Below are positions 1 to 64,000 of a DNA stretch of 64,000 nt, in pieces. Both the position numbers and the translations under genes were made by a program. How positions within the stretch are numbered: the stretch's first letter is position 1; each line of letters begins with the position of its first letter. Source of the stretch: Rhodospirillales bacterium. Lineage in GTDB: Bacteria; Pseudomonadota; Alphaproteobacteria; UBA828. Below the pieces are notes generated by a model. It had not been told where the DNA came from. It searched no databases and saw nothing but the letters and a program-made list of their open reading frames with translations. The stretch covers positions 1 to 64,000 of the forward strand of contig JAPPMY010000259.1 of assembly GCA_028818855.1 (NCBI GenBank), written 5' to 3'.

Positions 1-2
1 CC

Positions 3-137
3 GGGCATCCCGCCAACAAGCGCCTGCACCTCGCCATCGGGACCCACAGCCACCTTAACGCCTTCGGCATCGACTGGAACGACGCGGCCGGCGGCCACAA
101 CGGCCACTACGCTCCGTTCGACTGGCGGCCGAACTGA
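3..137 (+). CDS. C-terminal fragment of an unrecognised protein (cut by window edge)
   Basis: Only the last 44 codons are inside the window, ending at a TGA at 135-137. The readable tail is rich in His, Gly and Asn, with a THSHLNAFGIDW stretch and a terminal YAPFDWRPN. I do not recognise the family. The frame is open to the left edge, and the next gene is convergent 24 nt away, so this is probably the true end of a real gene. Function cannot be given. Confidence 0.45.
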   Translation, partial: GHPANKRLHLAIGTHSHLNAFGIDWNDAAGGHNGHYAPFDWRPN

Positions 138-161
138 TCGAGGGCCGACCGGCGGCAGGAA

Positions 162-875
162 CTAACGGGCGCAGGCCTCGATCAGCGATCGGAAGATCAG
201 CGCATCGCCAGGGTCGATCGCGTATTCCGGGTGCCACTGCACGCCGATGAACCAGCGGTGCGCCGGATCCTCGATGCCTTCGATCACCCCGTCCGGCGCC
301 AGCGCATTGACCGTGAGGCCGGGCGCCGCCTCGGCGACGGCCTGGTGATGGGCGCTGTTCACCTGCATGGTCGCGTCGCCGACGATCCCCCGCAGCCGGC
401 TTTCGGCTTCCAGCGAAACAGCGTGGCCCGGCTCGGTGCGGGGATTGGGCTGCTCGTGGGCGAGCGCGTCCGGCACCGCGTCGGGGATGTGCTGGATGAG
501 GGTGCCGCCCAGCGCTACGTTCATGAGCTGCTGGCCGCCGCAGATGCCGAGGGAGGGCACCGATGAGCCGTGGGCGGCGCGGGTGATGGCAAGCTCGAAG
601 GCGGTGCGGCGGTCTTTGGTGGTGACGGTCTCGTGGCGCGTTGCGGCGCCGAAAAGGGCGGGGTCCACGTCGAAGGCGCCGCCGGTGATGACGAGGCCGT
701 CCACGATGTCCAGGTAGCGCTCCGCAAGCTCCGGCGCGTGCGGCAGCGCGATCGGGATTCCGCCGGCGGCTGCGATCGCCTTGCAGTAGTTCTCGCGAAT
801 CGCGTACCAGGGTTCGCCGGAATAGCCGCCAGGCGGCTCGATATCGAGGGTAAGGCCGATGACAGGCTGCGCCAT
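162..875 (-). CDS. Class I glutamine amidotransferase-like hydrolase (peptidase C26, PuuD type)
   Basis: A 237-residue protein of the gamma-glutamyl-GABA hydrolase family, which cleaves gamma-glutamyl bonds, for example in putrescine breakdown. The nucleophile elbow GICGGQQ places the catalytic Cys at 112, and the HPE motif gives His215 and Glu217, completing the triad. Length matches the family (about 240). I chose the ATG at 873-875 because the family begins just before this PVIGLT strand; the open frame extends upstream through non-homologous residues. It is divergent from tadA. No other putrescine-pathway gene is visible, so the substrate is not fixed. Confidence 0.85.
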   Translation of the reverse strand: MAQPVIGLTLDIEPPGGYSGEPWYAIRENYCKAIAAAGGIPIALPHAPELAERYLDIVDGLVITGGAFDVDPALFGAATRHETVTTKDRRTAFELAITRAAHGSSVPSLGICGGQQLMNVALGGTLIQHIPDAVPDALAHEQPNPRTEPGHAVSLEAESRLRGIVGDATMQVNSAHHQAVAEAAPGLTVNALAPDGVIEGIEDPAHRWFIGVQWHPEYAIDPGDALIFRSLIEACAR

Positions 876-990
876 CCGCCGACTGTAGGAGTGCTGCCGA
901 CACGTCGCAACCGGATGGGCGCTCGGCCAGGTCTTGAGCGTTGCCGCGTCCGCGCTTGACCCGCGCGAGTGCCAGTCGGACTCTGCACCC

Positions 991-1449
991 ATGACAGGTG
1001 ACGAGCCCTCCCCAATGGACCTTGCCATGGCGGAAGCCGAAGCGGCCGGCGGTCGTGGCGAGGTGCCGGTGGGGGCCGTCGTGGTCGACGGGCGGACCGG
1101 CGACGTGTTGGCGCGGGCCGGCAACGCGGTGGAAGCCCGGCACGATCCGACAGCGCACGCCGAGATGCTGGCCATCCGCGCTGCCGCCGCCCGGCATGGC
1201 ACGGCGCGCCTCGTGGACTGCGATATCTACGTCACGCTGGAGCCCTGCGCCATGTGCGCCCAGGCCATCGCCTTCGCCCGGCTGCGGCGGGTCTACTTCG
1301 GCGCGGCCGACCCCAAGGGCGGCGGTGTCGAGCACGGCGCGCGCATCTTCGACCAGCCCACCTGCCACCACCGGCCCGAGGTCATCGGCGGCATACAGGA
1401 GAGCCGCGCCGGCGAGCTTCTCCGAGGCTTCTTCAAGGAGCGCCGCTAG
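991..1449 (+). CDS. tadA: tRNA-specific adenosine deaminase TadA
   Basis: Deaminates the wobble adenosine of tRNA-Arg(ACG) to inosine in the cytoplasm. The zinc site is complete: His56 and catalytic Glu58 in the HAE motif, and Cys86/Cys89 in PCAMC. The protein is 152 residues, the usual size. The start at 991 gives a short N-terminal tail; an in-frame ATG at 1015 is also possible and would start closer to the first helix. It stands alone, divergent from the C26 hydrolase and about 80 nt before ndk. Confidence 0.92.
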
Positions 1450-1473
1450 CCTGCCGCCGCCACGCCAGCGCCG

Positions 1474-1501
1474 TTGCCGGCCGGGTGCCCAGTCTCTATA
1501 A
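1474..1501 (+). promoter_or_regulatory. Predicted sigma-70 promoter of ndk
   Basis: TTGCCG at 1474-1479 and CTATAA at 1496-1501, 16 nt apart, lie 31 nt before the ndk start. A GGGGGAG ribosome binding site follows at about 1521. Pattern match only. Confidence 0.45.
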
Positions 1502-1532
1502 GGGCCAGCCGTCACAGCACGGGGGAGAACCC

Positions 1533-1955
1533 ATGGCGACCCAGCGCACCCTTTCGATCATCAAGCCCGATGCCACCCGCCGCAACCTCACCGGCGCCAT
1601 CAACAAGCGCTTTGAGGAGGCCGGATTGGCCATCGTGGCCCAGCGCCGGGTCAGGCTGACGGACGCACAGGCCCGCGCCTTCTACGCGGTCCACAGGGAG
1701 CGCGCGTTCTACGACGACCTCTGCGCATTCATGACCTCGGGCCCCGTGGTGGTTCAGGTGCTGGAGGGCGAGAACGCGGTCGAGGCCAACCGCACGATCA
1801 TGGGCGCGACCAACCCGGCCAACGCCGATGCCGGCACCATCCGCAAGGATTTCGGCGAGTCCGTGGAGGCCAACTCCGTGCACGGCTCGGACTCGCCCGA
1901 GAACGCGGCCATCGAGATCGCCTTCTTCTTCGCGGAGACCGACATCGTCGGCTGA
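1533..1955 (+). CDS. ndk: Nucleoside diphosphate kinase
   Basis: Transfers the gamma-phosphate of ATP to nucleoside diphosphates by a ping-pong mechanism through a phosphohistidine. The 140-residue protein has the typical N-terminus with Lys11 and the active-site His117 inside NSVHGSDS. Length and ends match the family exactly. The ATG at 1533 is preceded by GGGGGAG. It appears monocistronic, with its own promoter upstream and a leader region with repeats downstream before clpS. Confidence 0.97.
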
Positions 1956-1998
1956 ACCTGCGGCCGGCCGGGCCGTCCAGCGCGCCGGGCCTCCATGC

Positions 1999-2004
1999 TA
2001 TAGT
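1999..2004 (+). promoter_or_regulatory. Possible -10 element upstream of clpS
   Basis: TATAGT at 1999-2004 is the only good -10-like hexamer in the ndk-clpS gap. No convincing -35 lies 16-18 nt upstream. Weak call. Confidence 0.25.
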
Positions 2005-2037
2005 GGGCGCAGCACGCGCGGCAGTCGTGGGGCGTCG

Positions 2038-2086
2038 TTCGCTCGGCGAACGCAAGATAATGCTTCGCTTGGTGAACGCCAGATGA
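2038..2086 (+). repeat. Two 23-nt direct repeats in the clpS leader
   Basis: Copies at 2038-2060 and 2064-2086 agree at 19 of 23 positions and are separated by 3 nt. The first contains a perfect inverted repeat GTTCGC/GCGAAC (2037-2042 and 2046-2051); the second keeps it with one G-U-compatible change. The array ends 8 nt before the clpS start codon, so it lies over the ribosome binding region and could fold in the mRNA leader. Confidence 0.7.
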
Positions 2087-2094
2087 AGTGAGCA

Positions 2095-2421
2095 ATGTCG
2101 GATCAACGGACACCGGGTCGGCCGGGCGACGATTCCTCGGTCATCACCAAGTCCCGCAGCGAGACCAAGAAGCCTTCGATGTACAAGGTCTTGCTGTTGA
2201 ACGACGACTACACGCCGATGGAGTTCGTGGTCATTGTGCTGATGCGCTTTTTCGGTATGGACGAGCAACGCGCGACCACGATCATGCTGCACGTGCATCG
2301 GCGCGGCGTCGGCGTCTGCGGTGTCTATTCCTACGAAGTTGCGGAGACCAAGGTGAAGCAGGTCTGTGACTTCGCGCGGCGCAACGAGCACCCGCTTCAG
2401 TGCACGATGGAAAAGGAGTAG
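2095..2421 (+). CDS. clpS: ClpS adaptor of the ClpAP protease
   Basis: Binds proteins with destabilising N-terminal residues and delivers them to ClpAP. The 108-residue protein has a flexible N-terminal tail of about 28 residues, then the folded domain with the N-degron pocket: Asn36-Asp37 in [12 protein letters not shown] and His68 in MLHVHRRG. It lies 2 nt upstream of clpA, as in most proteobacteria, and is surely co-transcribed with it. A repeat pair sits in its leader. Confidence 0.96.
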
Positions 2422-2423
2422 CC

Positions 2424-4766
<2,343 letters not shown>

Positions 4767-4784
4767 ACGCCTGAACTTCGCGCG

Positions 4785-5930
4785 GTGCCCATCCCCTTCC
4801 TCACCGGGCTGAGGGTCCTCGACCTCAGCCAGTACATTCCTGGGCCGTACGGGACGCTCATTCTCGCCGACCTCGGGGCCGACGTGATCAAGGTCGAGCC
4901 GCCGGGCGGCGAGCCCATGCGGGGCGTGGGACCGAAGGACGAGTCCGGCGTCTCGGTCTGGTACCGGATGGTGAACGGCGGCAAGACGGTGGTCGAGATC
5001 GACCTCAAGTCCGAGGACGGAAAGCGCGACTTCCGCGCGCTCGTGGAGCAGTCGGATGCCTTCCTCGAATCCTACCGGCCGGGCGTGCTCGACCGTCTCG
5101 GCTTCGGCCATGCGGCGCTGCACGAGATGAATCCCGGCATCGTCTCGTGCTCACTCTCCGGCTGGGGGCTGGAGGGGCCCTACCGGCTTCGGGGCGGGCA
5201 CGACATCAATTACATGGGCCTGATGGGCGGGCTGGAGCGCTCCGGCGTGCCCGAGCGGCCGGTGGTCTCCTTCCCGCCGACCGCCGACTTCGCGTCCGGC
5301 ATGCAGGCCGCGCTCAGCATCATGGGCGGGCTCCTGGGCCGCAGCCGCAACGATGAGGGGCGGGGCGCCACCATCGACGTCAGTATCGCCGAGACCGTAT
5401 TGCCCTGGCAGGTGTGGGCGCTGAACGGTCTCTTCCACAAGGAGTGGGACGCCCAGCGCGCGGCGCAGTTCCCGAACGGGGGCGCGGCCTTCTACAACAT
5501 CTACGAGACGAGCGACGACCGCTTCATCACGCTCGGCGCGCTCGAGGACAAGTTCTGGGCCAACTTCTGCACCGCCTGCGGCCGGCCCGAGTGGATCGCG
5601 CGCCAGTGGGAGCCCCGGCCTCAGGAGGCGCTGATCGGCGAGGTCGCCGCCTTCGTCCGCGCGCACACGCTCGCCGACATGAACCGGATGATGGAAGGCG
5701 TCGACTGCTGCTACGAGCCGGTGCATCGGCTCAAGGACGTGCCGGAGCATCCCCAGATCAAGGCGCGGCAGATGCTGCGCCGGCACGACACGCCGACGCC
5801 GGCCTACGAGATTCTCTTCCCTGGCTGGATCGACGGCGAGCCTCCGCCGCCGCGCCCGTCCGTGGAGTACCAGGCCGCGCCCGACGTGCTCGCCCGCTGG
5901 AGCGACTCGACGGGACTCGCCGCATCATGA
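4785..5930 (+). CDS. CaiB/BaiF family CoA transferase, alpha-methylacyl-CoA racemase-like
   Basis: Family III CoA-transferase fold, 381 residues from a GTG start. The sequence carries the residues used by alpha-methylacyl-CoA racemases rather than only the transferase Asp: His139-Asp140 in GHDINY, Asp168 in TADFAS and Glu254 in ALEDKFW. Racemases invert the 2-methyl centre of branched acyl-CoAs so they can enter beta-oxidation. The stop overlaps the gatC start (ATGA), so it is translated in one operon with gatCAB, a link with no obvious functional reason. Other CaiB-type acyl-CoA activities remain possible. Confidence 0.8.
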
Positions 5931-6214
5931 CCATCGACAAGGACACCGTGGTGCGGATCGCCCGGCTCTCGCGCATCGCCATGGAGGACGACGCGCTGGA
6001 GCCGATGGCGGAGGAGCTGAACGGCATACTCGCCTGGGTCGAGCAACTGGGCGAGGTCGATACCGAGGGCGTGGAGCCGATGACCGGCGCCATCGCCGCG
6101 ACGCTGCCGCAGCGCGACGACAGCGCGGAGGCCGGTGCGCCGACCGACGACCTGCTCGCCAACGCGCCGGAGGCCGAGGACGGCTTCTTCGTCGTGCCCA
6201 GGGTGGTCGAGTGA
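5927..6214 (+). CDS. gatC: Asp-tRNA(Asn)/Glu-tRNA(Gln) amidotransferase subunit C
   Basis: A 95-residue subunit that stabilises GatA-GatB in the complex that amidates misacylated tRNAs. It shows the family pattern: an N-terminal helix with [10 protein letters not shown], a central helix ending ILAWVEQL, and a C-terminal VVPRVVE tail. The start overlaps the preceding stop by 4 nt, and its own stop overlaps the gatA start (GTGA), indicating translational coupling. Confidence 0.96.
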
Positions 6215-7698
6215 GCGATCTCACCCGGCTCACCATCGCCACGGCGCGCGCAGGGCTCGCCGCGCGCGACTACTCCGCGCGCGAGCTGGTGGACGCGCAC
6301 ATCGCGGCGATCGAAGGCGGCCGCGACCTCAACGCCTTCGTCGCCGAGACGTTCGACCAGGCGCGCGCCGGGGCGGATGCTGCCGATCGGCGCATCGCGG
6401 CGGGCGACGGGCGGCTGCTCGAGGGCATCCCCCTCGCCATCAAGGACCTGTTCTGCACGCGGGGCGTCCGCAGCCAGGCCTGCTCCAGGATCCTCGACGG
6501 CTTCGAGCCTCCCTACGAATCCACCGTCACCGCCAACCTGTGGGCCGCGGGCGCGCTCATGCTGGGCAAGACCAACATGGACGAGTTCGCCATGGGCTCC
6601 GCCAACGTGACCAGCGCCGACGGCCCGGTGATCAACCCCTGGCGGCGCGAGGGCGACGACAAGTCGCTGGTGCCGGGCGGCAGCTCCGGCGGCTCGGCGG
6701 CGGCGGTGGCCGCGGGGCTCGCCCTGGGTGCCACCGGGACTGATACCGGCGGCTCGATCCGCCAGCCGGGGGCCTTCTGCGGCATCGTCGGCATGAAGCC
6801 GACCTACGGCCGCTGCTCGCGCTGGGGGATGATCGCCTTCGCCTCCTCGCTCGACCAGGCGGGGCCGCTCACGCGGACGGTCGAGGATGCGGCGCTGATG
6901 CTGCAGGCGATGGCGGGCCACGACCCCAGGGACTCGACCTCCATCGACCGCCCGGTGCCCGACTATGCCGCGAGCCTCACGGGCGACGTGCGCGACCTCA
7001 CCATCGGCGTGCCGGCGGAGTATCGGATGGAGGGTATGCCGGCGGAGATCGAGGCGCTCTGGGAAGAGGGCGTGCGCTGGTTCCGTGACGCGGGTGCCAC
7101 GGTCATCGACATCTCGCTGCCGCTCACGAAGTACGCGCTGCCCACCTATTACATCGTGGCGCCGGCGGAGGCGTCCTCCAACCTCGCGCGCTACGACGGC
7201 GTCCGCTACGGGCTGCGCGTGGAGGGGGACGATCCGACCGAGATGTACGCGAGGACGCGGGCGGCTGGCTTCGGCCGCGAGGTCAAGCGGCGCATCCTCA
7301 TCGGCACCTACGTTCTCTCCGCCGGCTACTACGACGCCTACTACCTGAAGGCGCAGAAGGTGCGGACCCTCATCGCGCGCGACTTCGAGACCGCGTTCGA
7401 GAGCGTGGACGCGGTGCTGACGCCGACAGCGCCGTTCGCGGCCTTCGCCATCGGCGAGAAGATGGACGACCCCATCGCCATGTACCTGAACGACGTGTTC
7501 ACGGTGCCGGCGAGCCTCGCGGGCCTGCCTGCGATCTCGGTCCCGGCGGGGCTCACGGGCGACGGGCTGCCGCTTGGGCTCCACCTGATCGCGCGGCCCT
7601 TCGACGAGCCGACGCTCTTCCGCGCGGCAGGGGTGCTGGAAGGCGCTGCCGGTTTCAGCCATCGCCCGCCTGTGCACGGGGCTGGAGGAGCGGTATGA
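6211..7698 (+). CDS. gatA: Asp-tRNA(Asn)/Glu-tRNA(Gln) amidotransferase subunit A
   Basis: Glutaminase subunit of the amidotransferase. The amidase-signature triad is intact: Lys78 (AIKDLF), Ser158 (PGGSSGG) and nucleophile Ser182 (DTGGSIRQP), with the usual 24-residue spacing between the serines. It is 495 residues, starts at a GTG that overlaps gatC, and ends in an ATGA overlap with gatB. It is clearly GatA and not one of the two other amidases of this window, because of its context and its [11 protein letters not shown] segment. Confidence 0.97.
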
Positions 7699-9170
7699 GC
7701 GCAGGCGGCTACCGGATCGCGGGCCAAAGCGGCGACTGGGAGATCGCTGTTGGACTCGAGGTCCACGCCCAGGTCATCTCGGAGGCCAAGCTCTTCTCGT
7801 CGGCGCCCACCGCCTTCGGCGCCGAGCCCAACAGCCAGGTCTCGCTCGTCGATGCCGCGATGCCCGGCATGCTGCCGGTGATCAACCGCCACTGCGTGAC
7901 CCAGGCCGTGCGCACCGGGCTTGCGCTGGAAGCCGAGATCAACCTGACCTCGGTGTTCGACCGCAAGAACTATTTCTACCCCGACCTGCCGCCCGGCTAT
8001 CAGATCTCCCAGTACTCGCGTCCCATCGTGGGCGAGGGCCGGGTCGTGCTCGACCTCGAGGACGGCGCGCAGCGGACCATCGGCATCACCCGGCTGCACC
8101 TGGAGATGGACGCGGGAAAGAGCATCCACGACCGCCGCGCGGACGCCACCTGCGTGGACCTCAACCGCGCCGGTGTCGCGCTGATGGAGATCGTCTCCGA
8201 GCCCGACATCAGGAGCCCCGACGAGGCCGGCCTTTACCTGCGCAAGCTGCGCTCGATCCTGCGCTACATCGGCACCTGCGACGGCAACATGGAGCAGGGC
8301 TCGCTGCGGGCCGACGTCAACGTCTCGGTGCGCCGGCCGGGCGAGGCGCTGGGCACGCGCTGCGAGGTCAAGAACCTCAACTCCGTCCGCTTCGTCATGA
8401 GGGCGATCGAGATCGAGGCACAGCGCCAGGTCGCCGTCCTGGAAGGGGGCGGCGTCATCGAGCTGGAGACCCGCCTGTTCGATCCCGAGCGCGGCGAGAC
8501 ACGCTCCATGCGGTCCAAGGAGGAGGCCCACGACTACCGCTACTTCCCCGATCCCGACCTGCTGCCGCTCACCCTCGACCCCGCCTGGGTGGACGAACAG
8601 CGCGCGGCTCTGCCCGAGCTGCCCGACGCGAGGAAGGCGCGGTTCGTGGCGGACTACGGCCTTTCCGCCTACGACGCCGGCGTGCTGGTGGCGGAGCGCG
8701 AGATCGCGGAATACTTCGAGGCGGTGGCCGCAGGGGGCAACGGCAAGCGCGACGGCAAGCAGGCCGCCAACTGGGTCACGGGCACGCTCTTCGGCGCGCT
8801 CAACCGGGCCGGCATCGGGATCGGGCAGAGCCCGGTCTCCGCCGCGGCCCTCGGGGCGCTGATCGACCGGGTGGCGGACGGCACCGTCTCCAACCGCGCG
8901 GCCAAGGACGTGTTCGAGGCCATGGTCTCGACGGGGAAGGACGTCGACACCATTATCGAGGAGAAGGGGCTCCGCCAGGTGAGCGACACCGGCGCCATCG
9001 AGGCGCTGGTGGAGCAGGTCGTCGCCGGGAACCCCGACAAGGTGGTGGACTACCGCGGCGGCAAGACGAAGCTCATGGGCTGGTTCGTCGGCCAGGTGAT
9101 GAAGGCGTCCGGCGGCAAGGCCAACCCGAAGGCGGTCAACGCGGCGTTGCGGGCGAAGCTCGACGAATAG
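7695..9170 (+). CDS. gatB: Asp-tRNA(Asn)/Glu-tRNA(Gln) amidotransferase subunit B
   Basis: The subunit that binds tRNA and activates the misacyl group. The 491-residue protein shows GLEVHAQ near residue 18, the catalytic-domain signature [14 protein letters not shown], and the C-terminal YqeY-like domain ending in [13 protein letters not shown]. It is last in the racemase-gatC-gatA-gatB unit and is followed at once by an 18-bp perfect palindrome. Confidence 0.97.
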
Positions 9171-9188
9171 GCGGCCGGCGCCGGCCGC
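9171..9188 (+). terminator. Perfect GC palindrome after gatB
   Basis: GCGGCCGGC at 9171-9179 is followed directly by its reverse complement at 9180-9188, starting one base after the gatB stop. It can fold with a small loop. No T-tract follows, so it may terminate weakly or act as an mRNA 3' stabiliser. Confidence 0.4.
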
Positions 9189-9205
9189 GCAGACGGGATT
9201 GACGC

Positions 9206-10126
9206 ATGTTCCTGCCGCTCAGGGACGACAATCCACTTCACCGGATCGGCTTCCAGTTCGTGACGGTGGCGCTGATCGCCGCCTGCACCATCGTCTGGAT
9301 CGTCCAGGCCATCGGCGGCGATCAGTTCGATTCCGAGCTGATCTTCCGCCTCGGCATGATCCCGGTGACGGTGCTGGGCGAACTGCGGCGCGAGCCCGAC
9401 ATGGTGACCGTGACGCCTTGGCTCACCATCGTCACGTCGATGTTCCTGCACGGGGGCTTCTGGCACCTGTTCGGGAACATGATGTATCTCTGGATTTTCG
9501 GGGACAACGTCGAAGACGCGATGGGCCACTGGCGCTTCGCGATCTTCTACCTGCTGTGCGGCGCGGTGGCTGGGCTGACTCACGCCGCCGTCGAGCCCGC
9601 CTCGCAGATCCCCACCATCGGCGCGAGCGGCGCGGTCTCGGGCGTGCTCGGCGCCTACTTCGTGCTGCACCCGAGGCGGGGAGTCTGGATCCTCGTCTTC
9701 TTCATGCCGATCCGCTTCCCCGCCTGGGCCGTGCTCGGGGTCTGGATCGGCTATCAGGTGATCAACGCGCTCACCGCAGGCCCGGCCGGCGGCGGGGTCG
9801 CGTGGTACGCCCACATCGGCGGCTTCGCTGCAGGCGCGCTGCTGGTGGTGCCGCTCAAGAAGCGCGGCGTGCCGCTCTTCGACCGCGGTCTCGTCCGCTC
9901 CCGCCGGCGCACGCCCTACCAGCCGCCGCCCGAGGCCGAGACCCCCGGAATGGGACCGTGGGAGGAGCCGCCCATCGATGAGGTCCCTGATCCCGAGGCC
10001 GACGGCGATGCGCCCTGGGAGGAACCGCCCGCTGCGCGACCCAACGGCGGCGATCCGCAGGATCGCGGCGGCGCACGCGGCCCTTGGGGCCGGCGCCCCC
10101 GAGGCCCCTGGTCGCGGAGGGATTGA
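9206..10126 (+). CDS. Rhomboid-family intramembrane serine protease
   Basis: Cleaves transmembrane helices of other proteins inside the membrane. The 306-residue protein has six predicted membrane segments between residues 15 and 220. The catalytic dyad is Ser141 in GASGAVSG and His203 in YAHIGGF, and the N-terminal half carries the HGGFWHLFGNM motif of the family. After about residue 220 a cytoplasmic tail of 85 residues follows, rich in Pro, Arg, Asp and Gly and unlike a folded domain. Substrate unknown. The next small gene starts 3 nt after its stop. Confidence 0.9.
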   Translation: MFLPLRDDNPLHRIGFQFVTVALIAACTIVWIVQAIGGDQFDSELIFRLGMIPVTVLGELRREPDMVTVTPWLTIVTSMFLHGGFWHLFGNMMYLWIFGDNVEDAMGHWRFAIFYLLCGAVAGLTHAAVEPASQIPTIGASGAVSGVLGAYFVLHPRRGVWILVFFMPIRFPAWAVLGVWIGYQVINALTAGPAGGGVAWYAHIGGFAAGALLVVPLKKRGVPLFDRGLVRSRRRTPYQPPPEAETPGMGPWEEPPIDEVPDPEADGDAPWEEPPAARPNGGDPQDRGGARGPWGRRPRGPWSRRD

Positions 10127-10129
10127 GGC

Positions 10130-10336
10130 GTGAGCACGGGGAAGAAGAGCGACTACTTCGCTGAGCGCATCCGGGCGGAGCTTGCCTTCGCGCGCTCGCG
10201 CGGCGCGCGCGATGCGGACGCGCTGGCCCGGCACCTCAACGCCCGCGGCTTCCTCACCCGCGACGGGCGGCGCTGGACGCCTGAGGACGTCGAGGCCGCG
10301 ACCCGCCGGCGGCCCAGGCCCGAGCCGGGAGGTTGA
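10130..10336 (+). CDS. Small basic protein with a recombinase-like helix-turn-helix segment
   Basis: A 68-residue protein from a GTG 3 nt after the rhomboid stop, with GGAGGG upstream. The segment LARHLNARGFLTRDGRRWTP resembles the stretch in serine recombinase and resolvase domains where a helix-turn-helix meets the DNA, but no catalytic domain is present. It may be a free-standing DNA-binding peptide or a conserved alphaproteobacterial hypothetical protein. Its tight coupling to the rhomboid gene argues that it is real. It ends 5 nt from the convergent hydantoinase gene. Confidence 0.6.
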   Translation: MSTGKKSDYFAERIRAELAFARSRGARDADALARHLNARGFLTRDGRRWTPEDVEAATRRRPRPEPGG

Positions 10337-10341
10337 CCCCG

Positions 10342-12045
10342 CTACTCCGCGGCCTGCGCGGCGCGGCCGTAGCGCTCGGCTGCGGCGCCTGCCGAGACGA
10401 AGCCCTCGGCCACGTCCTCGTCCACCAGCTCGCGCTCGCGTTCGGCCACCGGGCCGTAGCCGCCGCCCCCGCCCGACATGAGGCAGACCCGGTCGCCCCG
10501 GCGGATGGAGACGTTGCCGAACTTGCTGGGCGACACCTTGTCGTAGCCCTCGCAGACGTCCTTCCACTCGTTCTCGTTCGCCTTCTTGACGAGGAGCGCG
10601 GCCGATCCCCCGGCGTCGCCGCCAAGCAGGCCCCACGGGGCCTTCCGGTGCCGGTCGGCCATGTAGCTGATGATGATCTCGTCGGCCGTGCACTCCAGCG
10701 TCTTGGTCGAGCCGAGCCCGCCCCGGTACTTGCCGGCGCCGCCAGAATCCTCGGTGAGCGAGAGCGTCTCGACGATCCAGGGGTAGCGGCTCTCGTAGAC
10801 CTCGACCGGGACGGTGCGGCAGTTGCCGTTGATGCAGTTGCAGGTGTTGTTGCCGTCGGCGAAAGGGCGCCCGCCCCAGCCCGCAACCATGAAGTCGTAG
10901 CACACGTAGAACTCGTCGTTCTCCGGGTCGTGCCCGCCGAAGAGGAAGTTGCCGTGGGTGCCGGCGTCGGTCGCGAACGCGCGCTCCGGCAGGCAGCGGG
11001 ACATCGCAGCGATCACCGTGTAGCAGATGCGCACGTGGGTCTCCGTGTTGCCGCCCACCTCCGGGGCCGGGAAGTCCACGTTCACCACCGTCGCCGGCCG
11101 CGCCAGCACGCGGATCGGCCGGTAGCAACCGGCATTGCGCGGGATCGACGGGTCGGTCAGGTGCAGCATGGCGTTGTAGGTGGCGGAGCAGGTGACGCCG
11201 AGGGTGGCGTTGATCGCGCCCTTGGCCTGCCCGTCCGAGCGGCCGAAGTCGGCGACGATCTCGTCGCCCTGCACCACCATGTCGACGGCGATGCGATAGG
11301 GCGTCGGGTCGATCCCGTCGTCTTCCATGTAGTCCTCGAAGGCGTAGGTGCCGTCGGGGATCGCCGCGATCTCCGCCCGCATACGGGCCTCGGAATAGTC
11401 CATGAGGTCGGCGATGGTCTGCTGGAAGAGCGCGACGCCGTACTTCCTGATGAGCCCGGCCATGCGCTCCGCGCCAAGTTCGCAGGCACTGATCATGGAG
11501 CGGTAGTCGCCGTAGTTGTAACGGGGGGTGCGGACGTTCGCGAGCAGGAGCTTCCACACCTCGTCCACGTCCTTGCCCTGCTTCTTGATCTTGACCGGGG
11601 GCACGCGCAGGCCCTCGTGGAAGATCTCCGTCGCCTCGCTGGCGAAGCCGCCCGGCACCATGCCGCCCACCTCGGCGACGTGGCCGATCGCCACGGCATA
11701 GCCCATGAACGCGCCGTCCACGAAGAAGGGCGTGAAGAAGGTGTGCTCCGGCGTGTGCAGCCCGCCCCGGTAGGGGTCGTTGTGCAGGATGACGTCGCCC
11801 TCGTGCACCGGCTCGTCCGCCATCTCGCGGATGCAGGTCTTGATGAGGAGCGACATGCCGCCGATTTGCGCCGGGCAGTAGTCGGCGACCGCGATCATGT
11901 CGCCGTTGGCGTCGGCGATGGCGCAGCTGAAGTCGAGGGATTCGTTGAAGATCGTCGAATAGGACGTCTTCATCATGGTGATCCCCATCTCCCGGCAGAT
12001 GGAGAGCATCGTCGATTCGACGATGTTCATGGTAACGACGTCCAT
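10342..12045 (-). CDS. Hydantoinase B / N-methylhydantoinase subunit B family protein
   Basis: A 567-residue protein of the HyuB family, the beta subunit of ATP-dependent N-methylhydantoinase, 5-oxoprolinase and acetone carboxylase-type enzymes. It has the family blocks DVILHNDPYRGGLHTPEHTF (about residues 90-110), VFPAPEV-like VNVDFPAPEVGGNTETH, and a Gly-rich end. The ATG at 12043-12045 follows a strong GGAGGA site; an upstream ATG 30 nt earlier lacks one. The partner ATP-binding subunit HyuA, normally adjacent, is absent here, so activity depends on a distant partner. It is divergent from the PhyH gene. Confidence 0.88.
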   Translation of the reverse strand: MDVVTMNIVESTMLSICREMGITMMKTSYSTIFNESLDFSCAIADANGDMIAVADYCPAQIGGMSLLIKTCIREMADEPVHEGDVILHNDPYRGGLHTPEHTFFTPFFVDGAFMGYAVAIGHVAEVGGMVPGGFASEATEIFHEGLRVPPVKIKKQGKDVDEVWKLLLANVRTPRYNYGDYRSMISACELGAERMAGLIRKYGVALFQQTIADLMDYSEARMRAEIAAIPDGTYAFEDYMEDDGIDPTPYRIAVDMVVQGDEIVADFGRSDGQAKGAINATLGVTCSATYNAMLHLTDPSIPRNAGCYRPIRVLARPATVVNVDFPAPEVGGNTETHVRICYTVIAAMSRCLPERAFATDAGTHGNFLFGGHDPENDEFYVCYDFMVAGWGGRPFADGNNTCNCINGNCRTVPVEVYESRYPWIVETLSLTEDSGGAGKYRGGLGSTKTLECTADEIIISYMADRHRKAPWGLLGGDAGGSAALLVKKANENEWKDVCEGYDKVSPSKFGNVSIRRGDRVCLMSGGGGGYGPVAERERELVDEDVAEGFVSAGAAAERYGRAAQAAE

Positions 12046-12073
12046 GGGCTTCCTCCGCGCGCTGGTCGTGCCC

Positions 12074-12079
12074 ATTGTA
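12074..12079 (-). promoter_or_regulatory. Possible -10 element for the hydantoinase B gene
   Basis: On the minus strand this reads TACAAT, 28 nt before the ATG. A weak -35 (TTATGA) lies 18 nt further upstream. Only the -10 is convincing. Confidence 0.3.
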
Positions 12080-12138
12080 GCGGGCGCAGGCGCCGACTCA
12101 TAAGGACGGGAGTCCCGCCGGAGGGTGCGGCGAGAGAG

Positions 12139-12168
12139 TTGCCCGCCTCCTCACGCCCGGCCTATAGA
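12139..12168 (+). promoter_or_regulatory. Predicted promoter of the PhyH-family gene
   Basis: TTGCCC at 12139-12144 and TATAGA at 12163-12168, 18 nt apart, precede a GAGGGGGAG ribosome binding site and the ATG at 12186. Confidence 0.45.
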
Positions 12169-12185
12169 GAGCCGAGGGGGAGACG

Positions 12186-13037
12186 ATGGACGACCGCCGC
12201 CCGGGCGCCGACGAGGTGGCCCGCTTCCAGCGGGACGGCTACCTGCTCAAGCCGGCGCTCTTAGATGCCGAGGAAGTCGCGCTCATGCGCCGCGCGCTGG
12301 CGAGCGACGAGGGCCTCCGCGACCGGCGCAACACCATGGCAATGCGGGACGGCGACGGCAGCGTCACCACGACGGTGCTGTGGACCGACCCCGGCGACGA
12401 CCTCTTCGGCGCCATCGCGCGCTGCGAGCGTGTCGCGGGCGGCGCCGAGCGGCTGCTGGGCGGCGAGGTCTACCACTACCACTCGAAGCTGACGCTCAAG
12501 GCGCCCGAGACCGGCGGCGCCTGGAACTGGCATCAGGACTACGGCTACTGGTACTTCAACGGCAACCTCTTCCCCGACATGCTGAGCGTCTTTATCGCCA
12601 TCGATCCGGCGACGGAGGAGAACGGGTGCCTCCGGGTCATCCGGGGATCCGCCCGCATGGGCCGGCTCGACCACGAGCTGGTGGGGGGTCAGCTCACCGC
12701 CGAGCCGGAGCGGGTCGCCCACACCGTCGAGCGGCTGGAGGTTGTCGTTTGCGAGATGGCCGCCGGCGATGCGCTCTTTCTCCACTGCAACACGCTGCAC
12801 GGCTCATCAAAGAACACCTCGAAGCAGAGCCGCAACGTGCTGCTCTGCTGCTACAACGCGGCCCGCAACGACCCCTACAAGGACCACCACATGCCGCGCT
12901 ACACGCCGCTCAGGAAGCTGCCCGACAGTGCGGTAAAGGCGCGGGGCGGCATCCTCGCCGGCGCCGCCCGGCGCTTCATGCGGCCCGAGGATCACCCCGG
13001 CGATCAGGCGTCGCTCTCCACGCCGGACACCTCCTGA
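12186..13037 (+). CDS. Phytanoyl-CoA dioxygenase (PhyH) family protein
   Basis: A 283-residue Fe(II)/2-oxoglutarate-dependent oxygenase of the PhyH superfamily. The metal-binding triad is visible as His116 and Asp118 in WHQDYG and His205 in LHGSS; the family uses a later Arg for 2-oxoglutarate, and SRNVLLCCYN is a fair candidate. Substrates in this family range from phytanoyl-CoA to ectoine and small natural products, so the reaction is not known. It stands alone with its own promoter, between a divergent hydantoinase gene and rpiB. Confidence 0.85.
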   Translation: MDDRRPGADEVARFQRDGYLLKPALLDAEEVALMRRALASDEGLRDRRNTMAMRDGDGSVTTTVLWTDPGDDLFGAIARCERVAGGAERLLGGEVYHYHSKLTLKAPETGGAWNWHQDYGYWYFNGNLFPDMLSVFIAIDPATEENGCLRVIRGSARMGRLDHELVGGQLTAEPERVAHTVERLEVVVCEMAAGDALFLHCNTLHGSSKNTSKQSRNVLLCCYNAARNDPYKDHHMPRYTPLRKLPDSAVKARGGILAGAARRFMRPEDHPGDQASLSTPDTS

Positions 13038-13091
13038 CGACGGGCCGGTCCTGCCTGAAGGCACCCCAAGGATAGGGGCACGCACTAAGTG

Positions 13092-13121
13092 TTGCCCCAA
13101 TCTCGGGCATGGGCGTATACA
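13092..13121 (+). promoter_or_regulatory. Predicted promoter of the rpiB-to-thiL operon
   Basis: TTGCCC at 13092-13097 and TATACA at 13116-13121, 18 nt apart, lie about 30 nt before rpiB. No other intergenic space larger than 24 nt occurs until thiL, so one transcript from here could cover nine genes. Confidence 0.45.
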
Positions 13122-13151
13122 GGGCCGCCACCGGCCGCGCGAGGAGTGGCC

Positions 13152-13586
<435 letters not shown>

Positions 13587-13609
13587 CCAGCGAGGAAAGG
13601 GAAACGACC

Positions 13610-14920
13610 TTGGCTGCATCCACGCGCCCCGAGGGCGGGGCCGGAACCTCGTTCTTCACCAGCTCGCTGCAGGAGGCCGATCCGGCGGTGCACGCGGCGG
13701 TGACCGGCGAGGTCGAACGCCTGCAGACGACCATCGAGCTGATCGCGTCCGAGAACATCGTGAGCCGCGCCGTGCTGGAGGCGCAGGGCTCGGTGCTCAC
13801 CAACAAGTACGCCGAGGGCTATCCCGGCCGGCGCTACTACGGCGGCTGCGAGAACGTCGATATCTCAGAGAGCCTCGCGATCGAGCGGGCCATCGCGCTC
13901 TTCGGCTGCGGCTTCGCCAACGTGCAGCCGCATTCCGGCGCCCAGGCCAACCAGGCGGCGTTCCTGGCCACGCTGGAGCCGGGCGACGCCTTCCTCGGCC
14001 TCTCGCTCGCGGCCGGCGGGCACCTCACCCACGGCGCGCCGCCCAACCTGTCCGGCAAGTGGTTCCGGGCGATCCAGTACGGCGTCCGTCGCCAGGACGG
14101 GCGGATCGACTTCGACGAGGTCGAGGCGCTCGCGCAAGCCGAGAAGCCCAAGCTGATCCTGGCGGGCGGCTCCGCCTATCCGCGCATCATCGACTTCGCG
14201 CGCTTCCGCCGGATCGCCGATTCGATCGACGCGGTCTTCATGGTCGACATGGCCCATTTCGCGGGCCTAGTTGCGGCCGGAATCCATCCCAACCCCTTCC
14301 CGCATGCCCATATCGTCACGACCACCACCCACAAGACCCTGCGCGGCCCGCGCGGCGGCATGATCCTGACCGACGACGAGGCGCTGGCGAAGCGCATCAA
14401 CTCGGCCGTCTTCCCCGGCCTGCAGGGCGGGCCGCTGGAGCACGTCATCGCGGCCAAGGCGGTGGCGCTAGGCGAGGCGATGACGCCCGCGTTCAAGGGC
14501 TACGCGGAGCAAGTCGTCGCCAACGCCCAGGCGCTGGCCGGCACGCTGATCGAGCGGGGCTACGACATCGTCTCCGGCGGGACCGACACCCACCTGCTGC
14601 TCGTCGACCTCCGTGCCAAGGGGCTCACCGGCAAGCTGGCGGAGGCCGTTCTGGAGCACGCCGGGATCACCTGCAACAAGAACGGCGTCCCGTTCGATCC
14701 CCAGAAGCCGTGGATCACGTCGGGCATCAGGCTCGGCTCGCCGGCGGCGACGAGCCGCGGCTTCGGCACGGCGGAGTTCGAGCGGATCGCGAACTGGATC
14801 GCCGACCTGCTCGATCGCGAGGCCGATGCGGAGGGCAGCAGCGAGACCCGCGCAGCGGAGGTCCGCGAGGAGGTCCGCGCGCTCTGCGCCGCATTCCCGG
14901 TCTACCCCGGCCAACCCTGA
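13610..14920 (+). CDS. glyA: Serine hydroxymethyltransferase (TTG start)
   Basis: PLP enzyme that converts serine and tetrahydrofolate to glycine and methylene-tetrahydrofolate. The PLP lysine is Lys242 in [11 protein letters not shown]; the substrate motifs ELIASEN and [13 protein letters not shown] are intact. No ATG or GTG fits the expected N-terminus, whereas the TTG at 13610 follows GAGGAAAGG by 8 nt and gives 436 residues, the normal length. The open frame continuing upstream overlaps rpiB and is not coding. Third-position GC matches its neighbours. Confidence 0.94.
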
Positions 14921-14933
14921 GAGGAGGCTCGCC

Positions 14934-15392
14934 GTGCGCTGTCCCTTCTGCGGCAACGAAGACACGCAGGTAAAGGATTCGCGGCCGACGGAGGACAACA
15001 CCGCCACCCGCCGCCGCCGACAGTGCCCGACGTGCAAGGGACGCTTCACCACCTTCGAGCGGATCCAGCTTCGCGAGCTTTCGGTGGTCAAGAGCAACGG
15101 CCAGCGGGTCCCCTTTGAGCGCGACAAGATGCTGCGCTCGATGGAGATCGCGCTGCGCAAGCGGCCGGTCGCGCCCGAGCGGATCGATCAGATCGTGACC
15201 GCCATCGTGCGCCGGCTGGAGAGCCTGGGCGAGACCGAGATCCCGTCGAGCGTCATCGGCGAGATGGTGATGGAGACGCTCTCCGGCCTCGACCAGGTCG
15301 CCTACGTCCGCTTTGCCTCGGTCTACAGGAATTTCGGCGAGAAGAAGGACTTCGAGGAGTTCATCGGCGGGCTCGCCGACGGGCAGGATTAG
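14934..15392 (+). CDS. nrdR: Transcriptional repressor NrdR
   Basis: Represses ribonucleotide reductase genes in response to dATP/ATP. From a GTG at 14934 with GAGGAGG upstream it encodes 152 residues: an N-terminal zinc ribbon (Cys3, Cys6, Cys31, Cys34) and an ATP-cone domain from about residue 49 to 139. Its place between glyA and ribD is a conserved alphaproteobacterial arrangement. No NrdR box is recognisable in this window. Confidence 0.96.
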
Positions 15393-15395
15393 CGC

Positions 15396-16514
15396 GTGGC
15401 GGCGGCCGATCCGGCGCTCGACCGCCGCTTTATGGCACTGGCGCTGGCGCTGGCCGAGCGCGGCCTCGGCAGCGCGTGGCCCAACCCGGCGGTGGGCTGC
15501 GTGCTCGTGCGCGACGGGCGCATCGTCGGGCGCGGCTGGACCCAGCCGGGCGGCAGGCCTCATGCCGAGACCGAGGCGCTGGCCCGTGCTGGCAACGCCG
15601 CGCGGGGCGCCACCTGCTATGCCACCCTGGAGCCCTGCGCCCACCACGGCCAAACCGGCCCCTGCGCCGACGCGCTGGTGCAGGCGGGCATCGCGCGCGC
15701 CGTGGTCGCCCTGGAAGACCCGGACCCGCGTGTGGCGGGCCGCGGCAACGCCTTGCTGGAGGCGGCGGGCATCGACGTCACGCCGGGCTGCATGGAGGAG
15801 GAGGCGCGCGCGCTCAACGCAGGCTTCCTCATGCGCGTCGAGCACGGCCGGCCCCTGGTGACGCTCAAGCTCGCGAGCACGTTGGATGGCCGCATCGCGA
15901 CGCACACGGGCGACAGCCGCTGGATCACCGGCGCGCCGGCCCGCGCCCGCGCGCACCTGCTGAGGGCACGCCACGATGCCGTGATGGTGGGGGCGGCGAG
16001 CGCCGTGGCCGACGACCCGGCGCTCACCTGCCGGCTGCCGGGCCTGGAGCCCGCGAGCCCGGTCCGCATCGTGATCGACGGCGGCGCCCGCCTGCCGGCG
16101 GGGCATGCCCTCGTCGCCGGCGCTGCCGAGCAGCCGACGTGGATCGTCTCGACCGAGGCGCTGGGCCGCGACGGGCGCCATGCGGCATGGCGCGAGGCGG
16201 GCGTCGAGGTCATCCGGGTCCCGGCGGAGGAGGGCGGCCGCCCGGTGCTCGCGGCGGCGCTCGAAGCGCTGGCTGCGCGCGGCCTCACCCGCGTGCTGGT
16301 GGAAGGCGGCGGCCGGCTTGGAGCCTCCCTGCTGCAAGCCGGGCTGGTGGATCGCATCGAGTGGTTCCACGCGCCCGGCGCCATCGGCGGCGACGGCGTG
16401 CCGGCGCTGGCGGCGCTAGGCGTCGACCGTGCCGGCGACATGCCGCGCTTCGTCCGCATCGCCTCGACGCCGGTGGGCGAAGACGTGCTGGACACCCTGG
16501 CGGCGGCAGGCTGA
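15396..16514 (+). CDS. ribD: Bifunctional riboflavin biosynthesis deaminase/reductase RibD
   Basis: Carries out the second and third steps from GTP to riboflavin: deamination of the diaminopyrimidine and NADPH reduction of the ribosyl chain. The deaminase domain (1-145) has zinc ligands His56, Cys81 and Cys90 and catalytic Glu58; the reductase domain starts near residue 147 with TLKLASTLDGRIA and contains VLVEGGGRLGASLL. It is 372 residues from a GTG that begins 4 nt after nrdR. Confidence 0.96.
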   Translation: MAAADPALDRRFMALALALAERGLGSAWPNPAVGCVLVRDGRIVGRGWTQPGGRPHAETEALARAGNAARGATCYATLEPCAHHGQTGPCADALVQAGIARAVVALEDPDPRVAGRGNALLEAAGIDVTPGCMEEEARALNAGFLMRVEHGRPLVTLKLASTLDGRIATHTGDSRWITGAPARARAHLLRARHDAVMVGAASAVADDPALTCRLPGLEPASPVRIVIDGGARLPAGHALVAGAAEQPTWIVSTEALGRDGRHAAWREAGVEVIRVPAEEGGRPVLAAALEALAARGLTRVLVEGGGRLGASLLQAGLVDRIEWFHAPGAIGGDGVPALAALGVDRAGDMPRFVRIASTPVGEDVLDTLAAAG

Positions 16515-16524
16515 GAGGCGCGCG

Positions 16525-17118
16525 ATGTTCTCCGGGATCGTCACCGACGTGGGCAGCGTTCGCGCGATGGCCGACGCCCCCGCAGGCGGGCTCAGGCTGG
16601 AGATCGCCACCGCCTACGACACCGGCACGATCGCGCTCGGCGCCTCCATCGCCTGCTCGGGCCCCTGCCTCACGGTGGTCGACAAAGGGGAAGGCTGGTT
16701 CGCGGTCGACGTCTCGCGCGAGACGGCGGACCGGACCACGCTCAGCGAGTGGCGCGAGGGCTCAGGCGTCAACCTGGAGCGCGCCCTCGCGCTGGGCGAC
16801 GAGCTCGGCGGGCACCTGGTGACCGGCCACATCGATGGCGTCGCGGCAGTGGAGGCGGCGGAGCCGGAGGGCGAGTCGCTCCGCCTCACCATCCACTGCC
16901 CGGCGGGTCTCTCGCCTTTCGTGGCGTCCAAGGGCTCCGTCGCGCTCGACGGCGTGTCGCTCACGGTGAACGAGGTCGACGGCGACACGTTCGGGGTCAA
17001 CCTGATCCCCCACACGCTGGCTCAGACCACCTTCCAGGGCTGCACCGCCGGCCGCCGGCTCAACCTTGAGGTGGACCTGATCGCGCGCTACCTTGCGCGC
17101 CTTCACTCCGAGCGCTGA
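16525..17118 (+). CDS. ribE: Riboflavin synthase, alpha subunit
   Basis: Dismutates two 6,7-dimethyl-8-ribityllumazine molecules into riboflavin. The 197-residue protein shows two internally repeated lumazine-binding domains, each with its own ligand motif: MFSGIVTDVG and CLTVVDKGEGWFAVDVS in the first, HIDGVA and GVSLTVNEV in the second. Ends and length match the family. It lies 10 nt after ribD. Confidence 0.96.
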   Translation: MFSGIVTDVGSVRAMADAPAGGLRLEIATAYDTGTIALGASIACSGPCLTVVDKGEGWFAVDVSRETADRTTLSEWREGSGVNLERALALGDELGGHLVTGHIDGVAAVEAAEPEGESLRLTIHCPAGLSPFVASKGSVALDGVSLTVNEVDGDTFGVNLIPHTLAQTTFQGCTAGRRLNLEVDLIARYLARLHSER

Positions 17119-17127
17119 AAGGTCGAG

Positions 17128-18276
17128 ATGTCGCGCGCCGCGTCGTCCTGCAAGCTCATGTCCGTCGAGGAGACGGTCGAGGAGTTTCGCAACGGGCGAA
17201 TGGTCATCCTCGCCGACGACGAGGAACGGGAGAACGAGGGCGATCTGGTCATCCCGGCCCAGATGGCGACGCCCGAGGCCATCAACTTCATGGCCCGCTT
17301 CGGCCGCGGGCTGATCTGCCTCACGCTGGGCAGCGACCGGGTGCGCGATCTCGGGCTCGAGCTGATGCCCAAGCGCAACGAATCCCGCCACGACACGGCG
17401 TTCACCGTCTCCATCGAGGCGCGCGAGGGGATCACCACCGGCATCTCGGCCTCCGACCGCGCGCGTACGATCTCGGTCGCCATCGACCCGCGCTGCGGAC
17501 CGGACGATCTGACCTCGCCGGGCCATGTCTTCCCCCTCGTCGCCCGCGACGGCGGCGTGCTGGTGCGGACCGGGCACACCGAGGCGAGCGTGGACCTCGC
17601 CCGTCTGGCCGGCCTCAACCCGTCTGCCGTGATCTGCGAGATCATGAACGACGACGGGAGCATGGCGCGGATGCCGGACCTCGAGGCCTTCTCCCAGCGC
17701 CACAACGTCAGGATCGCGACCATCGCCGACCTGATCGCCTACCGGCTGCGCCACGACAGCATCATCCGCAGGGTTCGGGAGACCACCTTCAGTTCCCACC
17801 ACGGCGGCGCCTTCCGCATGTACGTCTATGCCGACACGGTGCAGAAGGCCGAGCACATCGCGCTGGTGAAGGGCGACGTGTGGGACAACGAGCCGGTGCC
17901 CGTGCGCGCCCATGCCTTCAATATCCTGGACGACGGGCTCGCCGACACCTCGAGCGAGAACACCGGCAAGCTGCAGGCTGCGCTCCGCATGATCGGCGAG
18001 CTCGGCCGCGGCGTCGTCGTGGTGATCCGCGAGCCCTTCCCCGTGCGGCTCTCGGAGCCGGTGGAGCCGGACGGCCAGCAGGAGGACTCCGAGGGACTCC
18101 GGGACTATGGCGTCGCCGCGCAGATCCTGCTCGACCTCGGCGTACGCGACATGATCCTGCTTCACAACACGCATTGGACCATCGTCGGGCTCGACGGCTA
18201 CGGGCTCCGGGTGGTCGACGAGCGCCCGATCTCGGACGGGGCGCGGCGCGCATGGATGGCGAGCTCCGATGGCTGA
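17128..18276 (+). CDS. ribB: 3,4-dihydroxy-2-butanone 4-phosphate synthase with a degenerate GTP cyclohydrolase II-like domain
   Basis: The N-terminal half (about 10-210) is a full RibB domain with DDEERENEGDLV, which binds Mg2+ and ribulose 5-phosphate, and GHVFPL. The C-terminal half aligns with GTP cyclohydrolase II, but the three zinc cysteines of the SEC...CDC motif and the GRNIGL motif are absent: the region reads RAHAFNILDDGLADT. It therefore should not hydrolyse GTP. Similar RibB fusions without cyclohydrolase activity are known in alphaproteobacteria, and a true RibA is expected elsewhere. 382 residues; it overlaps ribH by 8 nt. Confidence 0.9.
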   Translation: MSRAASSCKLMSVEETVEEFRNGRMVILADDEERENEGDLVIPAQMATPEAINFMARFGRGLICLTLGSDRVRDLGLELMPKRNESRHDTAFTVSIEAREGITTGISASDRARTISVAIDPRCGPDDLTSPGHVFPLVARDGGVLVRTGHTEASVDLARLAGLNPSAVICEIMNDDGSMARMPDLEAFSQRHNVRIATIADLIAYRLRHDSIIRRVRETTFSSHHGGAFRMYVYADTVQKAEHIALVKGDVWDNEPVPVRAHAFNILDDGLADTSSENTGKLQAALRMIGELGRGVVVVIREPFPVRLSEPVEPDGQQEDSEGLRDYGVAAQILLDLGVRDMILLHNTHWTIVGLDGYGLRVVDERPISDGARRAWMASSDG

Positions 18277-18715
18277 GGGGCAGCGGGTTCTCATCCTCGA
18301 GGCGCGCTTCTACGAGGACATCGCCGATCAGCTCGTGGCAGGCGCGGCAGGCGCCCTCGACGCGGCCGGCGTGGAACACGAGCGGATCAGCGTGCCCGGC
18401 GCCTTCGAGCTGCCGGCGGCGCTCGCCATGGCGATCGACAGCGGACGCTACGACGGCTTCGTCGCGCTCGGCTGCGTGATCCGGGGCGAGACCAGCCACT
18501 ACGATCACGTGTGCGGCGAGAGCGCGCGCGGGCTCGCCATGCTGGCTGAGCGTCACCGCGCGGCCCTCGGCTTCGGCGTGGTGACCGCCGAGAACCGCGA
18601 GCAGGCGTGGGAGCGGGCGGCGCTGGAGCGTCGCAACAAGGGCGCCGACGCCGCCAGGGCGTGCCTCGCGATGATGGCGATCCGCGCCGCCCTCGGCGCG
18701 CCGGCACGGGGCTAG
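18269..18715 (+). CDS. ribH: 6,7-dimethyl-8-ribityllumazine synthase
   Basis: Joins the pyrimidine and the butanone phosphate to make lumazine, the substrate of RibE. The 148-residue protein has VPGAFELP for substrate binding and the general base His77 in GETSHYDHV. It starts inside the end of ribB, 8 nt before that stop, indicating coupled translation. Confidence 0.95.
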   Translation: MAEGQRVLILEARFYEDIADQLVAGAAGALDAAGVEHERISVPGAFELPAALAMAIDSGRYDGFVALGCVIRGETSHYDHVCGESARGLAMLAERHRAALGFGVVTAENREQAWERAALERRNKGADAARACLAMMAIRAALGAPARG

Positions 18716-18720
18716 GCAGG

Positions 18721-19245
18721 ATGACAGCCGCGCCGGGCACCGCTCGGGCGCAGGCGCCACGCGGCCAGGGGCGGAGCAGCGCACGCCTTGCCTGCGTGCA
18801 GGCCCTCTACCAGATCGAGCTGTCGGGCCAGTCGGCGGACGCGGTGATCGAGGAGTTCCTGAGCCACCGCGCGGGCCACGAGATCGACGGCGAGCGCTAT
18901 GCGGCCCCCCACCGCCGCCACTTCGAGCGCGTCGTGCGGGAGGCTTCGGCGCGGGCCGGCGAGTTCGACGCCCTGGTGACGGCGACGCTGGCCGAGCGCT
19001 GGAGTCTGGAGCGTCTCGGCGCCGTCGTGCGTGCGCTCCTGCGCGCGGCCACCTGCGAGCTTGCGACCTGCCCCGACGTGCCGGCCCGCGTGGTCATCAA
19101 CGAGTACGTCGAGCTTGCGCGCGCCTTCTACTCCGAGCGGGAGCCGGCCTTCGTCAACGGCGCGCTGGACAGCCTCGCGCGGCGGCTTCGCGCGGCGGAG
19201 ATGGCGGACGGAGCGGACCATGGTCGGCCGGCGCAAGAGCGGTGA
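18721..19245 (+). CDS. nusB: Transcription antitermination factor NusB
   Basis: Binds boxA RNA with S10 during rRNA transcription antitermination. The 174-residue all-helical protein shows ARLACVQALYQIELSG at its start and the conserved VVINEYVELARAFYSEREPAFVNGALD near the end (quoted in part: VINEYVELARAF). It has a 20-residue Arg/Ala-rich N-terminal extension that is common in alphaproteobacteria. It begins 5 nt after ribH and overlaps thiL by 26 nt. Confidence 0.94.
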   Translation: MTAAPGTARAQAPRGQGRSSARLACVQALYQIELSGQSADAVIEEFLSHRAGHEIDGERYAAPHRRHFERVVREASARAGEFDALVTATLAERWSLERLGAVVRALLRAATCELATCPDVPARVVINEYVELARAFYSEREPAFVNGALDSLARRLRAAEMADGADHGRPAQER

Positions 19246-20209
19246 GTTCGACCTTATCGAGCGCGTCTTCCGGCCGCTGAGCCGCGCCGCCCCCGGCGCC
19301 TTCGCGCTCGGCAACGACGGCGCGCTGCTGACTCCGCCCGCAGGCGCCTCCCTCGTCGTCACCAAGGACGTGATGGTGGCGGGCGTCCACTACCCGGAGG
19401 GCGAGGACCCCGCGACTGTCGCCCGCCGGCTGCTGCGCGTGAACCTCTCGGACCTCGCCGCCATGGGCGCGGAGGCCAGCTCCTACGCGCTCGGCCTCGC
19501 GCTGCCGGAGGATGCGGACGATGCCTGGGTGCAGGCGTTTGCGGCAGGGCTCGCGCGAGACCAGGAGGCGTTCGGCGTCGCGCTGGTGGGCGGCGACACG
19601 GTGGCGGCGCGGGGACCTGCGGTGCTCTCGCTCACCGCCTTCGGCTGGGTGGCGGGTGAGGCCTGCCTCACCCGCGCGGGCGCGGGCGAAGGCGACGACA
19701 TCTATGTCTCGGGCACCATCGGCGATGCGGCGCTGGGTCTGCGGGCGGTGCAGGGCGACCTCCCCGCGCTCGCGGCGGAGGACCGCGCGGCGCTTGCAGC
19801 GCGCTTCCGCCTGCCCGAGCCCCGGCTCGCGCTGGGTGCCGCGCTCATCGGCATTGCCACCTGCGCCATCGACGTCTCCGACGGTCTCGTCGCGGACCTC
19901 GGGCACATCTGTGAAGAATCAGGAGTCGCGGCACGCGTCACGGCCGGCGCCGTGCCGTTCTCGGAACCCGCGCGGCGCGCGCTGGCTGCGGGGGAGGCGG
20001 CGGTCGCCGACCTCGTGAGCGGCGGCGACGACTACGAGCTGCTCTTCTGCGCGGCGCCGTCAGCGCGCGCTGTCATCGAGGCCCTGGGCCAGCGCCTCGA
20101 CCTGCCGCTGACCCGCATCGGGATCGTCGAGCCCGGCGCAGGCGCCACGATCCTGGGAGCCGACGGCGAGCCGCTCGCGCTCCACCGCGCCGGCTACACC
20201 CATTTTTAG
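19220..20209 (+). CDS. thiL: Thiamine-monophosphate kinase
   Basis: Phosphorylates thiamine monophosphate to the cofactor diphosphate. The 329-residue protein has the family N-terminus GEFDLIERVFRPL, the metal-binding VNLSDLAAMGA loop, the VGGDTV motif, and DVSDGLVADLGHI. The usual GDDAAV near residue 30 reads GNDGAL, so one of two acidic residues is Asn. The start lies inside nusB, the common arrangement. Last gene of the operon; a 12-bp hairpin starts 1 nt after its stop. Confidence 0.94.
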   Translation: MVGRRKSGEFDLIERVFRPLSRAAPGAFALGNDGALLTPPAGASLVVTKDVMVAGVHYPEGEDPATVARRLLRVNLSDLAAMGAEASSYALGLALPEDADDAWVQAFAAGLARDQEAFGVALVGGDTVAARGPAVLSLTAFGWVAGEACLTRAGAGEGDDIYVSGTIGDAALGLRAVQGDLPALAAEDRAALAARFRLPEPRLALGAALIGIATCAIDVSDGLVADLGHICEESGVAARVTAGAVPFSEPARRALAAGEAAVADLVSGGDDYELLFCAAPSARAVIEALGQRLDLPLTRIGIVEPGAGATILGADGEPLALHRAGYTHF

Positions 20210-20236
20210 AGCGCATCCGTCTTGGACGGATGCGCT
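20210..20236 (+). terminator. Strong 12-bp hairpin at the end of the rpiB-thiL operon
   Basis: Positions 20210-20221 pair perfectly with 20225-20236 across the 3-nt loop TTG, directly after the thiL stop. It lacks a run of T, so it may need Rho or act as a 3' stabiliser, but its strength and place suggest a transcript end. Confidence 0.6.
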
Positions 20237-20330
20237 TCGGGGTCCCTTGCGCGAAACCGGGAGCCGCGCGCCCAAGAGTAGCCTCGCGCCCGGCCTGCCC
20301 GACGCGATGACCCGGAAACTTCAATTTAAG

Positions 20331-20454
20331 GCGGCCTATACCGGCCTATTCCGGTCCATAGTGGCACATAATGGCACATAGTGGTCCAAAGTGGCCCAAG
20401 GGAGACGGTCCAAAATGGCTCATTCCGGCCCATAGCGGCTCACTCTGACCCCAA
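20331..20454. repeat. Array of about twelve degenerate 10-bp tandem units
   Basis: From 20331 the sequence repeats every 10 bases with GG at positions 3-4 of each unit: units start at 20331, 20341, 20351, 20361, 20371, 20381 and 20391, then after a 4-nt insertion (20401-20404) at 20405, 20415, 20425, 20435 and a decayed one at 20445. The consensus is close to NNGGYMCATA. The spacing is one helical turn. No gene covers it, and it lies between two convergent operons. It could be an array of protein-binding sites, for example the end of a lost transposon. Confidence 0.85.
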
Positions 20455-20740
20455 GGAGGCCCGTGAACGGAGAGCGAGCGACGCGCATGGCGCCGGCAGC
20501 GCCGCCCCAGGCCGCGCGAGAGCCTGCCGGGCGACAATTTCCCCCTCCCGTCTCCTTCGACCGCGCGCGCTCCGGGCCGCCCGGACGCGCGCATCCTTCC
20601 GTCCGCCACATGGCGCGATGATCGCGCAGGTGCCGGCCCCGCTGCACCGCACCATGGTTCGGGGAGTCGCGGTGCGCCAGAACGTGCCGTGCGCGTCAGG
20701 GCGTATCCATGCAAGACGGATAGCCGCTGGCGCTCCGTAC
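20455..20740. other. Intergenic stretch with no recognised feature
   Basis: About 286 bases between the decamer array and the stop of the ABC permease. Short open frames exist on both strands but have no ribosome binding sites or recognisable products. I see no tRNA, no transposase remnant and no convincing terminator. Confidence 0.5.
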
Positions 20741-21778
20741 CTAGTCGGGCGGCTTGGACGAGCGGCCCCTGTCTCGCCTCCTGCGCCTTCCTCCCCGCGG
20801 CTTCCTGGCGGCGCCGGACGTTCCGAACAGCGTCTGCCGGAAGGTGTCGTCGATAGCGACCGCGGCGATGAGCGTCACGCCGATGAGCACCTGCTGCAGA
20901 AATTGCGATGTGTCGGTGACGACCAGCCCGTTGCGCAGCACGCCCACGAAGAAGAGGCCGGCGACCACGCCCGAGATGCGGCCGATGCCGCCGGCGAAGG
21001 CCACGCCGCCGAGCAGCACCACGGTAAGCGCGTTGATCTCCAGACCCTGACCCGTGATCGGCGTCGCGGCGGCAAGTTTGGAGGCGAGCATCAGGCCGGC
21101 GAGGCCCGAGGCGATACCGACCTGGACGAACATCAGGAACTGCACCCGCTGAACCGGCACGCCCATGAGGAAGGCCACCCGCTGGTTGCCGCCAACGGCC
21201 TTGAGCCGCCGGCCATAGGGCAGCCGCTCGAGCACGAGAACCCCATAGATGATCGCCGCGGCCAGGATGAAGATTTCGAGCGGAATGCCACCGACCCGGA
21301 TCAGGCCGAGGTCGATGAAGGCGTCGGGCAGCCCGGCCACGGTTCGCCCGCCGGTGACGTAGAGCGCGAGCCCGCCCCACACGGAGAGCGCGCCCAGCGT
21401 CACGACGATCGAGTTGAGCCGCAGATAGCTCACGAGGATGCCGTTGATCACGCCGGCGGCAAGCCCCACGCCCAACCCTGCCGCGATGCCGCCCACGGTC
21501 GAGCCGGTATCGCGCATGATGAGCGCGCCGATGATGCCCGCGAAGCTCGCGATGGAGCCGACCGACAGATCGACCGCGCCGCAGATGACCAGCAGCGCAA
21601 GCGGGATCGACACGACGCCCAGCGCGGAGACCGCCTCGCCCACGTTGCGCGCGTTCGCAAGGGTCAGGAAATGCTCGTTCGCGAAGTTGAAGAAGACGAT
21701 CAGGATGACGAGTCCGACCAGAGTCCCGTTCCGGGCCAGCGCGAACTGGACTCTCCTGGCGAGTTCTGTCGTCGTCAT
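20741..21778 (-). CDS. ABC transporter permease, ribose/sugar (RbsC) type
   Basis: Inner-membrane permease of a CUT2-type sugar ABC transporter, 345 residues with about nine hydrophobic segments. The signature ICGAVDLSVGSIASFAG (about residues 65-81) and the later LLGGVAFAGGIGRISG are typical of RbsC-like proteins. The last 30 residues are strongly basic and cytoplasmic. It is the last gene of the binding protein-ATPase-permease unit; only one permease is present, as in CUT2 systems with homodimeric channels. Confidence 0.93.
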   Translation of the reverse strand: MTTTELARRVQFALARNGTLVGLVILIVFFNFANEHFLTLANARNVGEAVSALGVVSIPLALLVICGAVDLSVGSIASFAGIIGALIMRDTGSTVGGIAAGLGVGLAAGVINGILVSYLRLNSIVVTLGALSVWGGLALYVTGGRTVAGLPDAFIDLGLIRVGGIPLEIFILAAAIIYGVLVLERLPYGRRLKAVGGNQRVAFLMGVPVQRVQFLMFVQVGIASGLAGLMLASKLAAATPITGQGLEINALTVVLLGGVAFAGGIGRISGVVAGLFFVGVLRNGLVVTDTSQFLQQVLIGVTLIAAVAIDDTFRQTLFGTSGAARKPRGGRRRRRDRGRSSKPPD

Positions 21779-21809
21779 GTCACGGCACCCGGAATGATCT
21801 TCCGCGCCC

Positions 21810-23318
21810 TCATGCAGCCCGTCGGATGAGGGCCTCGAGCAGACGCTCGCTCCAGTCCGCGCTCCGCTCCAGCGCCTGCCACGGAGCGCCCTCGCAGACG
21901 AAGGCGCGGTCGCAGAGCAGCTCGATCTCGTCGGATTCGGACGACGCGACCAGCACCGTCACGCCCTCGCCGGTCAGCCGCCGCAACGCGCGCGCGATGT
22001 CGGCCCGCGCGCCGACATCGACTCCCTGCGTCGGCTGGGAGAGCAGCAGCACCTTGGGCTGGCGGCCGAAGAGCCAGCGGCCGACGACGAGCTTCTGGCG
22101 ATTGCCGCCGCTCAGCGCGACGATGGGATCGTCGATGTGCCCGGTCTCCACGTTGAGCACGTCCTCCGCCCGCGCGTAGACCTTCGCCGCCTTGGCATGG
22201 GAGAAGGCGAGGAACCTGGTGTGATGGCGCATCCACGGCAGGACGAGATTGTCGAGCGCCGACATGTGCGCGAGCAGACCGTCGCGCTCGCGGTTGGCGC
22301 TGACGTAGTAGACGCCGCGGCGGATGGCTTCGCGCGGCGAGTGCGGCGCGAAGCGCCGGCCATCCAGCTCGGCATCCGCGCGCTCGCCCAGACCATAGAG
22401 CGATTCCAGAAACGTGAACTGCGGCCCTGCCGCCATGCCGAACAGCCCGACGATCTCGCCTCGCTGGAATTGGAAGCGCTGCCCGCCGGCCCATTCCACG
22501 CTCAACATGGTTTCGTCCGCCGCGCTGTCGACGTGGACGTGCTCGATCGCCTGCATCTCCGGCACGAGCGCGGCCGAAAGCTCGGCAATGCCGAAGCCCG
22601 CAGCCGGCCGGTCGAGCACGACATGGCCGCCCCGCAGGACGACGAGGCGCGTGCAGACCTCGAGGATGTCGCGCAGGCGGTGCGAGACATAGACGATGCC
22701 GTGGCCTTCGGAGGCGAGCCTGCGCAGGAGATCGTGCAGGCGGTCGGTCTCGTGCTGGCCGAGCGCGCCGGTCGGCTCGTCGAGCAGCAGCACGTGCAGG
22801 TTCGTCGACAGCGCGCGCGCCAGGTCGACGACCTGCTTCTCGCCGAACGCGAGCGCGGAAACCGGCTGATCGACCTCCAGCGTCGAGCCCAGAAGCGCCA
22901 GAGCCTCCCGCGCGATGCGCCGACGCTTTCGGGGCGAGAGCCGCTCGTCCGCCCGGCCGAGAGTGATGTTGTCCGCGACCGAAAGGTTGTCCGAGAGCGC
23001 GGGCTCCTGGTGGATCACCTTGATGCCGGCGCGCTCCATGTCGCGCGGGTTGCCGCGCAGCGGAACGGATCGCCCCTCCACCTCCATCGTGCCGCGCTGC
23101 GGACGAAGCGCCCCCGTGGCGACGTTCACGAGTGTCGACTTTCCGGCGCCGTTGTGCCCCAGAAGCCCGACGATCTCACCCGGTCGAATCTCGAATGCCA
23201 CGTCGGCCAGCGCCACATTGCCGCCGAAGGCGACATGCACGTCGGCCATGCGGAGCAGCGGCGCTCCCGCTGCCGCGTCAGTCACAGCGGCGACGGGAGC
23301 GCCGGCCGTTTGCTCCAT
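21810..23318 (-). CDS. Sugar ABC transporter ATP-binding protein with a degenerate second ATPase site
   Basis: A 502-residue tandem-ATPase protein of the RbsA/MglA type. NBD1 has an intact Walker A (GHNGAGKST, about 54-62) and Walker B (VLLLDEPTGAL), but its signature is altered to VSALAFGEKQ. NBD2 has lost Walker A (GMAAGPQFTF) and both acids of Walker B (VLLLSQPTQGVD, Asp-Glu replaced by Ser-Gln), yet keeps a good LSGGNRQK signature. One composite site is thus canonical and the other dead. It lies between the binding protein and permease genes. Confidence 0.92.
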   Translation of the reverse strand: MEQTAGAPVAAVTDAAAGAPLLRMADVHVAFGGNVALADVAFEIRPGEIVGLLGHNGAGKSTLVNVATGALRPQRGTMEVEGRSVPLRGNPRDMERAGIKVIHQEPALSDNLSVADNITLGRADERLSPRKRRRIAREALALLGSTLEVDQPVSALAFGEKQVVDLARALSTNLHVLLLDEPTGALGQHETDRLHDLLRRLASEGHGIVYVSHRLRDILEVCTRLVVLRGGHVVLDRPAAGFGIAELSAALVPEMQAIEHVHVDSAADETMLSVEWAGGQRFQFQRGEIVGLFGMAAGPQFTFLESLYGLGERADAELDGRRFAPHSPREAIRRGVYYVSANRERDGLLAHMSALDNLVLPWMRHHTRFLAFSHAKAAKVYARAEDVLNVETGHIDDPIVALSGGNRQKLVVGRWLFGRQPKVLLLSQPTQGVDVGARADIARALRRLTGEGVTVLVASSESDEIELLCDRAFVCEGAPWQALERSADWSERLLEALIRRAA

Positions 23319-23357
23319 GGGACGGCGGCGGCGTCCGCCCGGCGAAGCGAGACGCGG

Positions 23358-24314
23358 TCAGTGCCTCACGTTGCCGACGTAGAAGTTCTTCGCCGTCTCG
23401 GGATTGACCAGCTCCGGCAGGACGTAGACATCCTCGAGGGGCTGCCCTTCCGCTGCCGCAACCAGGAAGTTCTCGTTCACCTCGGCCAGCGTCTCGCTGC
23501 GGAAGGCGAAGGCCATCCGATAGATGCTGTTCGGAAGCTGAATCAGGTCGAGATCTTCGTTGGTCACGTCCATGCCGGCGAGGAAGTAGCGCGGATCGTC
23601 CGGCGCCACGCCGGCGTCCGTCAGCGCCTTGTAGACCCCCTTCATGTTGTCGTTCGAGAAGGAGAGCCAGATGGTCGTATCCGGGTGCGCGGTGAGCTGC
23701 TGTTTGGCCGCGGTGTAGCCGTTCTCGCGCGACAGCGCGGGCACCTTGTAGACCATGGCGTTGGGCAGGCCTTCCTTGACGCCCTCGTAGATGCCTTTGA
23801 CGCGCAGCGCGGTCAGGTCGTTCTGCTCGTCGCTGAGCACGCAGATCTCGACCGCCGCGTCTGCCCCGATGTTCTCCGTGACCCAGTTGACCGCATACTC
23901 GGCGATCGATCGGCCGTCCTTCTCGGGATTGGTCAGCATTGCTGCCGAGATGCCACGCCAGTGCACGGCGTAGCCGATCACCGGGATGCCGGCGTCCTGG
24001 GCCTGCCGCGTCACGGGGATCATGGCGTCCGCATTGATCGGCCATCCCATGATCGCCTTGACCTTGCGCTGCGCGATCCAGGACTTCCAGTCCTGCACCT
24101 GCTGCTCGACGCGGAACTGCGGATCATGCGTGATGAGCTGGTAGCCCTTGCTCGCGAGCGACGGCTCCATCAGCGCGATGATGTCGTTCCAGAGCGCGAT
24201 GGTCGAGCCGCCGAAGCTCATCGCGACGGCGCCCTTGTCTTCTTCTGCATAAAGTTTGGAGGCGCCGACCAAAACTAGCAGCGCTGCAAGTGCAGAAATT
24301 ATGAGCCGTTTCAT
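23358..24314 (-). CDS. Periplasmic sugar-binding protein of an ABC transporter
   Basis: A 318-residue type I periplasmic binding protein. A Sec signal peptide covers residues 1 to about 23, with cleavage after LYA. The mature part has the two-lobe RbsB-like pattern: SFGGSTIALWNDI at the first lobe, GWPINADAMIPVTRQAQDAGIPVI at the hinge side (quoted in part: PVTRQAQDAGIPVI), and SNDNMKGVYKAL. GGGAGGA-type ribosome site upstream. Ligand unknown; neighbours that cleave amides and peptides leave open that it is not a simple sugar. Confidence 0.9.
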   Translation of the reverse strand: MKRLIISALAALLVLVGASKLYAEEDKGAVAMSFGGSTIALWNDIIALMEPSLASKGYQLITHDPQFRVEQQVQDWKSWIAQRKVKAIMGWPINADAMIPVTRQAQDAGIPVIGYAVHWRGISAAMLTNPEKDGRSIAEYAVNWVTENIGADAAVEICVLSDEQNDLTALRVKGIYEGVKEGLPNAMVYKVPALSRENGYTAAKQQLTAHPDTTIWLSFSNDNMKGVYKALTDAGVAPDDPRYFLAGMDVTNEDLDLIQLPNSIYRMAFAFRSETLAEVNENFLVAAAEGQPLEDVYVLPELVNPETAKNFYVGNVRH

Positions 24315-24355
24315 TCTCTAGTCCTCCCTTCATTCGATTTATTCTTGTCCAACAA

Positions 24356-24383
24356 CGGTATGCCCCGCCCGGAATCGTGTCAA
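24356..24383 (-). promoter_or_regulatory. Predicted promoter of the sugar ABC operon
   Basis: On the minus strand a perfect TTGACA (24383-24378) is followed after 16 nt by ATACCG (24361-24356), 41 nt before the binding-protein ATG. The -10 is weak. It separates the transporter from the amidase gene upstream. Confidence 0.4.
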
Positions 24384-24435
24384 GATTCGCGGGCGATTCG
24401 GTTTACTCCCCGAAGCGATACAATGCTGCGCCGGT

Positions 24436-25875
24436 CTAGTCGCAGCAAATCTGCGGCCTTCGTTCGAACCACGGCCGCTCCCGCTCGATCTGGCCGGCGA
24501 GCCGGAGCAGCGTCGCTTCGTCGCCGATGCGCCCCATGAACTGAATGCCGATCGGAACGCCGGCCTCGTTCCAATGCACCGGCACCGATATCGCCGGCTG
24601 CCCGGTCCAGTTCGCGACCACGGTAAACGGAATGTCCTCCAGCATGATCTGGCGCCAGTACTCCTCGTAGGGCGTGGTCGCCACGTTCTGGCGGCCGACC
24701 CTGGGCGTGGAGATCACCCGGTTCGGCGTCAGCACGATGTCATATGGCTCGCTGATCGCGAGCATCTGCGCGCTCAGCCGGCGATAGGCGGCGATGTCGA
24801 GCGCATGTTGCAGGCCGGACATGCCGTCGGCCTCGGCTGCGGAGCGGCGGACGAAGGTGGAGAATTCGTCCTCTGCGGGCTCTCGCCCGAACTCCTGCCG
24901 CGCGAAGTCGTAGACCATGCCGTGCAGGATCGTCACGAAGCGCCGCTCGATCTCGGCCATCGCGGCAAAGTCGTAGTCGAAACCCGTCTGCTCGACGTCG
25001 TGCCCCAGTGACTCGCAAAGCGCCGCCGCCGCCTCGACGGCGGCCACGCAATCGGCGTCGAGCGGCAGCCCGCTCGGCGATTCGGTGGCATAGCCGATGC
25101 GCAGTCTCTCCGGGTCTCTCGCGGCCTCTTCCACGTAGGGCCGCTCGGGCTCCGGAAGGCGGTACTGGTTGGCGAGCGTGTAATCGGCGATGGCATCGGT
25201 GTATGCCGCGGTGTCGCGGACGCTGAGCGACACGCAGCCGACGACGCCGCCACCATAGAGGACGTCGGGATAGGCCGGCAAGAAGGTGGTGCGCCCGCGC
25301 GAGACCTTCAGCCCCACGAGCGCGCAATCGCCGGCGGGAAAGCGGATCGACCCTGCGCCGTCGGCCGCGCTCGCAATCGGCAGGACGCGCGCGGCCACCG
25401 CGCTCGCTGCGCCGCCGCTGGAGCCGCCCGGCGTGTGGTCCGGATGCCAGGGATTGCGGGTGTCGCCGAAGAGCGGGGATTCCGTCTGCGAGCCCCAGCC
25501 GCACTCGGGCGCCGTGGTCTTGGCCACCAGCAGAAAGCCGGCCGCCTTCGCGCTCGTCACGGCGCCCATGTCGAAGGTCGACACGTAGTCCTTGAACATC
25601 CGGCAGCACTGCGTCGAGACCGTGCCTTCGTAGTCCATGAAGCTGTCCTTGAGGAGGAAGGGAACGCCCATGAACGGCCCGGCCGGGATCTCGCCTGCGG
25701 CAAGCGACCGTCCCAGCTCGTAGCACCTCACCGAGACGAAATTGAGGCTCGGATTGACGGACTCGATCCGCTCGATCGCCGCTTCCATCACCTCGGCGGC
25801 GGATACCTCGCGATTACGAATGAGCCGGGCCAGGCCGAGCGCATCGTAGTTTCCGAACTCGTCCCCGATCGCCAT
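24436..25875 (-). CDS. Amidase signature family hydrolase
   Basis: A 479-residue amidase. The Ser-cisSer-Lys triad is visible: Lys in LLKDSF (about residue 76), the first Ser of PGGSSGG (about 151) and the nucleophile in GAGSIRFPA (about 175). It belongs to the 6-aminohexanoate-cyclic-dimer hydrolase or acetamidase-like branch, so the substrate cannot be named. A good AGGAGG site precedes the ATG. It lies 40 nt after the M19 gene in the same direction. Confidence 0.88.
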   Translation of the reverse strand: MAIGDEFGNYDALGLARLIRNREVSAAEVMEAAIERIESVNPSLNFVSVRCYELGRSLAAGEIPAGPFMGVPFLLKDSFMDYEGTVSTQCCRMFKDYVSTFDMGAVTSAKAAGFLLVAKTTAPECGWGSQTESPLFGDTRNPWHPDHTPGGSSGGAASAVAARVLPIASAADGAGSIRFPAGDCALVGLKVSRGRTTFLPAYPDVLYGGGVVGCVSLSVRDTAAYTDAIADYTLANQYRLPEPERPYVEEAARDPERLRIGYATESPSGLPLDADCVAAVEAAAALCESLGHDVEQTGFDYDFAAMAEIERRFVTILHGMVYDFARQEFGREPAEDEFSTFVRRSAAEADGMSGLQHALDIAAYRRLSAQMLAISEPYDIVLTPNRVISTPRVGRQNVATTPYEEYWRQIMLEDIPFTVVANWTGQPAISVPVHWNEAGVPIGIQFMGRIGDEATLLRLAGQIERERPWFERRPQICCD

Positions 25876-25915
25876 TGGAGCCTCCTGTGCGCCTGCCGGT
25901 CTCGACGGTGTCAGG

Positions 25916-26887
25916 TCAGCGTCGGGACCAGCACTGCTCGGCCACGCGGAGGAAGTTCCCTCCCATGATGGCCGCGATGTCGTCGCCGCCGTAGCCGCGC
26001 TCCGCCAACCGCGCGCCCAGCGCGCCAGCCGCTTCCGGAGTCACGAAACCGAGAGTCTTGAAGAAGCCTTCGCCGTATCCGAACTCCGGCGGAAACCAGT
26101 AGGCGGGATCCTCGCCTTCCGGCAGGTAGTCCAGCTCCGGGTCGTAGACGTAGTCGAGCCCGACCCCGATGTGCCGGGTGCCGACGCGCGCGGCCAGGTA
26201 GTCGATGACCTGGATCATCGCGTCGGCCTCGGCCTCTCCGCCCGGCAGGAACGCGCCGATCCCGTTGACGCCGATGACGCCGTCGAGCCCGGCGCAGGCC
26301 TCGATCATGTCGTCGGTGATGTTGCGCAGGTTGCCGTTCAGCACGCGCGCATTGGAGTGGCTGAAGACCAGCGGCTTCCGCGCGACCTCCATGATCCGCA
26401 TCACCGTCTCTTCGTTCATGTGCGAGCAGTCGACCACGATGCCCGCCTCCTCGCAGGCGCGCACGAACGCCTCGCCGAGTGCCGTCAGGGGGGCGCCCAC
26501 CTCGTAGCACCCGCCGGCGGCCTCGTTCGCGCGGTTGTAGGCGAGGAGCACCTGCCGCACGCCCAGCTCGGCGTAAAGGGCGAGCGTAGAAGGGTTGGCG
26601 AGCAGCGGCACAGAACCCTCCAGGTCGAAGCCGACGGCGAGCTTGCCCTGCCGCGCCGCCACGCGTACGTCCTCGATGGAGCGGGCCGCGATGAAATCGG
26701 GCGAGCGCGCGATCTGCTCGCGAAACGACGCGAGCATGGACACGATGTCCGAGAGCGGCGTCATGTCCATGCCGACATTGATCGAGACGTAGTCGAAGCC
26801 CGCGTCGCGATGCCGCTTCAGGGACGCAAGGTCGTAGTCCGCTGTGAGCGGCACGCAGCTATGGGCATCCCAGCGAATATCAACCAT
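25916..26887 (-). CDS. Membrane dipeptidase (peptidase M19) family protein with altered metal motif
   Basis: A 323-residue TIM-barrel protein of the renal dipeptidase family. The later metal ligands are present: Glu in DLEGSVP, His in DCSHMNEET and His in FSHSNARV. The first HxD motif, normally DGHND, reads DAHSC, so His10 is kept but the Asp ligand is Cys12. It may use Cys as ligand, bind one metal, or act on another substrate; I recall M19 relatives with a similar DAHAC start, so this could be a real subfamily. No signal peptide is visible. Confidence 0.8.
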   Translation of the reverse strand: MVDIRWDAHSCVPLTADYDLASLKRHRDAGFDYVSINVGMDMTPLSDIVSMLASFREQIARSPDFIAARSIEDVRVAARQGKLAVGFDLEGSVPLLANPSTLALYAELGVRQVLLAYNRANEAAGGCYEVGAPLTALGEAFVRACEEAGIVVDCSHMNEETVMRIMEVARKPLVFSHSNARVLNGNLRNITDDMIEACAGLDGVIGVNGIGAFLPGGEAEADAMIQVIDYLAARVGTRHIGVGLDYVYDPELDYLPEGEDPAYWFPPEFGYGEGFFKTLGFVTPEAAGALGARLAERGYGGDDIAAIMGGNFLRVAEQCWSRR

Positions 26888-27026
26888 GCGCTCACGGCTG
26901 CACTACGGCTGCCGTCCCCTTCATCGACGTGAACCCTCCGGTCCGCGCGGTGCCCGCCGCGTCAGGCTTCACGGCGCATCGCCCGGCTGCGCCGATTGTA
27001 GGTGCCCTCGCAGCGCCGGAAGTGTT

Positions 27027-27914
27027 TCAAGCCCCCGGCGGCGGCGCGCAGACCTGCTCGTAGGCGAAGCGCTCGGCGATCAGGCCATTGTACGCGAAGA
27101 TGTCGAGCGTCGCCTCGAAGGCTGCGCGGGTGATCTCGATGTGCGGCGCCCAGCAGCCGAGCCGCTGGTAGGCCGCGATGCAATGCTCGAGCGCCGGCAG
27201 TCCGATCTCAGGAAAGTAGGACTGCTCGGCACGGGCGACCTCGGCGGCCGGCGTCTCGTTGAGCCAGAGCCGGGCCTTGCGATACGCACGGGTGAAGGCC
27301 CGCGCCATGTCGGTCTCCAGCCACTCCCGCCGGGCGCACAGGCTGGAGAATCCGCAGCGGCCGACCTGGAGGCCGACCTGCGCTACGACATGGCCGATGC
27401 CATCCGCCTCCAGTTGCTGGGGGAACGGTCCCTGCTGCTGGACATACCGGCCCACGCCGCCGCGAAAGGCGCGGTCGATCTCCGCGGCGCTGCCGGGGTG
27501 GATCGCCTTCAGCCGGCCGTAGTCGATCCCCGCCTTGTGGCAGGCGTACTTGAACATGGCGAGCGGCTGGCCGCCGCCGAACAGCACGACCTCGGCCCCC
27601 TCCAGCTTGCGCCAGTCGAACGCCGGGTCCGGCTCCCGCCCGGTGAGGAAAAAGCCGTCCATCTCGTTGATCTGGGCGAAGTGGGCGACGCCGGGGTCCT
27701 CGCCCTTGGACAGCGGCCCGAAGGCCTGGCTCGGCGCCGACTGCACGACGTGGGCGGTGCCGTCCTTCAGGGCTGCGATGGCGGAGCCCCCCGGCGGCGC
27801 GACCGACCAGTTCGCCTCCAGCCCCTCCTCGGCCAGAAAGCCGCCGGCCATCGTCGCGATGAGCGGCGAATAGAAGGCCGAGAACAGGGTGAACTGGATG
27901 TCGATACGCGTCAT
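27027..27914 (-). CDS. NMT1/THI5-like substrate-binding protein without a signal peptide
   Basis: A 295-residue protein with the type II periplasmic-binding fold of the NMT1/THI5/SsuA group: an N-terminal FSAFYSPLIATMAGGFLAEEGL and a GGSAIAALKDGTAHVVQSAPS ligand loop (quoted in part: GGSAIAALKDGTAHV). It starts directly with the first beta strand (MTRIDIQFTLF) and has no signal peptide, so it may act in the cytoplasm as an enzyme or sensor rather than in transport; no ABC partner of this type is nearby. It lies 39 nt after the amidase at 27954. Confidence 0.7.
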   Translation of the reverse strand: MTRIDIQFTLFSAFYSPLIATMAGGFLAEEGLEANWSVAPPGGSAIAALKDGTAHVVQSAPSQAFGPLSKGEDPGVAHFAQINEMDGFFLTGREPDPAFDWRKLEGAEVVLFGGGQPLAMFKYACHKAGIDYGRLKAIHPGSAAEIDRAFRGGVGRYVQQQGPFPQQLEADGIGHVVAQVGLQVGRCGFSSLCARREWLETDMARAFTRAYRKARLWLNETPAAEVARAEQSYFPEIGLPALEHCIAAYQRLGCWAPHIEITRAAFEATLDIFAYNGLIAERFAYEQVCAPPPGA

Positions 27915-27953
27915 CGGCGATGCTCCTTCGGCCCGATTGCAAGGTGCGCCGCG

Positions 27954-29375
27954 TCAGAGCGCCGGCCAGCGGCCGCGCCAAGGGCTCGCTGCCTCATACG
28001 CGGCGGCTGCGCGGAACACGCGAACGTCGTCGAAGCTCCGGCCGACGATCTGGATGCCCGTCGGCACGCCGGTATTCCGGCAGAAGCCGCTCGGGACGCT
28101 CATCACCGGGCACTCGCCCACCATGTTGAAGGGGTAGGTCAGCAGCCAGCCCAGATGCGGCTGCACCGGCTTCCCGCCGATGCGGAGGTCGTAGTCCATG
28201 TTGTTGTGCTCGATCGGCACCGACGGCAGGGCGAGGGTCGGGCAGATCAGCACGTGATACCTCTCGAGGATCGGCGAGAGCTGCCGGTACATCTCGCCGC
28301 GCGCCAGGTTGACGCGATAGGCCCGCGCGGCGTCGAGCCGCATCCCGCGCTCGATCACGTCGACCAGGAAGGGGTCCATCTCGTAGCGCCAGCGCGGCAG
28401 CAGATGCCCGAAGAGACCGGCGTAGAACGCTTCCGAATGGGTAAGGAAGGCATCCAGCACGCCGGAGTGCCAGCCGAGCGCCACGTCGTCGACGACGCAC
28501 CCCAGATCGCGGAAGACGTCCGCGGCGGCGCGCGTGTTCAGCTCGACCTCTGGATCGATGGTCTTGTAGCCGAGATCGAGCGAGACGGCGACGCGCCAGC
28601 CCTCGATCCCGGCCATTGTCTCGGGGATGCGCACCCTGCTCCTGAGCGAGCAGGGATCCTCCGCATGCGGGCCCGACATCACGTTCTGCATGAGCGCGGC
28701 ATCGCCGACCGAGCGGGTGAGCGGGCCGAAGTGAAGGATCGTCTCGCGCGGGAAATCGCGATCCAGCGGGTTGCGCCCGAAGGGCGGCTTGTAGCCGATC
28801 AGCCCGCAGGCGGACGCGGGAATCCGGATCGAGCCACCGGCGTCGGTGCCGTCGGCCAGCATGGTCATGCCGCTCGCGAGCGCCGCTCCCGCCCCGCCTG
28901 AGGAGCCGCCCGGGCTGTAGGCCGTATTCCACGGGTTCCGGGTCACGCCCCAGAGCGCGCTGTAGGTCGTGCCGGAAGGCGATTCCGGCGTGGTCGTGCG
29001 CGCGTGCATGATGGCGCCCGCCCGCAAGAGGCGTGCCACCGTGGGCGCGGTGTGGTCCGGCCGGTGGTCGGCGAAGGCCTTGGAGCCGAAGGTCGTGATC
29101 TCGCCCTTGACCGGGTGCAGGTCCTTGATCGCGACGGGGATGCCTTCGAGGGGGCGGGGCCGGCCATCGCTCTTGAGGTACCTGGCCTCGACACGGCGCG
29201 CCTGCTCGAGCGCACGCTCGAAGAACGTGTAGGTAAAGGCGTTGAGCGCAGGGTTGACCCGTTCCACGCGGGCGATCACCGCCTGCATGAGCTCCACCGG
29301 GGACAGCCGGCGGGCGCGAAAGGCCGCGAGCGCCTCGCCCGCCGTCATCATGCAAAGCGCGTCGTTTCCGCTCAT
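27954..29375 (-). CDS. Amidase signature family hydrolase
   Basis: A 473-residue amidase with an intact triad: Lys in VAIKDLHPV (about residue 79), Ser in SPGGSSGGAG and nucleophile Ser in DAGGSIRIPA. The ATG at 29373-29375 follows GGGGAGG; the frame extends 25 codons further upstream without a better site. It is not closely similar to the amidase at 24436 and is distinct from GatA. It heads the minus-strand series of amidase, NMT1-like, M19 and amidase genes, suggesting a joint role in breaking down an amide or peptide-like compound. Confidence 0.88.
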   Translation of the reverse strand: MSGNDALCMMTAGEALAAFRARRLSPVELMQAVIARVERVNPALNAFTYTFFERALEQARRVEARYLKSDGRPRPLEGIPVAIKDLHPVKGEITTFGSKAFADHRPDHTAPTVARLLRAGAIMHARTTTPESPSGTTYSALWGVTRNPWNTAYSPGGSSGGAGAALASGMTMLADGTDAGGSIRIPASACGLIGYKPPFGRNPLDRDFPRETILHFGPLTRSVGDAALMQNVMSGPHAEDPCSLRSRVRIPETMAGIEGWRVAVSLDLGYKTIDPEVELNTRAAADVFRDLGCVVDDVALGWHSGVLDAFLTHSEAFYAGLFGHLLPRWRYEMDPFLVDVIERGMRLDAARAYRVNLARGEMYRQLSPILERYHVLICPTLALPSVPIEHNNMDYDLRIGGKPVQPHLGWLLTYPFNMVGECPVMSVPSGFCRNTGVPTGIQIVGRSFDDVRVFRAAAAYEAASPWRGRWPAL

Positions 29376-29413
29376 GGTCCGGTCCTCCCCCGCCCGATGA
29401 TGCGGCGAGGACC

Positions 29414-29435
29414 GACGCCGATCAACGCCGGCGTC
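29414..29435. promoter_or_regulatory. Inverted repeat between divergent amidase and Rieske oxygenase genes
   Basis: GACGCCG at 29414-29420 and CGGCGTC at 29429-29435 form a 7-bp inverted repeat with an 8-nt spacer, central in the 104-nt divergent gap. It is a candidate operator. Confidence 0.35.
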
Positions 29436-29479
29436 CCGTTCGCTTGTCAACCGATCGCAAAATCCCGAAACTCCGTTGC

Positions 29480-30682
29480 ATGGGCGAGACGCACCGCTGG
29501 GCGGACATGTTCCCGGATATCGGGCAGGGGCCGGTCTCGACCACGCCCTGCATCTCGCGCGACTTCTACGAGGACGAGAAGGAGCGCGTCTTCAAGCGCG
29601 CCTGGCTCATGGTGGCGCGCGAGGAGGAGCTGCCGAAGCCCGGCGACTGGAAGGTGAAGCGCCTCGTCTGCGCGGACACCTCGGTGCTGCTGATCCGCGG
29701 CAAGGACGGCGTCGTCCGCGGCTTCCACAACATCTGCTCCCATCGCGGCAACAAGATCGTCTGGGAGACGGGTGACGAGAGCTTCGGCAGCAACAAGGCC
29801 GCGGTCGTCGCCTGCCACTTCCACGGCTGGGTCTACGGCGCCGACGGCGCGCTCGTGCAGGTGCCGGAGGAGGAGCGCTTCTACCCGTGCTTCGACAAGG
29901 CGGAGAACGGCCTCGTCGCGATCCGCACCGAGGTCTGGGAGGGCTTCGTCTGCATCAATCTGGATCCCGCGGGCAGCCAGTCGCTGGCCGACTACCTCGG
30001 CGATTACGGCGCGCACATGGCCAGATTTCCCTACGGGGAGCTCGATTTCTGCGCGAGCTACTGGACCGAGCTGGATTGCAACTGGAAGGTCGCCCACGAC
30101 GCCTTCGCCGAGGCCTATCACGTCCACACGGTCCACGCCGGCTCGTTCCCCAACGTGTTCTCGTCGGGCCTCGCCCACGTGAAGCTCTTCGGCCTGCATC
30201 GAACGGCGGCGGTCTGCCTCAACCCGAGCGGCACGTTTCGCCCGGTCCAGCAGCGCGCGGAGGAGATCTGCGGCGGCTTCGCCGGCGCCCATCACAAGGG
30301 CTCGATGCTGCCCGAGACCATCAACCCCGACGGCCGCGAGGACTTCGCCTTCGAGCTCAGCGTGATGTTCCCCAACCTGCTGCTGCACATCGCCGAGGGG
30401 CTCTGGTTCACCCACCAGTTCTGGCCGCTGGCGCACAACAGGACGCGTTGGGAGGGCAAGTACTATATCCGCATGCCGCGCACCAACAGCGAGCGCTGGG
30501 CGTGCGAGAGCGCACAGCTCCTCGCCCGCAACGCCTGGCTCGAGGACACGGGCACGATGGAGGCGACGCAGGCGGCGCTCGATTCGGGCGTCAAGAAGGC
30601 GATGCACCTGCAGGACGAGGAGATCCTCGTGCGCCACGGCTACCACGCGCTGGACCGCTTCATGCGGAGCCCGCCGGCCTGA
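29480..30682 (+). CDS. Rieske aromatic ring-hydroxylating oxygenase alpha subunit (paralog 1)
   Basis: Catalytic subunit of a Rieske non-haem iron oxygenase, 400 residues. Rieske ligands are Cys86/His88 and Cys112/His115; the loop between the pairs has 23 residues, longer than the usual 15-17. The mononuclear iron motif is EAYHVHTVH, with bridging Glu211, His214 and His219. The ATG at 29480 aligns with the start of paralog 2 (MAETELRW); a TTG 36 nt upstream does not. It is followed 11 nt later by a SnoaL-like gene. Substrate unknown; no reductase is adjacent. Confidence 0.9.
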   Translation: MGETHRWADMFPDIGQGPVSTTPCISRDFYEDEKERVFKRAWLMVAREEELPKPGDWKVKRLVCADTSVLLIRGKDGVVRGFHNICSHRGNKIVWETGDESFGSNKAAVVACHFHGWVYGADGALVQVPEEERFYPCFDKAENGLVAIRTEVWEGFVCINLDPAGSQSLADYLGDYGAHMARFPYGELDFCASYWTELDCNWKVAHDAFAEAYHVHTVHAGSFPNVFSSGLAHVKLFGLHRTAAVCLNPSGTFRPVQQRAEEICGGFAGAHHKGSMLPETINPDGREDFAFELSVMFPNLLLHIAEGLWFTHQFWPLAHNRTRWEGKYYIRMPRTNSERWACESAQLLARNAWLEDTGTMEATQAALDSGVKKAMHLQDEEILVRHGYHALDRFMRSPPA

Positions 30683-30693
30683 CGAGCCCCGAG

Positions 30694-31164
30694 ATGGCCC
30701 TCACTCTCGAAGAGCGGATCACGCGGCTCGAGGACATCGAGGCGATCAAGAGCCTCATCACGACCTACGCGCGGGGCGCGGACCGCAACAACGATCCGGC
30801 GATCCTGGCGCCGCTCTACACCGAGGACGCGGTGTGGGAGGCCGAGGGTTTTGGGCGCCATGAAGGCATCGAGGCGATCGCGCGGGAGATGGCCGAGGTC
30901 GGCCGCGAGACGATCCTCTGGAGCCTCCACTACATGGTCTCGCCGGAGATCAGGATCGCTGACGACGGCAAGAGCGCGGAGTGTTTTTGGTATCTCTGGG
31001 AGCTTGCGAAGATGCCCGGCGAGGACGGCCAGCCCGAAGACAACGTGATCGGCGGCTGGTACGAGACCAAGCTAGTCAAGACCGATGCCGGCTGGAAGTT
31101 CCGTCACGTGACCCTGGTGCTGAAGCTGATCTGCCCCGCTCACGAACCCTGGGAGACCCGGTAG
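30694..31164 (+). CDS. SnoaL/NTF2-like protein paired with Rieske oxygenase 1
   Basis: A 156-residue single-domain protein of the NTF2-like cone fold. The N-terminal LEDIEAIKSLITTYARGADRN pattern (quoted in part: DIEAIKSLITTYARG) and the acidic LYTEDAVWE are typical of SnoaL-like enzymes and of ring-hydroxylating dioxygenase beta subunits. Its place 11 nt after the alpha subunit suggests a beta-like partner or an isomerase/dehydratase acting on the product. Sequence alone does not decide. It converges on the DUF1989 gene. Confidence 0.75.
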   Translation: MALTLEERITRLEDIEAIKSLITTYARGADRNNDPAILAPLYTEDAVWEAEGFGRHEGIEAIAREMAEVGRETILWSLHYMVSPEIRIADDGKSAECFWYLWELAKMPGEDGQPEDNVIGGWYETKLVKTDAGWKFRHVTLVLKLICPAHEPWETR

Positions 31165-31217
31165 ACACTTCCGGACCGACAGGTTGGGGCGACGTTCGTC
31201 ACCGAGCCTGCGCGCCG

Positions 31218-31850
31218 CTACGAAGAGGCTTCCAAAATCTGGACGCGGATCGGCGTCGGCCGGCCTCCGGCTGCCGGGTTGTTGACTTGAGGGCAGTTGG
31301 AGACGATCGCAAGGACGTCGCGCTCGGCGCGCAAGTCGACGCGGTCGCCCGGCTTGGACGGGCCGTCGACGAAGGTCCGTTCCGCCAGGCGGCCTCCTTC
31401 ATACACCGGCACGGCGCAGAAGAAGTTCACGTTGGGCACGATGTCCGTCCATCCCAGGCCGTGCTCCGCCAAGGCGCTCAGGAAGTTCTCGCGGCACCCT
31501 GGCACGCCCTCCACGCCGTAGAGCATGGCGTTGCTGGGGGCGCTGCAGCAACCGGCGATGGTGTCGTGATGGCCGCAGGTGTCGGCCACGATGGTGAAGA
31601 GCGCCCGTCCCCTGTCCGAGTAGAGCGCATGGCCCTCGGTCAGGCGAAGCGTGCCGCTTTTCTTGATGGTGTTCGGCGCGTTGTAGCGCTCGCGCGGGTC
31701 AGCCGCGTCGTAGCACAGGAAGTCGACGCCCTGCTCGCCCTCCAGGTCGACCATGCGCAGCACCTGTCCCCGCCGCAGGCGGGCCGACCACGGAGCGCCC
31801 GGCGGCACGATCTCGTCCTGGACAACAGGTCGCGCACTCTCTTCGTTCAT
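31218..31850 (-). CDS. DUF1989 (urea carboxylase-associated) family protein
   Basis: A 210-residue protein resembling the urea amidolyase-associated proteins found next to urea or guanidine carboxylases. The conserved ADTCGHHDTIAGCCS segment (about residues 89-103) and NVNFFCAVPV carry His, Asp and Cys residues likely to bind a metal. Here it stands without any carboxylase gene. The ATG at 31848-31850 has GGAGGG upstream; a GTG one codon earlier is an alternative. It is divergent from the luciferase-like gene with a palindrome between them. Confidence 0.75.
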   Translation of the reverse strand: MNEESARPVVQDEIVPPGAPWSARLRRGQVLRMVDLEGEQGVDFLCYDAADPRERYNAPNTIKKSGTLRLTEGHALYSDRGRALFTIVADTCGHHDTIAGCCSAPSNAMLYGVEGVPGCRENFLSALAEHGLGWTDIVPNVNFFCAVPVYEGGRLAERTFVDGPSKPGDRVDLRAERDVLAIVSNCPQVNNPAAGGRPTPIRVQILEASS

Positions 31851-31915
31851 CACCGTGCCCTCCGCTCTGATCCGTCGCCTACCCTAACCCATTTGGGGCG
31901 CATCGCGTTCCGGCC

Positions 31916-31942
31916 GGCGTCCGTTTCGGGAAACGCGACGCC
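31916..31942. promoter_or_regulatory. Long inverted repeat between divergent DUF1989 and luciferase-like genes
   Basis: GGCGTC-CGTTTC at 31916-31927 mirrors GAAACG at 31930-31935 and GACGCC at 31937-31942, with a 2-nt centre and one extra C at 31936. It overlaps the place expected for a -35 element, since TATCAT at 31947-31952 is a good -10 for the plus-strand gene. Candidate operator, or an mRNA hairpin. Confidence 0.5.
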
Positions 31943-31992
31943 TGACTATCATGCGGCTGACGAATTGATTCGCGCAGCCTGGGGAGGGCGTG

Positions 31993-32952
31993 ATGGACCT
32001 CGGAATGACCATTCCCAATTACGGGCCTCTTGCCCGACGCGACGCCATCACCGCGATCGCGCGCCAGGCGGAGGACCTCGGTTTCGGCATCATGGCGATC
32101 GCCGATCACATCGTCATTCCGAAGACCTGGAACTCCTTCTATCCCTATTCGCCGACCGGGCGGGTCGACACGTTCGACGGCGGCGACACGCTGGAACCGC
32201 TGGCGCTGATGGCGGCGCTCGCACTCGCGACGCAGAAGGCGCAGCTGCTCACCGCCGTGCTGGTGGTGCCCTATCGCCCGCCCATCCTGACCGCCAAGCA
32301 GCTCGCGACGATCGACGTCCTCTCCGGCGGGCGGGTCACGGTCGGCTGCGGGACCGGCTGGATGCGCGAGGAGTTCGAGGCGGTCGGTGCTCCGCCCTAT
32401 GAAGCGCGCGGCCAGGTGACCGACGAGTACATCGAGGCCTTCCGGGCGATGTGGACGAGCGACGAGCCGACCTACGAGGGAGAGTACGCCCGCGTTGCGG
32501 ACATCTATTTCCGTCCCCAGCCTGTCCGCCAGCCGCACCCGCCGATCTGGATCGGCGGCGACAGCATGCCCGCGCTGCGCCGGACGGCACGCCTCGGAGA
32601 CGGCTGGTTGCCGGTCGGCATCGCGCCGAAGCGCCCGCTCAACACGGTCGCCAGCTACCGGGACGCAGCGAAGACCCTCGCCGACCTCGCCCACGATGCC
32701 GGTCGCGACCCGGCAGAGATCGCGCTCAACTTCTGGGCCGTCTGGTACGACGAGAGCAAGCGGGTCACGCTCGATGACGGCAGCCGCCACATTTTTACCG
32801 GCGAGTCCCAGGAGATCGCCGCCGACATCAACGCGCTGGCCGAAATCGGCGTCAGCACCGTCCTCTTCAACTTCGTCCGGAGCACCCTCGACGAGACGCT
32901 CGAGAGCACCGAGCGCTTCGCCCGCGACGTGATGCCGCTGGTCAGCGCATAA
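31993..32952 (+). CDS. LLM-class flavin-dependent oxidoreductase
   Basis: A 319-residue TIM-barrel protein of the luciferase-like monooxygenase family, of the F420-type subgroup (TIGR03619-like). Features are the start MDLGMTIPNYGPL, GFGIMAIADHI, LSGGRVTVGCGTGWMREEF and PPIWIGGDS. Such enzymes use FMNH2 or F420; which one cannot be read here. ATG at 31993 with GGGGAGG upstream; a GTG one codon earlier is unlikely. It is followed by a convergent ABC transporter. Confidence 0.85.
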   Translation: MDLGMTIPNYGPLARRDAITAIARQAEDLGFGIMAIADHIVIPKTWNSFYPYSPTGRVDTFDGGDTLEPLALMAALALATQKAQLLTAVLVVPYRPPILTAKQLATIDVLSGGRVTVGCGTGWMREEFEAVGAPPYEARGQVTDEYIEAFRAMWTSDEPTYEGEYARVADIYFRPQPVRQPHPPIWIGGDSMPALRRTARLGDGWLPVGIAPKRPLNTVASYRDAAKTLADLAHDAGRDPAEIALNFWAVWYDESKRVTLDDGSRHIFTGESQEIAADINALAEIGVSTVLFNFVRSTLDETLESTERFARDVMPLVSA

Positions 32953-33063
32953 AGCACATGGTCTGGAGCGGGCTGCCGGGGCCGGGCAGGCGGCTTGAGG
33001 TGACTTGACCGGCGCGTCAGGCTTTCGCGGGCGCGAACGTGCGGTAGTTCAGCCCCCGGCCGC

Positions 33064-33077
33064 GCCCGCCGGCGGGC
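33064..33077 (+). terminator. Possible terminator between convergent genes
   Basis: GCCCGCC at 33064-33070 is followed directly by its complement GGCGGGC at 33071-33077, then TCTTCATT. It lies between the convergent luciferase-like gene and ABC ATPase gene, close to the stop of the latter. Confidence 0.35.
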
Positions 33078-33080
33078 TCT

Positions 33081-34943
33081 TCATTCGGGCAAGGCCTCGT
33101 CAACGCCGGGCGGCCACGGCATGGCAGGGTCGTCGGGCGGGACGGCGGCGAGCAGCGCCCGTGTATAGGGGTGCTTCGGGGCCTCGAAGACCGCGTCGGT
33201 GGAGCCGCTCTCGACGACGCGGCCGGCCTGCATCACGAGCACGCGGGAGCACACGTAGCGCACGACGGAGAGATCGTGCGAGATCAGCAGCAGCGAGATG
33301 GAAAGCTCCTCGCGCAGCCGCAGCAGCAGATTCAGGATCTGCGCCTGCACCGAGACGTCGAGCCCGGAGACGATCTCGTCCGCCACGAGCAGCCTGGGTG
33401 CCACGCAGAGCGCCCGGCCGATGTTCACGCGCTGGCGCTGGCCGCCGGAGAGCTGCGACGGATAGCGGCGCGCGCTCTCGGCCGCCATGCCGATCTCGCG
33501 CAGGAGGTGGGCAGCGCGGGCGCCGCGTTCGCTGATCCGGTGCCGGCGGCGGTCCGCCTCCATCGCCTGGGTGAGCAGGGTCAGCACGGTGCGGCGCGGG
33601 TTGAGCGCCGACTGCGGATCCTGGAAGACCATCTGTAGGGTCTCCAGCCGCTCGCGCCGGCTCGCCTCGTCCCGCGCCGAGGATTCGTGCCCTCGCACCA
33701 GGAGGCGCCCATCCGTCGGGTGGTCGAGGCCCGCGATCATGCGCGCGACCGTCGTCTTTCCGCTGCCGCTCTCGCCGACGATGCCGACGAACTCGCCGGG
33801 CCTGACCGTGAGGTCCACCTCGCGCACGGCATCGACCACGTGCGGGGCGCCCAGCCAGGTCGCCCGCGTGGTGAAGCGCCGCGAGACGCTCTCCAGCGCG
33901 ACGAGGGCTTCGCTCTCGCCATGCGCGGCCAGGGGCGCCGGCGGCGCGGTCTCGGCCGCCGCCTCGTCCGTGCCGGCCGCGCAGGCCTCGACGCAGCGCA
34001 CGTGGTGGTCAGGCGTCAGCGCGACCAGGGCCGGCACGCTCCGTTCGCACGCTTCGGCGCGCACCGGGCAGCGCGGCGCGAAGCGGCAACCGGGCAATCG
34101 CCCGAACTCCGCGAGGCCCGGCATGTGGTCGGGGAGCGTCGGCAGCCGGCGCCGCGGGCCGGTCAGGTTGGGGTTGGCCCGCTGCAGGCTGCGCGTGTAG
34201 GGGTGCTTCGGCTCGACCAGCAGGGTCTTGGCCTCGCCCTGCTCGACGATGTCGCCGGCATACATCACGAGAACCCTGTCGCAGACGTGGGCCGCGAGGC
34301 GCAGGTCGTGCGTTATCAGCACGACCGCGGTTCGATGCAGCGCCTGCATCTCCTTGATCAGCGCCATGATGCGGGCCTGGGTGATGACATCGAGCGCGGT
34401 CGTGGGCTCGTCGGCGACGACGAGCGCGGGATCGCCGGCGAAGGCCATCGCGATCAGCACTCGCTGGCACATGCCGCCAGACAGCTCGTGCGGATACTTG
34501 GCGAGCAGCTTGCCGGGCTCGGGCAGGTGCACCGCCGACAGCAGCTCGATCGCCTGCCGCCGCCGGGCCGCGCGGCCTCCGACGCCGAGCCGCCTGAGAT
34601 GCTCGTCGAACTGGCTCGCGATGGAGAGCACGGGGTTGAGCGCGGTCATCGGCTCCTGGGGCACGAAGGCGATACGCTTGCCGAGCAGCGCGCGGCGCCG
34701 GTGCGCGCCGAGCCGTACCAGGTCCTCTCCCTCGAACAGCAGCGTGCCGGCGCTGACGGCGAAACCCGGCGGGAGGAGCTGCGAGCAGAGCCGTCCGATC
34801 ATGGACTTGCCCGCCCCCGACTCGCCCACCAGGCCGAGCGTCTCGCCACGCTCCAGCGTGAACGAGATGTCGCGCAGAACGTCGACCGTGACCTCGCCGA
34901 GCCGCGCGGTCAGCGTGATGCCGCTTGCTTCGAGCAGGCTCAT
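33081..34943 (-). CDS. Peptide-type ABC transporter, fused ATP-binding protein (DppD-DppF)
   Basis: A 620-residue protein with both ATPases of a dipeptide/oligopeptide transporter in one chain. NBD1 has Walker A at 40-47, the LSGGM signature and DEPTTALD; it is followed by the oligopeptide C-terminal extension with Cys286, Cys292, Cys299 and Cys317, the pattern linked to an Fe-S cluster in DppD. NBD2 has Walker A at 390-397 and LSGGQRQR; its Walker B reads ADEIVSGLD, Ile replacing the usual Pro. The ATG overlaps the permease stop (ATGA). Confidence 0.93.
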   Translation of the reverse strand: MSLLEASGITLTARLGEVTVDVLRDISFTLERGETLGLVGESGAGKSMIGRLCSQLLPPGFAVSAGTLLFEGEDLVRLGAHRRRALLGKRIAFVPQEPMTALNPVLSIASQFDEHLRRLGVGGRAARRRQAIELLSAVHLPEPGKLLAKYPHELSGGMCQRVLIAMAFAGDPALVVADEPTTALDVITQARIMALIKEMQALHRTAVVLITHDLRLAAHVCDRVLVMYAGDIVEQGEAKTLLVEPKHPYTRSLQRANPNLTGPRRRLPTLPDHMPGLAEFGRLPGCRFAPRCPVRAEACERSVPALVALTPDHHVRCVEACAAGTDEAAAETAPPAPLAAHGESEALVALESVSRRFTTRATWLGAPHVVDAVREVDLTVRPGEFVGIVGESGSGKTTVARMIAGLDHPTDGRLLVRGHESSARDEASRRERLETLQMVFQDPQSALNPRRTVLTLLTQAMEADRRRHRISERGARAAHLLREIGMAAESARRYPSQLSGGQRQRVNIGRALCVAPRLLVADEIVSGLDVSVQAQILNLLLRLREELSISLLLISHDLSVVRYVCSRVLVMQAGRVVESGSTDAVFEAPKHPYTRALLAAVPPDDPAMPWPPGVDEALPE

Positions 34944-35824
34944 GCCTCGGTATGCCGCGCCTGGCGCAGCTTCGGATCGAGCGTCCGCCGCAGCCCGTCG
35001 CCGAGGAGGTTGAAGCCGAGCACGGTGATGAGGACGGCGAGGATCGGGAAGATCAGCGACCACACCGCCTGGTACATGTACTGGCGCGAGTCCGCGATCA
35101 TCATGCCCCAGGCCGGCACGTCGGATTCGACGCTCAGCCCGACGAAGCTGAGGATGGCCTCCACGATCACCGCGATGCCCATCTCCAGGCTCATCAGCGT
35201 GATGATCAGGGGCAGCACGGACGGCAGCACCTCGCGGAAGAGCGTGCGCGGATGGCTGAAGCCGAGCAGCCGGGCCGCCGGAATGTAGTCGCGCCGGCGC
35301 ACCACGAGCACCTCCGCCCGCACGACGCGGCAGAACCGGGTCCAGTCGACCAGGATGATCGCGAGGATCACGTTGTCGACGCCGACCCCCAGCCCCACCA
35401 TCAGGATCAGCGAGAGGATCACCGGCGGAAAGGACATCCAGAGGTCGACCAGGCGGGTGATGAGCCAGTCTATCCAGCCGCCGAAATAGCCCGCGACGTG
35501 GGCGAGCGTGACGCCGAGCACCATCGCGCCGAGCGAGGCGAGCACGGCCACCACCATCGCGACGCGCGCGCCGTAGATCAGGTGGGAGAGGATGTCGCGG
35601 CCGAGGCTGTCGGTGCCGAGGGGATAGAGGGGGTCGCCCATCGCGTCCCAGGCGGGGGGGAGCAGGTTGCCGAAGAGATCCTGATCGGCAGGATCGTGCG
35701 GCGCGATCCAGGGCGCGAAGATGGCAACGACCGCAACGAACAGCACGATCAGTCCGCCGACCACGACACGGCCGGAGCGCAACGGCGCGGGCAGCCGACG
35801 GAGCCTTGCGCCAAGCCCCCTCAC
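34940..35824 (-). CDS. Peptide-type ABC transporter permease (DppC-like)
   Basis: A 294-residue inner-membrane permease with six predicted segments. It has the N-terminal extension typical of DppC/OppC, a periplasmic LGTDSLGRDILSHLIYG motif, and the EAA loop around AARLLGFSHPRTLFREVLP that contacts the ATPase. The start is a GTG overlapping the DppB stop (GTGA); the upstream open frame overlaps dppB and is not coding. Confidence 0.93.
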   Translation of the reverse strand: MRGLGARLRRLPAPLRSGRVVVGGLIVLFVAVVAIFAPWIAPHDPADQDLFGNLLPPAWDAMGDPLYPLGTDSLGRDILSHLIYGARVAMVVAVLASLGAMVLGVTLAHVAGYFGGWIDWLITRLVDLWMSFPPVILSLILMVGLGVGVDNVILAIILVDWTRFCRVVRAEVLVVRRRDYIPAARLLGFSHPRTLFREVLPSVLPLIITLMSLEMGIAVIVEAILSFVGLSVESDVPAWGMMIADSRQYMYQAVWSLIFPILAVLITVLGFNLLGDGLRRTLDPKLRQARHTEA

Positions 35825-36837
35825 GCCGCCCTCAGCTTGGGGTTGAGGATCACGTAGCTCACGTCGACGACCAGGTTCGTCACCAGAACGGCGATGCAAT
35901 AGGTCAGCGCAACGCCCTGAATGACCGGAAAGTCCGTGTTGCGGATCGCCTTGACCATGAGGTTCCCGATTCCGGGATAGGCGAAGATGATCTCGACTAG
36001 GAGCGTGCCGCCGAAGAGAAAGCCGAACTGCACGCCGACCAGGGTGAGCGTCGGCAGCACCGCGTTCTTGAGCGCGTGACGCAGCAGGATGCGGCCTTCG
36101 CCCACGCCGCGCAGCCGCGCGAGCTGGATGTAGTCCTCGTTGATCACATCCATCAGGCTCGAGCGGAGCACCCGCATGATCAGCGGCGAGAACGCAAGCG
36201 CGAGGGCGAGGCCCGGCAGGAGGATGTGCTCGAGCGCGCTCAGGAAGAGATCTCCCTGGGCCGTGATGATGGCGTCGATGAAGACGAATCCGGTGATGTC
36301 CGGCAGCGCGAAGCCCGGCGCCACGCGGCCGGAGAAGGGCAGAACGGCCCAGCCGACGCCGAAGGCGAGGATCAGGAACAGTGCCCACAGGAAGTCCGGG
36401 ATCGACAGCATGGCGATGCTGGTGAGGTCGGCCGCAGCCTCGCGCCGGGTGCCCCGCAGGCGGAACATGACGAGGCCGCCGCCGAAGCCGATGATGAGCG
36501 AGAGCACGAGCGCGAAGAGCGCAAGCTCGATGGTCGCCGGCAGGGTCTCGCCGATCAGGTTCATCACCGTGTCGCGCAGTCCGATGCCGTGCCCGAGGTC
36601 GCCCTGCACCGCGCGCTCGAGCCAGACCACGTATTGTTCGACGATGCCGCCGTCGAGCCCGTGATAGGCCCGCAGCTCGGCCACGTCCGCCGGCGTCGCG
36701 TTGGGCGGGATCACCAGCGCCAGCGGATCGGCGGGGAGGAGCCGGAGGATCACGAAGACCATCACCGAGACGATCAGGAGCATCGGCACCAGAACCGCGA
36801 GGCGGCGGACCAGGATGCCGAGGATCAGCCGCAGCAC
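35821..36837 (-). CDS. Peptide-type ABC transporter permease (DppB-like)
   Basis: A 338-residue permease with six predicted membrane segments, starting at a GTG. It shows the DppB features: a first transmembrane helix at residues 10-33, a periplasmic domain with YVVWLERAVQGDLG, and the EAA loop LARLRGVGEGRILLRHALKNA. It is first of three overlapping genes (B, C, fused D-F). The gene for the binding protein is divergent, 276 nt away; I find no clear promoter for either in that gap. Confidence 0.93.
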   Translation of the reverse strand: MLRLILGILVRRLAVLVPMLLIVSVMVFVILRLLPADPLALVIPPNATPADVAELRAYHGLDGGIVEQYVVWLERAVQGDLGHGIGLRDTVMNLIGETLPATIELALFALVLSLIIGFGGGLVMFRLRGTRREAAADLTSIAMLSIPDFLWALFLILAFGVGWAVLPFSGRVAPGFALPDITGFVFIDAIITAQGDLFLSALEHILLPGLALALAFSPLIMRVLRSSLMDVINEDYIQLARLRGVGEGRILLRHALKNAVLPTLTLVGVQFGFLFGGTLLVEIIFAYPGIGNLMVKAIRNTDFPVIQGVALTYCIAVLVTNLVVDVSYVILNPKLRAA

Positions 36838-37113
36838 GCGTCGGGCTCTGGAGGAATTGCGGACACCGGGGCGGGCGCCGTAAGTCGCGGCCCCATCCTC
36901 TCCGGCTGTCGCAGGATCACGTCGGTCATCACCGCCGCGGAGGGTATCGCGCCCGGACGAGGTGCGGAAATCCCTAAAGGAGCGGAGCGTTCAGGACCGG
37001 CACCGGCGGCCAAGGTGGTCGCGCAACGCTACGGCGTGTGGTTTAGTACCGAAGGGATCGAACCGGCGTCTGCAGGCTCAGCGGGCGGTGGACGCGAGAG
37101 AGGGAGTAGAAAC

Positions 37114-38640
37114 ATGAATGCGCTGAAACGCCTTGCGGGCTGCGCGGCCGCAGCGGCCGCCGTTGGCCTGCTCGCGCTCGGCCTCGCCCAACCGGCTCAG
37201 GCCGACGACAAGGAACTCGTGATCGCCTATCACGCGGACCTTCCGAGCTGGGACCCCAGCCTCAACTTCCCGGAGGGCCAGGCGATCTTCAAGACGGTGT
37301 TCGACGCGCCGCTCATGCAGGAGCGCTCGCTCAAGATCATCCCGCACGCGATCTCGGCGTGGGAGTACGTCGGCGGCGATCCGCTGACCCTGCGGCTGAA
37401 CTTCCGCGACGACATCACCTTCCACAATGGCGACAAGCTGACCGCCGAGGACTTCAAGTTCAGCTTCCAGGAGCGCGTCGCCAGCGAGACGCTCGACTTC
37501 GGCGGCATCTGGGCCGGCTACATCAAGGATATTGAGATCGTCTCGCCGACCGAGGCAATCGTGCATTTCAACGCGCCGATGCCGACCGCCCTCGAATGGT
37601 GGGCCTTCCTCGGCAGCTACATCCTGCCGAAGAAGTACTACATGGAGGTCGGGCGCGACGGGTTCCTGAAGAACCCGGTGGGCTCGGGCCCCTACAGGTT
37701 CGTGGACTATCAGCGCGGCTCGCGCATCGTGCTGGAGGCGTATGACGGCTACTGGGGCGGCGCGCCGGCGATCAAGCGCGTCACGTACGAGATCCTGCCC
37801 GATGCGCCGGCTCGCGTGGCCGCCGTGCAGTCCGGCCGGGCCGACGTCGCCACCAACATCCCGATCCGCGAGGCGCTCCGGCTCGACGGAGAGGAAGGGC
37901 TGACCGGCAAGGCCTTCCCCGTCACCCGGGTCTTCTACCTGCAGATCGCGAACAAGAACGAGATGAACAACGCCGACATCCGTGCGGCCATGCACCACGC
38001 GATCGACAAGAAGGCCATCTCGGAGCGGCTCTACAGCGGCAAGACACCGCCGCTTGCGCTCACCGTGCCGCAGTACTCGCCGGGTCACGTCGAGGACTAC
38101 TGGTTCCCCTACGACCCCGACAAGGCGATCGAGCTGCTCGCCAAGCACGGCTACGGACCGGACAACCCGGTCACGTTCCAGTTCATGACCTCCAACGGCG
38201 CCTTTGCCAACGACTTCGAGATGGCGCGCGCCATCTCCGGCATGTGGAAGCGGGTCGGCATCGACGCGCCGCCCGAGGTGATCGAGCTATCGAAGTACTA
38301 CGAGCTCAACAACACCGAGAGCCAGCCCGAGGTGTTCCTCTACAGCTGGGACAACTCGACCGGCGATCCGGAGATCTTCACCGGCTACATGTTCCACGGC
38401 GATTTCCCGTTCGGCTCGTGGCGCGAAGAGAAGATCACAGCCTGGCTGCGCGACCTCTTCACGATGGCCGACTACGACAAGCGGATCCAGCAGTACAAGG
38501 AGCTGAACGTCCACGTGTCGGAGGAGTCCAAGGCCATCCCGCTGGTGCAGTCGGCCATGTCGGTCGCGCACAAGGACGACGTGGTGTTCGATCCCTTCCC
38601 GCAAGGCTGGGTGATGCCGTACTTCATGGACCGCATGTAG
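37114..38640 (+). CDS. Periplasmic substrate-binding protein, SBP family 5 (DppA/OppA-like)
   Basis: A 508-residue binding protein for the divergent peptide-type transporter. A Sec signal peptide covers residues 1-30 with cleavage after AQA. The mature protein has the cluster-C pattern: LVIAYHADLPSWDP at the start, FRDDITFHNGDKLTAEDFKFS, and NPVGSGPYRFV. Family members bind peptides, but also nickel, sugars, opines or aromatic compounds; its position between two Rieske oxygenase loci makes a ring compound a possible ligand. AGGGAG site upstream of the ATG. Confidence 0.92.
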   Translation: MNALKRLAGCAAAAAAVGLLALGLAQPAQADDKELVIAYHADLPSWDPSLNFPEGQAIFKTVFDAPLMQERSLKIIPHAISAWEYVGGDPLTLRLNFRDDITFHNGDKLTAEDFKFSFQERVASETLDFGGIWAGYIKDIEIVSPTEAIVHFNAPMPTALEWWAFLGSYILPKKYYMEVGRDGFLKNPVGSGPYRFVDYQRGSRIVLEAYDGYWGGAPAIKRVTYEILPDAPARVAAVQSGRADVATNIPIREALRLDGEEGLTGKAFPVTRVFYLQIANKNEMNNADIRAAMHHAIDKKAISERLYSGKTPPLALTVPQYSPGHVEDYWFPYDPDKAIELLAKHGYGPDNPVTFQFMTSNGAFANDFEMARAISGMWKRVGIDAPPEVIELSKYYELNNTESQPEVFLYSWDNSTGDPEIFTGYMFHGDFPFGSWREEKITAWLRDLFTMADYDKRIQQYKELNVHVSEESKAIPLVQSAMSVAHKDDVVFDPFPQGWVMPYFMDRM

Positions 38641-38647
38641 CGCCGGG

Positions 38648-38707
38648 GGATCGGCCGACGGAGACCGGCCGGCGCGCGAGCCGGCCGGCTTCCGCCGGCG
38701 CCGATCC
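38648..38707 (+). terminator. Two nested perfect stems after the binding-protein gene
   Basis: An inner 9-bp stem (38665-38673 with 38680-38688, 6-nt loop) sits inside an outer 8-bp stem (38648-38655 with 38700-38707). It begins 8 nt after the stop and ends about 50 nt before the second oxygenase gene. It may terminate the first transcript or act as an attenuator for the operon that follows. Confidence 0.55.
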
Positions 38708-38759
38708 GAGGGCGGCACGATACCGAACACCGGCACAACGGCAGAGACGGGGTGAGCGC

Positions 38760-39956
38760 ATGGCGGAGACGGAGCTTCGCTGGGCGACGCAGTTCCCGGA
38801 GCTGGGCATGGATCCGGTGCCCATCGACTCCTGCATTTCGCCCGACATCTTCGCGCTGGAGATCGAGCGGATTTACCGCAAGGTCTGGCTCTGCGTGGGG
38901 CGGGACGAGGAGCTGCCAAACCCCGGCGACTGGAAGGTCAAGAAGCTCCACTGCCTGAAGACCTCGGTGATCCTCGTGCGCGGCAGGGACGGCGTGGTGC
39001 GCGGCTTTCACAACAGCTGCTCGCACCGCGGCAACACGGTGATCACCGAAACCGGCGACGAGACCTTCGGGTCGAGCAAGGCCGCAGTCATGGCGTGCCG
39101 CTTCCACGGCTGGGTGTACGACACCACGGGCCAGGTGGTGCACGTGCCCGAAGAGGAGCGCTTCGGGCCCTGCTTCGACAGGGCGGCCAACGGACTGACA
39201 GCCGTGGCCACCGACGTCTGGGAGGGCTTCGTGTTCGTCAATCTGCAGCCCGAGCCCAGCCAGTCGCTCGACGAGTTTCTCGGCGACTACGGCGGGCATT
39301 TCGCGGGCTTTCCCTATGCCGAACTCGACCACAGCTTCAACTACTACACCTACCTCGACTGCAACTGGAAAATCGGGGTCGACTCCTTCTCCGAGGCCTA
39401 TCACGTCCACACGATCCACGCGGGGTCATTCCCCAACGTGTTCTCGTCGGGCCTTTCGGACGTGAAGCTCTTCGGCCCGCATCGGACCTGCGGCGTCTGC
39501 CTCTCGCTCGACGCCGAGCCCACTCCGGTGGCCGGCGTCGCCAATGCCCGGGCTCGGGGCTCGCTCGTCGCCAAGGCAGACGCCTCGATGCTGCCGCCCA
39601 CGATCAACCCGTCCGCGCGGGAGGACTTCGCCTTCGAGCTGAGCGTGCTGTTCCCCAACTTCCTGCTGCACGTCTCCGAGGGGATCTGGTTCACCCACCA
39701 GTTCTGGCCGGTGGACTACAACCGGACGATCTGGGAAGGGCGCTACTACGTGCGCGCGCCGGAAACCAACGGCCAGCGCTGGGCGCTGGAGCACGCGCAG
39801 GTTCTGCAGCGCAACGCCTGGCTGGAAGACACGCAGACGATGGAGAACACCCAGCGCTCGCTCGAATCCGGCGCCAAGCGCTGCATCAACCTCCAGGACG
39901 AGGAGGTGCTGATCCGGCACAGCTACAGTGTCGTGGACCGGTATCTCGGCGCCTGA
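38760..39956 (+). CDS. Rieske aromatic ring-hydroxylating oxygenase alpha subunit (paralog 2)
   Basis: A 398-residue paralog of the protein at 29480; long blocks are nearly identical, such as GSFPNVFSSGL and WFTHQFWP. Rieske ligands are Cys87/His89 and Cys113/His116, again with a 23-residue loop; mononuclear iron ligands are Glu212, His215 and His220. It heads an operon with a small unknown protein, two ferredoxins, an extradiol dioxygenase and a hydrolase, so it likely makes a diol that becomes the catechol for ring cleavage. No beta subunit or reductase is in the operon. Confidence 0.92.
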   Translation: MAETELRWATQFPELGMDPVPIDSCISPDIFALEIERIYRKVWLCVGRDEELPNPGDWKVKKLHCLKTSVILVRGRDGVVRGFHNSCSHRGNTVITETGDETFGSSKAAVMACRFHGWVYDTTGQVVHVPEEERFGPCFDRAANGLTAVATDVWEGFVFVNLQPEPSQSLDEFLGDYGGHFAGFPYAELDHSFNYYTYLDCNWKIGVDSFSEAYHVHTIHAGSFPNVFSSGLSDVKLFGPHRTCGVCLSLDAEPTPVAGVANARARGSLVAKADASMLPPTINPSAREDFAFELSVLFPNFLLHVSEGIWFTHQFWPVDYNRTIWEGRYYVRAPETNGQRWALEHAQVLQRNAWLEDTQTMENTQRSLESGAKRCINLQDEEVLIRHSYSVVDRYLGA

Positions 39957-39969
39957 GCGGAGCCCGGCG

Positions 39970-40311
39970 ATGAGCGCAAGCCTGCCCAAGCAATTCGTGG
40001 ATCTCGAATACCTCGTGCCGGAATGGGCGCTGGCGACGCAGAACGAGCGCCAAGTGCGCCGCGCGCGGTCGACCAAGGGCGAGTTGCAGGCCTACTACGA
40101 CGCGCTCGCGCCCAATCTCGACGCGATCCTCGAGCATGTCGACCGGTTTCCTCTCGGCGAGATGCCGCCGGATACGGAGCGGCTGTTCTTTCTCGCGCTG
40201 ATGCTGGCGGAGATTTCGCCTCACGTGGAGCTTTACGGCGGCGATCCCAATGTACCGCACAGCTTCGACGAGACCCGCTTCGTCGCGGTCCACGGCGACA
40301 AGCGCGGCTGA
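39970..40311 (+). CDS. Unrecognised small protein inside the Rieske oxygenase operon
   Basis: A 113-residue, mostly helical protein starting 13 nt after the oxygenase stop and overlapping the ferredoxin start (TGATG). I do not recognise the family. It lacks cysteine entirely, so it is not an iron-sulphur protein, and has no signal peptide or membrane segment. The middle is LQAYYDALAPNLDAILEHV, followed by PPDTERLFFLALMLAEISPHVE. Its position between oxygenase and ferredoxin suggests an assembly factor, a small second subunit or a regulator of the oxygenase. Confidence 0.7.
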   Translation: MSASLPKQFVDLEYLVPEWALATQNERQVRRARSTKGELQAYYDALAPNLDAILEHVDRFPLGEMPPDTERLFFLALMLAEISPHVELYGGDPNVPHSFDETRFVAVHGDKRG

Positions 40312-40625
40312 TGGCGAAGGTCCTGCTTTGCCGCGTCGGCGACCTGCCGAGCGGTGAAATCCTGCGGGTCGAGAGCGACGGCCTGCCGCCGGTCGCCGTC
40401 TTCAACCTCGATGGCGCCTATTTCGCCATCGACGATACCTGCTCGCACGGCCAGGCCTCGCTCGCCGACGGCGAGATCGACGGCGACCTCGTCGAATGCC
40501 CCTTCCACGGCGGCTGCTTCGAGATCAGGACCGGCCTCCCGGCCGGGGCGCCCTGCACCGAGCCCGTCGCACGCTACGACCTCGTCGTCGAGGACGATGC
40601 GGTCTACGCGCTCGTCCAGCCCTGA
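40311..40625 (+). CDS. Rieske-type ferredoxin component
   Basis: A 104-residue soluble Rieske ferredoxin that passes electrons to the oxygenase. Cluster ligands are Cys44/His46 (CSHG) and Cys63/His66 (CPFHGG), with the usual 16-residue spacing. Of the BphF/XylA-system type in size. It is translationally coupled to the preceding small gene. A ferredoxin reductase must come from elsewhere. Confidence 0.94.
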   Translation: MAKVLLCRVGDLPSGEILRVESDGLPPVAVFNLDGAYFAIDDTCSHGQASLADGEIDGDLVECPFHGGCFEIRTGLPAGAPCTEPVARYDLVVEDDAVYALVQP

Positions 40626-40637
40626 ACGGCACGTCCG

Positions 40638-40961
40638 ATGGGCGACGCGGGCTTCCGGATCACCGTTGAAGGCGGTGACGCGCCGTTTCCCTGTCCGGCC
40701 CAGGAACGTGTGCTGCTCGCGATGGAGAGGCAGGGGCGCAGGTGCCTGCCGGTCGGCTGCAGGGGCGGGGGCTGCGGCGTCTGCCGGGTCCGCGTGACGA
40801 GCGGGCGCTACCGCACCGGCAGGATGAGCCGCGCCCACGTCAGCGCGGGGGACGAGGCCGCGGGTTTCGCGCTCGCCTGCCAGCTTGTTCCGAAATCCGA
40901 TCTTTCCCTGAGGCGTGCCGCTCAGGCAGACAACGACGGGAGGAAGAGACCATGGCAATGA
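40638..40961 (+). CDS. xylT: Plant-type [2Fe-2S] ferredoxin, XylT-like
   Basis: A 107-residue ferredoxin with ligands Cys41, Cys46, Cys49 and Cys81. The segment around PVGCRGGGCGVCRVRV and GRMSRAHV closely recalls XylT of the toluene meta-pathway, whose role is to re-reduce the iron of catechol 2,3-dioxygenase after oxidative inactivation. Its position directly before, and overlapping by 10 nt, the extradiol dioxygenase gene fits that role rather than electron supply to the Rieske oxygenase. Confidence 0.88.
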   Translation: MGDAGFRITVEGGDAPFPCPAQERVLLAMERQGRRCLPVGCRGGGCGVCRVRVTSGRYRTGRMSRAHVSAGDEAAGFALACQLVPKSDLSLRRAAQADNDGRKRPWQ

Positions 40962-41878
40962 CCGGCGTGCTGCGCGCGGGCTTCGTGCAGCTCCGCGTGC
41001 TCGATCTGGAGCAGGCGCTTGTCCACTACGACCGGCGGATCGGGCTCGATGTGGTCGAGAAGGCCCCGGACGGGCGGGTCTATCTCAAGTGCGCCGACGA
41101 GTTCGACCGGCACAGCGTCGTGCTGCGCGAGGCCGACCGGCCGGGCATGGACGTCTTTGCCTTCAAGGTCGCCGGAGACGCCGATCTCGACGGCTTCGCA
41201 GAGCGGATCGCGGCAAGCGGCACCGCCGTCGACGAGGTCGCCGCAGGCGAGCAGCCCGGCGTCGGCCGGCGCATCGGCTTCGCGATCCCGAGCGGGCACC
41301 GTATCGAGCTTTACGCGGACATGGCGCTCTCGGGCTCCGCGCCGCCCACCGAGAACCCCGACATCTGGTGGAACGATCCCCGGGGCATGCGCGCTCGCAG
41401 CTTCGACCACTGCCTGCTCTACGGACCCAGCATCCCCGAGACGGCGGACTTCTTCACCGATGTGCTCGACTTCTCGGTGACGGAGAAGGTGGTCGCTCCC
41501 GACGGCGGGCCGACCATCGCCGCCTTCCTCACCTGCAGCAACAAGGCCCACGAGGTCGCCTTCGTCGATCACGAGAGGCCGGGCATGTTCCACCACGCCT
41601 CGTTCCTGCTCGACTCCTGGCACGACGTGGGGCACGCGGCCGACGTCATCGCCCGCTACGACATCTCGCGCGACATCGGCCCGACGCGGCACGGCATCAC
41701 CATGGGCCAGACCATCTACTTCTTCGACCCGTCCGGGAACAGGAACGAGGTGTTCTGCGGCGGCCACCGCTTCTACCCGGATCACCCGACCCGCGTATGG
41801 ACCGCCGATCAGCTCGGCAAGGGCATCTTCTACTACGAGAAGGAGCTCAACGACCGTTTCCTCGGCGTCGTGACCTGA
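40952..41878 (+). CDS. xylE: Catechol 2,3-dioxygenase (extradiol, XylE-like)
   Basis: A 308-residue two-domain vicinal oxygen chelate protein that cleaves catechols next to the hydroxyls (meta cleavage). Fe(II) ligands are His153 (SFDHCLLYG), His215 (FHHASF) and Glu266 (NRNEVFCGG). The ends, GFVQLRVLDLEQAL and WTADQLGKGIFYYEKELNDRF (quoted in part: WTADQLGKGIFY), match the XylE subfamily. GGGAGG upstream. The natural catechol may be substituted; the pocket cannot be judged from sequence alone. Confidence 0.93.
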   Translation: MAMTGVLRAGFVQLRVLDLEQALVHYDRRIGLDVVEKAPDGRVYLKCADEFDRHSVVLREADRPGMDVFAFKVAGDADLDGFAERIAASGTAVDEVAAGEQPGVGRRIGFAIPSGHRIELYADMALSGSAPPTENPDIWWNDPRGMRARSFDHCLLYGPSIPETADFFTDVLDFSVTEKVVAPDGGPTIAAFLTCSNKAHEVAFVDHERPGMFHHASFLLDSWHDVGHAADVIARYDISRDIGPTRHGITMGQTIYFFDPSGNRNEVFCGGHRFYPDHPTRVWTADQLGKGIFYYEKELNDRFLGVVT

Positions 41879-41917
41879 CGCCGAGGCGCCAGCCCGACCG
41901 GAGCCGGAGGCCAGACC

Positions 41918-42733
41918 ATGCCGCTGCTGGAGCGCCCCGAGGGGGACATCCACTACGAAGTCTGCGACATCGTGGCCCCCTGGGCGGAGCCGCGCGAGAC
42001 CATCCTCTTCCTCCACGGGCTCGCCATCGATTCCGACATCTGGGTCACCTGGCTGCCCGCGCTTGCGGACCGCTACCGGATCGTGCGGATGGACCTGCGC
42101 GGCTTCGGGCGCTCCTTCGTCCCGGCAGAGGGGGCGGCGTGGTCGATGGAGGCGCTGGCGGGCGACGTTCGCGACGTGCTCGCGGCGCTGGAGACGGAGC
42201 GGGTGCACTTCGTCGGCGAATCGACCGGCGGCACCGTCGGCCTCCATCTGGCGGCGCATCATCCCGCGTGCCTGCTGAGCCTTACCATGGTCACGGCGGC
42301 GCACCGGGGCGGCACGATCGGCCGGTCGCGGGCGCTGAGGGACGACGTGCGGAAGCTGGGGATGGACGACTGGTCGGCGAAGCTCATGCCCCTTCGCTTC
42401 CTCGCGGGCTGCCTGAGCCCCGCGATGGAGCGCTGGTTCCACGACACGCAGCGTGCATCGGCGCCGCACGCCTGCGTCGACCTCGTCGACATGCTGGTGC
42501 AGGTGGACCTGACGGAGGCGCTGGGTGCGATCCACGTGCCGACCCTCCTGATCGCGCCCGACGACAGCCCCTTCGTCCCGCTCGAGACGCAGGTGGAGCG
42601 GCTCCGCGCCATGCCCGATTGCGCGATGCACGTCGTCGCCGGCGCCCGCCACGGCGTCGCCTATTCGCACGGGCCGGAATGCGCCGGCGCTCTCAGAGAA
42701 TTCCTGGAACGGCGCGGTCCGTCGGGTCCGTGA
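41918..42733 (+). CDS. Alpha/beta hydrolase, probable meta-cleavage product hydrolase
   Basis: A 271-residue alpha/beta hydrolase. The nucleophile Ser102 is in GESTGG, the acid Asp215 or Asp216 in APDDSPF, and the His245 in GARHGV; the oxyanion motif is FLHGLA. It lies 39 nt after the catechol dioxygenase gene, where meta pathways carry the hydrolase that splits the ring-fission product. Overall it also resembles 3-oxoadipate enol-lactonases, so the assignment rests largely on context. Last gene of the operon. Confidence 0.78.
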   Translation: MPLLERPEGDIHYEVCDIVAPWAEPRETILFLHGLAIDSDIWVTWLPALADRYRIVRMDLRGFGRSFVPAEGAAWSMEALAGDVRDVLAALETERVHFVGESTGGTVGLHLAAHHPACLLSLTMVTAAHRGGTIGRSRALRDDVRKLGMDDWSAKLMPLRFLAGCLSPAMERWFHDTQRASAPHACVDLVDMLVQVDLTEALGAIHVPTLLIAPDDSPFVPLETQVERLRAMPDCAMHVVAGARHGVAYSHGPECAGALREFLERRGPSGP

Positions 42734-42844
42734 GTTTCTGCCAATTCGCCTTTGAGCCCGCTCGTGCAGCGGCGGGGGCGATCCTCGTGCTGCGGGCTCG
42801 CGATTATCCCTGTTGCACTTGAGACCCTACGGGCTTGCGTGACG

Positions 42845-42873
42845 TTGACCGCCCGCTGCCGGCTGGTCATAAC
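42845..42873 (+). promoter_or_regulatory. Predicted promoter of the glutathione transferase pair
   Basis: TTGACC at 42845-42850 and CATAAC at 42868-42873 are 17 nt apart, the best sigma-70 match in the gap. Transcription would start near 42880. Confidence 0.5.
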
Positions 42874-42876
42874 GGG

Positions 42877-42899
42877 GTCGGGCCGCTCGCCGGCCCGAC
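42877..42899 (+). other. Hairpin at the predicted 5' end of the GST transcript
   Basis: GTCGGGCC (42877-42884) pairs perfectly with GGCCCGAC (42892-42899) over a 7-nt loop. It would form at the very start of the leader, 22 nt before the ATG at 42921, and could stabilise the mRNA. Confidence 0.45.
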
Positions 42900-42920
42900 G
42901 CGGCGAGGGGGAAGGGCGCC

Positions 42921-43616
42921 ATGATCGATCTCTACTACTGGCCGACGCCGAACGGATGGAAGCTCACCATCCTCTTCGAAGAGCTCGGCGTGCCGTACAA
43001 CGTGATTCCCGTGGACATCAACAAGGGCGAGCAGTTCGAGGCCGACTTCCTCACCATCGCGCCCAACAACCGGATGCCCGCGGTGGTCGATTCCGATGGC
43101 GCGGACGGCAAGCCGCTCTCGCTCTTCGAATCCGGCGCCATCATGCTGCACTACGCCGACAAGCACGGCCGCTTCATCCCCGCCGACGAGCGCGGCCGGG
43201 CCGAGGTGCTGCAGTGGCTCTTCTTCCAGATGGGCAACGTCGGGCCGATGCTGGGCCAGTGCCATCACTTCCGCAACTACGCGCCGGAGAAACTGCCCTA
43301 TGCCATCGACCGCTACGTCAACGAGACGGGCCGCCTCTACCGCGTGGTGAACAAGCGGCTTGCGGACCGTGACTGGGTCGCCGGCGAGTACTCCATCGCC
43401 GACATGGCGATCTTCCCCTGGATGCGGCTCTGGGAGAACCAGGGGCAGGACATCGCCGACTATCCCAACCTCGCGAAGTGGCTGGACCGCAACAACGCGC
43501 GGCCCGCGGTGGAGCGCGGCCTCGCCGTGATGTCCGACCAAATTCGCAAGAAGCCCGAGTTCACCGAGGAAGAGCGCTCGATCATGTTCGGCGCCAAGCA
43601 GTTCGAGGCCCGCTAG
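42921..43616 (+). CDS. Glutathione S-transferase, YfcG/YghU (Nu) type
   Basis: A 231-residue GST with a thioredoxin-like N-terminal domain (1-85) and a helical C-terminal domain. The YWPTPNGWKLTI start, DINKGEQFEADFL, PNNRMPAVVD and FESGAIMLHYAD match the Nu class, which often acts as disulphide-bond reductase or peroxidase through a Thr or Asn in TPN. A C-terminal tail of about 20 residues extends past the second copy. GGGGAAGGG site upstream. Role near the aromatic operon could be detoxification. Confidence 0.9.
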   Translation: MIDLYYWPTPNGWKLTILFEELGVPYNVIPVDINKGEQFEADFLTIAPNNRMPAVVDSDGADGKPLSLFESGAIMLHYADKHGRFIPADERGRAEVLQWLFFQMGNVGPMLGQCHHFRNYAPEKLPYAIDRYVNETGRLYRVVNKRLADRDWVAGEYSIADMAIFPWMRLWENQGQDIADYPNLAKWLDRNNARPAVERGLAVMSDQIRKKPEFTEEERSIMFGAKQFEAR

Positions 43617-43627
43617 GGAGAGACGCG

Positions 43628-44242
43628 ATGATCGACCTCTACACCTGGGGCACGCCCAACGGCGTCAAGGCCTCCATCATGCTGGAGGAGGTGGCGCTCC
43701 CCTACCGGGTGCATCCCGTCAACATCGGGGCGGACGAGCAGTTCGAGCCGGCCTTCCTCAAGATCAGCCCCAACAACAAGATCCCGGCCATCGTCGATTC
43801 CGACGGGCCGGGGGGCGAGCCCATCTCGCTCTTCGAATCGGGCGCGATCCTGCTCTACCTCGCGGACAAGACCGGCCGGCTGATTCCGGCGGACGCGCGC
43901 GGGCGCTGGCGGGTGATGGAGTGGCTGATGTTCCAGATGGGGGGCGTCGGCCCGATGTTCGGCCAGGCCAACCACTTCCGGCGCTTCGCCAAGGAAGAGG
44001 TGCCCTACGCCATCGAGCGCTACACCACCGAGGCGCACCGGCTCTACGGCGTGATGGAGCGGAGGCTGGCAGAGCGCGACTTCCTCGCCGGCGACTACTC
44101 CATCGCGGACATCGCCTGCTTCGGCTGGGTCAGGCGGTGGGAGTGGCATGGCATCGACTGGGCCGACTACCCGAACCTGCACCGCTGGTTCGAGGCCATC
44201 GGCGAGCGGCCCGCGGTGCAGCGGGGCATCAAGGTCCCGTAA
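43628..44242 (+). CDS. Glutathione S-transferase, second copy of a tandem pair
   Basis: A 204-residue GST starting 12 nt after the first and clearly its paralog: TPNGVKASIMLEE, SPNNKIPAIVDSDG and FESGAILLYLADK repeat the same blocks. It lacks the C-terminal tail of the first. Tandem arrangement and shared motifs point to a local duplication, with divergence enough to allow different substrates. Confidence 0.9.
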   Translation: MIDLYTWGTPNGVKASIMLEEVALPYRVHPVNIGADEQFEPAFLKISPNNKIPAIVDSDGPGGEPISLFESGAILLYLADKTGRLIPADARGRWRVMEWLMFQMGGVGPMFGQANHFRRFAKEEVPYAIERYTTEAHRLYGVMERRLAERDFLAGDYSIADIACFGWVRRWEWHGIDWADYPNLHRWFEAIGERPAVQRGIKVP

Positions 44243-44257
44243 GCCCGGCCCCCCGGC

Positions 44258-44752
44258 GTGGCAGACCCGATCGCTCATCCGGCGGTGAAGCGCGTGCAGG
44301 CGGCGCTTGCCGAAGCCGGGTCGGAGGCGCAGGTCATCGCACTGGCCAGCACCGCGCGGAGCGCCGAGGACGCCGCCGCCAGCATCGGCACGCCGCTGGG
44401 CAGCATCGTGAAGTCGCTGGTCTTCACCGTGGGCGGCGCGCCGGTGATGGCGCTGGTCGCGGGCGACCGCCGCTGCGACACGATGGCGCTCGGCAGCGCG
44501 CTCGGCCGCGAGGGCCGGGTTCGCCGCGCCGATGCCGATGCGGTGCGCGAGGCCACGGGCTTCGCCATTGGCGGCGTCGCCCCGGTGGCGCACGAGACGA
44601 GGCTTCCCGTCGCGATCGATGCGAGCCTGGGCCGCTTCGAGACCGTCTACGCCGCCGCCGGCCACCCGCACTGCGTCTTCGCGACAACCATCGGCGAACT
44701 GGAACGTCTCACCGGCGGCACGGTCAGCGCGGAAATCGCGGTCGCGCAGTAG
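44258..44752 (+). CDS. YbaK/EbsC-type aminoacyl-tRNA deacylase
   Basis: A 164-residue member of the YbaK/ProX family, which hydrolyses mischarged tRNAs. The conserved lysine lies in SIVKSLVFTVGG (about residue 52), followed by the family GFAIGGVAPVAH motif. The specific tRNA substrate differs between subfamilies and cannot be read. From a GTG 15 nt after the GST; probably in the same transcript. It ends 13 nt from the convergent PaiB gene. Confidence 0.88.
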   Translation: MADPIAHPAVKRVQAALAEAGSEAQVIALASTARSAEDAAASIGTPLGSIVKSLVFTVGGAPVMALVAGDRRCDTMALGSALGREGRVRRADADAVREATGFAIGGVAPVAHETRLPVAIDASLGRFETVYAAAGHPHCVFATTIGELERLTGGTVSAEIAVAQ

Positions 44753-44765
44753 CGCTCGCGTCGGG

Positions 44766-45395
44766 TCAGTCTTCCGGCGGGTTGCGCATCAAGCGGGCAA
44801 GCGAAGTGGCCTCTTGCCCATAACCGTCGCTCTCGGCATGCCGTGCAGCCCGCAGACGAACGCTGTCGTCCTTGTTCTGATTGAGCTTCCAGGTGCCGTC
44901 CACGCCCTCTACGGAAAGCTCGACCGGCATGATCGAGCGCATCAGCTTGGAAAGCCGGTCCGGCGACACCTTCGCTGGCATCCACGGGGGCTTGGGTCGA
45001 AGCTCGGCTTCGAACCGGGCTGACAGCGCGTCCAGGTGGGCGCGGAGCGTCTCCTCCGGGCGGCGCCGGAGCGTGCCCCGGATGTGCACGGCCACGTAAT
45101 TCCATGTCGGAACCTGATCCGCTGCATCCGGCCCGTACCAGTCCGGCGAGATGTAGCTGTCCGGTCCACTGACCGCCAGCACGGCTGTCGTTTCCTTCGT
45201 CTGCAAGGCACGCGCGATCGGGTTCGAGCGAACGAGGTGGGCATGAATCGCCGCGCCGTCATCGACCACGACGAATGGAATGTGGCTGGCCAGAAGGCCA
45301 GCGCCGTCGACGACAAGGATGCCGAACCCTCGTTGCGCTGCGAATGCCAGGTTGCGGTCCCGGGAAACGCGCCGGAATGCAGGATTGCTGTGCAC
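44766..45395 (-). CDS. PaiB-type FMN-binding protein
   Basis: A 209-residue protein of the PaiB family (FMN-binding split barrel), named after a Bacillus negative regulator of sporulation and protease genes. It shows SHIPFVV, the central VPTWNYVAVHIRG and KLMRSIMPVELSVE blocks. Whether such proteins act as regulators or flavoenzymes in proteobacteria is unsettled. The start is a GTG giving the usual MHSNPAFR-like N-terminus. It is downstream of the cytochrome-like gene? No: it lies upstream of it on the same strand, 71 nt apart. Confidence 0.85.
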   Translation of the reverse strand: MHSNPAFRRVSRDRNLAFAAQRGFGILVVDGAGLLASHIPFVVVDDGAAIHAHLVRSNPIARALQTKETTAVLAVSGPDSYISPDWYGPDAADQVPTWNYVAVHIRGTLRRRPEETLRAHLDALSARFEAELRPKPPWMPAKVSPDRLSKLMRSIMPVELSVEGVDGTWKLNQNKDDSVRLRAARHAESDGYGQEATSLARLMRNPPED

Positions 45396-45466
45396 CGAAC
45401 CGGGCTCCGTCTTGCCTCACGGCCGCCAGCGCGTGGAGCGCGTTGCGCCCGCTGGCCTATCGCTAT

Positions 45467-46279
45467 CTACTCCAACACCGGCAGAGCAACGAGATAGTCG
45501 AAGAGCGCCTTGGCGATGCGCTGACGCTCTTCTTCATCCAGGCGGACGGAGAGGGGCGGCATCGTCGTCTCTTCGAGCACGGAGAGCGGCGCCAGCACCA
45601 GACTCACGAACTCCGCCTCTTCGTAGTCCTTGGTGATTTCCGCGAGGTTGCCCTCGAACTTCTCGCCGCCGTAGCCGTTCACCATGTGGCAGCGCAGGCA
45701 GTGTTCTTTGGCGAGCGCGGCGCCTTCGTGAAAGCGGGCGTCGAGGCCCGCGGGCAGCAGCGCTGTATCCGAGAGAACGACGAGGTTCGCCTCGGCTATC
45801 TGATAGATCCATGTGCCCGGGCCCTCCTCGATCAGGGCGGGGTTCCCGATATTGTCCCAGACCAGATAGTAGGGTCCGAGCGGCACGTCGGTCTGGTTCT
45901 GCAACAGATTGTCGACCGTAAAGGGCGACCCGTCCCCGAGTGCGAAGACGAAGAAGGCATCCACCGTCAGGAAGCGGTTGGCGGGGACACGCAAGACGTA
46001 GCCGTCCAGCGCGCGCAACTCGACGGTCTCGGCCTGGCTCTCCCAGTCCGCCCCGAACAGCTCCGCCAGGACATCGACGGCGGGGTACCCCACGTAATCG
46101 ATGGCGACATGCTCGTCGCCCACGCTCAGGTGCGGCTCGTAGACCGTCACAGTCCCGGCCGGAGTCCCCATCCGCGCCTGCAAATCGTCGACGGCCGGCA
46201 TGTCCGCCGCGCGAAGGGGCGATGCCGCCAGCAACGCCAGGCCGAACATGGCGACCGATAGAGTGAACAGTCGATACAT
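45467..46279 (-). CDS. Periplasmic c-type cytochrome with an N-terminal oxidoreductase-like domain
   Basis: A 270-residue exported protein. A signal peptide covers residues 1-24 (cleavage after LRA). Residues 30-170 look like a fragment of a molybdopterin-oxidoreductase fold, with VAIDYVGYPAVDVLAELFG and RALDGYVLRVP, but no cofactor cysteine is seen. Residues 180-265 are a cytochrome c domain with haem motif CLRCH (194-198) and axial Met240 in TTMPPL. Likely an electron carrier whose partner is unknown. Start at the ATG 46277-46279 after GGGAGAG. Confidence 0.75.
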   Translation of the reverse strand: MYRLFTLSVAMFGLALLAASPLRAADMPAVDDLQARMGTPAGTVTVYEPHLSVGDEHVAIDYVGYPAVDVLAELFGADWESQAETVELRALDGYVLRVPANRFLTVDAFFVFALGDGSPFTVDNLLQNQTDVPLGPYYLVWDNIGNPALIEEGPGTWIYQIAEANLVVLSDTALLPAGLDARFHEGAALAKEHCLRCHMVNGYGGEKFEGNLAEITKDYEEAEFVSLVLAPLSVLEETTMPPLSVRLDEEERQRIAKALFDYLVALPVLE

Positions 46280-46447
46280 CTCTTTCTCTCCCTGTCCGAG
46301 AAAGCGCCCGTCCCGACGCCGGACGGGCCGATGCGCATCGTAGAGACCTCTGGCTCCGTCTCTCAAGCCCAGGGCGAGTCCTCAACCCTTCCATCCGGCC
46401 TGCGATCTGCTATGTCTCGTGGGCGGAACGCGCGGCGGGAGGAGGCG

Positions 46448-47731
46448 ATGGCGGCACGGGTGGGGGCGGCGGTGCGCCGGAACCGGGGGTTCCCCCAGGC
46501 GAGCCGTCCGTGGGCGGACCTCAAGGCCGAGATGCTGGCGGCCCGTGGGGATGACAACCCCTGGTGCCACGAGCGGAGCTTCACCGCCGCCTACTTCGCG
46601 GGCGAGGACGTGCTGCGCTGCGCGCACGAGGCCTACGACGCCTATCGGGACGAGAACGGCCTCTTCGCCAAAGGCGCCTATCCGAGCCTGGCGGCGCTGG
46701 AGCGCGAGCTGATCGCGGGCGTGCTCGACCTCCTGCACGCGCCGGACGCCGCCGGCGGGTCGACGACCGCCGGCGGCACCGAGAGCATCCTCATGGCCAT
46801 GAAGGCCGCGCGCGACTGGGCGCGGGAGCACCGCCCCGCTGCAGGCGTGCCCGAGGTCGTGGTGCCGAAGACGGCCCACGCGGCCTTCGACAAGGGAGCG
46901 GAATGGCTCGGCATGAAGGTGGTCCGCATGTCCCGGAGCCAGGGCTGGCGCGCCGACGTGGCCGGCATGGCCGATGCCATCGGCGAGAACACGGTGATGA
47001 TCGCGGGCTCCGCGCCGCCCTATCCCTACGGCGAGACCGACCCCATCGAGGAGATCGCGGCGCTCGCCCGCGAGCACGACCTCTGGATGCACTCCGACGG
47101 CTGCATCGGCGGCATGATCCTGCCCTTCATGAAGGCGCTGGGCGATGCGATCCCGCCGTTCGACTTCGCCGTCCCCGGCGTCACCTCGATGTCGGTCGAC
47201 ATGCACAAGTTCGGCTACGCCCACAAGGGCATCTCGCTGTGCCTGCTGCGGGACAAGGCGCTGGAGCGCTACCACCGCACGACCTTCGAGGGCTGGCCCG
47301 CCGGCACCTATTCGACCCCCACCATCACCGGCACGCGCTCGGGCGGCGGAGTCGCCAGCGCCTGGGCGGTGATGACCCATCTGGGAGAGGAGGGCTACCT
47401 CCGCATTCACGAGACCCAGCGGGCCATCCGCGAGCGCCTGATTGCGGGGATCGAGGCCGTCGAGGGCCTCGTGGTGCTGGGGCGCCCGCACGCGCTCCAC
47501 GTCACGTTCCATGCCGACGGCTTCGACATCTTCGCGGTGGAGGAGGGGATGGCGGCGCGTGGCTGGCGCTCGATCCGCATGCGCGAGCCGGACTCGATCC
47601 TGCTCTGGCTCAACATGAAGCACACGGCGAGCATCGACGCCTATCTCACCGATCTTGGCGAGGTCACGGCGGCCGTGCGAAGCGGCGGGCTTGCGGCGGC
47701 GAAGCGCGGCGCTTCCAACTATGCGACCTGA
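46448..47731 (+). CDS. PLP-dependent decarboxylase/aldolase, sphingosine-phosphate lyase-like
   Basis: A 427-residue fold-type I PLP enzyme of the group II decarboxylase family. PLP binding is by Lys254 in SVDMHKFGYAHKG, with HSDGCIGG as the Asp motif and TTAGGTESILMAMKAARDW (about 106-124) as the phosphate loop. The overall pattern is nearer to sphingosine-1-phosphate lyase than to glutamate decarboxylase, but bacteria use such proteins on other substrates. The ATG at 46448 follows GGGAGGAGG. It is followed 24 nt later by a carboxypeptidase gene. Confidence 0.85.
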   Translation: MAARVGAAVRRNRGFPQASRPWADLKAEMLAARGDDNPWCHERSFTAAYFAGEDVLRCAHEAYDAYRDENGLFAKGAYPSLAALERELIAGVLDLLHAPDAAGGSTTAGGTESILMAMKAARDWAREHRPAAGVPEVVVPKTAHAAFDKGAEWLGMKVVRMSRSQGWRADVAGMADAIGENTVMIAGSAPPYPYGETDPIEEIAALAREHDLWMHSDGCIGGMILPFMKALGDAIPPFDFAVPGVTSMSVDMHKFGYAHKGISLCLLRDKALERYHRTTFEGWPAGTYSTPTITGTRSGGGVASAWAVMTHLGEEGYLRIHETQRAIRERLIAGIEAVEGLVVLGRPHALHVTFHADGFDIFAVEEGMAARGWRSIRMREPDSILLWLNMKHTASIDAYLTDLGEVTAAVRSGGLAAAKRGASNYAT

Positions 47732-47755
47732 GCCGGGCCGGGGGCGGGACGCGCG

Positions 47756-48889
47756 GTGAGCCTCGCTATCGACTGCGATTTCGACGGCGGCAACATCCGC
47801 TGCCTCGCGGCGCCTGCGCCGGACAGGATCAGGCTGGAGATCGTGCCCGACGCGGGCGGGCGGTTCTTCCAGTGGTTCTATTTCCGGGTGCGCGGCGCCG
47901 CCGGCAGGGACTGCGTGCTCAGGATCGAGAACGCGGGCGACGCGACGTATCCCGACGGCTGGCGGGACTACCGCGCCTGCGCCTCGGAGGACGGCGAGGA
48001 CTGGCCCCGCGTCGCGACCGCGTACGACGGCAAGGTGCTGACCATCCGCCACAGGCCTGCCGGCGACGAGGTGCGCTTCGCCTACTTCGCGCCCTATCCG
48101 ATGGCGCGCCACGACGCGCTGATCGCGGGTGCCAAGGAATCGCCCCTCGTCACCGCGCGGCGGCTCGGCAAGACCCTCGACGGGGCACCGCTCGACCTGC
48201 TGGAGATCGGCGGGGCAACGCCGACGTCGCGGACCTGCTGGGTCATCGGGCGCCAGCATCCCGGCGAGTCCATGGCCGAGTGGTGGATGGAGGGCTTCCT
48301 GGAGCGGCTTCTGGACCCCGCCGACGCGCTCGCAGGCACGCTGCTGGAGAAGGCAAGGGTCTTCGTGGTGCCCAACATGAACCCCGACGGCAGCCGCCGC
48401 GGGCACCTCAGGACCAACGCGGCGGGCATCAACCTCAATCGCGCCTGGGCTGCGCCCAGCATGGAAGAAAGTCCCGAGGTCTATCTCGTCAGTCGACTCA
48501 TGGCGCGCACCGGCGTCGATTTCTGCCTGGACGTCCACGGCGACGAGGCGCTGCCCTACAACTTCATCGCCGGGCCCGAAGGCATCCCCTCCTATTCCGA
48601 CGCGTTGGCGCGGAAGCTCGCGCGCTTCCAGGCGGCGCTCGTGGCGGCGAATTCTGATTTCCAGACCGAGCATGGCTATGGGGCGACCCCGCCGGGAAAG
48701 GCCAACCTCGCCATCTGCGCCAACCACGTGGCCGAGACCTTCGGCTGCCTCGCCATGACCCTGGAGATGCCCTTCAAGGACGCGGCAAACGCGCCAGACC
48801 GCCGCAACGGCTGGTCGCCCGCGCGCTCACACCACCTCGGCCGCAGCAGCCTCGAGGCGCTGGCCGCGGTGATCGATACCCTGCGCTGA
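47756..48889 (+). CDS. M14 zinc carboxypeptidase, cytosolic (AGBL/CCP-like) type
   Basis: A 377-residue M14 peptidase with an N-terminal beta-sandwich domain (about 1-115) as in cytosolic carboxypeptidases that trim polyglutamate tails in eukaryotes. Zinc ligands are His168 and Glu171 (RQHPGES) and His261 (DVHGDE); the catalytic Glu337 is in LEMPFK. No signal peptide, so cytoplasmic. GTG start, 24 nt after the PLP gene. Bacterial substrates of this subfamily are not known. Confidence 0.87.
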   Translation: MSLAIDCDFDGGNIRCLAAPAPDRIRLEIVPDAGGRFFQWFYFRVRGAAGRDCVLRIENAGDATYPDGWRDYRACASEDGEDWPRVATAYDGKVLTIRHRPAGDEVRFAYFAPYPMARHDALIAGAKESPLVTARRLGKTLDGAPLDLLEIGGATPTSRTCWVIGRQHPGESMAEWWMEGFLERLLDPADALAGTLLEKARVFVVPNMNPDGSRRGHLRTNAAGINLNRAWAAPSMEESPEVYLVSRLMARTGVDFCLDVHGDEALPYNFIAGPEGIPSYSDALARKLARFQAALVAANSDFQTEHGYGATPPGKANLAICANHVAETFGCLAMTLEMPFKDAANAPDRRNGWSPARSHHLGRSSLEALAAVIDTLR

Positions 48890-48899
48890 CCCGGCCGGA

Positions 48900-50195
48900 T
48901 CAGGTCTCGTCGGTGGCGAAACCGGCGCTCGGCTTCGCGTCGGGCAAGCGCACGTAGGCCAGGCAGGCCAGCGCGACCAAGGCTGCAAGGAAGGCGAAGA
49001 GCGCCTGGTAGGCGATGGCAGGGGCCGCGCCCTCCGTCGCCGGAAAGGCGCCCACGATCACGCCGCCCAGCGCCTGCAGCACCGCCGGCCCGCCCATGAA
49101 GGCGATCGCCATGAGCGCCATGCCGCGGCCCGCGAGCCGATCCGGCAGCAGCGAGCGTGCGTGGCCCGCGACCAGGATGTTGTAGGAGCCGCAGCCGCCG
49201 ATCACGGCGAAGAGCAGGATCACCGCCCAGGTCGCGAGACCCGGCAGCGCGGCGAGCAGCGCCAGCGCGCCGGCAACGGGGGCGGCGCACCCGAGGATGA
49301 TCCCCTTGCGCGTGTCCAGCCGGCGCTCGATGGGCCCGAGCACGAGGTTGGTGATGATCAGCGCGACCGCCATGACCAGCAGCGCGTTGCCGGCTTCGAT
49401 CGGCCCGAGGCCGTGACGGTCCGCGAGAAAGGGTCCGCCCCAGAGGCCCAGCACGGTGATAACCACCGGATAGGACGAGAACCCCATCAGCGTGAGCGTC
49501 GGGAATCCCGGCGTCGCCAGCGCGGCGCGGACCCCGCCCAGGCTCTCGCGCAGCCCCTCGCCGGGGGCCGCGCCGCTTCTCTCCGCAGCCGGGCGGTCGC
49601 GCGCCAGCGCGTAGATGGCGATGGCGCCTGCCGCCGTCAGCCCCGCCGCGCCCCAGAAGGCCACACGCCAGCCGAGGGTCTCCGCAACTGCGGCGAGCGG
49701 CGTGGTGGAGAGCAGCCCGCCGGCGCCGCCGATGGCGATCATCCGCCCCATCCAGGTGCTGAAGGAGGCCGCCGGCGCCCACTGGCCGAAGAGGAAGAGC
49801 GAGCCCATGAGCACGCCCGAGCAGCCGACGCCGAGCAGCAGGCGTCCCGCCATCAGCATCGCCTCGCCCTCCGACAGCCCATAGAGGATCGAGCCCGCGA
49901 TCGCGGCGGTGAGCACGACGGGCACCGTGCGCCGCGCGCCGAAGCGGTCGAACAGCATGCCCAACGGAATCTGCGCCGCGCCGAAGGCGAGGAAGAACAT
50001 GCCGGTGAGCAGGCCGAGGGCTTCGGGCGAGAGGCCGAATTCGGCGCTCAACGTCTTGGCGATGACGGCGTTGGAGGCGCGGAAGAACTGGCTCAGGACG
50101 AAGACCGCGCCGAAGCAGACGATCACCGCGATGAGCGGATCGAGCCCGCGCGGTGGCCTGGTGGCCGCGGTCGAGGTCTCAGCCTGCGAGCGCAT
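48900..50195 (-). CDS. Major facilitator superfamily transporter
   Basis: A 431-residue MFS permease with 12 predicted helices. Motif A appears as GMLFDRFGARR after helix 2 and GRLLLGVGCSG lies in helix 4. No substrate can be assigned. It begins inside the end of chrA, overlapping it by 17 nt, so the two are coupled; it converges on the carboxypeptidase gene. Confidence 0.9.
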   Translation of the reverse strand: MRSQAETSTAATRPPRGLDPLIAVIVCFGAVFVLSQFFRASNAVIAKTLSAEFGLSPEALGLLTGMFFLAFGAAQIPLGMLFDRFGARRTVPVVLTAAIAGSILYGLSEGEAMLMAGRLLLGVGCSGVLMGSLFLFGQWAPAASFSTWMGRMIAIGGAGGLLSTTPLAAVAETLGWRVAFWGAAGLTAAGAIAIYALARDRPAAERSGAAPGEGLRESLGGVRAALATPGFPTLTLMGFSSYPVVITVLGLWGGPFLADRHGLGPIEAGNALLVMAVALIITNLVLGPIERRLDTRKGIILGCAAPVAGALALLAALPGLATWAVILLFAVIGGCGSYNILVAGHARSLLPDRLAGRGMALMAIAFMGGPAVLQALGGVIVGAFPATEGAAPAIAYQALFAFLAALVALACLAYVRLPDAKPSAGFATDET

Positions 50196-51411
50196 CGATC
50201 CCCCAGCCCGCGAGCGCGCCCAGGATCACCACGGCCCAGGGCGGCACCTTCCAGAAGGCGAGAAGCACGAATGCCGCGAGCCCGAGCGCGAGGTCGGCCG
50301 GCGTGCGGATGCCGCCCGTCCATATCGGGTCGTAGAAGGCTGCGCCCAGCAGGCCGACCACGGCCGCGTTCACGCCGAGCATCGCGCGGTTCGCCAGCGC
50401 GATGCGCCTGAGCCGCACCCAGAAGGGAAGCGCGCCCACCACCAGGAGGAACGAGGGCAGGAAGACCGCGGCGAGGCAGAGCAGCCCGCCCGGCACGCCG
50501 CCCGGCCCGATGCCCGCGACCGCGCCGAGGTAGGCGGCGAAGGTGAAGAGCGGTCCCGGCACCGCCTGCGCAGCGCCATAGCCCGCCATGAAGGTCTCGT
50601 TCGCGACCCAGCCAGGCGGCACGACCTCCGCCTGCAGCAGCGGCAGCAGGACGTGGCCGCCGCCGAAGACCAGGGAAGCGGAGCGGTAGAAGCCGTCGAA
50701 CAAGCTCAGCGCCTCCGCTGGCCAGGCGGCGGCAAGGATCGGGAGTGCCGCGAGCAGCGCGAGGAAGAGCGCGAGCAGCAGGACGGCGAGCCGCCTGTCC
50801 ACCGCTATCCCGAGGGACGCATCGCCGGCGTCGGAGGCCGGGCGCAGGAAGATCAGGCCGGCCACCGCGCCTGCGGCGATGATCGCGACGTGCGTCACCA
50901 CCGAGGGCGCCAGCAGGGCGGCTATGGCGGCGAGCACGGCGATCGTGGCGCGCGGCGCATCGGGGCAAAGCGTCCGCGCCATGCCCCAGAGCGCCTGCGC
51001 CACCACCGCCGCGGCGACGACCTTCAGCCCCTGCAGCGCGCCGGCGGGGATCGCGTCCTCGTAGGCCGCGACGCCGTAGCCGAAGGCCACCATCAGCACC
51101 GCCGAGGGGAGCGTGAAGCCCACCCATGCCGCCACCGCGCCTGGCAGCCCCGCCTTCGCGAGCCCGATGCCGATGCCGACCTGGCTGGAGGTCGGCCCCG
51201 GCAGCATCTGGCAGAGCGCCACGAGGTCCGCGTAGGCGCTGTCCTCGATCCAGCGGCGGCGCGCGACGAAGGCTTCCCGAAAGTAGCCGATGTGCGCCAC
51301 CGGCCCGCCGAACGACGTCAGCCCCAGCACCAGAAAGGCGATAAAGACGCGCGCCGCGGGCTCCCGACCCGCGCGGCCGCCTGCGCCTCTGCCGCTTCTG
51401 CCCTCGCTCAT
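50179..51411 (-). CDS. chrA: Chromate transporter ChrA, two-domain form
   Basis: A 410-residue CHR-superfamily membrane protein with two homologous halves. The first half has the signature LTSFGGPVAHIGYFREAF, the second the repeat FGGGHVLLPLLQAE. Long two-domain ChrA proteins expel chromate and give resistance. The ATG at 51409-51411 is chosen; the frame extends 24 codons further upstream into a non-homologous stretch. First of two genes on this strand; no chrB regulator is adjacent. Confidence 0.9.
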   Translation of the reverse strand: MSEGRSGRGAGGRAGREPAARVFIAFLVLGLTSFGGPVAHIGYFREAFVARRRWIEDSAYADLVALCQMLPGPTSSQVGIGIGLAKAGLPGAVAAWVGFTLPSAVLMVAFGYGVAAYEDAIPAGALQGLKVVAAAVVAQALWGMARTLCPDAPRATIAVLAAIAALLAPSVVTHVAIIAAGAVAGLIFLRPASDAGDASLGIAVDRRLAVLLLALFLALLAALPILAAAWPAEALSLFDGFYRSASLVFGGGHVLLPLLQAEVVPPGWVANETFMAGYGAAQAVPGPLFTFAAYLGAVAGIGPGGVPGGLLCLAAVFLPSFLLVVGALPFWVRLRRIALANRAMLGVNAAVVGLLGAAFYDPIWTGGIRTPADLALGLAAFVLLAFWKVPPWAVVILGALAGWGIDALAG

Positions 51412-51548
51412 GGAGACCGGGAATACGCCATTTCGCTGGCACTGACACGTGAAGCCGCCGTCGCTGCCTTGGAGCGCCCTCAAACTTTGCCCGGCCCGGT
51501 GATACGCTCCCTGCAGTGGACGGCGCCGAGGCAGCAGACGAGCAGGCG

Positions 51549-52220
51549 ATGACGGGAGAAGCGACGCAGGCCGCGCCCTTCGAGGCGGCGCACTGGGACC
51601 TCGTGCCGGGGGGCACCGCGCTCGTCGTCATCGACGCGCAGAACGACTTTCTCCATCCGGAGGGGTGGTACGCGGAGCAGGGCATCGACATCGGACACAT
51701 GCGGCGCTGCATCGAGCCGTTGAAGGCGCTCCTCGCCGCTGCGCGGAGCAAGGGCATCCCCATCGTCTGGACCCGCCACGGGGTGAGAGGCGCGGAGGAC
51801 GGCGGGCCGTTCATGCAGCTCCGGCCCTTCCTCGCAGAGGGCGGGCTCAGGCGCGAGACCTGGGGCTGGGAGGTGCTGGCGGAGCTCAGCCCCCAGCCCG
51901 ACGACTGGTATGTCGCGAAGACGCGGCTCAGCGCCTTCTACGGCACGGACCTGGAGGTCGTGTTGCGGGGGATCGGGGCGGAGACGGTGCTGATGACCGG
52001 CGTGCTCACCAATCAATGCGTCGCGGCGACGTCCAAGGACGCGATGTTCCGCGACTTCAAGCCCATCGTGATCGAGGAGTGCACGGGGACGACGCTGCCG
52101 CACCTGCATGAGCCCGCGATCGAGATGATGCGGGTCGGCTGGACCGAGGTGCGCGATCTCGACTCCGCTCTGAGCGAGATCAGGCAGCTTGCGCCCGCTC
52201 GGCCGGCGGGGGCCTCCTGA
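51549..52220 (+). CDS. Isochorismatase-family cysteine hydrolase
   Basis: A 223-residue hydrolase with the family triad Asp29 (VIDAQNDF), Lys124 (AKTRLSAF) and Cys157 (TNQCVAA). The family includes isochorismatase, nicotinamidase, ureidoacrylate and N-carbamoylsarcosine amidohydrolase. The stop overlaps the start of a sarcosine/dimethylglycine dehydrogenase-like gene (TGATG), which favours an amidase producing an N-methyl amino acid, such as N-carbamoylsarcosine hydrolase; that is inference. A GTG 33 nt upstream is an alternative start. Confidence 0.85.
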   Translation: MTGEATQAAPFEAAHWDLVPGGTALVVIDAQNDFLHPEGWYAEQGIDIGHMRRCIEPLKALLAAARSKGIPIVWTRHGVRGAEDGGPFMQLRPFLAEGGLRRETWGWEVLAELSPQPDDWYVAKTRLSAFYGTDLEVVLRGIGAETVLMTGVLTNQCVAATSKDAMFRDFKPIVIEECTGTTLPHLHEPAIEMMRVGWTEVRDLDSALSEIRQLAPARPAGAS

Positions 52221-54667
52221 TGGCTGCCGAGCTGCCGCGCTCGGCCCGCGTCGTCATCGTCGGCGGCGGGGTGGTCGGCTGCTCCGTTGCCTATCACCTG
52301 GCGCGTGCCGGCGTCTCCGACGTGGTGCTGCTGGAGCGCCGCGAGCTCACGTGCGGTACCACCTGGCATGCCGCCGGCCTCATCGGCCAGCTCCGACCGT
52401 CCAAGCGGATGACCGAGCTCGCCAAGTACACGGCCGAGCTCTACACGGACCTCGAGGCGGAGACGGGCCAGGCGACCGGCTTCAAGCAGAACGGCTCGAT
52501 CTCGCTCGCCACCTCGCAAGGCCGCTTCGACGAGCTGAAGCGGAGCGCCTCCATGGCCAAGGTGTTCGACCTCCGCGTCGACGTGCTCGGCCCGGACGAG
52601 ATCAAGGAGCGCTACCCGCTGATCGTCGTCGACGATGTGGTGGGCGGGATCTTCATCCCCTCCGACGGCCAGGCCAACCCCATCGACGTGAGCCGCGCGA
52701 TGGCCAGGGGGGCGCGGGACGGCGGGGTGCTCGTCCGCGAGAACACACCCGTCAACGGCGTCAACCACGACGGCGAGCGGATCACCGGTGTCGAGACGGC
52801 GGAAGGCCCGATTGCGGCAGAGACGGTGGTGCTCTCGGCCGGCATGTGGACCCGTGCGCTTGCGGCCACCATCGGCGTCCACGTGCCGCTCCACGCCTGC
52901 GAGCACTTCTACGTGATGACCGATCCGTTCGAGGGCGTGACGCCGGACCTGCCCGTGCTGCGCGACTACGATGGCTGCGCCTACTACAAGGAGGACGCTG
53001 GCAAGATCCTGCTCGGCGCCTTCGAGCCCGAGGCGAAGCCCTGGGGCATGGACGGCATCCCCGAGGACTTCAGCTTCGACCAGCTTCCAGACGACTGGGA
53101 CCACTTCGAGCCGGTGCTGATGCAGGCGCTGAAGCGCATGCCGGCGCTCGCCGACGCCGGCATCCAGACCTTCTTCTGCGGGCCGGAGAGCTTCACCCCC
53201 GACGACCGCTACCACCTCGGCGAGGCGCCCGGTCTCGCCGGCTGCTACGTGGCCGCAGGCTTCAACTCCATCGGCATCCAGTCAGCCGGCGGCGCCGGCA
53301 AGGTGCTGGCCGCGTGCATCAAGTCCGGCGGGCCGCTGGTCGACATGTGGGACGTGGATATCCGCCGCAACCTGCCCTTCCAGACCAACCGGCGCTACCT
53401 GCGTGAGCGGGTAAGCGAGACGCTCGGCCTCCTCTACGACAACCACTGGCCCTTCCGCCAGTACGCGACCGCGCGGGGCGTTCGCCGCTCGCCCTTCCAC
53501 GACCGGCTCGTGGCGCGGGGCGCCTGCCACGGCGAGGCCTTCGGCTGGGAGCGGCCCAACTGGTACGCGGCAGACGGCATGGAGCCCCGCTACGAATACA
53601 GTTTTGGCCGGCAGAACTGGTTCGCCTGCTCGGCGGAAGAGCACCGCGCGGTACGGCAAGCCGTTGGCCTCTTCGACCAGACCTCCTTCGCCAAGTTCCG
53701 CCTGCAGGGCCGCGACGCGGCGCATGTTCTGGGCCGAGTTTCCGCCAACGAGGTGGACGTGCCGCCGGGCCGCATCGTCTACACCCAGTGGCTCAACGCG
53801 GCGGGCGGCATCGAGGCCGACCTCACCGTGACGAGGCTCGCGGACGACGACTACCTGATCGTGACCTCGGGCGAGTTCCAGGTGCGGGATGCCCTCTGGC
53901 TCGGGCGTCACATTCCCGAAGGCGCGCACGCGGTGCTCACCGATGTGACCTCCGGGATCGCAGTGCTCGGCATCATGGGTCCGCGCTCCCGCGACCTGTT
54001 GCAGTCCCTGAGCCCGGACGACCTCGGCAGCGAGGCCTTCCCCTTCGGCGCCAGTCGGGAGATCGAGCTTGGCCTGGGGTACGCGCGCGCATCGCGCATC
54101 ACCTACGTGGGCGAGCTCGGCTGGGAGCTCTACATCCCGACCGAGTTCGCGGCCGGCATCTACGACGCGCTGGTGGAAGCGGGGGAGGACGTGGGGCTCC
54201 GCCACGTCGGCATGCACGCCATGAACTCGCTCAGGATCGAGAAGGCGTATCGCCACTACGGCCACGACATCACCGACGCCGACACGCCGCTGGAGGCCGG
54301 CCTCGGCTTCGCGGTCAGGCTGGAGAAGCCGGGCGGCTTCATCGGGCGCGAGGCCCTGCTGCGCCAGCGGGAGGAGGGCGTGCGCCAGCGCTTGGTGCAG
54401 TTCCTGCTCGAGGATCCGGAGCCGCTGCTCTACCACAACGAGCCGATCTGGCGGGACGATGCGATCTGCGGCTACATCCGCTCCGGCATGTACGGCCACA
54501 CGCTGGGCGGCGCGGTCGGCCTCGGCTATGTCGAGAACGGGGGGGGCGTGGACGCGGACCACGTGAATGCCGGCCGCTACGAGATCGAGGTCGCGGGCGT
54601 CCGCTATCCCGCGCGGGCCTCGCTGCGCCCCCTCTACGACCCCACGTCCGGCCGTATCAAGGCCTGA
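52220..54667 (+). CDS. FAD-dependent sarcosine/dimethylglycine dehydrogenase-like protein
   Basis: An 815-residue two-part enzyme. The N-terminal half (1-430) is a DAO-type FAD oxidoreductase with GGGVVG (15-20) and CGTTWHAAG, whose His50 corresponds to the residue that carries FAD covalently in dimethylglycine dehydrogenase. The C-terminal half (about 440-810) is a GcvT-like folate-binding domain that captures formaldehyde as methylene-tetrahydrofolate. It demethylates N-methylglycines or related amines. Translationally coupled to the isochorismatase-family gene. Confidence 0.9.
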   Translation: MAAELPRSARVVIVGGGVVGCSVAYHLARAGVSDVVLLERRELTCGTTWHAAGLIGQLRPSKRMTELAKYTAELYTDLEAETGQATGFKQNGSISLATSQGRFDELKRSASMAKVFDLRVDVLGPDEIKERYPLIVVDDVVGGIFIPSDGQANPIDVSRAMARGARDGGVLVRENTPVNGVNHDGERITGVETAEGPIAAETVVLSAGMWTRALAATIGVHVPLHACEHFYVMTDPFEGVTPDLPVLRDYDGCAYYKEDAGKILLGAFEPEAKPWGMDGIPEDFSFDQLPDDWDHFEPVLMQALKRMPALADAGIQTFFCGPESFTPDDRYHLGEAPGLAGCYVAAGFNSIGIQSAGGAGKVLAACIKSGGPLVDMWDVDIRRNLPFQTNRRYLRERVSETLGLLYDNHWPFRQYATARGVRRSPFHDRLVARGACHGEAFGWERPNWYAADGMEPRYEYSFGRQNWFACSAEEHRAVRQAVGLFDQTSFAKFRLQGRDAAHVLGRVSANEVDVPPGRIVYTQWLNAAGGIEADLTVTRLADDDYLIVTSGEFQVRDALWLGRHIPEGAHAVLTDVTSGIAVLGIMGPRSRDLLQSLSPDDLGSEAFPFGASREIELGLGYARASRITYVGELGWELYIPTEFAAGIYDALVEAGEDVGLRHVGMHAMNSLRIEKAYRHYGHDITDADTPLEAGLGFAVRLEKPGGFIGREALLRQREEGVRQRLVQFLLEDPEPLLYHNEPIWRDDAICGYIRSGMYGHTLGGAVGLGYVENGGGVDADHVNAGRYEIEVAGVRYPARASLRPLYDPTSGRIKA

Positions 54668-54779
54668 CCCTCGCCTCACGGCGCCGATGCGCCGTGCCAT
54701 CGCCCGGCGCCTTTGCCCACACGCGTCCGGCAGGCGACACTGGACGCTCGTGACGGACATACGGCGCGGAGGCGACAGG

Positions 54780-56381
54780 ATGGCGTGGGATTACATCATC
54801 TGCGGCGCGGGCTCGGCCGGATGCGTGCTGGCGCACCGGCTCTCCGCCGACCCGAAGAACAAGGTCCTGCTGCTGGAGGGCGGCGGCAACGATACCTCGC
54901 CGATAGTCCGGATCCCCGCCGGCGAGATCAAGGCGATCCTGAATCCCCGCTTCAACTGGATGTACACGAGCGAGCCCGACCCCTCGCTCAACGGGCGCGA
55001 TGCCATGTGGCCCGGCGGCAAGGTGCTCGGCGGCTCCAGCTCCATCAACGGCATGATCTACCTGCGCGGCCAGCACGAGGACTACGACGACTGGGCCCGC
55101 CTCGTCGGCAACACCGGCGCGTGGAGCTACCGCGACGTGCTGCCCTATTTCAAGCGCATGGAGAGCAACCCCCTCGGCCCGAGCGAGTATCACGGCGACA
55201 GCGGCCCGCTCGTGGTCTCCGACGTGCCGACGCCGCATCCGCTGGTCCGCGTCTTCTACGAGGCGGGCAAGGAGCTCGGCTACCCCTTCAATGCGGATGT
55301 GAACGGCGAGCGTCAGGAAGGCATCGGCCCGAACCAGGGGACGATCCGCTTCGGCCGCCGCAACAGCACCGCGCGCGCCTTCCTTCGGCCGGTGATGGAC
55401 CGCTCGAATCTGAGCGTCGAGACCGAGGCGCGGGTGGACAAGGTTCTGTTCGAGGACGGCCGCGCGCGCACCGTCGTCTACAGCCGGGGCGGCGGAAAGC
55501 GGGAGGCCACGGCGGACGGCGAAATCATCCTCTCCGCCGGCGCCATCGCCTCGCCGGCGATCCTGCTGCGCTCAGGCATCGGTCCGGCGGCCGAGCTTGG
55601 CGCGTTCGGCATCTCCGTGGTGGCCGACTCGCCGGGTGTCGGCAACAACCTGCAGGAGCATCCCGTCGCCTGGGTGGCGGGCTACGTCGATATCAGCACC
55701 TACAACACCGAGGTCACGCCGTCCGGCTGGGTGCGGCACGGCCTCAACTGGCTGCTGCGGGGCAAGGGGCCGGCCGCGAGTCCCATCGCCCAGGCGGTGG
55801 CTTTCCTCCGCACCCGGCCGGAGGAGGAATCGAGACCGGACATCCAGCTCCACTTCACGCCGACCGGCTACGAGTTCGGGCCCGACGGGATCAAGCTGCT
55901 GGAGCGCCCGGGCATCACCATCCCGGTCAACGTCTGCCGGCCCAGGAGCCGTAGCCGGCTCACGCTCCGCTCGGCCGATCCAGGCGAGCCGCCGCGCATC
56001 TTCTCCCGGCTGCTCGACGACGAGGACGACGTGAGACGCATGGTCGACGGCTGCAAGATCTCGCGCGCGATCTTCGAGAGCAAGGCCTTCAAGCCGCACT
56101 TTCAGGGCCTGTTCCTGCCCGGGCCCGAGGTGCGGAGCGACGATGAGCTGGAGGCATACGTCCGCCAGTACACGCTGCCGGCCTATCATCCCGTTGGCAC
56201 CTGCAGCATGGGCATCGACGACATGGCGGTGGTCGATCCGGAACTCCGGGTGCGCGGTGTGGACGGGCTCCGCGTGGTCGACGCCTCGATCATGCCGATC
56301 GTGCCGAGCGCCAACACCAATGCTCCGACCATCATGGTCGGCGAGAAGGGATCGGACCTGATCCTCGGGGCCAAGGGTTAG
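54780..56381 (+). CDS. GMC-family oxidoreductase (choline dehydrogenase-like)
   Basis: A 533-residue flavoprotein that oxidises alcohols. The N-terminal FAD motif is GAGSAG (9-14), the second signature is [19 protein letters not shown] (about 79-97), and the active-site pair is His470 ([10 protein letters not shown]) and Asn514 (SANTNAP). It is choline dehydrogenase-like, but no betaine aldehyde dehydrogenase is nearby. Cytoplasmic. The ATG at 54780 has CGGAGG upstream; the longer open frame overlaps the previous gene. Confidence 0.9.
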
Positions 56382-56439
56382 TCGGCCCGCATCTCTCGCC
56401 GCGCTCCCGGCTAGAGCTGCTCAACCCGCTTAATCCCGG

Positions 56440-57627
56440 CTACCCCCAGAGCCGCCGGGTGGCGAGGGCGGCGCCGTCGGCCAGCATGCGGAGCTTCGCC
56501 CAGACCACATCATCCGCCACGAATTGGTAGCTCGCGAATGTGCTGAAGCCGCAGTCGGTGCCGGCGATCACGCGGCGCGCATCGCCCATCACCTCGGCAT
56601 AGAGGCAGATGCGGTCGGCCACCACCTCCGGGTGCTCCAGGTAGTTGGTGGTCACGTCGATCACGCCGGGAATCAGGATCATGGGCTGGGGCGGTGGGTT
56701 CGCCTTGATCGCCTTCCATTCATGCTGGTGGCGCGGATTGGCGCAGGCGATGCTGAGGGCGCCGACCCTGGCCTCGTAGATCGGCGGCAGCAGCGGCGCG
56801 AGATCGCAGTCGTCGATATGGGGACCGTCCCAGTTGCCGAAGCAGACGTGGAGCCGCACCTTCTCTGCCGGGATGTCGGCGACGGCCACGTTGAGCGCCC
56901 TGATGTGCAGCGCGACCCGCTCCAGGAACTCGTCCAGCGGGCGATCCTGGAACATGAACTGGCGCTCCATGGCGAGGTCGGGGGCGTCGATCTGCAACAG
57001 GTGGCCGGCGCCGACGATCGCGTCGTACTCCTTCTTTAGCTCGTGCCCGAGCGCCATGACGTAATCCTCGTCCCGCGGATAGTCGGGATTGTCGTCGGCG
57101 CGCAGCATGGTGGTCGATACGATGCCGGGAGAGGCGGCGGTCACGAACGTCTCGGCGAAGCCGCCGTCCGAGCGCTCCAGCGACGCCCCGAACTGCGCGA
57201 GCTCGAAGCTCACGTCGGCGAGGTCGGGTTCGTACCGGACGGCGGTCTGCGCCTGCGGCGCGTTCCAGACCTTCGGCCGTTCCCTGTCCCGGCTCCAAGT
57301 GCGCTCGGTGAACATCGCCGCGTAGCCGGGGAACTTGACCATGTCGGTGAGCATCTTGCGCCGGGATTCGCCGCCGAAGCCCGACATGCGCTGCGGCACG
57401 TAGGTCTGGAAGCCCACACGCGATTCCTCGCCGTCGCTGCCGATATCGACGCCGCTTTCGAGCTGCTTGGCGACGACCCAATCGATGCCGTCGGCGACCG
57501 CCTGTGCGAAGGCGCCCTGGTCGATCGCGGCACCCTGCTCCCGCCGGATGAGAAGTTCCTCCAGGGCCGGCGGCCGGGGCAGGCTACCGGCGTGGGTGGT
57601 GAGCATGCGGTCGTCGCTGGCGAGCAT
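56440..57627 (-). CDS. Cobalamin-independent methionine synthase II-like protein
   Basis: A 395-residue TIM-barrel protein equal to the C-terminal half of MetE. It has TTHAGSLPRPP at the start and likely zinc ligands in LHVCFGNW and GTDCGFST. Stand-alone proteins of this type take part in methyl transfer from other donors, or in thiol-dependent cleavage of small substrates; they usually do not replace full MetE. Start ATG 57625-57627 with GGGAGG; 24 upstream codons of the open frame are not homologous. Divergent from the amidohydrolase gene. Confidence 0.87.
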   Translation of the reverse strand: MLASDDRMLTTHAGSLPRPPALEELLIRREQGAAIDQGAFAQAVADGIDWVVAKQLESGVDIGSDGEESRVGFQTYVPQRMSGFGGESRRKMLTDMVKFPGYAAMFTERTWSRDRERPKVWNAPQAQTAVRYEPDLADVSFELAQFGASLERSDGGFAETFVTAASPGIVSTTMLRADDNPDYPRDEDYVMALGHELKKEYDAIVGAGHLLQIDAPDLAMERQFMFQDRPLDEFLERVALHIRALNVAVADIPAEKVRLHVCFGNWDGPHIDDCDLAPLLPPIYEARVGALSIACANPRHQHEWKAIKANPPPQPMILIPGVIDVTTNYLEHPEVVADRICLYAEVMGDARRVIAGTDCGFSTFASYQFVADDVVWAKLRMLADGAALATRRLWG

Positions 57628-57706
57628 CGGGTAGCCTCCCGTTTTCCGGTTCTCGGGCCGAGTGTCGCGCGCGCCCGGCCGGGCACGCAACCGCTGCATT
57701 CCGCCC

Positions 57707-57734
57707 TTGCGGCAGCCCGCGATTTCCTTCTAAT
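57707..57734 (+). promoter_or_regulatory. Predicted promoter of the amidohydrolase gene
   Basis: TTGCGG at 57707-57712 and TCTAAT at 57729-57734 are 16 nt apart, 33 nt before the ATG, with AAGGGGG as ribosome site. Confidence 0.45.
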
Positions 57735-57767
57735 GGTCTGCTCTCCGGATGAGCCAAGGGGGCGACG

Positions 57768-59501
57768 ATGAGCAGGCCTTACGCGCTGGTAATTCGCGGC
57801 GGCACCGTCGTGGACGGCTCGGGCGGCGAGCCCCGCGATGCGGACGTCGCGATCGCAGACGGCCTGGTGGCGGCAGTCGGACCCGGTCTCGGCCCCGGCG
57901 ACGAGGAGATCGATGCGCGCGGCATGATCGTGACGCCGGGCTTCATCGACCCCCACACGCATTACGACGCGCAGGCAACCTGGAGCAGCCGAATCACGCC
58001 GTCGTCCTGGAACGGCGTCACCACCGCGATGATCGGCAACTGCGGGGTGGGCTTCGCTCCCTGCCGGCCCGACCAGCGGGAGACGCTGGTGGAGTTCATG
58101 GAGGGCGTCGAGGACATCCCCGGCGCCGTGCTGGACGAAGGGCTGCCGTGGACGTGGCAGAGCTTCGAGCAATTCATGGACGCGCTGGATGCCCGGCCCT
58201 ACGACCTCGACATCGCGGCACAGGTGCCGCATTCGCCGGTCCGCGTCTTCGTCATGGGCCAGCGCGGCGTGGAGCGCGAGCCCGCGACGCCCGAGGACAA
58301 CGCTGCCATGGCGGAGCTTGCAGCGGCAGGGGTGCGTGCCGGCGCGCTCGGCTTCTCGACCTCGCGTACGCTCAACCACAAGACGCTGGACGGCCGCCCC
58401 ATCCCGACGCTGACCGCGGCCGAGGACGAGCTTTCCGCCATCGCCACCGCCATGGGCACGGTCGGTTCGGGCTGGCTGCAGGTGATCTCCGACTTCCACG
58501 ATCTCGACGGGGAGTTCGCCATGCTGCGGCGCGTGGTCGAGCGCAGTCGCCGGCCGATGGCGATTACCATCCTCCAGAACGACCGCGCACCCGACGGCTG
58601 GCGCCGCATCCTCGCCCATATCTTGGACGCCAACCGTGCCGGCCTGCCGATGATCGGTCAGACGCTCACGCGCGCCACCGGCGTCCTGCTCGGCTTCGAG
58701 ATCTCGATCAACCCGTTCTCCGGCCGGCCGAGCTGGGAGGCGATCGCCCATCTGCCGCTGGAGAAAAAGCTCGAGACCCTGCGGCAGCCGGACTTCCGCG
58801 CCCGTCTCTTCACCGAGGAATGCGCGGATGCCTTCGTCGCCAAGCGTGTCTGCCGCTGGGATCGCCTCTACCCGCTCGGCACGCCGCCCGACTACGAGCC
58901 CGACGCCGAGCGGAGCGTTGCCGCCATCGCCGCCCGCGAGGGGCGGACGCCCGAGGACGTCGCCTATGACTACCTGCTGGAGCGGGACGGCAAGGCGATG
59001 CTCTACCGACCGGTCAGCAACTACACCGAAGGCTCGCTCGACGCGGTGGGCGAAATGCTGCGGCATCCGCACACGCTGGTGAGCCTGGGCGACGGCGGCG
59101 CCCACGTGGGTATGCTGTGCGATGCGAATGCGTTCACCTACATGCTGGTCCACTGGGTGCGCGACCGGGCGGCGGGCGGCCGGGTGCCGCTGCCCTGGGC
59201 GGTCAGGCGCATGACCCGCGACAACGCGCTGGCGCTCGGCCTCGAAGATCGCGGGCTGCTCCGGCCCGGTTTCAAGGCAGATATCAATGTGATCGACCTC
59301 GACCGCCTCGCGATGCACTGTCCGGAGCCGGTCTACGACCTGCCGGGCGGCGGACGGCGGCTCATTCAAAGGGCCGAGGGCTACGTGGCGACGGTGGTCT
59401 CGGGCGCCCCGGTCTATCGCGACGGCGAGGCCACCGGCGCGCTGCCCGGCCGTCTCCAGCGGGGTCCGCAGGCCGGCCCGCGCGCCGACGCTGCCGCATA
59501 G
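57768..59501 (+). CDS. N-acyl-D-amino-acid deacylase-like amidohydrolase
   Basis: A 577-residue metal-dependent amidohydrolase of the D-aminoacylase/dihydroorotase group. The N-terminal metal motif is GFIDPHTHYDAQ (about 58-69); the barrel ends with SLGDGGAHVGMLCD, which supplies the catalytic Asp, and the C-terminal RPGFKADINVIDLD closes the beta-sandwich. Members cleave N-acyl-D-amino acids or hydantoin-like rings. With the hydantoinase B, amidases and M19 protein of this window it may serve a taste for modified amino acids, which is inference. Confidence 0.87.
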   Translation: MSRPYALVIRGGTVVDGSGGEPRDADVAIADGLVAAVGPGLGPGDEEIDARGMIVTPGFIDPHTHYDAQATWSSRITPSSWNGVTTAMIGNCGVGFAPCRPDQRETLVEFMEGVEDIPGAVLDEGLPWTWQSFEQFMDALDARPYDLDIAAQVPHSPVRVFVMGQRGVEREPATPEDNAAMAELAAAGVRAGALGFSTSRTLNHKTLDGRPIPTLTAAEDELSAIATAMGTVGSGWLQVISDFHDLDGEFAMLRRVVERSRRPMAITILQNDRAPDGWRRILAHILDANRAGLPMIGQTLTRATGVLLGFEISINPFSGRPSWEAIAHLPLEKKLETLRQPDFRARLFTEECADAFVAKRVCRWDRLYPLGTPPDYEPDAERSVAAIAAREGRTPEDVAYDYLLERDGKAMLYRPVSNYTEGSLDAVGEMLRHPHTLVSLGDGGAHVGMLCDANAFTYMLVHWVRDRAAGGRVPLPWAVRRMTRDNALALGLEDRGLLRPGFKADINVIDLDRLAMHCPEPVYDLPGGGRRLIQRAEGYVATVVSGAPVYRDGEATGALPGRLQRGPQAGPRADAAA

Positions 59502-59528
59502 AGCCGGCGGCCGCTGAGCGAAAAGGAG

Positions 59529-59564
59529 CCAGGGCGCTCCCGCTGCAGGCGGCAAACGCCCTGG
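59529..59564. terminator. Probable bidirectional terminator between convergent genes
   Basis: CCAGGGCG (59529-59536) pairs with CGCCCTGG (59557-59564), and CCGC/GCGG (59540-59543 and 59549-59552) forms an inner stem. It sits between the amidohydrolase stop and the aceA stop. Confidence 0.5.
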
Positions 59565-59574
59565 CGCCGGCGGT

Positions 59575-60876
59575 CTATTCGGCGGCGCTCGAGAGCGCGT
59601 GCGTGAACTGATCCGTCTCGGTGGAGCCTGTCATTGCGGCTGTCGAGACGGCACCGCCGGAAACGGCCATGCTCACCGCGTCGAAGTAGGCCGCGCCGAC
59701 CTCGTGCTGGTGGCGGGTCGCCGTGTAGCCAGCGGGCTCGGACGCGAACTCGGCCTCCTGCAGCGCCGAGTAGGCGGCCATGCCGCCATCGCGGTAGCCC
59801 CGCGCCAGCTCGAACATGCCGTGGTTCAGGCTGTGGAAGCCGGCCAGCGTCACGAACTGGAACTTGTAGCCCATGGCACCCAGCTCGCGCTGGAAGCGGG
59901 CGATCGTCCGCTCGTCGATGTTGCTGCGCCAGTTGAACGAGGGCGAGCAGTTGTAGGCGAGCATCTTGCCTGGGTGCTCGCGGCGGATGGCCTCGGCGAA
60001 GGTCCGCGCCTGGCCGAGATCGGGGGTGGAGGTCTCCATCCAGAGCAGGTCGGCGTAGGGCGCGAAGGCGAGGCCGCGGGCGATGCAGCGCGCCATGCCC
60101 TCGCCGTCCCGCAAGCGGTGGAAGCCTTCCGCCGTGCGCTCGCCGGTGATGAAGGGCCGGTCGCGCTCGTCGATGTCGCTGGTGATGAGCTTGGCGCTGT
60201 CCGCGTCGGTCCTTGCGACGAGCACGGTCGCCGTGCCGCAGACGTCGGCCGCAAGCCGCGCCGCGCTCAGGTTGCGGATGTGCGCCTGGGTCGGAATCAG
60301 CACCTTGCCGCCCATGTGGCCGCACTTCTTCTCGGACGCGAGCTGGTCCTCGAAGTGGATGCCGCCGACGCCGGCTTCGATGTAGGCCTTCGCGATCTCG
60401 AAGGCGTTGAGCGGCCCGCCGAAGCCGGCCTCCGCGTCCGCCACGATCGGCGCGAACCACGACGTCGCGCCGAACCCGTCGACGCTGTCGATTTGGTCGG
60501 CACGTTGCAGCGCGCGGTTGATGCGCCGTGCGAGCGCGGGTCCGCTGTCGGCCGGGTAGAGGCTCTGATCGGGGTAGGTGTGCCCTGCGCCGTTGGCGTC
60601 CGCGGCCACCTGCCAGCCGGACAGGTAGATCGCCTTGAGGCCGGCGCGCACCATCTGCACGGCCTGGCCGCCCGTCATCGCGCCCAGCGCGTGAACGTAG
60701 TCCTCGGTCTCGAGCAGGTGCCAGAGCCGGTTGGCGGCGTGCTCGGCGAGCGTATAGCGGACCGGCAGAGTCCCGCGCAGCGCTACGACCTGGTCGGCGC
60801 CGTAGTCGCGGCGAATGCCTGCGAAGCGGCCGTCAGGGGCGTCGTAGATCAGGGACTCTGTCGATCTCGCACTCAT
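59575..60876 (-). CDS. aceA: Isocitrate lyase
   Basis: Splits isocitrate into glyoxylate and succinate, the first step of the glyoxylate shunt. The 433-residue protein has the catalytic Cys185 in the signature [10 protein letters not shown], and the metal loop [10 protein letters not shown]. The ATG at 60874-60876 has GAGGAGG upstream; 11 more codons upstream are open but lack a better site. It follows aceB by 10 nt and is co-transcribed with it. Allows growth on acetate and fatty acids. Confidence 0.96.
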
Positions 60877-60886
60877 CTCATCCTCC

Positions 60887-62533
60887 TCAATCGGCGGTCT
60901 CGCCGTCATGGATGGTGTTCAACACCTGGTAAGCGGGCAGCGTGAGAAAGGTGGGGAAGTCATCGGCGGTCGCCACTTCGGTGAAGAGGGCGATCGCGTC
61001 GTCGAAATGCCCGCCTTCGAAACGGTCCTCGCCAAGCGCCTCTCTGAGGGCCGCGATCTCCTCGGCAAGCACCCGGTCGACCAGCGCCCGGTCGATTGCC
61101 CGGCCGTCCGCAAGGCTGGCCCCGTGACGCATCCACTGCCAGATCTGGGCCCGGCTGATCTCGGCGGTCGCCGCGTCCTCCATCAGGTTGTAGAGCGGCA
61201 CGGCGCCGCGGCCCGCAAGCCACGCCTCGATGTACTGGATGCCGACGCGGATGTTGTTGCGGAGCCCCTCCTCGGTGATCGCGCCTTCCGGCATGGCGAT
61301 GAGGTCCGCCTCGGTCACCGTCACGTTGCCGAGTTGCAGCGAGACCTGATTGGGCTCGGGCATCAGCCGGTCGAAGACCTCGCGGGCGACGGGCACGAGC
61401 CCCGGATGCGCGACCCAGGTGCCGTCATGACCGTCGCCGGCCTCTCGCTCCTTGTCCGCGCGAACCTTGCCGAACGCCTGCTCGTTGGCCCTGTCGTCGC
61501 CCTTGATCGGGATCTGAGCCGCCATGCCGCCCATGGCGTGCGCGCCGCGTCGGTGGCAGGTCTTGATGAGAAGGCGGCTGTAGGCGCGCATGAAGGGCTG
61601 CGTCATGGTGACGAGGCCGCGATCGGGCAGCACACAGTCGGCGCGGTTCCGGAAGGTCTTGATGACGCTGAAGATGTAGTCCCAGCGCCCGCAATTGAGG
61701 CCCACGATGTGGTCCTTCAGAGCGTGCAGGATCTCGTCCATCTCGAACGCGGCCGTGATGGTCTCGATCAGCACCGTCGCCTTGATCGTGCAGATGGGGA
61801 GGTCGAGTTCCTCCTGGGCCGCGACGAACACGGCGTTCCAGAGCGCCGCCTCTTCGTAGTGCTCCATCTTGGGCAGGTAGAAGTAGGGGCCGGAGCCTCT
61901 GGCGCCGAGTTCCGCCGCGTTGTGGAAGAAGAAGAGGCCGAAGTCGAAGAGGCTCGCGGACACAGGCTCGCCATCGACCAGGAGGTGCGCTTCCTCCAGG
62001 TGCCAGCCGCGCGGTCGGACGATGAGGGTCGCGATTTCGTCGCCCAGCGCATACGACTTGCCGGACTTGGGGTCGGTCATGCCGATGGTGCGCCGCGCCG
62101 CATCGCGCAGATTGATCTGGCCGGCGATCATCGCCTCAAAGGTCGGCGACGCGGCGTCCTCGAAATCGGCCATGAAGCAGGACGCGCCGCAGTTGAGCGC
62201 GTTGATGATCATCTTGCGGTCGACCGGGCCGGTGATCTCCACCCGCCGGTCGGCGAGGTCGCCGGGCGTGCCGGCGATGGTCCAATCGCTCTCTCTGATT
62301 GCCCTGGTCTCCGGCCGGAAGGCCGGATTCTCGCCGGCATCGACGCGGGCCTGGAATTCAGCACGGGCCTCGAGCAGACGCCGCCGCTCGGCGCCGAAGC
62401 GCCGCTCCAACCCGGCGACGAAGGCGCAAGCCTCAGCGCTCAGGATCTCGTCGCGGCCGGGGACGTCGGGACCGGCGATCTCGACTCCGGTCTCCCAGAT
62501 CTCGTCTGCGTCCTTCCTGCGGCTCTGCTGCAT
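60887..62533 (-). CDS. aceB: Malate synthase A
   Basis: Condenses glyoxylate with acetyl-CoA to malate. The 548-residue length and motifs [27 protein letters not shown] and [16 protein letters not shown] identify the A isoform, not the longer G form. AAGGAG precedes the ATG at 62531-62533. First gene of aceB-aceA; a perfect palindrome lies 34 nt upstream and a regulator gene is divergent, so control of the shunt is likely exerted in this 195-nt gap. Confidence 0.96.
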
Positions 62534-62566
62534 CGCGTGCTACTCCTTGCGTGTTGCACCGCAATA

Positions 62567-62580
62567 CGACATCAATGTCG
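62567..62580. promoter_or_regulatory. Perfect palindrome in the aceB leader
   Basis: CGACAT (62567-62572) and ATGTCG (62575-62580) flank a 2-nt centre, 34 nt before the aceB start codon. Candidate operator for aceBA. Confidence 0.4.
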
Positions 62581-62609
62581 CGCGATGGGGCGGGAATGTC
62601 CATAACTTG

Positions 62610-62639
62610 TTGGAAAAAAACGTGTATTTCATTCATAAT
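62610..62639 (+). promoter_or_regulatory. Predicted promoter of the ScfR/RamB-type regulator
   Basis: TTGGAA at 62610-62615 and CATAAT at 62634-62639, 18 nt apart, lie in the only AT-rich stretch of the region and point toward the regulator gene. Confidence 0.45.
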
Positions 62640-62663
62640 TGGTATGCCTATTGATGTGATGTT

Positions 62664-62681
62664 GTAAATTTGGTAAATTTG
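62664..62681 (+). promoter_or_regulatory. Tandem 9-bp repeat, candidate autoregulatory operator
   Basis: GTAAATTTG occurs twice without a gap (62664-62672 and 62673-62681), 47 nt before the regulator's ATG and just downstream of its predicted promoter. Each copy contains the palindrome AAATTT. Known RamB sites are AT-rich with a TTTGC core; the second copy continues as TTTGC. Confidence 0.6.
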
Positions 62682-62728
62682 CGTGAGCGCGTGCGGGGGG
62701 CGCGGAACACGTGCGTGGAGGGTGGACC

Positions 62729-64000
62729 ATGCAGGGCAAGGTGATGGCGGGCCAGAGAGTGCGCAGGCTCCGGCGCGAACGCGGGCTCACCCAGGCGCGC
62801 ATGGCGGCGCAACTCGGCATCTCCACCAGCTACCTCAACCTCATCGAGCGCAGCCAGCGGCCCGTCACGGTTCCGTTCCTGCTCAAGCTCGGCCAGGCGT
62901 TCGACATCGATCTCCAACGCTTTGCGGAAGACGACGAGGGGCGCGTCACCGCCCAACTGAGGGAAGTGTTCGGCGACCCGCTGTTTGCCCGAAGCCGGGT
63001 CGGCGATCAAGACATTCGCGATGCGGCCCAGGCGAGCCCGGCGCTCGGCGATGCCGTCATCCTTCTCTTCCGCGCCTACCGCGACCTCCTGGAGAACACG
63101 ATGAACGGTGCCGAGGGTCTCGGCGCCGCCGGGGAGGGCAGCCCGCTTGCCCCGCTGGCCGGAGCTGCCGGAAGCCCGAGCGACGAGGTGCAGGAATTCG
63201 TTCAGGCCCGGTCCTGCTATTTCCCCGAGATCGAGGAGGCTGCCGAGCGGCTCCGGGCCGACGAGAGCCTCGATGCGGACGGTCTCTACGAGGGGCTGCG
63301 CGCCGTCCTCACGGATGCCCACGGCCTCAAGGTCCGCCTCATGCCTGCGCACGTCATGCACGATCTGGTCCGTCGCTACGACCGCCACGGCCGTCGCGTG
63401 ATGCTGTCCGAAGCGCTGGCGGCCGAGGAGCGCGTCTTTCAGCTCGCCCATCAGCTTGGGCTGCTCGGCTGGCACGAGCTCTTCGACGACATCGCGGCCC
63501 AGTCCGGCCTTCAGGGCGAGGCGCGTCGCCTCCTCGTCATCGACCTGGCCGGCTATTTCGCCGGCGCCTGCGTGATGCCCTACGAGCGCTTCCACGCCGC
63601 TGCCGAGGCGCTCGACTACGACATCGACCTCCTGGGCCGGCGCTTCGGTGCGTCGTTCGAGCACGTCTGCCAGCGGCTCGTCACCCTGCAGCGGCCGGGG
63701 GCCAAGGGCGTGCCGTTCTTCCTCGTCCACCTCGACTGCGCGGGCAACGTGCTGCGCCGTTTCGACGCCGGTGGGTTCCGCTTCGCCCGCTTCGGCGGTC
63801 TCTGCCCGCGATGGGGGGTGCACCGCGCCTTCCGGACGCCGGGCGAGACGCGGTTCGACATCGTCGAGATGCCCGACGGCGCGTCCTACCTCACGATCGC
63901 GCGCGCGGTCACGCGGCCGGGCGCCGGCCACGCGCTTCCGGGCCAGCAGCTCGTGGTCGCGATCGGCTGCCAGCTTTCCCACGCGAACCGTCTCGTCTAC
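62729..64000 (+). CDS. XRE-family regulator of the RamB/ScfR type (cut by window edge)
   Basis: At least 424 residues without a stop before the window ends; about 40-60 are missing compared with the family. Residues 6-60 are a Cro/C1-type helix-turn-helix (VRRLRRERGLTQARMAAQLG, then STSYLNLIERSQRPVT). The rest contains the IrrE-like middle region and the Cys-containing C-terminal domain of short-chain acyl-CoA responsive regulators (FEHVCQRLVTLQRPG, LCPRWGVHRAF). RamB represses aceA and aceB in Corynebacterium; the divergent aceBA here fits. ATG at 62729 with GGAGGG. Confidence 0.88.
   Translation, partial: MQGKVMAGQRVRRLRRERGLTQARMAAQLGISTSYLNLIERSQRPVTVPFLLKLGQAFDIDLQRFAEDDEGRVTAQLREVFGDPLFARSRVGDQDIRDAAQASPALGDAVILLFRAYRDLLENTMNGAEGLGAAGEGSPLAPLAGAAGSPSDEVQEFVQARSCYFPEIEEAAERLRADESLDADGLYEGLRAVLTDAHGLKVRLMPAHVMHDLVRRYDRHGRRVMLSEALAAEERVFQLAHQLGLLGWHELFDDIAAQSGLQGEARRLLVIDLAGYFAGACVMPYERFHAAAEALDYDIDLLGRRFGASFEHVCQRLVTLQRPGAKGVPFFLVHLDCAGNVLRRFDAGGFRFARFGGLCPRWGVHRAFRTPGETRFDIVEMPDGASYLTIARAVTRPGAGHALPGQQLVVAIGCQLSHANRLVY

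Follow-up and report, generated by a model that had tools for sequence, protein, structure and literature searches.

The decameric array in the window, herein meaning the whole 64-kb stretch of Rhodospirillales DNA that was analyzed (64,000 nucleotides), is probably a pac-like packaging-start site bound by the small terminase subunit (TerS) of a gene transfer agent (GTA) that derives from a Mu-type phage and has its genes scattered over the chromosome. This agent is undescribed: no Mu-derived GTA was found in the literature searched, which is itself part of all literature. A terminase with its packaging site is the best reading since a TerS gene lies beside a helically phased array, the array type tracks the helix–turn–helix (HTH) of TerS, and the TerS units are probably controlled together with TerL, portal, and capsid genes. 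The whole set looks like a GTA, given that its virion genes are dispersed, under selection, and devoid of MuA; the arrays would hence be its start sites.

Architecture of the array in the window

The array occupies positions 20332–20455 and reads CGGCCTATAC CGGCCTATTC CGGTCCATAG TGGCACATAA TGGCACATAG TGGTCCAAAG TGGCCCAAGG [GAGA] CGGTCCAAAA TGGCTCATTC CGGCCCATAG CGGCTCACTC TGACCCCAAG. Block 1 (20332–20401, + strand) consists of seven decamers with the consensus YGGYCCATAR. It is followed by the 4-nt interruption GAGA (20402–20405, +) and by block 2 (20406–20455, +), which is composed of four good decamers (to 20445) and a weak fifth one (to 20455). GG is kept in 11 of the 12 decamers. The first-pass annotation had described about twelve 10-bp units with GG in eleven and a single 4-nt break, and this description holds. 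An AT-rich leader (tcaatttaagg; 20320–20331, +) lies just left of the array and has a similar counterpart (aatttatg) in most units of the genome.

The array is genuine and greatly exceeds chance expectation. At a period of 10, 68 of 114 positions are identical; 5,000 dinucleotide-preserving shuffles average 28.6 (SD 4.6) and do not exceed 47, so that the periodicity claimed from the bare sequence stands against shuffled controls. At periods of 9 and 11, the identity amounts to 35 and 33. Among all 124-base stretches of the 64-kb window, the array has the top period-10 score; its best 50-base score is 37, compared with an average of 22.2 (SD 2.4) and a maximum of 34 in 240 other 850-bp windows. 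A further period-10 match, at C45:5931, is poly-C and was discarded as an array.

The array is helically phased and non-coding, as had been proposed. It is flanked by thiL on the left (19220–20209, +) and by an ABC-transporter permease gene on the right (20741–21778, −), which converge on it and form the context outside of the unit. Within the unit, the array is adjoined by the remnant of a TerS gene (20456–20608, −), whose coding sequence is lost, at the place where the long units C24 and C200 hold a TerS gene. Next to it lies the relic of the TerS start codon (20609–20611, −; CAT on the + strand) in its conserved context GCGATSATSGCGCCATG, and further right a regulon motif (20645–20663, −) that reads CCCGAACCATGGTGCGGTG on the − strand. 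The same motif is found before TerL, portal, protease, and DUF5675 genes, and in the window it is likely an operator or promoter driving transcription toward the array. The unit in the window has lost its TerS gene by deletion, with array, motif, and start region remaining.

A family of array units

The whole genome (G000) was searched for the array by pattern and by DNA search, yielding 14 copies that are 74 to 100% identical. Their alignment exhibits a constant second landmark, CACCGCACCATGGT[C/G/T]CGGG, located ~240 to 790 bp to the right. The motif CCGGACCATGGTGCGGTGCAC is conserved herein, and behind it the array follows 3′ of a TerS gene of the Mu gp27 family or its remnant. A search based on the landmark added units with another decamer, GAGAYAARCC, at a similar distance from it. 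Altogether, 23 or more units were placed in the genome. They fall into two decamer types, are all intergenic, and all have the motif; unit counts are to be read as lower bounds. A unit measures 0.3 to 0.8 kb and contains TerS at most, with no integrase or satellite genes in the units read. In 12 of the 14 window-type units, the first block consists of exactly seven decamers. The break spans 3 to 4 nt in all window-type units except one, and four or five more decamers follow. The decamer consensus is specific to each genome, namely GGCCCATAGT in G000, GGCCCAAGGT in G015 and G017, and GGCACAATCC in G014.

The expectation that further copies exist and often lie between convergent genes was borne out by these units: among the 20 with both neighbors called, 11 are placed between convergent genes, 6 in tandem, and 3 between divergent ones. 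The array is most likely bound by a protein, as proposed earlier. Such an array might bind a TerS-like or another HTH protein and thereby regulate transcription or shape the chromosome at gene ends, which would suit the intergenic, often convergent sites and the direction of the motif toward the array. This regulatory or architectural role is nevertheless highly improbable, as the tandem and divergent placements have no consistent relation to promoters, and the linkage to a terminase gene that is controlled together with the packaging and virion set favors packaging.

Seven units of G000 (C228, C102, C202, C238, C78, C247, and C69) share 82 to 91% identity over about 450 to 540 bp. The shared stretch spans 75 to 165 bp left of the array and 40 to 60 bp right of the motif. 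These seven are a recent family that was copied together with its flanks. Given this family and the fact that most units are devoid of TerS, some arrays, and possibly most of the units without TerS, may be relics. Taken further, TerS-and-array units might have multiplied by duplication or other mobility and now be mostly dead, the one in the window included, whose array would be a former TerS site with no present role. Besides the missing TerS genes and the copied flanks, the presence or absence of a unit at thiL, which varies between species, speaks for this explanation. It is considered unlikely overall because array geometry, decamer consensus, and motif are kept across units whose remnants are unrelated, and because the GTA-like genes are under purifying selection.

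The comparison of orthologous thiL gaps, which had been suggested in order to recognize an insertion, covered the genus. The gap holds no visible unit in G014, G016, G019, and G020. In G015, a TerS unit is found 25 bp after thiL, and in G017, the motif lies 25 bp after thiL with a unit about 0.9 kb away. The empty gaps and these units of other form indicate that units are gained and lost over time. No other genome of the genus yielded a full-length match to the ABC permease neighbor, hence an exact empty site is not available for the unit of the window.

Two observations concern the surroundings of the units. In several species, a unit adjoins the ends of the hslU and urtE genes, with differing decamers: L142 in G017, L175 in G014, L184 in G015, and C24 and C200 in G000. 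In G000, the hslU flank belongs to one unit and the urtE flank to another, as if exchanged. In addition, palindromic, short REP-like repeats (GGTCGCTCGCGCCCGAAGGGTCGCGAGCGCGACAT) are common beside units, for example, right of C200 and around C289.

TerS and its match to the decamers

Three units of G000 (C24, C200, and C202) still hold a gene whose start adjoins the landmark and which extends as far as the array. This gene belongs to the Mu Gp27 family (Pfam, 1.1e-15) and to the PHROG family “terminase small subunit” (4e-20). In the long units C24 and C200, it encodes 200 residues and fills the space between array and motif. Many other units keep only the TerS start region, and C248 retains just the HTH part, as read from its sequence. 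In a structural model of TerS, only the HTH domain (residues 11–60) is predicted with confidence, and a profile search of the PDB with TerS gave nothing useful. Apart from a single MAG of the genus and a Caulobacter TerS of the prophage type, the scan of genome contigs for TerS returned nothing; viral contigs returned only prophage-type TerS.

The HTH and the decamers vary together. TerS proteins whose recognition helix contains N, A, or V after SRSA[VI] are accompanied by GGCNYA decamers (6/6), and those with G at this residue by GRGAY decamers (7/7). The residue of the recognition helix, thus, matches the decamer type at all 13 loci (Fisher's exact test, 1/1716 = 5.8e-4), a value to be read with the provisos that the loci are related and not fully independent, that the cut between clear and unclear arrays was set by the author, and that only TerS genes with a clear array were included. 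One of these loci, L092, contains a few GGGAT decamers beside its GGCACA ones. The two TerS proteins L087 and L092 of G014 are identical in their last ~35 residues and differ in both HTH type and array type, which suggests that the array follows the HTH. The covariation is indirect support for binding and not proof; a reading of the array by TerS is well supported.

A side observation was made in the FGRSSIKRLP group of TerS (L078, L084, L090, and relatives in G015, G017, G018, and G019). The C-terminal tails of these proteins repeat, for example, as SIPADPGESH, and tails of this type are what a 10-bp array translated in frame would give. In this group, the TerS gene has apparently incorporated the array.

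Regulon motif and scattered virion genes

Copies of the motif without a nearby array are located about 50 to 180 bp upstream of the genes for DUF5675 (C173), portal (C127), and head protease (C9), and the motif precedes TerL, portal, protease, and DUF5675 genes in other genomes as well. The head and tail set lies in three chromosomal loci, which share this one motif with the TerS units. C127 encodes TerL and portal, each with its own copy of the motif, the one of TerL having two mismatches. The operon on C9 comprises protease, major head protein, Gp36, tail completion protein, tube, a tape measure of 258 residues, DUF1833, an NlpC-like protein, J, and collar. C173 carries an activator, GemA, Gam, an S24 repressor, DUF5675, and a holin-like protein. 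The head, tail, packaging, and regulator genes were confirmed by family scans; the activator of C173 matches the PHROG “late transcriptional activator” (9e-15), with the Pfam family Mor just under the cut-off. We infer that this activator binds the motif and that the loci are under common control. In two species, the motif also precedes a conserved gene, MATQRQIEANRENARKSTGPRTEAGKAA... (L131/L204 at C45:12582 in G000; L127 at C126:10760 in G016), which has no Pfam or PHROG match and may be a further member of the regulon.

The common motif bears on two other explanations. The first-pass annotation had considered the array to be a remnant end or landing site of a transposon of the IS21, Tn7, or Mu type, for which the multiple copies with two conserved landmarks and the Mu ancestry of TerS could be adduced. 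This origin is extremely improbable: no transposase is contained in the units read, no inverted terminal repeats are seen in the unit alignments, and MuA (searched for as MuA-type DDE_2) is absent from seven of the eight genomes of the genus, G000 included. Moreover, the landmark on the right also stands before phage genes that are not mobile, and the array is partnered by TerS, a phage packaging protein, and not by a transposase. A transposon or MITE had also been suspected during the analysis from the two conserved “ends”; it was abandoned once the right-hand motif proved to precede DUF5675, portal, TerL, and protease genes.

The other explanation is a satellite or decoy, in which TerS-and-array units would make use of the terminase of infecting Mu-like phages or draw it away, instead of supplying the host's own particle. 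PICI and SaPI satellites are small elements with their own TerS and packaging site, and this pair of TerS and site is their hijacking device. True Mu-like prophages occur in G017 and G018. The explanation is very unlikely since the motif found in the units is common to the scattered TerL, portal, and head genes of the host itself, units and genes occur together in the genus, and the units read are free of integrase and satellite genes. A mini-Mu satellite as the main reading was likewise dropped, as the capsid, TerL, and portal of the genome itself are under the same motif.

Conservation across the genus

The capsid gene is present in all eight genomes of the genus with 90 to 94% identity and without stops, and was found in none of 14 other genomes of the order; the motif is confined to the genus, and thus has the same limit. 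The Mu-type portal also occurs in 8/8 genomes. In G018 (62% complete), the sole portal copy found belongs to a prophage contig; G017 has one portal of the scattered set and one of a prophage. The only MuA of the genus is in G017, in a separate, true prophage. All genus genomes are fragmented draft assemblies.

The loci are flanked by the same host genes in several species, as exemplified by rubredoxin-metE-[TerL-portal]-pyruvate carboxylase. The structural and packaging genes are without stops, and their synonymous divergence is like that of their host neighbors. The dN/dS ratios range from 0.08 to 0.57 overall, with 0.08 to 0.15 for the capsid and 0.13 to 0.25 for the portal; judged by these ratios, the capsid is under purifying selection. 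Among phages, the Pseudomonas transposable phages B3 and JD18 have the nearest capsids, with 39% identity.

Two genomes deviate from this pattern. G016 (L111, L119, L127, L135, and L252) contains capsid, TerL, portal, and regulators, and has no TerS (PF11985) match and no array at the sampled motifs; either the assembly may lack its TerS, or another gene may have replaced it. In the same genome, packaging genes and regulator and lysis genes are on one contig. The structural locus of G017 (L245, C87:36000-55976) has a gap between headX and DUF1833, where the genes running from gp36 to the tape measure region are missing, and the particle may be broken at these deleted tail genes.

Proposed packaging from the arrays

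From the genes and sites described above, the following mechanism is proposed. TerS, with its N-terminal HTH, would assemble as a ring of HTH domains. The DNA would be bent around this ring, and its decamers, one per helical turn, would meet successive HTHs; the repeat length fits such wrapping. In the next step, the TerL of C127 would be brought in by TerS and load chromosomal DNA into capsids from the C9 operon, starting at the array of the window and at the other arrays. The Mor/C-type late activator of C173 would act at the common motif and switch on all parts together. TerS supplied in trans by other units (C24 and C200) would read the unit in the window, whose own TerS gene is lost. We infer packaging from the array, and the bacterium probably makes virus-like particles that take up its own DNA at marked places, a behavior not ascribed to any known GTA.

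A more far-reaching proposal is that this Mu-derived GTA packages the chromosome from many TerS-specific intergenic start sites, that TerS variants and arrays coevolve genome-wide like a receptor and an uptake sequence, and that the marked regions are preferentially exchanged between cells. For this proposal in its full extent, we regard the balance as even. If true, a DNA-reading TerS with recognition arrays across the chromosome would make packaging, and therefore gene exchange, addressable, and a GTA could arise from a transposable phage of the Mu/B3 type. The coupled types of TerS and array would constitute a natural series for studying how the HTH of TerS reads DNA.

Comparison with known systems

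The units resemble PICI and SaPI elements in being small and in combining their own TerS with a candidate packaging site. They differ by their size of below 1 kb, by containing TerS at most and no integrase, and by the virion genes being in the same genome and under the same motif.

With the Mu-like and B3-like transposable siphophages (B3, JD18, and RcapMu), the system shares the gp27-type TerS, Mu portal, Gam, GemA, Gp36, the Mor/C-type late activator, and the lambda-like tail tip J. In contrast to them, it lacks MuA in G000, its genes are scattered among host genes, the tape measure has only 258 residues, and the arrays are dispersed. The contiguous prophage with a MuA transposase by which a Mu-like phage is recognized was not found in G000.

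As in the pac sites of the phages SPP1/SF6, P22, and P1, a recognition region of direct repeats is located at or beside the terS gene. Those sites occur once per phage genome, whereas more than 20 are found here per chromosome, with strictly 10-bp units and a genome-specific consensus. In TerS rings, the HTHs are arranged in a circle, and it has been proposed that DNA wraps around such rings (PMC4737164). The pac repeats of SF6 had little effect on binding by the HTH domain (PMC4737164), hence the reading of repeats by TerS should not be taken for granted.

The system also resembles the GTAs (RcGTA, CcGTA, DsGTA, and BaGTA; PMC11841831), in which phage-derived head, tail, and packaging genes are likewise selected, vertically inherited, and distributed over several loci, without genes for replication or transposition (for the latter, MuA-type DDE_2 was searched here). 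These traits were recognized here as intact and selected genes (partly deleted in G017), vertical inheritance in a conserved host context, and several loci that share one motif and are probably under common control. Published GTAs are said to need no packaging initiation site and to have a putative TerS without a DNA-binding domain (PMC11841831, PMC6854486, and PMC7947584), a trait that is usual and not definitional, and that is absent here. Unlike in the known GTAs, head and terminase are of the Mu/B3 type and not of the RcGTA type, and TerS retains an HTH that is linked to sequence arrays.
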